Origin: Planctomycetota bacterium
GTDB taxonomy: Bacteria; Planctomycetota; Planctomycetia; Gemmatales; Gemmataceae
Direction of reading: 5' to 3'
Length of the DNA: 32,370 bases
Assembly: GCA_016872595.1 (NCBI GenBank)
Contig: VGZJ01000034.1
Span: 1-32,370, forward strand
Every line of letters starts with the position of its first letter. Position 1 is the first letter of the stretch. Shown here piece by piece: positions 1 through 32,370 of this stretch. Both the position numbers and the translations under genes were made by a program. The notes beneath the pieces are model-generated. The model saw only the letters and a list, made by a program, of their open reading frames with translations. It was not told the DNA's origin and did no database searches.

Positions 1-1
1 G

Positions 2-154
2 CGGAACCCGGGCGCGGTCGCGGCGCTCGTCGCGCACATCGACGCGGTCGGCGCGTGGGCCGACGCGCACGGCCGGTACGCCCACCCCCGGCGGAAGGAC
101 GCGCTGCTCGCCCGGTGCGCCGAGGCCCGCGCGAAACTGACCGCGGGCACGTAA
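2..154 (+). CDS. C-terminal end of an unidentified protein (partial, runs in from the left edge)
   Basis: An open frame enters from the left edge and ends at the TAA at 152-154. The visible 50 residues are rich in Ala, Arg and His and contain a helix-like stretch (GAVAALVAHIDAVGAWADAH). Third codon positions are almost all G or C, as in the genes that follow, so this looks like real coding sequence. The fragment is too short to assign a family. It is followed at 181 by a promoter-like TAGAAT and then by the hybrid kinase, so it probably ends a separate transcription unit. Confidence 0.6.
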   Translation, partial: RNPGAVAALVAHIDAVGAWADAHGRYAHPRRKDALLARCAEARAKLTAGT

Positions 155-180
155 TGTCGCCGGTTCTCGTACCAACTTGC

Positions 181-186
181 TAGAAT
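181..186 (+). promoter_or_regulatory. Candidate -10 element (TAGAAT) for the hybrid histidine kinase
   Basis: TAGAAT stands 38 bases before the ATG at 225 in GC-rich sequence. It resembles the TAnnnT hexamers found before other genes here (13180, 16706, 20847). No convincing -35 box is seen. Its position argues against the TTG start at 177, which would place the promoter inside the coding region. Confidence 0.4.
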
Positions 187-224
187 CGGTCTATCGTCTC
201 CGCACTCGCGCCCAGAGCTTGCCT

Positions 225-2180
225 ATGCCCGACCCGACACCATCTCTCCCCCCCGCGGACCAACTCCGCCACGCGGAACTGCGCCTCGCCGCGCACGTCG
301 ATAACACGCCTCTGGCCGTGACCGAGTGGGACCACGAGTCGCGGCTTATGCGGTGGAACGATCAAGCCGAGCGGCTGTTCGGATGGACCGCGGCCGAGGT
401 GCTGGGCCTGCACAGTAGCGAGGTGCCGTTCATACCCGAAGAGAACCGGACGCTCACGTTGCGGATGACCGCGGACGCGGCCAGCGGGCGGCTGCCGCGG
501 AGCGTCGTCACCGTCGCGAACCTCACGAAATCCGGCGGGGTCGTGTGGTGCGAGTGGTATTCCTCGGTCCTGTACGACGCGAACGGGCGCATGGTGTCGG
601 TACTGTCGCTGGCGCTGGACGTGACCGCGCGCCGGGCCGCGGCCGAGGCGCTCGAAGTGAGCGAGGCCCGCACCCGCGCCGCCCTCGACGGCGCGAAGAT
701 GCTGGCGTGGGACTTGGACCTGATCGCCAACAAGTGGCGCACCACGGTCGATATCCCGGACTTCTACGGGATCCCCGCGGGGCCGGACTACACGAACCCG
801 GAACTGGCGCTGCACGCGGTCCACCCGGACGACGTGCCCGCGGTGCTGGCCGGGCGCGCGCGGGCCGTCGAGACCGGCGCGCCGATGCGGTACGAGTTCC
901 GCGGTCGCGCCACGGCCGCGGACGGCGGGCCGCGCTGGTTCAGCACCCGCGGGCAGGTGCTCCGCGACGCCGCCGGCGCGCCGGTGCGCATCGTCGCCGT
1001 GACCACCGACGTCACCGAGCGCAAGCGCGCCGAAGAGGAGCGCGAGACGCTGAACCGGCAACTCCAAGACGCCCAGCGATGGGAGAGCCTCGGGGTGCTC
1101 GCGGGCGGCGTGGCCCACGACTTCAACAACATCCTCACCGTGGTGCTGGGGAGCGCCGGCCTCGCGCGGCGCGGGCTGCCCACCGGCTCTCCCGCCGCCG
1201 GGTACCTCGACCAGATCGAACAGGCGTGCCGCCGGGCCGCGGACGTGTCCCGCCAGATGCTCGCGTACAGCGGGCGCACCCTCGGGACCGGCACCCGCAC
1301 CGACCTCGCCGCGCTCGTCCGCGAGGCCGCGCCGCTGCTCGAAATCCCCACGGCCCACGCCCCGCCCCGGTTCGACCTCGGCGCGAACCTGCCGGCGATT
1401 CAAGCGGACCCGGCGCAGGTGCGCCAAGTGCTGGTGAACCTCGTCACCAACGCGGCCGAAGCGATCCCGCCGACCGGCGGGCGGATCGTCGTGCGCACGC
1501 ACGCCGACGAGATCAGCGAGGGGGCGTCGGACGGCGGGTTCCAGCTCGCGCCGCCCCCCGGCCGGTACGTCGTGCTCACTGTGACCGACACCGGCCCCGG
1601 CATGACCCCCGACGTACGCGCCCGCATGTTCGACCCGTTCTTCACCACGAAGTTCGCCGGGCGCGGGCTGGGGCTGGCCGCAGTCCTCGGCATCGTCCGC
1701 ACGCACAAGGGCGGGTTGTACGTGGCCACCGCGCCGGGGCAGGGAACGAGCGTGTCCGTGTACTGGCCCGCCTGCGCGGACGCCGCGCCCGCCCCGGCAC
1801 GCGGCCCGGTCCGCGCGCGCCCGGCAGTCGCGGCCCTCGTCATCGACGACGAAATGTTCGTGCGCGAGGTCACGGCCTCCGCGCTCCAAGAGATCGGGTT
1901 CGCCGCGGTGCTGGCCGCCGACGGGCCCACCGGCCTCGACCTGTTCCAGAAGCATCGCGACGCCATCAAGATCGCGGTGATCGACGTGATGATGCCCGGC
2001 ATGACCGGCGATCAGGTGCTCGACGCGCTCCGCGTACTGGCCCCGACCCTGCCCGCGATCCTGATGAGCGGGTTCACCGACCGCCGCGTACTCAAGACCG
2101 GCCACGGCACGCGCACCGAGTTCTTGCAGAAGCCCTTCCACCCCGAAGACCTGATGGCCCTCGTCCAGCGCTTGTTGTGA
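225..2180 (+). CDS. Hybrid sensor histidine kinase: PAS-PAS-HisKA-HATPase-receiver
   Basis: The 651-residue protein has no membrane segment or signal peptide, so it should sense a cytoplasmic signal. A first PAS domain covers about residues 22-135 and a second, PAC-like one about 150-268. Then come the dimerisation helix with phosphoacceptor His298 (GGVAHDFNNIL), the N box (Asn409), the G1 box (DTGPGM, 455-460) and the G2 box (GRGLGLA). A C-terminal receiver domain (about 536-651) carries Asp541/Asp542, phosphoacceptor Asp587 and Lys636. The HDFNN form of the H box is typical of kinases with an attached receiver. Autophosphorylation at His298 and transfer to Asp587 is expected. No DNA-binding output domain is present, so phosphate probably passes on to a phosphotransfer protein or the receiver tunes the kinase. 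I chose the ATG at 225 because of the TAGAAT at 181. The response regulator at 5677 is a possible but unproven partner. Confidence 0.93.
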   Translation: MPDPTPSLPPADQLRHAELRLAAHVDNTPLAVTEWDHESRLMRWNDQAERLFGWTAAEVLGLHSSEVPFIPEENRTLTLRMTADAASGRLPRSVVTVANLTKSGGVVWCEWYSSVLYDANGRMVSVLSLALDVTARRAAAEALEVSEARTRAALDGAKMLAWDLDLIANKWRTTVDIPDFYGIPAGPDYTNPELALHAVHPDDVPAVLAGRARAVETGAPMRYEFRGRATAADGGPRWFSTRGQVLRDAAGAPVRIVAVTTDVTERKRAEEERETLNRQLQDAQRWESLGVLAGGVAHDFNNILTVVLGSAGLARRGLPTGSPAAGYLDQIEQACRRAADVSRQMLAYSGRTLGTGTRTDLAALVREAAPLLEIPTAHAPPRFDLGANLPAIQADPAQVRQVLVNLVTNAAEAIPPTGGRIVVRTHADEISEGASDGGFQLAPPPGRYVVLTVTDTGPGMTPDVRARMFDPFFTTKFAGRGLGLAAVLGIVRTHKGGLYVATAPGQGTSVSVYWPACADAAPAPARGPVRARPAVAALVIDDEMFVREVTASALQEIGFAAVLAADGPTGLDLFQKHRDAIKIAVIDVMMPGMTGDQVLDALRVLAPTLPAILMSGFTDRRVLKTGHGTRTEFLQKPFHPEDLMALVQRLL

Positions 2181-2220
2181 CGGCGAACCCGGAGTGTCAG
2201 CGACGGGGTACGCTGCGGTC

Positions 2221-2258
2221 TTGGGCGAGCGGGGGGCGTAAGCCCCCCGCTCGCCCAA
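2221..2258. terminator. Perfect 17-bp hairpin with GTAA loop between convergent genes
   Basis: The arms 2221-2237 and 2242-2258 are perfectly complementary and enclose GTAA (2238-2241). The hairpin lies between the converging ends of the hybrid kinase (2180) and the DUF1571 gene (2265), with short A/T runs outside the arms on both sides. It fits a bidirectional terminator. It may equally be a copy of a dispersed palindromic repeat; both can be true. Confidence 0.7.
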
Positions 2259-2264
2259 ATCGAG

Positions 2265-3233
2265 TTACTTCTTCAGCCCCGCGGCGGTGAAGGTGTCCGC
2301 AGGCACCGTGGGGTTGATTTCGAGGTCGCGGAAGTAGTACGCGCCGACGAGGACGCGCGTGCCGTCCGGTTCGGTGCGGTACAGCTCGCTCCCCAGTTGG
2401 AGCCAGCGCTCGGCGTCGATGAACAGCGTGACCTCGGTGAAGCCTTCCGCGGCCACGACCTTCGGCTCGGTGCTAGCGGTGCCGCCCAACTCGAAGGCGT
2501 CGATCTCCATGCGCGTGCAGACGCGCTTGATGACGTGGCACTCGCGCCCGCCGACCTTGTCGATGGGCTTCTTGCCGAGGTACTCGAACTTGAACTCGCC
2601 GGCCGATTGGCGGGCCTTCCACGCTTCATAAGTACGTAGCATGGAGCGGTACATGCCGGCGTCGCGGATACAGTACCGCGACTGAGCTTTGGCGAGCGCG
2701 ATGTTGGGGTCGGTGGGCGAGCCGATGTCGCCGCCGAACGCGCCCGGGCGGTAAGCGATCACCTTTCCGTCCAACCCGCCGTCGGCCTTCGGGCGCTCGC
2801 TGAACAGTGAGCCTTTCAGTTCCGCGCCGAAGCCGAGCGGCTTCTTCGCCCCCTGCTTCCACTTCATAACCACCTCAATGGCGGTCTTCTTCGTCTCCGG
2901 GTCCGGCACGTCACCGCGCACCCACACGTCGATGACCTCGACGCCGGGCTCCGTCGGGTGACGCGGCTTGCCCTCCACGCGCTCTTGCTTTTCCAGCGTG
3001 AAATGCAGCGTCTGGATGCCGCTCTTGTGATACTTGGTGAGGCACTCCGAGAGCATTTCGACGGGGTTCGTGCGCGCCAGTTCGTCGAACCGCTCTTGAG
3101 AGGAGACTTCGGCTTTGGGCGTGTAGACGGGCGCGTCCGGGGGCGGCGCGCCGTGCGTCAGGTTCACGAACACGCCGTACCCGATCCCGGCGAGGAGGGC
3201 GATGATCCCGAGGCCGAATGCCGCGTTCCGCAT
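2265..3233 (-). CDS. DUF1571 family protein with N-terminal membrane anchor
   Basis: The 322-residue protein starts with a hydrophobic segment (about residues 5-25) that should be a signal anchor or uncleaved signal peptide, leaving the rest outside the cytoplasm. The body shows features of DUF1571 as found in planctomycetes: NPVEMLSECLTKYHK near residue 56, a FTLEKQERVEGK strand, a CHVIKR strand, a FIDAERWLQLG strand and a C-terminal YYFRDLEINP segment. The alternating beta-strand pattern recalls lipoprotein-carrier-like folds, but that is inference and the function is unknown. An in-frame ATG at 3332 would add 33 Arg-rich residues before the hydrophobic segment. I prefer 3233 because the hydrophobic segment then sits at the N-terminus and a purine-rich AGAGGCG precedes it. 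Confidence 0.85.
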   Translation of the reverse strand: MRNAAFGLGIIALLAGIGYGVFVNLTHGAPPPDAPVYTPKAEVSSQERFDELARTNPVEMLSECLTKYHKSGIQTLHFTLEKQERVEGKPRHPTEPGVEVIDVWVRGDVPDPETKKTAIEVVMKWKQGAKKPLGFGAELKGSLFSERPKADGGLDGKVIAYRPGAFGGDIGSPTDPNIALAKAQSRYCIRDAGMYRSMLRTYEAWKARQSAGEFKFEYLGKKPIDKVGGRECHVIKRVCTRMEIDAFELGGTASTEPKVVAAEGFTEVTLFIDAERWLQLGSELYRTEPDGTRVLVGAYYFRDLEINPTVPADTFTAAGLKK

Positions 3234-3410
3234 GATCCCGCGCCTCTGCGTGGTGGGTCGATCCCCGGACAGTGTACCCGCGCGCGACGAACGGAACAAC
3301 GCGCGCCGCAGGCGCGACAGGCCGAGGATCATGATGCGGACCCAAAGGTGTGGGGTGGAGAGAAAAGTGCGTACTTCCCGTGTTCGGCCCGCGCCCGGCG
3401 GGAACTCCAG

Positions 3411-3439
3411 TTGAAACCGCGGCGGGTCGATATTATCTG
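3411..3439 (+). promoter_or_regulatory. Candidate promoter for the hydrolase/BBP7 pair
   Basis: TTGAAA (3411-3416) is followed by an AT-rich island, TATTATCTG (3431-3439). TATTAT at 3431 gives a 14-bp spacer, which is short; TATCTG at 3434 gives 17. It lies in the 258-bp divergent gap, 50-60 bases before the ATG at 3492. Confidence 0.4.
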
Positions 3440-3491
3440 GCGGTGCGCGCCGATCCGTGCGCGCGGCGCTGCGGCCGAGAGTGCCTTCACA

Positions 3492-4343
3492 ATGAACCGG
3501 CTTGTGAAACTGTTCCTCGCGACGGGGTTGGTCGGGCTGCTCGCCACGGCGGGCGCGGCCGGGGGCGGCGCGCGCCGGCCCGCGCCGATGCCATCTGCCC
3601 CGGCCGCACCCGCCGTCGTCGAGTACCGCACGTATTGCGAATCGTGGGTGGCGCGGGCCGCGCCGACCGCGCCCGACGCGCGCCCTGTGGTGTGGGTCGT
3701 GGACGGTGCGGGCGACCTCCGGGGCTGCTCGAACGCCCTCAACACCGCGAACCAGATGGCCGGGAACACCGCGGAGATTGTCGTCTTCCCGTGGTCGCAC
3801 GGATACCGCCGGCTGCTCGCCGATCAGACCGATTGGCCGCACGCCAAGGCCCACGGCGAGAAACTGGCCGCGGCGATCCGCGACCGCAAGGCCCGCGAAC
3901 CGGGGCGGCGCGTCGTGGTCGTGGCCCACAGCGCCGGGTGCGCCGTTGCGCTGGTCGCCAGCGAGTGCCTCCCGCCGGACGCCATCGACCGCACGATTCT
4001 CCTTGCACCGAGCGTTTCGACCGGCTACGACCTGCGGCCCGCGCTGTGGACCGCGAAGGAAGGCGTGGACGTGTTCTGTAGCCGCAAGGACTGGGTGGCG
4101 CTGGGGTTCGTGGTCCGCGTGGTCGGCACAACCGACACCGGCTCCGGCCCGGCGGCCGGGCGGATGGGGTTCCGCCCGCGCGGGACTGCGGCGACCGATC
4201 CCGTCGTGAGTGCGAAGTTGCGCCAGCACTTCTGGACCGCGGAGCAGAAGTGGACCGGGCACACCGGCGGGCACCACGGGATGCACAGCCCGGCGTTCCT
4301 ACACGCCTACCTGTTCCCGCTAATCGGCGCGCCGGTGCGCTGA
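3492..4343 (+). CDS. Exported alpha/beta hydrolase-like protein
   Basis: The 283-residue protein begins with a signal peptide (MNRLVKLFLATGLVGLLATAGA) followed by a Pro/Ala-rich linker to about residue 42. A strand (VVWVVDGAGD, about 66-75) leads to a nucleophile elbow, VVVVAHSAGC, with Ser147. The A-H-S-A-G motif is a variant of G-x-S-x-G. Plausible triad partners are Asp200, in the strand ending CSRKD, and a His in the GHTGGHHGMHS cluster (257-265). The fold resembles lipase or esterase-like hydrolases, and the substrate is not evident. The His-rich cluster might bind metal instead. The start follows from the signal peptide. It is followed after 23 bases by the BBP7 gene on the same strand, so the two are probably cotranscribed. 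Confidence 0.78.
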   Translation: MNRLVKLFLATGLVGLLATAGAAGGGARRPAPMPSAPAAPAVVEYRTYCESWVARAAPTAPDARPVVWVVDGAGDLRGCSNALNTANQMAGNTAEIVVFPWSHGYRRLLADQTDWPHAKAHGEKLAAAIRDRKAREPGRRVVVVAHSAGCAVALVASECLPPDAIDRTILLAPSVSTGYDLRPALWTAKEGVDVFCSRKDWVALGFVVRVVGTTDTGSGPAAGRMGFRPRGTAATDPVVSAKLRQHFWTAEQKWTGHTGGHHGMHSPAFLHAYLFPLIGAPVR

Positions 4344-4366
4344 CGATCGCGACAAGGAGACCTCGG

Positions 4367-5602
4367 ATGCGAAGTCGCTGGGCGCTGGTGGTAGCGGTCG
4401 CGCTGGTCGGTACGCTCCGCGCCGCGGCGCAGCCGGTCCCGCCGCCCGCGCCGACACAGCTCCCGCCGATTCCGGCCGCGCCGCCCGTTGGTTTGCTCCC
4501 GCCGCTGTTGCCGGTGCCGGGCGCGACCCAGCCGCCGCTGGCCGAAGTCCCGCGGCCCGGCCCGGCCATCGAGTACGACCACGGCTACCAGTACCTGCCG
4601 GAGCGGCTGCCCGAGCGCCGCGGGGCCGATGTGTGCGGCCCGGACGGGCGCTGGTGGTTCGCGCCGTCGCTGGAACTGTCGTGGGTGCCGGCGCGGTTCG
4701 CGCCTTCGACCGTGCGCCTCGCCGTGCCGTCTCTGGCCGTGCCCGGCGGCGCGCTCCCCGGCCCGCTGGTGCCCGTGGGCGGGCGCTCGTCCGGGCGCTT
4801 CGACGCGGCCCTCAACCTGATGGGCGGCCACTGGTTCGGCGAGACCAATACGCACGGCGTCGAAGCGAGCCTGTTCATCCGCGACGCACGAAACACCTTC
4901 ACCGGGTCGTCGCCGGGATCACTGGTGCTGTTCCCGCGCGGCCGCGCGCGCGGCGCGCAGGTGGTGGCGTTCGCGGACCCGGCGACGGTGGCCGTGGTTG
5001 GCGCGTTCCCGGCCACGCTCGGCACCTTCTTCGCGTCGTTCGACGTGAACTACCGGCACAAGCTGTTCTGCTCCGACGCCGCGCGCCTCGATTTCCTGAT
5101 CGGCTACCGGCACGCCTACCTCGAAGACGAACTGTACCTCGGCGACCGGGCGACCGACCGCGACGAGGACGGCGACGACTACCGCCTGAACCGGGCCGGG
5201 GTGACGAACTCGTTTCACGGCGGGCAGATCGGCCTCGCCGGGGAAGTGCGCGCCAACGGCTGGTTCGTCGCGGGCGCGGTGAAGGTCGCGTTCGGCGGCG
5301 TCACGTCGGAGGTCGAAACGACCGGCACGTTCGTCGGCGCGGAGGCCCGCACGCTCGCCGGGTTCCGGCGCTTGGGCGCGCTCGGCCCGTTCGAGCAAAC
5401 CGAGTTCGCCGTGGTGCCCGCGCTGAACGTGCAAGTCGGGCGGCAGATCGGTGAACACGCGCGGGTCTTCGCGGGGTACTCGTTCACGTACCTGAGCCGC
5501 GCCGCCCGCTTGGGCGACGTGCTGAACCCCGCGCTCACGTCCCCGATCCTCACCACGTTCTGGGCGCAGTCCGTCGGCTTCGGGGCCGAGTTCCGGTTCT
5601 GA
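4367..5602 (+). CDS. BBP7 family outer-membrane beta-barrel protein
   Basis: The 411-residue protein has a signal peptide (to about residue 20), a Pro-rich spacer (to about 65) and then alternating strands with the hallmarks of the planctomycete BBP7 family: GRWWFAPSLELSWVPARF, SGRFDAALNLMGGHWF, VEASLFIRDARNTF and LDFLIGYRHAYLEDELYLG. It ends with strands closing on a terminal Phe (VGFGAEFRF*), the usual end of an outer-membrane barrel protein. The family is thought to form pores or structural barrels in the outer membrane; the cargo is unknown. AAGGAGA (4354-4360) is a clear ribosome binding site for this ATG. It follows the exported hydrolase, which suggests a shared envelope role. Confidence 0.9.
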   Translation: MRSRWALVVAVALVGTLRAAAQPVPPPAPTQLPPIPAAPPVGLLPPLLPVPGATQPPLAEVPRPGPAIEYDHGYQYLPERLPERRGADVCGPDGRWWFAPSLELSWVPARFAPSTVRLAVPSLAVPGGALPGPLVPVGGRSSGRFDAALNLMGGHWFGETNTHGVEASLFIRDARNTFTGSSPGSLVLFPRGRARGAQVVAFADPATVAVVGAFPATLGTFFASFDVNYRHKLFCSDAARLDFLIGYRHAYLEDELYLGDRATDRDEDGDDYRLNRAGVTNSFHGGQIGLAGEVRANGWFVAGAVKVAFGGVTSEVETTGTFVGAEARTLAGFRRLGALGPFEQTEFAVVPALNVQVGRQIGEHARVFAGYSFTYLSRAARLGDVLNPALTSPILTTFWAQSVGFGAEFRF

Positions 5603-5676
5603 CACGCGCGCCCTCCGGCGCAAGTCGCACCGCGAGAGGCGTTCGGGGTTACGCCCGCGCCTATCATGATGGTGCC

Positions 5677-6894
5677 ATGACCGACACCGTACTTATCGTG
5701 GACGACGAGGAATCCGTCCGCCGGACGTTCCACGAGTGGCTCGCCGCGGCGCTGCCGGGCGCGAACGTGTTCGCCGTTCCCGATGCGGAGTCGGCGCTCA
5801 AGGTCGCCAACGAGCACGCCGTCGATCTCGCCGTTCTCGACTGGAACCTCGGCTCCGGGTCCGACGGGCTGCGGCTCCTCGAAGACCTCGTCGAGTTCCG
5901 GCCCGACGTGGTCGCGATCCTCGTGACCGGGTTCGCGCATCAGGCCACCCCGCTCGACGCGCTCCGCATGGGCGTGCGCGACTACCTCGACAAGAACCAA
6001 GACCTGAACCGCGACACCTTCGTAACCGCGGTGCGCCGGCAACTCGACCGCATCCGCCCCGCGAAGCAGCAGCGCGAACTGAACAAGCGACTCGCGGCGT
6101 TCCGCGAGGCGGTCGAGAAGGTGCTGCCCATCGTGCGGACCTCGGCCGCGTTCAACGACCCCGTTCCGCTGCCGGCCGCGGTGAAGTCGATGCTGCGGTT
6201 CGTCACCCGCGCGGTGCGCGCCGCGGGCGGCGCGATGATCGTGCGCCACACCGCGCCCGACGGCACCGAATCGACGACCGCATACGGATCGGACGGCGAA
6301 GCGCTGCCACTGCCCGCGATGACCTTCGGCCGTTCGCTCGCGGCCAGCGTCATCAGCTTTCAAGAGCCGGTCGCGTTCAACGGCTTCGACCCCGCGACCG
6401 TCGGGCCACTAGAACTGTTGCCGTTCGAGACGGGCCGCGTCAACATTCTCGCGGCCCCGCTGCGCGTGAGCGCCGAAACGGTCGTCGTGGTCGAGTTGTT
6501 CGACAAACCCGCCCCCGGCTTTACCGACGACGACAAGCGGGTGATCGCGTCCGCGTCCGAGGTCGGCGCGGACCTGTTGCGGCAAGCGGTCGCGGAACGC
6601 CAGACGCACAAGCTCCTCTTCGACGCGGTGGAAGCGTCGCTGGAAGCGACGTCGCACCTGACCGACTTCGGGCCGGCGACCGCGGACAGCGCCCCGCCCG
6701 CGGGCGTGATGCAGCGCCTCAAGGACGGGCTGCGCGCGGACACGAACGCCGTCGCCGACCCCGATACCACACTGCGACTTGTCGAAGCCGTCCGCGCGCT
6801 CGCGTTAAGGCACGGCCCCGGCGCGGTAGACCACTGTGTGCGCGTCGTGAAGGACGTACGCAAACTGCTCGACGAGATCACAGGCACGGCATGA
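5677..6894 (+). CDS. Response regulator with GAF-like output region
   Basis: The 405-residue protein begins with a receiver domain (about 4-118). Its acidic pair is Asp9/Asp10, the phosphoacceptor Asp55 (VLDWNLG), and it has Thr84 and Lys106. The next region (about 150-315) alternates strands and helices like a GAF domain (GGAMIVRH, INILAAPLRV-like and VVVVELFDKP strands). A helical tail follows (315-405). No DNA-binding, GGDEF, HD or phosphatase motif is recognised, so output is probably through protein contact. Its stop overlaps the start of the subtilisin-like protease (ATGA, 6891-6894). Translation is therefore coupled, and the protease is the obvious candidate target. A TATCAT at 5662-5667 may be part of the promoter, only 9 bases before the ATG. 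No ribosome binding site is visible. Confidence 0.88.
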   Translation: MTDTVLIVDDEESVRRTFHEWLAAALPGANVFAVPDAESALKVANEHAVDLAVLDWNLGSGSDGLRLLEDLVEFRPDVVAILVTGFAHQATPLDALRMGVRDYLDKNQDLNRDTFVTAVRRQLDRIRPAKQQRELNKRLAAFREAVEKVLPIVRTSAAFNDPVPLPAAVKSMLRFVTRAVRAAGGAMIVRHTAPDGTESTTAYGSDGEALPLPAMTFGRSLAASVISFQEPVAFNGFDPATVGPLELLPFETGRVNILAAPLRVSAETVVVVELFDKPAPGFTDDDKRVIASASEVGADLLRQAVAERQTHKLLFDAVEASLEATSHLTDFGPATADSAPPAGVMQRLKDGLRADTNAVADPDTTLRLVEAVRALALRHGPGAVDHCVRVVKDVRKLLDEITGTA

Positions 6895-7745
6895 CGCTCC
6901 CCCCGCCACCCGCGACCGCGCCGACGGTGTTCGATCAACTGTTCGCGCTGCTCACGCCCGACAGCATCTTCGGCGATGCGCGGGCGACCGGCGCGGGCGT
7001 GTCCGTCGCCGTGATCGACTCCGGGGTCGAGCGCGCGGTGTTGGAAGAGAAGTTCCGTGCCGTGCCGATTCTGCCCATCGAGGGCGCGCAGTTCCGCGCC
7101 AGCGGCCCGCCGCTCCCCTACACCGGGCACCAGTCGTCGCCGCACGGCACCACGGTCGCCGACATCATCCTGACGCTCGCGCCACTGGTGAAGCTGTACA
7201 GTGCCGACGTGTTCGGCCCGACCGGGGCGTGCGAGGTGGAAACGGTCATCGCCGCGCTGCGCCACGCCATCGACGTATGGAAGGTGAAGGTGGTGAACCT
7301 GTCGCTCGGCGTACCGGAACACAAGCTCCAACAGCTCCCGCGGCGGCAGCAGTTGCAGCGCGCGATTGAAGAGGCGTACTTCCGCGACGTGCTCGTGTTC
7401 GCCGCGGCGCACAACGAGCACCCGCTGACGCGGAGCTACCCGGCCGCGTTCGCCCCGCCGCTCATTTCGGTCGATAAGGGCCTGTTCGCCGACCCAATGG
7501 GGTTCGCCTACAAGCTGAGCGAACAGGTCGAGTTTCAGGCGCACGGCAAGGGTTACCTGGGGCCGCTGGCGCGCGAACCGGCCACGAGTTGGGCGACCCC
7601 GCACCTCGCCGGCATCGCCGCCCGTATCCTGTCGCTGAAGCCCGACCTGAAGCCGTTCGAGATCAAGACGATTCTGTACTGGCTGTTCCGCAGCGCGAAC
7701 GGCGCGCTCGCTACTCCGCCATCTTCACCCAGTTCACCTGCGTGA
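6891..7745 (+). CDS. Subtilisin-like (S8) serine protease, apparently cytoplasmic
   Basis: The 284-residue protein carries all the subtilase catalytic motifs: Asp43 in AVIDSG, His85 in HGTTVAD, oxyanion Asn165 in AAAHNEH and Ser223 in ATSWATPHLAG, where the usual GTS is ATS. It has no signal peptide and no room for an inhibitory prodomain (about 35 residues precede the Asp motif), so it is probably an intracellular enzyme controlled in trans. It is coupled to the response regulator by a 4-base start/stop overlap, which suggests control by phosphorylation of that partner (inference). The last 12 codons (Pro/Ser/Ala-rich) overlap the end of the opposite-strand hydrolase gene by 35 bases. A similar module could instead be a scaffold with reduced activity, but every catalytic residue is present. 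Confidence 0.9.
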   Translation: MTLPPPPATAPTVFDQLFALLTPDSIFGDARATGAGVSVAVIDSGVERAVLEEKFRAVPILPIEGAQFRASGPPLPYTGHQSSPHGTTVADIILTLAPLVKLYSADVFGPTGACEVETVIAALRHAIDVWKVKVVNLSLGVPEHKLQQLPRRQQLQRAIEEAYFRDVLVFAAAHNEHPLTRSYPAAFAPPLISVDKGLFADPMGFAYKLSEQVEFQAHGKGYLGPLAREPATSWATPHLAGIAARILSLKPDLKPFEIKTILYWLFRSANGALATPPSSPSSPA

Positions 7746-8817
7746 CGAGTTGGTTCAGTGCGGCGAATGAGATGTGGGCGTTGGTCGCGAAGCGGGGCGT
7801 GCTGTTCGCCGGGAACGTCGCCAGCGTCGCGTCGCCCACGAGGAACACGTTGAAGTCCTTCGACAGGTTCTCGTAGCCAGCCGTCGTCTTGCAGAAGCAC
7901 ATGTCCGTGGCGTAGCCGGTCAGCAGCACGTGCCGCACGCCGTTCTTCTTGAGGAAGTCGCGGAGCGGGCCGTAGCCCTCGGCGTCGTAGATCACAACAT
8001 CGGCCGGATCGACCGTGACCGCGGTGCTGACCGGGATCGGCAGTTTCCAGAACCCGTCGCCGTTGTAGCGCGGCCCGGCGTCGAGACCGGGGAACTGCCG
8101 GAAGTAGTCGCTCACCGGCTTATCCGCGCTCAGGGTCAGTTTCGCGGGTAGCGGTTGGCCCTTGTAGCTGTACGCGGCCAGCGCCTTGCGCAGCTCTTGC
8201 GTGCCCGCGGCGCGCTCGTCGGCCGTCGGGGTCTTGGCGAACGAGCGGTACACCTTCGTGCGGATCGCGTCGGCCGGACCGGGCAGACTGTACATCACGA
8301 ACGCGGCCTTCCCGCGCAGCCGCTTCAGGAACGGGTCAATCACTTCCTTGGTTTGCTGCGCCGCGAGTGCGTTCTTCTCGGGCGTGCAGAAGTCCACGAC
8401 CCCGGCCGGCTCCGGCGTCTTCCAGCCCCACTCGTCGTCCACCGCCCACGGGTGAACCATGATGACTGCCGTGTCCCTCGCGCGCAGGCGGTTGGGCATC
8501 TCGACGATGCCGCGGGCGTTGTACGACCAGCGCCACGCGCGCACGTCGAGATCGCCGTTGGCGTCGTCCACGAGCCGCGCCGCCTCGAACCGCTTCGACT
8601 CGATCACCGGCTCGACGAACTGCGGGAAGTCTGCGAGCAGCGGCTTCGGATTCTGGATCGGCGTGAGCGTGTTGTCGTAGGTGCGCGGTTCCGCCTTCGC
8701 GGGGGGCGGCGCGTCGGGCGCGGCGCTGACCGCGTGCGGCGCGGGTGCAATTGCGAACACCGCGCCGAGCGCGACGAGTGCGCCGAGCGCGAACCCGACG
8801 AGGTGCGAGCGGTTCAT
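7711..8817 (-). CDS. Exported isochorismatase-like cysteine hydrolase
   Basis: The 368-residue protein has a signal peptide (to about residue 32), which is unusual for this mostly cytoplasmic family. The C-terminal part fits the isochorismatase fold: strand DVVIYDAEG, helix, strand VRHVLLTGYATDMCFCKTT with nucleophile candidate Cys307, and FNVFLVGDAT. The first core strand reads TAVIMVHPWAVDDEW, where family members usually have an Asp followed by x-Gln; that Asp appears absent or displaced to the following DDE. An insertion of about 100 residues separates the strands. The substrate is unknown. The start lies 18 bases after the upstream DUF1501 gene, making it the last gene of a PSD1-DUF1501-hydrolase set. 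Its end overlaps the convergent protease gene by 35 bases. Confidence 0.8.
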   Translation of the reverse strand: MNRSHLVGFALGALVALGAVFAIAPAPHAVSAAPDAPPPAKAEPRTYDNTLTPIQNPKPLLADFPQFVEPVIESKRFEAARLVDDANGDLDVRAWRWSYNARGIVEMPNRLRARDTAVIMVHPWAVDDEWGWKTPEPAGVVDFCTPEKNALAAQQTKEVIDPFLKRLRGKAAFVMYSLPGPADAIRTKVYRSFAKTPTADERAAGTQELRKALAAYSYKGQPLPAKLTLSADKPVSDYFRQFPGLDAGPRYNGDGFWKLPIPVSTAVTVDPADVVIYDAEGYGPLRDFLKKNGVRHVLLTGYATDMCFCKTTAGYENLSKDFNVFLVGDATLATFPANSTPRFATNAHISFAALNQLVTQVNWVKMAE

Positions 8818-8835
8818 GGGAAGCTCCGCGCGGCG

Positions 8836-10275
8836 TCAGGTGCAAATCTCTTTGATGACGCTGCCGTGGTCGATGTCGAGGCGCTTGCGGCCGGGCACGA
8901 CCAACTTGCGCCCGTCGAGGCCGAGGCGGTCGAGTACGGTGGCGTGCATGTCGGTGACGTAGTGCGGCGATTCGACCGCGTGGAACCCGAGTTCGTCCGT
9001 TGCCCCGTGGATCACCCCGCGCTTGATCCCGGCCCCGTAGAACCAGACCGTGAACCCGTGCGGGTGGTGGTCGCGGCCGGTCGGCATCTTGTAGGCGTCG
9101 CGGGTTTCGAGGCCCGGCGTGCGGCCGAACTCGGTGCAGCACACGACCAGCACGTCCTTGTCGAGGCCGGTGCGCTTGAGGTCGCGCACCAACCCCGCGA
9201 GCGGCTTATCGACGCGCGCGGCGCTGCGGGCGTGAAGGTTCTTCAGGTCGTTGTGCGAGTCCCACTCGCCGTAGTCGCTGAGGTACACCAGTGAGAACCG
9301 GACGCCGCACTCGGCCAGACGGCGGGCCGCGAGGAGCCGCCGGCCGTAGACCGCGGTGGCCGGGTTGTCGATCCCGTACAGCGCCTTCACCTTCTCCGGC
9401 TCGCGCGACAGGTCGAGCACGTCGGGCACGGCCTTCTGCATCCCGTAGGCCAGCTCGTAGCTCTTGACGCGGGCCTTCGTCTGCTCGTCGTCCGGGTACT
9501 CGACCGCCGCGAGCCGGTTCAGTTCGTTGGCGAACTCGAACACGCCCTGCTGTTCCTTCTCCAGTACGCCCTTCGCGCGGGTGCCGAACGGAAGCGGGTT
9601 CGCCGCGTCGAGCGCCAGTTCGACGCCGGCGTGCCGCGCGCCGAGGTAGTCCGGGGCGAAGTTCTTCTTCACCCGCACGTCGCTGTACTTGCCGAGGAAC
9701 ACGAAGCTGGGCAGGTTCTCGTTCAGCGAGCCGAGGCCGTAGCTGGCCCACGAGCCGATGGCCGGCTGCTGCTCGTCGAGCGTGTGCCGCCCGGTGTGCA
9801 TCTGGAACTCGGCCCCGTGGTCGTTGTCCGTGGTGTACATCGACCGCACGAAGGCCAGCTCGTCCGCGACGCCCGCGACGTTCGGGAACCAGTCCGCGAT
9901 GTCGATCCCCAACTGGCCGTGGCGCTTGAACCCGACCTGCATCGGGAAGATTTTGGGATACGGCCGCGTGCCGCCGACCACGTCGCGCGAGTGCTTGGCG
10001 AACAGCGGCGACTTGAGCGGGTCCGGGTACGGCGTGTCCGCGAACGTCTTCCCGCCGTACTTGGTCAGCGCCGGCTTCGGGTCGAAGCTCTCCATCTGAC
10101 TGACGCCGCCGGAGAGGAACACCCAGATTACGGACTTGGCTTTCGGCGCGTGGTGCGGCTTGCCGTCGGGCGGCGTCCACTTCTCTTCGGCGCGCGCGTC
10201 GCGGTGCAGCATCGCGCCGAGCGCGAGGCCGGTGAACCCCAACCCGACATCGGAAAGGAACGCACGGCGGTTCAT
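8836..10275 (-). CDS. DUF1501 protein with Tat-type signal
   Basis: The 479-residue protein starts MNRRAFLSDVG, a twin-arginine-like signal, so it is probably exported folded. DUF1501 proteins are distant relatives of the alkaline phosphatase/sulfatase superfamily and are abundant in planctomycetes, where they pair with PSD1 proteins; no function is established. Supporting segments are SVIWVFLSGGVSQMESFDPK near residue 48, an NDHGAEFQMHTGRH segment, SDYGEWDSHNDL, CTEFGRTPG, GRDHHPHGF and DMHATVLDRLGLD; the last four carry His/Asp residues suited to metal binding. I chose the ATG at 10275 over the one at 10284 because it directly precedes the twin-Arg motif. The gene follows PSD1 after 192 bases that hold an inverted repeat, and precedes the hydrolase by 18 bases. 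Confidence 0.92.
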   Translation of the reverse strand: MNRRAFLSDVGLGFTGLALGAMLHRDARAEEKWTPPDGKPHHAPKAKSVIWVFLSGGVSQMESFDPKPALTKYGGKTFADTPYPDPLKSPLFAKHSRDVVGGTRPYPKIFPMQVGFKRHGQLGIDIADWFPNVAGVADELAFVRSMYTTDNDHGAEFQMHTGRHTLDEQQPAIGSWASYGLGSLNENLPSFVFLGKYSDVRVKKNFAPDYLGARHAGVELALDAANPLPFGTRAKGVLEKEQQGVFEFANELNRLAAVEYPDDEQTKARVKSYELAYGMQKAVPDVLDLSREPEKVKALYGIDNPATAVYGRRLLAARRLAECGVRFSLVYLSDYGEWDSHNDLKNLHARSAARVDKPLAGLVRDLKRTGLDKDVLVVCCTEFGRTPGLETRDAYKMPTGRDHHPHGFTVWFYGAGIKRGVIHGATDELGFHAVESPHYVTDMHATVLDRLGLDGRKLVVPGRKRLDIDHGSVIKEICT

Positions 10276-10310
10276 ACGAAGCACCCGGAAAGTAGAAGCT
10301 CAGTCAAAGC

Positions 10311-10435
10311 GAAGGCGGAAGAGTTTTGACAGGATCACAAGATGATACAGGATGGAAATCAGACAAGCGGCGCGCTCGGGTCACTCCTCTTCATCTCTGT
10401 TTATCCTGTGATCCTGTCAAAACTCTTCTGCCTTC
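10311..10435. repeat. 28-bp inverted repeat (27 of 28 match) inside the PSD1-DUF1501 gap
   Basis: Arm 10311-10338 is the reverse complement of 10408-10435 except for one base. The central 69 bases hold further AGGAT/ATCCT motifs. The AT-rich arms (GAGTTTTGACAGGATCAC core) contrast with the flanking GC-rich sequence. It sits between two genes read in the same direction, so it may attenuate transcription of DUF1501 or be a small non-autonomous repeat insertion. No transposase is nearby. Confidence 0.7.
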
Positions 10436-10467
10436 TCTTCTTCGCGCCTTTGCGTGAAACACTCGCC

Positions 10468-13068
10468 TCACCGCACGGTCACAAAGTCCGTGTGGCTGAA
10501 CAGCGCGAGCACGAGGTTCGCGCGGGCGCGGGGCGTCGGGTCGGTGCCTTTCGCCTCGGTCGCGAGCAACTCGCGCTGGCGCGCAAGGAACTTCGCGCTC
10601 GCGGTCGCCTCCGCTTCGCGCGGGGCGCGGCTCAACACCGTCTCGAACGCGGCCCGCACGAAGTCGGCGTCGTCTTTCGCGGCGGTGCTCAGCTTGAGCG
10701 CGAGCGCGCGACTGAGACGCTGGGCGAGGTCGCTGTTGGCGAGCGCGAGCGCCTGTTGTGGTAGCACGGAGGTTGTGCGCCGGTAGGCGTCGCACGGGTT
10801 GGCCGCGTCGAAGATGTCGAGGAACTCGGCGCGGGCCTCGCCGTGGTGCGCGAGGTACAGGCTGCGGCGGCGCGAGGTCTGCGCCTCCGCCTGCGGCACC
10901 TCCGGCCCGCCGCGCGCGGGGTCGAGTTCGCCGCTGACCGCGAGCAGGCCGTCGCGCACCGCTTCCGCTTCGAGCCGGTTGGTGGGGAACCGCCACAGGT
11001 ACACGTTGTCAGCGTCCGCCTTCAGGTTGGGTGAGTCCGCGCCCTTCGAGGTCATGCGGTACGCGCGGCTGGTGACGACCATCCGGTGCAGCGGCTTCGT
11101 CTTCCAACCCTGCGAAACCAACTCGCTCGCCAGCCAGTCGAGCAGTTCGGGGTGCGTGGGCGTCTTCCCGCTGCGGCCGAAGTTGCTCGTCGTCTCGACG
11201 AGCGGGCGGCCGAAGTGCCCGGCCCAGATGTGGTTGACCGCGACGCGGGCCGTCAGCGGGTTGTCCTTCGACGCGATCCAGTTCGCCAGCGCCGCGCGCC
11301 GCCCGCTGCTCGTCTTCGGGTACTGCGGCGACAGTGGTGTGTAGGTAGTGGAAGGCACGTCGAGCGCCTTCCGCGCGGCTTCAACGGCCTTGATGAGGTC
11401 CGCGACCGGCGGCAACTTCGCTGCGGGCGCGCCCTTCGGCGGGAACTGCGCGCGCGTCAGATTGAGTTGCGCTTGCGCCAGCACGACGGCGCGCTCGGCG
11501 CGGCTCGCGGTTTCGGCCGTAGTCTTAGGGTCGCCCGGCGCGCCGAGGAATCTCACGTCGTCGACCGCGATGCGGGCCTTGAGTGCGGCGAGCTTCGCGA
11601 GATCGACGGTCAGCGCCGCTTCCGCGACGCGCACGGCGCTCACTTCGCCCGCGCGCATGGCCCCTTCTAGCGCGGCGTATTGCGCCTTGACGTGCGCTTC
11701 GTGTTTGTCGGTCTCTTCCTTCCGCACGAAGGCTTTCAGGCCCGGGTACCACGACTCCGGCGGGAGGTCGATCGTGCGGACGGCGAACGTGCCGCCGAGC
11801 GCGGCGGGCACGCCGGGCGGGACCGGGCCGCGGTCCTTCTGGACGTTGCGCTCGTCGCCCCCGGTGTAGAAGAACGTCCTCGCGTCCGGCTTCTCGTCCA
11901 TCACGCGCACGAGGCCCGTCGTGATCGGCTTGTACGACGCGGTGTAGTTGTACTTCGGGTACACGCCGGGATCGGCCTCGCCCGGCCAGCGGTCGTGGCG
12001 AATCTCGATCGGCTCGAACACCGCGCGGAGCTTGAAGTACTCCTCCTGCGTGATCGGGTCGTACTTGTGGTCGTGGCAGTGGCAGCAGTTGAACGTGAGG
12101 CCGAGGAACGCCTTCGCGGTGTGCTCGACGTTGTCGCGCATCCAGTTGTTGTAATTCCACCGGAAGAAGTTGCGGACCACGAACCCCGTCGCCACAAGGT
12201 CTTCGTCCTTCGTCGGCGCGAGTTCGTCGGCCGCGAGCATGAGGCGAATCATCTCGTCGTAGGCGCGGTCGTCGTTGAGCGACTTCACGATCCAGTCGCG
12301 CCAGCGCCACACCTGCCCGTAGCTGTTGAGCACGTCGGGCACGGAGCGGCGGCCGTACCAGTCGGAGTACCGCCACACGTCCATCCACCGCCGGCCCCAG
12401 CGCTCGCCGTACTGCGGACTCGCGAGCAACTTGTCGACGGCCTTCTCGTAAGCGTCCGGCGCGTCGTCTTTGAGGAACGCGAGCAACTCGTCGCGCGTGG
12501 GCGGCACGCCGACGAGGTCGAGGTACACGCGGCGGAGCAGGGTGGCCTTGTCGGTTTCGCCGACCGGCTTCAGCCCGCGTTGCTCCCACCGTGCTGAAAG
12601 AAACCTGTCGATGGGGTTCGCGCTCGCCTGCGGCTCGCGGCCAACGGGGACTGGTGGGCGAATTACTGGCTGAAACGCCCAGTGCTTCGACGGGTCGAGT
12701 TCCGGTGCCTCGTCAGTTGGTGCTTTCGCGCCTTGCTCGATCCACGCCTTCAACAGCTTGATCTGTTCGGGCGAAAGCGGCTTACCTTCGGGCGGCATCC
12801 GCGTGCGGTCGTCCGTGTCGCACACGCGCTCCAGCAGCAGGCTCCCGGGCTTGCCGGGCGTGATCGCCGGGCCGGTGCGCCCGCCGGTCGTCGCCAGCGC
12901 CGCCGTGTCGAGGCGCAATTTCCCCTTCTGCTTCAGCGCGCCGTGGCAGGCGTAGCACCGCTCTTTCAGGACGGGCTTGATGTCGCGCAGGTAATCGACC
13001 GGCGCGGCGGCACGCGCCGCGGGCGTGGCGAAGCAAGCGGCGGCGAGCGCGAGGAACCAGCGGGACAT
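10468..13068 (-). CDS. PSD1-type protein: PSCyt1 cytochrome c-like, DUF1549 (PSCyt2) and DUF1553 (PSD1)
   Basis: The 866-residue exported protein has a signal peptide (to about residue 21) and a cytochrome c-like PSCyt1 domain with heme motif CYACH (38-42) and a later MPPEGK segment whose Met may be the axial ligand. DUF1549 (about 150-340) carries SARWEQRGL, YLDLVGVPPT and a second C-x-x-C-H motif (328-332, CCHCH) in the conserved CHDHKYDP segment. The middle (about 450-600) is Ala/Lys/Glu-rich and helical. DUF1553 follows (about 610-860) with RVAVNHIWAGHFGRPL, LDWLASEL and SRAYRMTS. These proteins are planctomycete hallmarks and probably act in periplasmic electron transfer or substrate binding; the reaction is unknown. 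The ATG at 13068 is preferred over 13101 because the signal peptide then starts at once. Confidence 0.93.
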   Translation of the reverse strand: MSRWFLALAAACFATPAARAAAPVDYLRDIKPVLKERCYACHGALKQKGKLRLDTAALATTGGRTGPAITPGKPGSLLLERVCDTDDRTRMPPEGKPLSPEQIKLLKAWIEQGAKAPTDEAPELDPSKHWAFQPVIRPPVPVGREPQASANPIDRFLSARWEQRGLKPVGETDKATLLRRVYLDLVGVPPTRDELLAFLKDDAPDAYEKAVDKLLASPQYGERWGRRWMDVWRYSDWYGRRSVPDVLNSYGQVWRWRDWIVKSLNDDRAYDEMIRLMLAADELAPTKDEDLVATGFVVRNFFRWNYNNWMRDNVEHTAKAFLGLTFNCCHCHDHKYDPITQEEYFKLRAVFEPIEIRHDRWPGEADPGVYPKYNYTASYKPITTGLVRVMDEKPDARTFFYTGGDERNVQKDRGPVPPGVPAALGGTFAVRTIDLPPESWYPGLKAFVRKEETDKHEAHVKAQYAALEGAMRAGEVSAVRVAEAALTVDLAKLAALKARIAVDDVRFLGAPGDPKTTAETASRAERAVVLAQAQLNLTRAQFPPKGAPAAKLPPVADLIKAVEAARKALDVPSTTYTPLSPQYPKTSSGRRAALANWIASKDNPLTARVAVNHIWAGHFGRPLVETTSNFGRSGKTPTHPELLDWLASELVSQGWKTKPLHRMVVTSRAYRMTSKGADSPNLKADADNVYLWRFPTNRLEAEAVRDGLLAVSGELDPARGGPEVPQAEAQTSRRRSLYLAHHGEARAEFLDIFDAANPCDAYRRTTSVLPQQALALANSDLAQRLSRALALKLSTAAKDDADFVRAAFETVLSRAPREAEATASAKFLARQRELLATEAKGTDPTPRARANLVLALFSHTDFVTVR

Positions 13069-13179
13069 TGCGAGTGGCTCGGTGGGAGAGTCGGTGAGCA
13101 ACCGCCATTAGACCCGCGCGCGCGGCGCGGGGCAACGGCGCGCGGGGGGATTTCGGCTCGCGGCCGGCGCGGGCGCGGG

Positions 13180-13185
13180 TAGAAT
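13180..13185 (+). promoter_or_regulatory. Candidate -10 element (TAGAAT) for the second DUF1501 gene
   Basis: GGGTAGAATCGGG in otherwise GC-only sequence lies 32 bases before the ATG at 13218. The same string in shorter form occurs before the hybrid kinase (181). No -35 box is evident. Confidence 0.4.
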
Positions 13186-13217
13186 CGGGCGTGCTTTCTT
13201 TATTGCCGGGACACGTC

Positions 13218-14750
13218 ATGAACCGCCGCTTCGGTTGCGTGCGCTCCGACCACCCGGACATCGGCCGGCGCGACCTGCTGCACGTCTGCGGGCTGAGCCT
13301 GTTCGGGCTGTCGCAGGCGCGGCTCGACGCCGCCGCGCCCGTGCGCGCGGGCAAGGCCAAATCGGTCGTCTTCATTTTCCAGTCGGGAGGGCCGAGCCAG
13401 CACGAAACCTTTGACCCCAAGCCCGACGCGCCGGCCGAGATTCGCGGCGAGTACGGGACCACACAAACGCGAAGCCCCGGCGTGCGGTTCTGCGAGTACC
13501 TGCCGCAACTCGCGGCGCGCTCGGACAAGTTCGCCGTGGTGCGGACGATGCACCACCAGGCGGGCCGCGAGTTCCGCAACGAGCACAACAGCGCAACGTA
13601 CCTTCTGCAAACCGGCCGCGCGGAGATGCCCTTAGGCGACACGAACGCCAGCATCGTCGGTCCGCGGAAGGGGCGGTTCGAGTGGCCGTCGCTGGCCTCA
13701 ATGGTTGCCTACGCGAACCCGCCCGCGGCCGGCGTCGCGCTTCCGGTAGCCGTCGAGCTACCGCGCACGAGCCTGATGCGCTACCCCGGTCGCGGGGCCG
13801 GCGTGCTGGGGCCGAACTACGAGCCGTGGGGCGTCGATCTCGCGCCGCTGTGCCGCGCGCCGGACGCCGCCGGGTCGTGCCCGAACTGCTTCAGCCACGA
13901 CGACCCGAACGACCCGGCCCGTGCCGCCGGCAAGGGGCCGAAGGCGTGGTGGGACAACAGCAGTTGCCGCGACGCCTCGTTCAAGTTGCCCGACCTCGGT
14001 GGGGTGGGCGTCTCCGCGGCCGAACTGGAAAACCGCTCGTCGCTGCTCGGTCGGCTCGACGCGATGCGCCGCACCGCCGACGCCCCGGCCGCGATCTCGC
14101 ACGCGACCAACCGCAAGCGCGCGATCGAACTGATGGCCGCGCTCAAGCCCGGCCGTGCGAACCCGTTCGATCTGTCGCGCGAAGCGCCGAGCGTGCGCGA
14201 CCGCTATGGCCGCGAGGAGTGGGGGCAGGGGTTCCTCGTCGCGCGCCGCTTGGTCGAAGCCGGCGTGCGGTTCGTGCAGATCAACCTGCGCGGCTGGGAC
14301 ACGCACCAGAACGCCTTCCGCGACCTGAAGGGCAAGCTGTTACCGTCCATCGACCGCGGCCTGAGCGGGTTCCTCGACGACCTCGACCAGCGCGGCCTCA
14401 TGGACGACGTACTCGTGGTGATGTGCGGCGAGATGGGCCGCACGCCGAAGATTTCGCCGATCACCGCGGGCGGGAAGAACGCATCGGGCGAGGTGTTCAC
14501 GAACGGCCGGCACCACTGGGGCGACGTGTTCCCGTGCTTCTTCGCGGGCGCGGGGGTGCGCGGCGGTCAGGTGATCGGCCAGACGGACAAACACGGCGGC
14601 GTGCCCGTCACCGAGGGTTACACGCCGGCCGATCTGATGGCGACGATCCTCCACCTGCTGGGCGTTTCCAGCGACGCGCACTTCCGCGACCCCGAAGGCC
14701 GCCCCTACCGTGTAACCGAAGGCGCGCCCATCCGCGCGCTGGTGGGGTAA
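13218..14750 (+). CDS. DUF1501 protein with Tat-type signal (long form)
   Basis: The 510-residue protein has a twin-Arg signal (GRRDLLHVCGLSLFGL) after a short leader. DUF1501 markers are KSVVFIFQSGGPSQHETFDP, REFRNEHNSATYLLQTGR, GWDTHQNAFRDL, CGEMGRTPK, RHHWGDVFPCFFAGAG and DLMATILHLLGV. It is longer than the other three copies because of an insert near residues 205-250 that holds three Cys (SCPNC and SSCRD), absent from the others here. It diverges from PSD1 across 149 bases and is followed after 67 bases by the kinase-LRR gene, which has different base usage and probably its own promoter. I chose the ATG at 13218 because an earlier GTG at 13191 would lie too close to the TAGAAT at 13180. 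Confidence 0.9.
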   Translation: MNRRFGCVRSDHPDIGRRDLLHVCGLSLFGLSQARLDAAAPVRAGKAKSVVFIFQSGGPSQHETFDPKPDAPAEIRGEYGTTQTRSPGVRFCEYLPQLAARSDKFAVVRTMHHQAGREFRNEHNSATYLLQTGRAEMPLGDTNASIVGPRKGRFEWPSLASMVAYANPPAAGVALPVAVELPRTSLMRYPGRGAGVLGPNYEPWGVDLAPLCRAPDAAGSCPNCFSHDDPNDPARAAGKGPKAWWDNSSCRDASFKLPDLGGVGVSAAELENRSSLLGRLDAMRRTADAPAAISHATNRKRAIELMAALKPGRANPFDLSREAPSVRDRYGREEWGQGFLVARRLVEAGVRFVQINLRGWDTHQNAFRDLKGKLLPSIDRGLSGFLDDLDQRGLMDDVLVVMCGEMGRTPKISPITAGGKNASGEVFTNGRHHWGDVFPCFFAGAGVRGGQVIGQTDKHGGVPVTEGYTPADLMATILHLLGVSSDAHFRDPEGRPYRVTEGAPIRALVG

Positions 14751-14817
14751 GAGTGCTCGCGCCGGTCTCTCTTCGTCCCTGATCCGTCATCTTGGAGCCA
14801 CACCCACGGCAGCCACC

Positions 14818-16452
14818 ATGAGCGACCCCGACGGCACCCAGAACCAGCGACCACCGGACCTCGATCGCATCGCACGCGGTCCGGGGCAAACCATCGGTCG
14901 GTTTGAAATCAGGCGGGTACTCGGTGAAGGAGCGTTCGGCCGGGTGTACTTGGCGTTCGACGCACCACTGAACCGAGACGTGGCGATCAAGGTGCCGCAC
15001 AGCGTTGGATTAACGGCCGACTTCCGCGAACGGTTCCTGCGCGAGGCTCGCGCGACGGCGAAAATCCACCACACGAATGTGTGCCCGGTGTACGACGTTG
15101 GTGCCGACGGTGACTTGCCGTACATCGTCATGCGATTTGTTGCCGGTGGCAGCCTAGCGGACCTGCTCAAGCGCGGCCTGCTACTGGTCTCGACCGCTAT
15201 TGGAATTGCCAAGAAACTGGCGACGGGCTTGGCGTGCGCCCACCGCCACGGAGTCGTTCACCGCGACCTGAAACCGGCGAATGTCCTCTACGACGACGTC
15301 GAGGATGAGATGTTGGTTGCCGATTTTGGACTCGCCCGTCTGGTCGATCAACCCGGCGCGTCGAGCGGCGGAATCAAGGGGACGCCCAAGTACATGGCAC
15401 CAGAGCAGTGGGGCGACGGGGCCACTCCGGGCGCAGTCGGCCCGCTGTCCGACGTGTACAGTCTCGGCGTTATTCTCTATGAGTTGTTGGCCGGGGAACC
15501 GCCGTTCACCGGTAATACGCTAGCGCTAATGTTGGATCACGTTCACACGATACCGCGGCCTCCATCAGCGGTGTGCCCCGGTCTCGACCCGCAGTTGGAC
15601 GCGCTCTGCTTGAAGGCGCTGGCAAAGAACCCGGCCGACCGCTACCAATCCGCGAATGCCTTCGCGACCGTACTTGCCGACTACCTGCAAAGTGACGAGC
15701 GGGCCGGCGCAAAGCACACGGCCCCGGTTGCGAACGGTCTGAAGCCGATAATACCCAAGCCACCCAATGCTGTTCCCGCGACCCCGAGGCTCAAGACGAT
15801 CAATCTGACTGTGCCAGGGGAGTGGTACTCGCGACCGGCCGGTACGTCCAAATCAGAGTGGCAAAAAGTTACTGACACACCGGCCGAGGTCACCATCGAA
15901 TCAGGGCAGGTGTATCACTTCCAAGTGAATCGCGAGTGCACGCACGAAGCGTCCGGGCTTGTCGCGTTGAAAGGGCTCACCGCGCTCCAAGAACTCAACT
16001 TGAGGGGCTTTCCAAGCATCGGGTACGCGCTCGGCTTTGTGCAGGGGCTAACCAGCCTGCAATACCTTGACCTTAGCCACTGCCGATCGCTCCATGATGC
16101 AGATTTCACTCACCTGATCGAGCTCAGCTCACTCCAACGGCTTGATCTGAAGTGGTGCGAGCAGGTAGATGGCACCGGCTTCATCCACCTGAAAGGACTG
16201 GCCTCGCTCCAGCACCTCGACTTGGGCCACTGCGGACACGTCTACGACGAAGGCTTGAAGTATCTGAAGGGGCTTGCAGCGATTCAACACCTCGACCTCA
16301 CGTGGTGCACCGGGCTGACCGGCGTGGGAGTAATGTACTTGAGGAATCTGACCGCACTCCAATTCCTCGATCTGAGCCACTGCGACCGCGTCTCAGCCAC
16401 CGTTGTGGCTTCGCTTCAGAAAGCATTGCCGAAGTGCAAGATCAAGCGGTAG
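14818..16452 (+). CDS. Soluble serine/threonine protein kinase fused to leucine-rich repeats
   Basis: The 544-residue protein has a complete Hanks-type kinase domain (about 28-290): glycine loop GEGAFGRVY (36-44), Lys58, HRDLKPAN with Asp150, DFG at 169-171 and APE at 194-196. The HRD form suggests activation-loop control. A Pro-rich linker (about 300-325) and a strand-rich region (326-375) lead to six leucine-rich repeats (387-540). From 411 the repeats are exactly 25 residues long and read L-x-x-L-Q-x-L-D-L-x-(H/W)-C. No membrane segment separates kinase and repeats, unlike typical bacterial receptor kinases with external sensors, so the repeats probably bind an intracellular partner. Codon third positions contain more A/T than neighbouring genes, which hints at separate history or expression level. 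Confidence 0.93.
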   Translation: MSDPDGTQNQRPPDLDRIARGPGQTIGRFEIRRVLGEGAFGRVYLAFDAPLNRDVAIKVPHSVGLTADFRERFLREARATAKIHHTNVCPVYDVGADGDLPYIVMRFVAGGSLADLLKRGLLLVSTAIGIAKKLATGLACAHRHGVVHRDLKPANVLYDDVEDEMLVADFGLARLVDQPGASSGGIKGTPKYMAPEQWGDGATPGAVGPLSDVYSLGVILYELLAGEPPFTGNTLALMLDHVHTIPRPPSAVCPGLDPQLDALCLKALAKNPADRYQSANAFATVLADYLQSDERAGAKHTAPVANGLKPIIPKPPNAVPATPRLKTINLTVPGEWYSRPAGTSKSEWQKVTDTPAEVTIESGQVYHFQVNRECTHEASGLVALKGLTALQELNLRGFPSIGYALGFVQGLTSLQYLDLSHCRSLHDADFTHLIELSSLQRLDLKWCEQVDGTGFIHLKGLASLQHLDLGHCGHVYDEGLKYLKGLAAIQHLDLTWCTGLTGVGVMYLRNLTALQFLDLSHCDRVSATVVASLQKALPKCKIKR

Positions 16453-16541
16453 CACCACACCGCCGCGCTCCTACACAGACTGAACGTTCGAGTACCACGA
16501 ACGCGATCCTCAGCAACACCACCGTCGTGACTTCATCCCAT

Positions 16542-16655
16542 TAGTCTCGTTTCGGGATCGTTGTAGCGGGCGCGTGTACCCAGTACCGAGTACCCAGTGC
16601 CGAGTACTGTGTACTCGGTACTCGCGCCCGCTACAACGATCCCGAAACGAGACTA
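16542..16655. repeat. Nested palindromic element: perfect 33-bp arms around a 12-bp palindrome
   Basis: The outer arms 16542-16574 and 16623-16655 are perfect reverse complements. Inside, 16582-16593 and 16611-16622 form a second perfect 12-bp pair, and the centre carries tandem GTACCCAGTACC/GAGTACCCAGTGCC-like units. The whole 114 bases would fold into one long hairpin. It lies between the kinase-LRR gene and glmS. It resembles a miniature non-autonomous element or REP-like repeat. A small upstream palindrome (16485-16490 with 16498-16503) may end the kinase transcript. Confidence 0.75.
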
Positions 16656-16705
16656 GTCCCTGGCGCGCCGCCAATCTCCCCTTCCCTTCTTCGCGCCTCG
16701 GCCGG

Positions 16706-16711
16706 TACACT
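16706..16711 (+). promoter_or_regulatory. Candidate -10 element (TACACT) for glmS
   Basis: TACACT lies 27 bases before the glmS ATG, between the palindromic element and a GGAAGGGA ribosome binding site (16722-16729). The same hexamer occurs before the gene at 20906. Confidence 0.4.
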
Positions 16712-16738
16712 CCGTCGCCCACGGAAGGGAGCCACGTC

Positions 16739-18571
16739 ATGTGCGGGATCGTCGGGTTCACGGGGCGGCGCGAGGCGTCGCCGGTTCTGCTCGAAGGGCT
16801 GCGCCGGCTCGAGTACCGCGGCTATGATAGCGCGGGGCTTGTCACCAGCACGGGCAACGAACTTCACCTGCGGAAGAAGGCCGGGCGGCTCGCGGAGCTG
16901 CGCAAGCACGTCGCGGCGCACCCCGCGCCGGGGTGCCACGGCATCAGCCACACGCGCTGGGCCACCCACGGCGGCGCGACCGACCGCAACGCCCACCCGC
17001 ACACCAGCACCGCCGGCGACATCGCCCTCGTCCACAACGGCGTCATCGAGAACTACGCCGCGCTCAAGCAGCAGCTTCAAGCCGCCGGCACGCAGTTCCG
17101 CTCGGACACCGATACCGAAGTGCTGTGCCACCTCGTCGCCCATTACTATCAGGGCGACCTGATCGGCGCGGTACAGAAGGCGCTCGCGCTGGTGAAGGGC
17201 ACCTACGGCATCGCGGTCATGGCGAAGGGCGAACCGGGTCTCATCGTCGGCGCGCGCCTCGGCAGCCCGCTCGTCGTCGGCATCGGCACCGACGGGACGT
17301 ACCTCGCCTCCGACGCGAACGCGCTCGCCGGGTTCGCCGATAAGGTCGTGTACCTCAGCGACCGGCAAATCTGCGCGCTGACCGAAACCGAGTGGGAGGT
17401 ACGCGACCACGACCTCGCGCCGGCGTCGGTCTCGGTGCAGGACATTGGCGCGTTCCTCGGCGACGGGGACAGTGACAAGGGCGACTTCCCGCACTACATG
17501 TTGAAGGAGATTTACGAGCAGCCCGACGCGCTCGCGAACGCCATGCGCGGCCGGCTCGACTCGGCCGACAGTACGGCCCACTTCGGCGGGCTGAACCTCG
17601 GCGCGCAACAGCTCCGCCAGATCGACCGCGTCATCATGACCGCGTGCGGCACCAGCTACCACGCGGCGCTCGTGGGCGAGTACCTGTTCGAAGAGCTGGC
17701 GCGCGTGCCGGTGGAAGTGGAGTACGCCAGCGAGTTCCGCTACCGCAACCCGCCCATCGACCGCAACACGGTGGTGCTCGCGCTCACCCAGAGCGGCGAG
17801 ACCGCCGACACGCTCGCGGCCCTGCGCGAGAGCAAGCGCATGGGCCACACCACGTTGGCGATTTGCAACGCGGTCGGCAGCAGCATCGCGCGCGAGGCCG
17901 ACGGGGGCGTGTACCTGCACGCCGGCCCCGAAATCGGGGTCGCCAGCACGAAGGCGTTCACGTCGCAGGTGTGCGTGCTCACGATGCTCGCGCTGTATCT
18001 GGGCCGCACGCGGCACCTGTCCAGCATTCAGGGCCAGCACGTCATCGACGACCTGCGCGCGCTGCCGGACGCCGTGCGCAAGGCGCTGGAGTGCCACGAC
18101 CGCGTGAAGGAAGTGGCCGCGAGGTACGCCGGCGCAACCAACGTCCTCTATCTGGGCCGGCAGTACCTGTACCCGCTCGCGCTCGAGGGCGCGCTGAAGC
18201 TGAAGGAGATCAGCTACATTCACGCCGAGGGCTACCCGGCCGCGGAGATGAAGCACGGGCCGATCGCGCTCGTGGACGAGAACACGCCGAGCGTGTTCCT
18301 CGTGCCGCGCGGCAACGTGTTCGACAAGGTGATGAGCAACATGCAGGAGATCAAGGCCCGCGGCGGCCCGGTCATTGCCGTCGCCAGCGCCGGCGACCGC
18401 GACGTGGTATCGGTGGCCGACGACGTGATCGCGGTGCCCGACGTGCCGGAGTACCTGCAGCCGGTCGTCGCCGCGGTGCCGCTGCAACTGCTCGCCTACG
18501 AGATCGCCCTGTCGCGCGGGTGCGACGTGGACAAGCCCCGCAACCTCGCCAAAAGCGTGACGGTGGAGTGA
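16739..18571 (+). CDS. glmS: Glutamine-fructose-6-phosphate aminotransferase (isomerizing)
   Basis: This cytoplasmic enzyme makes glucosamine-6-phosphate from fructose-6-phosphate and glutamine, the first step towards UDP-N-acetylglucosamine. The 610-residue length matches the family. The N-terminal glutaminase starts MCGIVGF, with Cys2 as nucleophile after Met removal, and includes RWATHG and HNGVIEN. The isomerase half has two SIS domains with CGTSYHA, TQSGETADT and LGRQYLYPLALEGALKLKE, and the usual DKPRNLAKSVTVE C-terminus. Cys2 must be near the N-terminus, which fixes the ATG at 16739. Earlier in-frame starts lie in the palindromic element. The sequence shows no glmS ribozyme-like leader. 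Confidence 0.98.
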   Translation: MCGIVGFTGRREASPVLLEGLRRLEYRGYDSAGLVTSTGNELHLRKKAGRLAELRKHVAAHPAPGCHGISHTRWATHGGATDRNAHPHTSTAGDIALVHNGVIENYAALKQQLQAAGTQFRSDTDTEVLCHLVAHYYQGDLIGAVQKALALVKGTYGIAVMAKGEPGLIVGARLGSPLVVGIGTDGTYLASDANALAGFADKVVYLSDRQICALTETEWEVRDHDLAPASVSVQDIGAFLGDGDSDKGDFPHYMLKEIYEQPDALANAMRGRLDSADSTAHFGGLNLGAQQLRQIDRVIMTACGTSYHAALVGEYLFEELARVPVEVEYASEFRYRNPPIDRNTVVLALTQSGETADTLAALRESKRMGHTTLAICNAVGSSIAREADGGVYLHAGPEIGVASTKAFTSQVCVLTMLALYLGRTRHLSSIQGQHVIDDLRALPDAVRKALECHDRVKEVAARYAGATNVLYLGRQYLYPLALEGALKLKEISYIHAEGYPAAEMKHGPIALVDENTPSVFLVPRGNVFDKVMSNMQEIKARGGPVIAVASAGDRDVVSVADDVIAVPDVPEYLQPVVAAVPLQLLAYEIALSRGCDVDKPRNLAKSVTVE

Positions 18572-18578
18572 CCGCGCG

Positions 18579-19604
18579 CTACGGGTGCGTTCCCTCCTTC
18601 GGTTTCATCGTCGATCGCACCGCGACCATGCGGTTCAACAGGTCGAACCAGAACGGCGCGCCCATGCTGACCGCGATGGCGGTCAGCGCCCAGCCCAGCA
18701 ACTTGAGCAGCCACGCGCCGACCGCGCGCCAGAACGCGGCCACATCGTCGCCGACCTTGTCGTCGATCCGCGGGATCGTCCGCGGGTCGCTCCGGTCCCA
18801 GCCCAGCGGCCACCCGAACGCCTTCGCCTCGTTCACCCGCTTCGCCACCTCGCGGATGCGCTCCTTCGCGCTCTCGTCCTGCTCCTTCGGGTTCGGGTTC
18901 GCCGGGGCGTTCTTCACGTAGCTCTCGGCGGCGGCGGCCACCGACGTGCGCAGCGTCTGGTCGCGCGCGAGGCTGTCGGCGATGGCGAACGTGTCCGCGT
19001 TCAGGCACACCACGAGCACGGTGCCGACCGCGACGCTGATCCGCACGAGGTGCCGCCGGTACCACCCGGCCACGCGGTCCATCGTGCCCTCGTACCACTT
19101 CTCGATGTTGTCGCGGATCCGCTCGAGGTCGTCGCCGGAGGCGTCGATGAGCGCGAGCAGCGCGGCCTTCACGTTCGCGGTCAGCGGCCCGGGCGCGGCG
19201 ACCGCGTCGCGCAGCGCCTTCACGTGGCGCGAGGCGGAAATGAAGTCGGTGCGGCTTCCGGCCACGGCGAGCGCGGCCCCGGACTTCTGCGTCGCGCTCG
19301 CCGGCAGCACGAGGTCGAGTAGCGCGAGCGCGAACTGCCGCGACGGGACGTAGGACGGCAGCCGCGCGTTCGAGCCGAACGTCCCGCTGTACAGCGACGC
19401 CACGAACGGGTGACCGTACACCTGCGCCAACAGCCCTTGCGCGGTCGGCCCGCCGAGCAGTTCCTGTACGCCCTTCATCAGGTACGTGCCGCGCCTGCGG
19501 ATGATCGCCTCGATCAACTCGTTGAGCGCGGTGCAAATCAGACTCAGCAGCAGGTACAGAAACGCGAGGCCTATGGCGACGTCGAGGGCGGACGAACCGA
19601 ACAT
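18579..19604 (-). CDS. Membrane protein of unknown function with three predicted helices
   Basis: The family is not recognised. The 341-residue protein has a membrane helix at its N-terminus (about 7-27), one in the middle (about 187-206) and one near the C-terminus (about 295-316). The first helix ends in a helical ELIEAIIRRRGTYLMKGVQELLGG segment (about 29-52). A loop of about 155 residues lies between helices 1 and 2, and a charged, Lys/Glu-rich loop (about 207-290) between 2 and 3. The NPNPKEQDESAKERI segment suggests a coiled or disordered linker. The ATG at 19604 directly precedes the first helix and follows a GAAAGG. The gene converges on glmS with a 7-base gap and diverges from the desaturase. 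Confidence 0.75.
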   Translation of the reverse strand: MFGSSALDVAIGLAFLYLLLSLICTALNELIEAIIRRRGTYLMKGVQELLGGPTAQGLLAQVYGHPFVASLYSGTFGSNARLPSYVPSRQFALALLDLVLPASATQKSGAALAVAGSRTDFISASRHVKALRDAVAAPGPLTANVKAALLALIDASGDDLERIRDNIEKWYEGTMDRVAGWYRRHLVRISVAVGTVLVVCLNADTFAIADSLARDQTLRTSVAAAAESYVKNAPANPNPKEQDESAKERIREVAKRVNEAKAFGWPLGWDRSDPRTIPRIDDKVGDDVAAFWRAVGAWLLKLLGWALTAIAVSMGAPFWFDLLNRMVAVRSTMKPKEGTHP

Positions 19605-19751
19605 GGGCGGGCCTTTCGCGGAGTGAGTAAGCCCGCACGGTACCACATTCTGCGCGCGGAGCAAGCGCCCGCGTACCGCCGGCCCAAATCCCCCAACTTA
19701 CTAACTGCACGAACCGGGCGAAGCGCCGTCGTCAGGCGGAGCGCTGTCGGG

Positions 19752-19757
19752 TAAAGT
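19752..19757 (+). promoter_or_regulatory. Candidate -10 element (TAAAGT) for the desaturase gene
   Basis: GGGTAAAGTGCG stands out of GC-rich sequence in the 215-bp divergent gap, 62 bases before the ATG at 19820. A -35 box is not clear. Confidence 0.35.
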
Positions 19758-19819
19758 GCGTAGCTCGTACTCGTACACAGCCCCGGACGGCCGGGACACT
19801 CTTACCCCGGTTCCCCGTG

Positions 19820-20761
19820 ATGCAGACCGCTCCCGCCGCGCCGTTGACGCCCGCACGCCCGACTTGGTATCGCGCGACCCGCGTCGCACTCTCCCTCTCG
19901 CCGCTGATTCTCGTTCACCTGTCGCTGGCCGCGATCCCGTTCGTCGAGTTCACCGTTTGGTCGGTTGTGGCGATCTTGGTCGGCACGCGCATTTACGGGC
20001 TGGGCATTACCGCCGGGATGCACCGGTACTTCTCGCACCGCTCGTTCAAGACCTCGCGCTGGTTCCAGTTCCTGCTCGCCGCGGCCGGGTGCGCCGCGCT
20101 CCAGAAAGGGCCGCTCTGGTGGGTCGTTCACCACCGGCTGCACCACAAGCACTCCGACACCCCGAGCGATCCGCACTCGCCGGTCGTGGGCGGGTTCCTG
20201 CACGGGCATATGGGCTGGCTGTTCACACAAGACCTGATGCACCCCGACGAGCGCGGCGTTCACGACCTCGCCAAGTTTCGCGAGTTGGTGTGGCTCGATC
20301 GGCTGTGGATGATCCCCGGGCTGCTGATGGCCGCCGCGTGGTACGCGGTCATGGGCCTGAACGGACTGCTCTACGGCTACTGCCTGAGCGTGGTGCTGGT
20401 GTTTCAGGTGACGTTCGCGGTCAACTCTATCGGCCACTTGTTCGGCAAGCAGCGGTTCGACACCGGCGAGGGGAGCCGCAACAACGCGGTGCTGGGCTAC
20501 CTCGCGATGGGCGACGGGTGGCACAACAACCACCACCGCGCCCCGTACTCCGCGCGGCACGGGTTCGCGTGGTACGAACTCGACATGACCTACCAGTTCA
20601 TCAAGCTGCTCGCGCTGTTCCGTCTCGCGTGGGACATCAAGGAGCCGCCGGCGGAACTCCGCGCCGGGCGCGTCGCGCACGCGCCGGAGCCGGACGCGAT
20701 CCCGGAACCCCCGCTTACGGTAGCCGGCCTCAGTGAGGCCGGCGCTGAACCGCGCGGGTAG
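19820..20761 (+). CDS. Membrane fatty acid (acyl-CoA type) desaturase
   Basis: The 313-residue protein introduces a double bond into fatty acyl chains using a di-iron centre at the membrane. The three histidine boxes are complete: HRYFSH (68-73), HRLHH (105-109) and HNNHH (235-239). Membrane segments flank them at about 24-60, 80-96 and 160-205, the arrangement of delta-9 type desaturases. The SIGHLFGKQRFDTG segment and GDGWHNNHHRAP are typical of the bacterial stearoyl-CoA desaturase-like group. The frame also has a GTG one codon earlier; the ATG at 19820 is equally good. The last 30 residues are unlike the family and include a palindrome at DNA level (20723-20743). Confidence 0.95.
   Translation: MQTAPAAPLTPARPTWYRATRVALSLSPLILVHLSLAAIPFVEFTVWSVVAILVGTRIYGLGITAGMHRYFSHRSFKTSRWFQFLLAAAGCAALQKGPLWWVVHHRLHHKHSDTPSDPHSPVVGGFLHGHMGWLFTQDLMHPDERGVHDLAKFRELVWLDRLWMIPGLLMAAAWYAVMGLNGLLYGYCLSVVLVFQVTFAVNSIGHLFGKQRFDTGEGSRNNAVLGYLAMGDGWHNNHHRAPYSARHGFAWYELDMTYQFIKLLALFRLAWDIKEPPAELRAGRVAHAPEPDAIPEPPLTVAGLSEAGAEPRG
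20723..20743. repeat. 10-bp palindrome in the 3' end of the desaturase gene
   Basis: Arms 20723-20732 and 20734-20743 are perfect reverse complements around one base. The sequence encodes part of the non-conserved tail of the desaturase. Its right half, GGCCGGCGCT, recurs at the stop of the DUF1501 gene near 28947-28956. It may be a dispersed repeat absorbed into coding sequence or act as a terminator. Confidence 0.45.
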
Positions 20762-20846
20762 CTCCGGCCTCACTACAGTAGCGGTCGCTGCGCTACACAG
20801 TTGGCCCGTCTGTCACTTCTCTGTTTCGCCGCGCGCGACGCGCGGC

Positions 20847-20852
20847 TACACT
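20847..20852 (+). promoter_or_regulatory. Candidate -10 element (TACACT) for the 20906 gene
   Basis: TACACT lies 53 bases before the GTG start. A weak TTCGCC (20825-20830) sits 16 bases upstream. The same hexamer is found before glmS. Confidence 0.38.
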
Positions 20853-20905
20853 CGTTCGGGCACTCGGATCCCACCCGCCGCCCCTCTCCTCCCGGAGGCC
20901 CGCCC

Positions 20906-22084
20906 GTGCGCTCGCTTCTCTCCGCGCTCGTCGTGTTGCTCGCCGCGCCCGCGCTTTCCGCGGCCGAACCCGACGCCAAGCGCCAGCCGAAGGTGTTCGC
21001 CATCGTCTACAACCACGGCTACGCCGGCGACAACCTGCCCACAGATAAAGAGCAGTTCGAGGCGCTCGTGAAGAGCGCGAAGGCCGCGCACTTCAACGTG
21101 ATCTTGTGCCAGTACGAACCGTGGCGCGCGGAGATTTGCAAGAAGCACGGCATGTTGATCTTCGTCGATCTGCTGGTCGGCCCGCACCACGTCTACAAGA
21201 ACCCGGACGCGGCGAAGAAGCTGTGCGAGAGCCTGAAGGACAGCGACACCATCTACGGCTATCACCTGTGGAGCGACAACATCACCGACGTCACCGTTGC
21301 GGGGCGCACGCGCGACGTGAAGAACGTCCACGAGTGGGACCCGAACCACATGGCCTACATCGGCACCACCTACATGAACCGCGTCAACCGCGTCGAGGGC
21401 ATGGACACGTTCGGGTACTACGACTTCCACTGGAAGCGCGGCGGGCACTGGGGCCACCTCGATAAAGCGCTGGGTACAGCGCAGGCCAAGAAGATCGGGT
21501 TCCTCCGCTACGACGACGCCACCAGCGGCATCGTGGGGAAGGGGAACCCCAACCGCGTCGGCTACACCTACGCGACCAGCGTCCCCTTCGGGCTGAAGGG
21601 CATCTTCTACCACTTCGCCGCGGACATCACCGACAAGAAGACGTTCGCGCTGACCCCACTCGGCGAAGACCTCAAGAAAGTGAACGGGCGGTTCGCGGCG
21701 GTGGGCGACGAGCTGATGAAGATCGGCGTTCCGAGCGCGGTGTACTCGACCGCGATCACCAAGAGCGCGAAGAACGACCCGGTCGCGCCGGCCGCGGTGC
21801 CCGCGGGCCTCAAGCCGACCCCGAAGGACCACTGGTTCCAGATCGCGAGCGGCGAGGTGCTGGTCGGCCAGTTCGCGGACGCGGACAAGCGCGACGTGCT
21901 CGTGTTCGCCAACCACAACCCCTACGAATCGCAGGACGTGAAGCTCGCGTTCGGCGCGGCCCCTAAGAGCGTCGAGTACTTCGACCGCGCCGCAAAGAAG
22001 TGGACCGCGCTCAAACTGGACGGCAAGACCGCAGCGTTCAAGGTGGAAGACCACGGCGTCGAACTCGTGCGGGTGACACGGTGA
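20906..22084 (+). CDS. Exported protein of unknown family, possibly TIM-barrel-like
   Basis: The 392-residue protein has a signal peptide (to about residue 19, ALSAAEPD). Strands and helices then alternate in a barrel-like order: KVFAIVYNHG, HFNVILCQYE, GMLIFVDLLVG, TIYGYHLWSDN, HMAYIGTTYMN, DTFGYYDFHWKRGGHWG, IGFLRYDDA and GLKGIFYHFA. The last 90 residues form a beta-rich domain (DVLVFANHNP, SVEYFDRAAKKW). This layout recalls glycoside-hydrolase-like barrels with a C-terminal beta-sandwich, but I cannot name a family or catalytic pair. The GTG start at 20906 follows a GGAGG (20894-20898) and puts the signal peptide at the N-terminus. Its stop overlaps the next gene (GTGA, 22081-22084), so the two are coupled. 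Confidence 0.75.
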   Translation: MRSLLSALVVLLAAPALSAAEPDAKRQPKVFAIVYNHGYAGDNLPTDKEQFEALVKSAKAAHFNVILCQYEPWRAEICKKHGMLIFVDLLVGPHHVYKNPDAAKKLCESLKDSDTIYGYHLWSDNITDVTVAGRTRDVKNVHEWDPNHMAYIGTTYMNRVNRVEGMDTFGYYDFHWKRGGHWGHLDKALGTAQAKKIGFLRYDDATSGIVGKGNPNRVGYTYATSVPFGLKGIFYHFAADITDKKTFALTPLGEDLKKVNGRFAAVGDELMKIGVPSAVYSTAITKSAKNDPVAPAAVPAGLKPTPKDHWFQIASGEVLVGQFADADKRDVLVFANHNPYESQDVKLAFGAAPKSVEYFDRAAKKWTALKLDGKTAAFKVEDHGVELVRVTR

Positions 22085-23481
22085 GCGCGATTCCTTCCCT
22101 CCTCGGCAGCGGCGCGTTCGCCTTCGCGCAGTCCGCGGAACTGCGCCGCGGGCCGTACCTGCAGGTGCAGCGGCCCGACGGCATCACCGTGCGCTGGCGC
22201 ACGGATGCCAGCGTGCGCTACTCGTGCGTGCTGCGGTACGGCACCGACCCGGACGCGCTCGACCGGGCCGTGAGCGCGACCGAGGCCAACGGACACTTCC
22301 CGTACTGCCGCGACTGGCAGGCGACCGTCGACTTCCTGAAACCGGACACGACGTACTACTACGCCATCGAAGCGGATCGCGTGGTGGTGTGCGGCGCGGA
22401 CGAGCGCCACCGGTTCCGCACGTCGCCCGTGCCGGGCACCGCCCGCAAGATGCGGTTCTGGCTGCTCGGCGACAGCGGCAGCAACCGCCCGCGCACGGAC
22501 GACCCGAAGCAGGCGCTGGCCGCCACCGACGTGACCGACCCGATCAAGGTCCGCAACGGGTTCCGCAAGTTCAACGCCGGCAAGCCGCTCGACGGCCTAA
22601 TACTGCTCGGCGACAACGCTTACCCGATGGGCACCGACGACCAGTACCAAACGGCCTTCTTCGGCGTGTACGCGGACGAACTCGCTTCAACACCGCTGTG
22701 GCCCTGCACCGGCAACCACGACATCGACAGCGCGTACAAGTACCTGTTCACGACGAACACCCGCGGCGCGGCCGGCGGCGTGCCGTCGCGGAACCAACTC
22801 TACTACTCCGCCGACATCGGCAACCTGCACCTCGTCGTGATGGACCCGTGGAAGGCGTGGCTGGAGGAAACCGAGGATGAGGCGCACATCCCGTGGAAGC
22901 GGCAACTCGATTGGCTGGAGCGCGACCTGCGCAGCACCGCGCGGCAGTGGGTCTGGGTGGTGCAGCACTTCCCGCTGTACTGCGACGGCAACTACAACAG
23001 CGACACCAACGGCCCTCTGGTGAAGCTGCGCGAGCGCCTCGTTCCGCTGTTCGACGAGTACGGCGTCGATCTGTCGCTGACGGGCCACGACCACACCTAC
23101 CAGCGCTCGTACCTGCTCCGCGGGCACAGCGGCGCGCGGCACACCTTCGACCGCGCGAAGCACGTCGTCGTTGAGGACGACGGGCGCACGGCCGCGCTGA
23201 AGAAGGTCGCGGGGCCGGGCAGCGGCACGATGCACCTCGTCGCCGGGTGCGGCGGCGGCACGCGCCCCGCCGGGCGGTTCACGCACCCGGCCCTTGTGCC
23301 GATGCCCGCGAACAAGGGCAAGCGCGGCTTCGCGATTCCCAGCAGCCTCGTTCTCGAACTCGACGGCCTCACCGTTCGCGGTTGGCAAGTGGACGTGAAG
23401 GGCGAAGTGCTCGACCAGTTCACCGTGACGCACACCAACGCGCGCCCCGCGCCGCTGGCCCCGATGCCGCGGCCGAAGTAA
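22081..23481 (+). CDS. Purple-acid-phosphatase-like metallophosphoesterase
   Basis: The 466-residue protein has an N-terminal fibronectin-III-like domain (about 20-115; RRGPYLQVQ, TYYYAIEADR) and a calcineurin-like metallophosphoesterase domain (about 125-350) with the purple acid phosphatase motifs in order. These are GDSG with Asp131, GDNAY with Asp178 and Tyr181 (the residue that gives the colour), GNHD with Asn212/His213, VVQHFP with His296 and GHDH with His336/His338. It should hydrolyse phosphomonoesters with a two-metal centre, probably Fe-containing. The N-terminus (MSAIPSLLGSGAFAFAQS) is only a weak signal peptide, but the fold is normally exported. The GTG start overlaps the stop of the barrel-like gene, so the two may act on related substrates. 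Confidence 0.9.
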   Translation: MSAIPSLLGSGAFAFAQSAELRRGPYLQVQRPDGITVRWRTDASVRYSCVLRYGTDPDALDRAVSATEANGHFPYCRDWQATVDFLKPDTTYYYAIEADRVVVCGADERHRFRTSPVPGTARKMRFWLLGDSGSNRPRTDDPKQALAATDVTDPIKVRNGFRKFNAGKPLDGLILLGDNAYPMGTDDQYQTAFFGVYADELASTPLWPCTGNHDIDSAYKYLFTTNTRGAAGGVPSRNQLYYSADIGNLHLVVMDPWKAWLEETEDEAHIPWKRQLDWLERDLRSTARQWVWVVQHFPLYCDGNYNSDTNGPLVKLRERLVPLFDEYGVDLSLTGHDHTYQRSYLLRGHSGARHTFDRAKHVVVEDDGRTAALKKVAGPGSGTMHLVAGCGGGTRPAGRFTHPALVPMPANKGKRGFAIPSSLVLELDGLTVRGWQVDVKGEVLDQFTVTHTNARPAPLAPMPRPK

Positions 23482-23591
23482 TCCCGGGACCGCGGGCGTC
23501 CCGCCCGCTGCTGACCCCTCGATTCCGTTCAGCGGACACTCAAAACGCCACTGGGCGCGCTTGGTGGGCGGGACGCCCGCGTTCCCGGGAT
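23481..23591. terminator. 26-bp inverted repeat (25 of 26 match) between convergent genes
   Basis: Arm 23481-23506 is the reverse complement of 23566-23591 except for one base. The arms start at the last base of the phosphatase stop and end 4 bases before the stop of the DUF1501 gene, so the element fills the whole convergent gap. The arms carry GCGGGCGTCCCGCCC. It fits a bidirectional terminator, although the 59-base loop is long and suggests a repeat insertion. Confidence 0.65.
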
Positions 23592-23594
23592 CGG

Positions 23595-24968
23595 TTACAC
23601 CAACACGTCCTTCACCACGCGCGCCTGTTCGACGCCCGTGAGCCGCATGTCCAGCCCCTGATACTTCACCGACAGCTTCTGGTGATCGAGACCGAGCAGG
23701 TGCAGGATGGTGGCATGCAGATCGCGGACGTGGACGACGTTGTCCACCGAGGCGTAGCCCAACTCGTCGGTCCCGCCGTAGCCGATCCCGCCCTTCACGC
23801 CGCCGCCGGCCAGCCACATGCTGAAGCCCTTGATGTGGTGGTCGCGGCCCGGCCCGCCCTTGCCCTGAAACATCGGGGTGCGGCCGAACTCGCCGCCCCA
23901 AACGATGAGCGTGTCCTTCAGCATGTCGCGGCGCTTCAGGTCGGTGAGGATCGCCCACGTCGCGCGGTCGGTCGCGCCACAACAAACGCCCATGTACTTC
24001 ACCAAGTCGCCGTGGTGGTCCCAGTCGCGGTGGTAGAGTTGGATGAACCGGACGCCACGCTCGGCCAGCCGGCGCGCGGTCAGGCAGTTCGACGCGAACG
24101 AGCCGTCGCCCGGCTTCGCCCCGTACAGGTCGAGCACGTCCTTCGGTTCCTTCGAAATGTCCATCAGGTCCGGCACGCTGGCCTGCATCTTGAAGGCCAT
24201 CTCGTACTGTTGCACGCGCGTCTCGACTTCCGGGTTCTTCACGGTGGCGTTGCGGTGCCGGTCCAGTTCGCCCACGGCATCGACGAGGGCCCGCTGTTGC
24301 GCGCCGGACACGCCCGCGGGGTTGCGCAGGTAGTACACCGGGTCGCCGGTGCTGTTGAACTCGACGCCCTGAAACCGCCCCGGCAGGAACCCGTTGCCCC
24401 ACATGCGCTGTGAGATCGGCTGCGGGTTGCGCCCGGCGAAGCTCGTCATAACGACGAACCCCGGCAGGTCTTCGCACTCGCTCCCGAGGCCGTAGGTGAT
24501 CCAACTGCCCATGCTCGGCCGCCCGCTGATCGCGGTGCCGGTGTTCATCATCGTGTGTGCCGGGTCGTGGTTGATCTGGTCCGTGACCATCGACCGCACG
24601 ATGGCGATGTCGTCCGCGAACTTGGCGTGATACGGCAGGAAGTCGCTGATCCACTGCCCGCTCTTGCCATGCTGCTTGAACTTCGTGAGGTGCCCTTGCA
24701 CCTTCAGCTTCGCGCCCTGAAGCTGCGCGATCGGTTGGCCCTTAGTGAACGACTCCGGCATCGGTTGGCCGTCGAGCTTGTCGAGCTTCGGCTTGTAGTC
24801 GAACGTTTCGAGGTGGCTCGGCCCGCCGCTCATGTAGAGGTAGATGACGCGCTTGGCCTTCGGCGCGTGGTGGTGCTTGGGCGCGCCGCCCGAATCGCGC
24901 GCGAGCAGCGCGTTCAGCGCGACGGTGGAGAGAAACGCCCGGCGCGACAGCGGAGAGAAGGGGGACAT
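23595..24968 (-). CDS. DUF1501 protein with Tat-type signal, paired with PSD1
   Basis: The 457-residue protein has an SRRAFLSTVALNALLA twin-Arg-like signal. DUF1501 markers are RVIYLYMSGGPSHLETFDYK, NHDPAHTMMNTG, YHRDWDHHGDL, GGEFGRTPMF, GRDHHIKGFSMW and DLHATILHLLGLDH, which supply His/Asp residues suited to metal binding as in the alkaline phosphatase superfamily. The ATG lies 5 bases after the stop of the upstream PSD1 gene, the classic planctomycete pair, so the two are cotranscribed and probably work together outside the cytoplasm. The frame is open far upstream, but that stretch is antisense-like coding inside PSD1; the twin-Arg signal fixes the start. Confidence 0.93.
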   Translation of the reverse strand: MSPFSPLSRRAFLSTVALNALLARDSGGAPKHHHAPKAKRVIYLYMSGGPSHLETFDYKPKLDKLDGQPMPESFTKGQPIAQLQGAKLKVQGHLTKFKQHGKSGQWISDFLPYHAKFADDIAIVRSMVTDQINHDPAHTMMNTGTAISGRPSMGSWITYGLGSECEDLPGFVVMTSFAGRNPQPISQRMWGNGFLPGRFQGVEFNSTGDPVYYLRNPAGVSGAQQRALVDAVGELDRHRNATVKNPEVETRVQQYEMAFKMQASVPDLMDISKEPKDVLDLYGAKPGDGSFASNCLTARRLAERGVRFIQLYHRDWDHHGDLVKYMGVCCGATDRATWAILTDLKRRDMLKDTLIVWGGEFGRTPMFQGKGGPGRDHHIKGFSMWLAGGGVKGGIGYGGTDELGYASVDNVVHVRDLHATILHLLGLDHQKLSVKYQGLDMRLTGVEQARVVKDVLV

Positions 24969-24973
24969 TTGCG

Positions 24974-27298
24974 TTACTCCCTCGTAATCGTTTCGCTCAA
25001 GTTGAGCAGCGCGCGGCATACGGCCGTCCATGCCGCCAGTTCTGGGGCGCTTACGTCTTTCGGCAACGGCGATTGCCCGATCTTCAGCAGGGCGGTCGCG
25101 GCGGTGGCGTCGGCCGTGTACGCCGCGCGCCCTTTCTCCATCAGTTTGAGCAGCACCTGCGATTCGGTTGCGTCCGGGGCGCGCGAGGTGACGTGCTGGA
25201 ACGCGAACGCCAAGCGCTCGGCGTCGGTCTTGCCACCGTCGGCGAGCGCGCGTTGCGCGAGCACGCGGGCGGCTTCCACGAAGGTCGGGTCGTTGAGCAG
25301 CACGAGCGCCGCGAGCGGCGTGTTGGATCGCGCCCGTTGCGCGGCGCACTCCTCGCGGGTGCTGGCGTCGAACGCTTTCAGCATCGGGTGCAGGTACTGG
25401 CGCTGCCAGTGGACGTACACACCGCGCCGCCACTGCTTCGCGTCCGCGTCGCTCACGTACTCGCGCTTGGGGAAGTTCAGGTGCTTGTAGAAGCCTACGG
25501 GTTGGTACGGCTTCGCGCTCGGCCCCCCCACGTCGAGCACCAACAGCCCGCTGACGAAGAGGGCGTTGTCGCGGACGCTCTCGGCCGGCAGCCGCCAGCG
25601 GCCCTGCCGCGCGAACAGCGTGTTTTCGGGGTCGCGCTCGCGCAGCGCCGCCGGTTCCGCGGAGCTTTGCCGATACGCGCGGCTCATCACGATCAGCTTG
25701 ACGACGCGCTTCACGTCCCATTTCTCAGCGAACTCCAGCGCGAGAGCGTCGAGCAGTTCGGGGTGGTTGGGCGCTTGGCCCTGCGCGCCGAAGTCTTCGA
25801 GCGACTTCGACAGGCCGGTGCCGAAGTACAAGTACCAGAGTCGGTTCACGAACACGCGGGCCGTGAGGCCGCCCGCGCCCTTCGCGTCGGTGAGCCAGTT
25901 GGCGAGGTCGAGGCGCGTCGCGCGACCCTTCACAGAAAGCTTGCCCATGAACGCCGGCACCGCGGGTTCGACGACCGGGCCGGTGTCGTCCAGCCAGTTG
26001 CCGCGCGGCAGCACGCGCACCGTGCGCGGCTCCTTCAGGGCCTGTGTCACCATCACGAGGCGCTGGGCCTTCTTGAGCGCGTCGCGCTCCTTGGTGAGTA
26101 CCGCGAGCCGCTTCGCGGCGTCGCCCGAATCGAGCTTCGCGAGTTGCGCGATTTCCTTTTCGAGCGCGTCGAGGCGCTCGCGCTCGCGTCGGGTGTGAAC
26201 CGGAACCTCCGGGGCGCGCACCGTGGGAACCCGGTCCGCTCCGCCGCCGCGCAGGTGCTTCTCCTCGTCCACGTCCGCGAAGAACGCGGCCAGCGCGTAG
26301 AAGTCCTTCGCGGTGTACGGGTCGAACTTGTGGTCGTGGCACTGCGCGCACCCGACGGTCGCGCCCATCCACACCGCGGACACGTTCCGCACGCGGTCGG
26401 CCGCGTAGATGGCGAGGTACTCTTTCGCCTGCACGCCGCCCTCGTGCGACGTTTGCAGCAACCGGTTGTAACACGTCGCGATGAGCTGATCGGTCGTCGG
26501 CTTCGGCAGCAGGTCGCCGGCCAGTTGCTCGCGGGTGAAGCGGTCGAACGGCACGTTCAGGTTGAAGGCGTCGATGACGTAGTCGCGGTAGGGCGTGGCG
26601 TGGTGGTCTTGGTCGCCGTGGTAGCCGACCGTGTCCGCGTAGCGCACGAGGTCGAGCCAGTACGTTGCCATGCGCTCGCCGTAGTGCTCGCTCGCGAGCA
26701 ACTGATCGACGAGTTTCTCGTAAGCGTCGGGCGACTTGTCGCTGACGAACGCCTCCACCGCGGCCGGGGTCGGCGGCAGGCCGGTGAGGTCGAAGTGGAG
26801 CCGGCGCGCGAGCGCGCGCCGGTCCGCTTCCGGTGCGAACGTCAGCTTCTCGCGTTCGAGGCGCGCGAGCAGGAAGTTGTCGATGAAGTTGGTCGCGCCG
26901 GTCGCCTTCGGTACGTCGTGCTTCTGCGGGGGGACGTAGGCCCAGTGCGGGGCGTACTTCGCGCCCTCGCTCACCCATCGTTTCAGCGTGTTGATCTCGG
27001 CCGCGGTCAGCGACTTGCCGGATTTCTTCGGTGGCATCCGCTCGCCTTCGTCCGCGAGGAGGCGCTGAATGATCGCGCTATCGGCGGGCTTGCCGGGCGC
27101 GATCGCGCCGGAGGCGTGCGCGGCCTTGCCGTCGTCGAGGCGCAGCTTCGCCTTGCGGTGCTTCTCGTCCGGGCCGTGGCAAGCGAAGCACTTGTCCGAC
27201 AGGATGGGCCGCACGTCGCGGTTGAAGTCCACGGGATCGGCCGCGCGCGCCGGCACTGCGACGGCAACGAGTGCGAGGGAGAGGAGCGAACGAGTCAT
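24974..27298 (-). CDS. PSD1-type protein: PSCyt1 cytochrome c-like, DUF1549 and DUF1553
   Basis: The 774-residue exported protein has a signal peptide (to about residue 19) and a PSCyt1 domain with heme motif CFACH (37-41) followed by ERMPPKKSGK (possible axial Met). DUF1549 (about 135-330) carries FDLTGLPPTP, YWLDLVRYADTVGYHGD and a second heme-type motif CAQCH (317-321) in CAQCHDHKFDP. An Arg/Lys/Glu-rich coiled-coil stretch lies near 350-405. DUF1553 (about 440-760) has RVFVNRLWYLYFGTGL, LDALALEF, SRAYRQSS and LNDPTFVEAARVLA. It is shorter than the PSD1 at 10468 because its middle region is shorter. It is the first gene of a two-gene operon with DUF1501, led by the promoter near 27332. Confidence 0.94.
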   Translation of the reverse strand: MTRSLLSLALVAVAVPARAADPVDFNRDVRPILSDKCFACHGPDEKHRKAKLRLDDGKAAHASGAIAPGKPADSAIIQRLLADEGERMPPKKSGKSLTAAEINTLKRWVSEGAKYAPHWAYVPPQKHDVPKATGATNFIDNFLLARLEREKLTFAPEADRRALARRLHFDLTGLPPTPAAVEAFVSDKSPDAYEKLVDQLLASEHYGERMATYWLDLVRYADTVGYHGDQDHHATPYRDYVIDAFNLNVPFDRFTREQLAGDLLPKPTTDQLIATCYNRLLQTSHEGGVQAKEYLAIYAADRVRNVSAVWMGATVGCAQCHDHKFDPYTAKDFYALAAFFADVDEEKHLRGGGADRVPTVRAPEVPVHTRRERERLDALEKEIAQLAKLDSGDAAKRLAVLTKERDALKKAQRLVMVTQALKEPRTVRVLPRGNWLDDTGPVVEPAVPAFMGKLSVKGRATRLDLANWLTDAKGAGGLTARVFVNRLWYLYFGTGLSKSLEDFGAQGQAPNHPELLDALALEFAEKWDVKRVVKLIVMSRAYRQSSAEPAALRERDPENTLFARQGRWRLPAESVRDNALFVSGLLVLDVGGPSAKPYQPVGFYKHLNFPKREYVSDADAKQWRRGVYVHWQRQYLHPMLKAFDASTREECAAQRARSNTPLAALVLLNDPTFVEAARVLAQRALADGGKTDAERLAFAFQHVTSRAPDATESQVLLKLMEKGRAAYTADATAATALLKIGQSPLPKDVSAPELAAWTAVCRALLNLSETITRE

Positions 27299-27331
27299 GC
27301 GGCCCCCGGAAAGCGATTGAGGCTGGAGCCG

Positions 27332-27360
27332 ATCATACCCGCGAGGCGCGCCGTTGTCTT
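27332..27360 (-). promoter_or_regulatory. Candidate promoter of the PSD1-DUF1501 operon
   Basis: On the minus strand a TATGAT -10 (27332-27337) sits in GGGTATGATCGG, much like the GGGTAGAATCGG before 13218. About 17 bases upstream is AAGACA (4 of 6 with TTGACA). The -10 is 33 bases before the ATG at 27298. Confidence 0.45.
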
Positions 27361-27427
27361 CACCTTCCCACCTTGCGGGGCTTGGTGGCCGACACAGTCG
27401 TGAAGTCGAGGCAACCCGTCGCGGCCG

Positions 27428-27455
27428 TTGACGGGGGTCGCGCCGCTCGTAACCT
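27428..27455 (+). promoter_or_regulatory. Candidate promoter of the HMA-like gene
   Basis: TTGACG (27428-27433) and TAACCT (27450-27455) are separated by 16 bases, and the -10 ends 29 bases before the ATG at 27485. This is one of the better -35/-10 pairs in the window. It also shows that an in-frame start near 27428 is not used. Confidence 0.5.
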
Positions 27456-27484
27456 TCGGGGTGAATCGTCACGGAGCCGCGAAC

Positions 27485-28051
27485 ATGCGCCAGCGCCTCA
27501 TTCCGGTTGTGCTTCTGATGTGCGCGAGTACCGCCGGCGCGCAGCCGCCGAAGGCGGAACCGAAGGTCGAGCGCGTGACGTACCGCGTCACCGGCCTGTT
27601 CTCGCGCGACCGCGAAAAGGCCCTGCGCACCGGGTTCGAGACCCTCGCGCCGGACTTCAAGCTGGTCGCGGTCAACTTCGACGAGGCCGAGGTTACCGTC
27701 GAGTTCGCGCCCGCGAAGCACTGGCCCGGCCAGAAGCCGGAGCGCGTGGCCGAGTTGGTGAACGACAAGGTGCGCGGCGCGACGAGCCACACGTTCGGCA
27801 TCAAGCCGCGCCGCGACATCGCCCGCGACAAACTCCAACAGGTGACGATCCCCGCGCGCGGGTGCGAGTGCTTGGGGTGCAACCTCGCGGCCTACGAAGC
27901 GGTCGCGGCCGTGGACGGCGTGTACTGGGCAACGGCCAGCTTCAAGGAGGGGAAGGTGGTCGTGCTGTTCGACCCGGCGAAAGCCGACCGCGCGAAGCTC
28001 GAAGACACGCTCCGCAAGAAGGGCGTCGATCTGGGTAAGGAGAAGAAATAG
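27485..28051 (+). CDS. Exported protein with two HMA-like (ferredoxin-fold) domains
   Basis: The 188-residue protein has a signal peptide (MRQRLIPVVLLMCASTAGAQ). Residues 28-75 form a degenerate heavy-metal-associated domain (VERVTYRVTGLF, VAVNFDEAEVTVEF) without Cys. Residues 120-183 form a second one with GCECLGC (126-132) in the place of the usual GMxCxxC, then helix AAYEAVAAVDGV, strands YWATASFKEGKVVVLFDP and helix ADRAKLEDTLRKKG. Cys129 and Cys132 could bind Cu(I) or another soft metal, and the extra Cys127 is unusual. A role as a periplasmic metal carrier or sensor is inference. It diverges from the PSD1 operon, whose cytochromes need metal cofactors, but a link is not shown. Confidence 0.78.
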   Translation: MRQRLIPVVLLMCASTAGAQPPKAEPKVERVTYRVTGLFSRDREKALRTGFETLAPDFKLVAVNFDEAEVTVEFAPAKHWPGQKPERVAELVNDKVRGATSHTFGIKPRRDIARDKLQQVTIPARGCECLGCNLAAYEAVAAVDGVYWATASFKEGKVVVLFDPAKADRAKLEDTLRKKGVDLGKEKK

Positions 28052-28370
28052 CGCACGAAAGTGTACTACGGCCCTTGATTGCGTGTGGCGCTCTGTATAG
28101 TATGTAGTGGTGTCCAGACGCGGAACGGTGCGCGGATCGTGCGCGCGGCGGGTCGGACGGCGCGGGTACGGGGGTGTTGTGCAACCTTTTCAACAAACGC
28201 CACTTCGCGGCGCAGAGCGAACCGGCGACATTCTAATAAGCGCCAGTTGTACCAGAGTCTTTCGTTTTGCAACTTCGGCCCATCGTAGTCCTCACGCTCC
28301 GCGTGAGGACCGCGGTGAGGGGCGCGGGCGTTGTGCAACCGATTTTGAAAAGTGCCCGCTTTGCGCGCGC
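28052..28370. other. 319-bp convergent gap with promoter-like and repeat sequences, no gene
   Basis: No coding frame with planctomycete-like codon use is seen. The gap holds a plus-strand promoter-like pair: TTGATT (28075-28080) and TAGTAT (28098-28103), 17 bases apart. GTTGTGCAACC occurs twice (28176-28186 and 28330-28340). A perfect hairpin lies at 28288-28310. The stretch 28181-28280 is clearly AT-richer than the surroundings. A small RNA is possible; so is an accumulation of repeat remnants. Confidence 0.5.
28282..28310. repeat. Dispersed hairpin repeat, copy 1
   Basis: A perfect 10-bp stem (28288-28297 with 28301-28310) closes a TCC loop. The 29 bases 28282-28310 are identical to 32135-32163, so the element is a repeat and not a chance palindrome. 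It lies between the converging HMA-like and DUF4240 genes and could act as a terminator. Confidence 0.75.
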
Positions 28371-28892
28371 TCATTCCCCCGCGTCCGCCGGTTCGGGGTA
28401 GAGCGCACTCAGGCGCGGGAAGCGGCGCGCGAGTTCGGCCCGGTCCTCGTGGTCCCAGTCCGGGGTCGCGAGTAGCGCCGCCGTGAGCGGGCGGTCGAGG
28501 CGCGCGTAGAAGTCGCTGCCGCCGGTGCGCGATTCGTACGCGCGCAGGGCCGCGGTGTCGAGGCCGAACCCGTCCACCGGGTCGCCGGTCAGCTCGTCGG
28601 CGAGCGAATCGGGGTCGCGCCGCGCGCGCTCGTAGGTGTCGCGCCCCCGCGCGACGAGCCACACGCGGAAGTCGCGGAACGCGCCGGCGTCCGCGCTGCC
28701 GTTAATGAGGTGCGCCGCGGCGCGCAGGTCGCCCACGTTCGCGGCACTCACGAGTTCGTCGAACCGCACTTGGAACGCGACGATCTCCGGCCACGGCAGT
28801 TCGCGCAAGCCTTCGACGAGCGCGTCGGCGTGCGCGAGCGGGTCCGCGCGGCGCGCCGCGGCGACGATCTGCCAGAAGGTGATGGGGTCCAT
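28371..28892 (-). CDS. DUF4240 domain protein
   Basis: The 173-residue cytoplasmic protein matches the DUF4240 pattern: an N-terminal MDPITFWQIVAAAR, a helix LVEGLRELPWPEIVAFQVRFDELV, a conserved segment AAHLINGSADAGAFRDFRVWLVARGRDTYERA (about 58-90, with D-x-F-x-x-F-R-x-W-L) and a DPDSLADEL segment. The C-terminal half is an acidic helical region. The function is unknown; in other bacteria such proteins occur near toxin-immunity or SMI1-like genes, which is not the case here. The ATG at 28892 is fixed by the MDPxxFW start. It lies 62 bases downstream of the stand-alone DUF1501 gene on the same strand and may share its transcript. Confidence 0.82.
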   Translation of the reverse strand: MDPITFWQIVAAARRADPLAHADALVEGLRELPWPEIVAFQVRFDELVSAANVGDLRAAAHLINGSADAGAFRDFRVWLVARGRDTYERARRDPDSLADELTGDPVDGFGLDTAALRAYESRTGGSDFYARLDRPLTAALLATPDWDHEDRAELARRFPRLSALYPEPADAGE

Positions 28893-28954
28893 TTGGGCCT
28901 CGACGCGGGCGCGGCCATTATTCGCGCCGCGCGCGCCCGGAGTAAAGGCCGGCG

Positions 28955-30292
28955 CTACACAAGTTCGCGCATCGGCTTCATCTCGGCGTCGACGAGGTAG
29001 TGCGGTCGGCCGCCGTGGTCCTTGACGGTCGCGGCGGCGAGGTCGATGCCGAGGTTGTGGTACAGTGTGGCGAACACTTCTTGGAAGTGAACCGGGCGGT
29101 CCTTCGCGGCCCCGGCGTCGCGGGTCGTACTGCCGATCACCTGCCCGGTTTTCATGCCGCCGCCGGCGAGCATCGCGCACCCGACCGCGGGCCAGTGGTC
29201 GCGGCCGGCGTCCTTGTTGATCTTCGGGGTGCGCCCGAACTCGCCCCACACCACGACGGACACGTCGTCGCTCATCCCGCGGTCGTGCAAATCTTCGATC
29301 AGCGCCGACAGGCCAATATCGAGGGCCGGGATGTGGTGCCGGGCGTTCTCGAACGTGGTGCCGTGCGGCTTGCCGTGCCAGTCCCAGCGCCCGTAGGCGA
29401 GGGTGACGACGCGCGCGCCGGCTTCGACGAGGCGGCGCGCGGTGAGAAAGTAATCATTGAGGAGCGGGCCAGCGTCACCGTACCCGGCGGGCTTGGGGTC
29501 GCCCCGGCCGTAGCGGTCGCGCAGCCGCGGGTCTTCCTTCGACAGGTCGAGCGCGTCGGCGATCTTGGTCGAGGTGAGGATGTTCAGCGCGCGCCGCGTC
29601 GACTCCTCCGCGCCCTCCATCGCGCCGGTCGCGTCGAGGTCTTTGCGGACCGTGTCGAACCGCTTCATCAGTTCCTTGCGCTCGGCGAACTGCTCGACGG
29701 TGAGGCCGCGCAGGGCCATGTTCGCCATGCCGTCGGCGTTCGGGGTGATCGGCGCGAACGCGCGGCCGAGGAACCCCGGCTGGCCGGGGTTGGCCCACGT
29801 CGAAGTGGTCATCTTGGGCGACAGGCCGACGAACGGCGGCACCGACTCCGTGACCTCGCCTTGGAGCTTCGCGACGCACGACCCGAACGACGGCCACCCG
29901 CCGCCGGGCTGGTTCTGCTGCGTGCGCCCGGTCACGCACTGGAACGCGGAGTGGTGCCCCTCGGACCCGACCAGCGACCGCACGACCGCGAACTTGTCCA
30001 TCATCTTGGCGAGCCGCGGCATGTGCTCGCACACGTCGAGGCCGGGCAGGTTCGTTCGGATGGGTTTGAACTCGCCGCGGATGTCGTCCGGGGCGTCCGT
30101 CTTGAGATCGACCATGTCTTGGTGCGGCGGCCCGCCGGACAGGAAGACCATGATGACGGACTTGTGCCCGGTGCGGGTGCCGGACTGTTCTTCGGCGCGG
30201 AGCAGTTGCGGCAGCGCGAGGCCGCCCAGCGCGAGGCTACCGACTTGGAGGAACGAGCGCCGCGACACACCGGGACACTGGCGAGCGGGCAT
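28955..30292 (-). CDS. Stand-alone DUF1501 protein with Tat-type signal
   Basis: The 445-residue protein has a twin-Arg signal (VSRRSFLQVGSLALGGLAL). DUF1501 markers are SVIMVFLSGGPPHQDMVDLK, EGHHSAFQCVTGR, YGRWDWHGKPHG, WGEFGRTPKINKDAGRDHW and VFATLYHNLGID. It has no PSD1 partner beside it, unlike the copies at 8836 and 23595. The group with GEFGRTP followed closely by GRDHW often stands alone in planctomycetes (recollection, not checked). A minus-strand TAGCCT (30330-30335) 37 bases before the ATG may be its -10 element. Its stop codon lies in a GGCCGGCGCTAC repeat-like string shared with the desaturase tail. Confidence 0.92.
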   Translation of the reverse strand: MPARQCPGVSRRSFLQVGSLALGGLALPQLLRAEEQSGTRTGHKSVIMVFLSGGPPHQDMVDLKTDAPDDIRGEFKPIRTNLPGLDVCEHMPRLAKMMDKFAVVRSLVGSEGHHSAFQCVTGRTQQNQPGGGWPSFGSCVAKLQGEVTESVPPFVGLSPKMTTSTWANPGQPGFLGRAFAPITPNADGMANMALRGLTVEQFAERKELMKRFDTVRKDLDATGAMEGAEESTRRALNILTSTKIADALDLSKEDPRLRDRYGRGDPKPAGYGDAGPLLNDYFLTARRLVEAGARVVTLAYGRWDWHGKPHGTTFENARHHIPALDIGLSALIEDLHDRGMSDDVSVVVWGEFGRTPKINKDAGRDHWPAVGCAMLAGGGMKTGQVIGSTTRDAGAAKDRPVHFQEVFATLYHNLGIDLAAATVKDHGGRPHYLVDAEMKPMRELV

Positions 30293-30395
30293 GACGGCCT
30301 CGGCGGGAGAGTGGTGGCGGGAGACATGCAGGCTACCCGACCGCCCGGCGCGCGGGCAAGCGAAAAGCGGTTTGCTCGCCCGCGCGCCGGCGCAC

Positions 30396-32060
30396 TCATT
30401 TCACGAACCAACCCGCGGCCGGGCGCGCCGTCTCCGCGTGCTGCACGAGGTGCGGCGTCACGATCAACAGCGTGACGGGGCCGGCGCAGTTGGCCCCTTG
30501 GCGCAGCCTCCCGATGAACGACGACGCGGGGCCGCGGAGCTCCGCGACCAGCGTTTCCCCGAACTTCAGGTTCGTGCTGGCGCGCAGCGACTCGGTGCGG
30601 CACGCCGGCATCTCGGTGAACGAGGTCAGCGGGTACGGCAGGCCGGGGTGGTGGATCGTGACCGGCACCTTCACCGTGCCGGGCAGCAGCTCGGTCAGCT
30701 GCGCTTCGGTCGCGAGCGTGAGGTTCTTGCCGTCCGGGGACACGTGCGGCGTGAAGCGCGTCGTCAGCCCGACCGGAACCTGATGAACCGCGCGCTCCGG
30801 CACCACGACCCAGCCCACGGTCTTGATGTCCGCGCCCGCGGCGACCGGCACCTGCTGGCCGACCTGCACGAACCCGGTCTGCCCGTCGCACAGTTGAATC
30901 TGGGGCCGCGAGAGGATGTCACACCGGCCCTTCTCCTTCGCCTCGCGCAGCAGGCCGTTGAACATGACGACTTCGCGCGCCGAAAGGGTCCATGTGGTCG
31001 CGTCGGCCGCGCCGCCCGCGTTCAGGCCACTCGTCGCGATGAAGGAGCGCGGCACCTGAATCACCGTGACCTGCATCAGTACTTGCGCCGGGGTGCGGTC
31101 GAGTTCGCTCACGAGGCGCGCGAACTGCGCGTGAACCGCGCCCGTTGCGGCGATGATGACGTTGTTGTTGGCCGCGTCGCAGTCGATGCGCGCGGCCCAA
31201 CCCTTGCCCTGCGAGTACACGGCGAAGGCGTGGGCCACGTCCGCGGCGGCGGCGTTCCGCAGCTTGTAGGCGATGACGCGATCACCGAGCGGTATGAGCG
31301 CGTAGGTGAGGCCGTAGGCCTGCGCGCCCGGCACGAACGGCAGCAGCGGCGGCGCAAGCCCGGCCGCGAACGCGCCCGGCGCGACCGGCTTCGCGGTCTG
31401 CGCCAGCGCCCCGGTGTCGCGCAGCAGGTCGAGCGCCGGGCGGTACGTCGGGTCGGCCTTCAGCGCGAGCCGGAGTTGGGCGTCGCGCGCGTCGTGCTTG
31501 CCCTGCGTGAGCAGCACGCCGGCGACGTGGAGCCGCGCTTGCGGTTCTGGCATGATCTGGCACAGCACGGCGCACCCGTCTTCGCAGCGCCCCCCGAACG
31601 CGAGGCACAGGCCGAGTGTCAGCTTGACGTCGCGCGCTTCGGGGTCGATCTTCAGCGCGAACTCGCACCACGCCGTGGCCTGCGCCCAGTCCTTCCAGTT
31701 GGCGTGCGCGATCGCGACCTCGTGCACGACGGCCGCGTCCTTCGGGTAGTGCGCGAGGTAGCCCTTGTACGCCGCCACCGCGTCTTCCTTCTGGCCGGTG
31801 CGGGCGTACAGTCGCGCGAGGCCGAGAAGCGCCCCTTGGTTCTTGGCGTCGGCGCGCAGCGCGCTCTCGTACCCGGCGCGGGCCTTCTCGATCAGGCCGG
31901 GCCGATCTTCGGGCTTGGTGCGCTCGTCGAAGGCCGCGTCGAGGCGCGCGTCGGAGATCATGACGAGCGTGTCGGGGTGCCCGCCGAGGCGCTGATCGGA
32001 CGCCAGCACCGGCAGCGCGCACAGCACACACACAATCGCCAACAGGGTACGCACACGCAT
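30396..32060 (-). CDS. TPR-secretin protein (type II/III secretion system secretin-like)
   Basis: The 554-residue exported protein has a signal peptide (to about residue 20). TPR-like helices follow (about 55-215; YESALRADAKNQGALLGLARLYARTG is split over two helices). Then come a short secretin N-domain (about 263-325; AYKLRNAAAADVAHAF, NNVIIAATGAVHAQFARLVSELD) and a secretin domain (about 340-545) with DILSRPQIQLCDGQTGFVQVG and the closing VTLLIVTPHLV. Secretins form gated outer-membrane rings. This one has a single N-domain and TPRs in place of the usual N0-N3 set, and no secretion ATPase, inner-membrane or pseudopilin genes are nearby. The ATG follows a GGAGGA (32066-32071). Confidence 0.9.
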   Translation of the reverse strand: MRVRTLLAIVCVLCALPVLASDQRLGGHPDTLVMISDARLDAAFDERTKPEDRPGLIEKARAGYESALRADAKNQGALLGLARLYARTGQKEDAVAAYKGYLAHYPKDAAVVHEVAIAHANWKDWAQATAWCEFALKIDPEARDVKLTLGLCLAFGGRCEDGCAVLCQIMPEPQARLHVAGVLLTQGKHDARDAQLRLALKADPTYRPALDLLRDTGALAQTAKPVAPGAFAAGLAPPLLPFVPGAQAYGLTYALIPLGDRVIAYKLRNAAAADVAHAFAVYSQGKGWAARIDCDAANNNVIIAATGAVHAQFARLVSELDRTPAQVLMQVTVIQVPRSFIATSGLNAGGAADATTWTLSAREVVMFNGLLREAKEKGRCDILSRPQIQLCDGQTGFVQVGQQVPVAAGADIKTVGWVVVPERAVHQVPVGLTTRFTPHVSPDGKNLTLATEAQLTELLPGTVKVPVTIHHPGLPYPLTSFTEMPACRTESLRASTNLKFGETLVAELRGPASSFIGRLRQGANCAGPVTLLIVTPHLVQHAETARPAAGWFVK

Positions 32061-32097
32061 GGGAATCCTCCGCGCGAGCGGGACGCAAGGCGCGCGG

Positions 32098-32125
32098 AGG
32101 ATAGCGAGGTAAACGGGCGAAGCAA
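32098..32125 (-). promoter_or_regulatory. Candidate promoter of the TPR-secretin gene
   Basis: On the minus strand TTGCTT (32120-32125) and TATCCT (32098-32103) are 16 bases apart. The -10 is 37 bases before the ATG at 32060, and a clear ribosome binding site follows. Confidence 0.5.
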
Positions 32126-32134
32126 GGCGAAAAG

Positions 32135-32166
32135 ATCGTAGTCCTCACGCTCCGCGTGAGGACTAC
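32135..32166. repeat. Dispersed hairpin repeat, copy 2
   Basis: A perfect 13-bp stem (32138-32150 with 32154-32166) closes a TCC loop. It is identical over 32135-32163 to copy 1 at 28282-28310, with three more paired bases on the right. It lies upstream of the secretin promoter and just after the stop of the coding-like remnant at 32176. Confidence 0.78.
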
Positions 32167-32175
32167 ATTGTGGGG

Positions 32176-32253
32176 CTACGGCTTCTTCCCGAACGGCAGC
32201 GGGAACGGGAACCCGCCCTTCGGTGCGGGCATGCCGGGGAACAGCTTGTTCAA
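32176..32253 (-). pseudogene. Short coding-like remnant, C-terminal tail of a lost gene
   Basis: The minus strand reads LNKLFPGMPAPKGGFPFP and then LPFGKKP before a TAG at 32176-32178. Nearly every codon ends in G or C, as in the real genes here, whereas the bases just upstream (32254-32300) are AT-richer, look non-coding and hold an in-frame TGA. This suggests the tail of a gene whose body was lost, or a tiny gene starting at the TTG at 32251-32253. The Pro/Phe/Gly-rich sequence matches no family I know. Confidence 0.4.
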
Positions 32254-32316
32254 TAGACTCGTTGCGCAATAGGTGTTGGTTCAGTCGCACTTCGGCCAGA
32301 CGATCCTGTGTGGTCG

Positions 32317-32370
32317 TTACCCGTACATCCGGTTGTGGAGTCCGGCGACGTTCTTCATCATCACCGTGTG
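32317..32370 (-). CDS. Possible C-terminal end of a gene entering from the right edge (partial)
   Basis: On the minus strand the frame from the right edge reads HTVMMKNVAGLHNRMYG and stops at TAA (32317-32319). Codon choice fits the genome, but 17 residues are too few to be certain and two Met codons near the edge could also be starts of a tiny peptide. Confidence 0.35.
   Translation of the reverse strand, partial: HTVMMKNVAGLHNRMYG

Follow-up and report, generated by a model that had tools for sequence, protein, structure and literature searches.

A conserved pair of a receiver-GAF protein and a prodomain-less subtilase in the Gemmatales, a candidate two-part signalling protease

In the window, the whole 32,370-nucleotide stretch of planctomycete DNA analysed here (contig VGZJ01000034.1), a response regulator gene is directly followed by a gene for a small subtilase of the S8 family. 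This pairing, the invariance of the active-site residues, the absence of a prodomain, and the relation of the GAF domain and C-terminal tail of the regulator to GAF proteins that accompany relatives of the protease in other phyla are observations. The most likely reading is that the receiver-GAF protein is a trans-acting regulatory subunit of a small cytoplasmic subtilase, so that the two genes specify one signalling protease to which the receiver was added in the Gemmatales; on balance, we consider this probable. Pairing alone does not prove contact between the regulator and the protease; a physical complex, the direction of control within it, and an effect of phosphorylation on the protease are what we infer. 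Subtilases are usually checked by their own prodomain and exported. If the reading is correct, signalling would here be linked to proteolysis in a novel way, through a cytoplasmic subtilase whose sensor is a separate subunit; such pairs occur in most of the genomes sampled from this order, whose members are unusually complex bacteria, and three phyla have them in a simpler form. The pair is clear and testable, and it hints at what a response regulator without an output may do.

The regulator gene (5677-6894, forward strand) codes for 405 aa and the protease gene (6891-7745, forward strand) for 284 aa. They share the start-stop overlap ATGA at 6891-6894 (forward strand), as originally predicted. 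A 669-aa open reading frame at 5736-7745 is the S8 frame extended upstream inside the regulator gene, and some S8 matches among the searched genomes likewise sit in open frames of more than 600 aa. At its other end, the S8 gene overlaps the 3' end of a convergent open reading frame (7711-8817, reverse strand) by 35 nt (7711-7745).

The regulator consists of a receiver, a helix, a GAF-like region and a C-terminal helical tail. The receiver domain (residues 5-111; 5689-6009, forward strand) scored 65.9 bits with Pfam Response_reg (cut-off 30.2) and contains the phospho-acceptor Asp55 (5839-5841, forward strand) with the conserved Thr84 and Lys106, which identifies the protein as a response regulator and agrees with the earlier claim of an intact receiver. 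Among 81 distinct regulators in the alignment, Asp55 was invariant (80/80 letters), as were Thr84 and Lys106 (81/81 each), while the position of Asp9 was occupied by Asp (63) or Glu (16). A predicted helix (residues 112-159; 6010-6153, forward strand) links the receiver and the GAF-like region in the structure model, where its last part (142-162) has a pLDDT below 50. The GAF-like region had also been noticed before, and it was seen again at residues 169-298 (6181-6570, forward strand), though its 24.8 bits with Pfam GAF_2 lie below the cut-off of 28.6 in the window protein. Ten of the 27 regulators scanned matched GAF_2 at E <= 0.01 (best 1.1e-7), and the assignment comes from comparing profiles with those of unambiguous GAF proteins (97%). 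The C-terminal helical tail covers residues 312-405 (6610-6891, forward strand). No DNA-binding or known enzymatic Pfam domain above cut-off was found in the window regulator, consistent with the proposed lack of such an output. RssB, which was among the receiver matches, is likewise a receiver protein without DNA-binding output that is tied to proteolysis; this response regulator presents a sigma factor to ClpXP, and its output is PP2C-like, not GAF.

The protease scored 61.5 bits with Pfam Peptidase_S8 (PF00082; cut-off 21.8), and subtilisin BPN' was matched by the family profile at 1.6e-22. Four residues were invariant in 82-83 distinct sequences: the catalytic Asp43 (7017-7019; 82/82 letters), His85 (7143-7145; 82/82) and Ser233 (7587-7589; 83/83), the last within ATSWATPHLAG, and Asn175 (7413-7415; 83/83), which we take from its position and motif to be the oxyanion residue (all forward strand). 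The original prediction had Asp43 and His85 right but placed the serine at residue 223, which is a leucine. Judged by the invariant catalytic and phospho-acceptor residues, both proteins look active. The catalytic Asp comes after only 42 residues, and the orthologues (80 distinct ones) are 254-302 aa long, with start codons picked by script; these lengths leave no room for the usual prodomain, whose absence had been correctly noted. As for the signal peptide, also claimed before to be absent, scanning the hydropathy of the N-terminal 45 residues showed no obvious signal core in the window protein, where the highest 15-residue value among the positions listed was 1.11; in orthologues the values reached 1.71. 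Because no such core was seen in the window protein, the subtilase is probably cytoplasmic.

The closest NCBIfam model of the window protease was QhpE (NF049966), at 81.5 bits against a cut-off of 165, followed by the mycosin model of type VII secretion systems (TIGR03921), at 67 bits against 278.75. Mycosins are exported and membrane-anchored, and this identity was rejected on the score. An identity as QhpE was rejected as well, on the score and on the qhp maturase model TIGR03906, for which no match above the cut-off of 453 was found in the same genome (best 31.6 bits). Matches in PHROGs were to families of unknown function and to a phage "protease" (95.9 bits); in viral contigs, 48 stretches fitted the search pattern and none was a relative.

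Across the Gemmatales, the S8 gene was present in 94 and the regulator gene in 93 of 102 genomes, at thresholds of E <= 1e-20 and E <= 1e-30, respectively. Both occurred together in 92 genomes, one alone in 3 and neither in 7 (Fisher test, p 1.5e-8, with related genomes treated as independent). The single genes were S8 without regulator in G061 (75% complete) and G068 (69% complete), and regulator without S8 in G091 (94% complete). Both genes were absent from G032, G077, G097, G098, G020, G102 and G043, three of which belong to the genus g15. Since G032, G077 and G098 are 100%, 97% and 90% complete, the module appears to be dispensable, and these seven natural losses, including the near-complete G032 and G077, would be useful for phenotype comparison. 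The S8 gene gave one match in each genome that carries it, except for two genomes with split hits, and was 82-93% identical within the genus.

Where both genes occur (92 genomes), the regulator lies directly upstream of the protease on the same strand in 78. Lack of conservation in relatives had been named beforehand as a refuting condition, and the earlier idea of a joint functional module withstands it. Adjacency was defined as at most 1,500 nt between match ends; only G040 and G041 exceed 350 nt, because their regulator matches are partial. Among the 14 other genomes, five were read as broken contigs (G022, G030, G042, G060, G064) and nine as truly separated (six of the genus g14, G111, G113, G059). 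The regulator gene of G059 (region L133:5531-6761) is seemingly split into 279 aa and a second frame, through assembly error or decay. Of the distinct linked loci fetched (71), 29 have the exact 4-nt overlap, with gaps of up to about 300 nt elsewhere, and strict coupling is thus common but not required. The pair itself matched at least 80 other loci in every one of 96 oriented loci, and the most widely shared flanking fragment matched in 11, with 6 as the best of the median locus. Flanks common to at least 10 others were present in 25 of the 96 loci, and this sharing occurs in sublineages, so part of the adjacency reflects recent descent. An operon-like layout can arise from dosage or timing alone, and the pair might be merely co-transcribed, acting in one pathway without contact or with the regulator as the substrate of the protease; no confident interface was predicted. 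However, both genes are kept where they are unlinked, even in the single-contig genome G111, where 1.65 Mb separates them, and across phyla S8 is repeatedly paired with a GAF gene, upstream in some loci and downstream in others, which makes this explanation improbable.

The Gemmatales S8 profile matched 111 of the 397 genomes of the class, and none of the matches outside the order was strong: the 17 there all scored 74 bits or less. A search of 392 genomes across the phylum gave nine small S8 proteins at 94-118 bits in seven genomes; they are prodomain-less and 242-290 aa long, with starts chosen by us. This search listed 13 places besides the module's own, of which 11 were fetched with their surroundings; G505 and G422:C124 were left out at that point, and G505 later served as a control. 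L143 and L144 (77 and 64 bits) were kept out of the family for their lower scores and, in L143, a long N-terminal part, and are two of the 22 controls described below. A GAF gene lies directly upstream of S8 in eight of the nine loci (L134, L135, L137, L138, L139, L140, L141, L142), with Pfam GAF above cut-off in L134, L135 and L137-L141 and barely so in L142. Plasmid searches added at least two clear family members among the matches listed, in Miltoncostaea oceani (Actinomycetota), where S8 and a GAF gene downstream of it share 4 nt, and in Gemmatirosa kalamazoonensis (Gemmatimonadota), where the GAF gene follows S8. Altogether, 10 of 11 outside loci from three phyla have a GAF gene beside S8, which lies upstream of it in 8 and downstream in 2; in 5 of them the genes overlap by 4 nt. 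The exception is L136, where a hybrid kinase with two receivers and an Hpt domain precedes S8 (L136:4745-9741, reverse strand) and no GAF gene adjoins it; this is a second link of the S8 family to phosphorelay.

The controls were the 22 S8 loci that ranked next in the phylum search, some on contigs that end close to S8. With surroundings of up to about 6.5 kb, a GAF-partner profile matched at one of the 22, L191, where the match of 20 bits lies 1.3 kb away from the S8 frame; within 1.5 kb around the S8 domain, a distance that often does not leave the long control genes, it matched at none of the 22. Ten partner proteins from outside the order went into the GAF profile, and their own scores against it are not independent; independent of it are the Pfam matches of the partners, the window regulator and the GAF protein of Gemmatirosa, which is absent from the profile and scored 99 bits. 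An S8 profile built from the family left a gap between about 300 and 160 bits, which shows the gap and not new members. In an arbitrarily rooted tree, the family S8 proteins and the 22 controls fell on two sides of a branch with 100/100 support.

Profile-profile comparison related the Gemmatales regulators to the outside GAF partners across both the GAF region and the C-terminal tail (97%, E 5.2e-11). The GAF region alone also gave 97%, and the tail alone reached 65.9% (hhalign; E 5.7e-5 over 41 columns), against at most 0.1% in all 20 column-shuffled tail controls. The tail is missing in three short partners (L138, L141, L142), and no receiver was found by Pfam in the 11 outside GAF partner proteins scanned. 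Since GAF and tail match the outside partners and a receiver is lacking there, GAF plus tail is probably the old partner of the protease and the receiver a later fusion in the Gemmatales line, which makes phosphorylation probably an added input. GAF domain and helical tail would then form an old protease-specific module, and with the receiver added in the Gemmatales, phosphorylation together with whatever the GAF domain senses would set protease activity or substrate access. We put forward more tentatively, as a view that may well be wrong, that two-part signalling proteases exist across phyla, in which a GAF sensor subunit, usually with a dedicated helical tail, sets the activity of a prodomain-less cytoplasmic subtilase in trans, and that the Gemmatales receiver lets the subunit read ligand and phosphorylation together.

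The partner gene is constant and 80 distinct orthologues lack a prodomain, which would also suit the mechanism proposed at first, a regulator that substitutes for the prodomain and holds the protease inactive, or helps it to fold, until phosphorylation releases it. A GAF fold, however, differs from a prodomain fold, and no receiver was detected in the 11 outside partners scanned. PopD, the partner of the subtilase PopC, is small and is not known as a response regulator. We know of no separate inhibitor of QhpE, nor of a GAF or receiver partner for it. As described in PMC6434023, PopC of Myxococcus xanthus has no signal peptide and is complexed by the separate protein PopD, which inhibits PopC secretion, a precedent for such a substitute. 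According to the account of its biogenesis role in PMC7876137, QhpE, the subtilisin-like protease of quinohemoprotein amine dehydrogenase biogenesis, is a cytoplasmic, single-turnover enzyme. Because QhpE acts in the cytoplasm and PopC has a separate partner, the absence of a prodomain needs no substitute inhibitor. The likeness to PopC and PopD, a signal-less subtilase with a separate protein partner, was drawn from the published description; PopC differs in size, at 50.8 kDa, in an additional N-terminal portion and in being secreted, so a signal-less subtilase can still be exported (PMC6434023).

An AlphaFold2 model of regulator and protease as one fused chain, whose input alignment combined 21 single proteins with 14 loci translated in frame across their stops, had a pTM of 0.40 and no confident interface, which counts against the favoured regulatory subunit as well as against the prodomain substitute. 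The latter is possible but not favoured, and we rate it as rather unlikely. The model of the regulator alone (pTM 0.43; tail pLDDT below 60) predicted receiver, helix, GAF, helix and tail, a result that at this pTM gives the order of elements only. Its best Foldseek match in the PDB was 6oap_B, a dual sensor kinase fragment of receiver-GAF make-up (324 columns, TM 0.35, rmsd 10.0).

Compared with the signalling protease favoured here, a serious rival is that the protease is narrow and largely unregulated, as in QhpE, and that the GAF protein binds or presents a single substrate as an adaptor for maturation, much as RssB does with a sigma factor for ClpXP. QhpE is the closest model of the window protease, another subtilase acting in the cytoplasm, and scored up to 122.7 bits among the S8 relatives scanned. 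In L139, a small Cys-rich open reading frame, seen by eye in the region 5742-5963, lies between the GAF-S8 pair and a gene resembling radical-SAM peptide maturases, and an ABC transporter with a cNMP domain overlaps the GAF gene (further coordinates of the cluster are 1165-3795, 3795-5398 and 6331-7785). This looks like a peptide natural-product cluster beside the pair; L140 also has an ABC transporter. On the other side, the window protease stays below the QhpE cut-off, and the maturase and transporter of L139 are below their NCBIfam cut-offs. QhpE is encoded in the qhp operon with the radical-SAM protein QhpD and the transporter QhpF, whereas the Gemmatales pair has no widely shared flank and the genome of the window no QhpD-family match above cut-off. 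An adaptor for maturation is a minority possibility, though one to be taken seriously.

Caspase-family and TPR-CHAT genes stand at the Gemmatirosa locus, and the PADLOC "subtilase" model matched the window protease (35.9 bits, E 1.4e-9), which could indicate a role in conflict or cell suicide, with the protease as an immune effector released by a sensor subunit. On the megaplasmid (L176), the order is a caspase-family gene, a sigma-like gene overlapping the S8 start, S8, the GAF gene and a TPR-CHAT gene, with cluster coordinates 1-1521 (reverse strand), 3099-3923, 3923-4672, 4264-5151 and 5189-8206. Unlike typical patchy defence genes, however, S8 occurs in 94 of the 102 Gemmatales genomes, mostly as a single match and with high identity within the genus, and an immune effector is very improbable.

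Each component of the favoured signalling protease is of a known kind, and its stable pairing, cross-phylum reach and receiver fusion appear undescribed within the open-licence PMC literature, where no paper describing such a pairing of S8 with GAF or regulator genes was found. The sections of PMC7159879 on these domains mention S8 combined with NucA or trypsin domains, name GAF as a domain that binds nucleotides, and present no S8-GAF pair. That relatives also occur in other contexts, such as the radical-SAM peptide genes near L139 and the sigma factors below, counts against the favoured reading; the S8-GAF unit seems to serve in more than one signalling setting. Outside the order, sigma-factor genes lie next to the S8 module at L141, L142, L175 and L176, with region 2 of L176 only just above cut-off. 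At L137:609-3668 (reverse strand), S8 lies between two GAF genes, followed by a 2OG-Fe(II) oxygenase gene.
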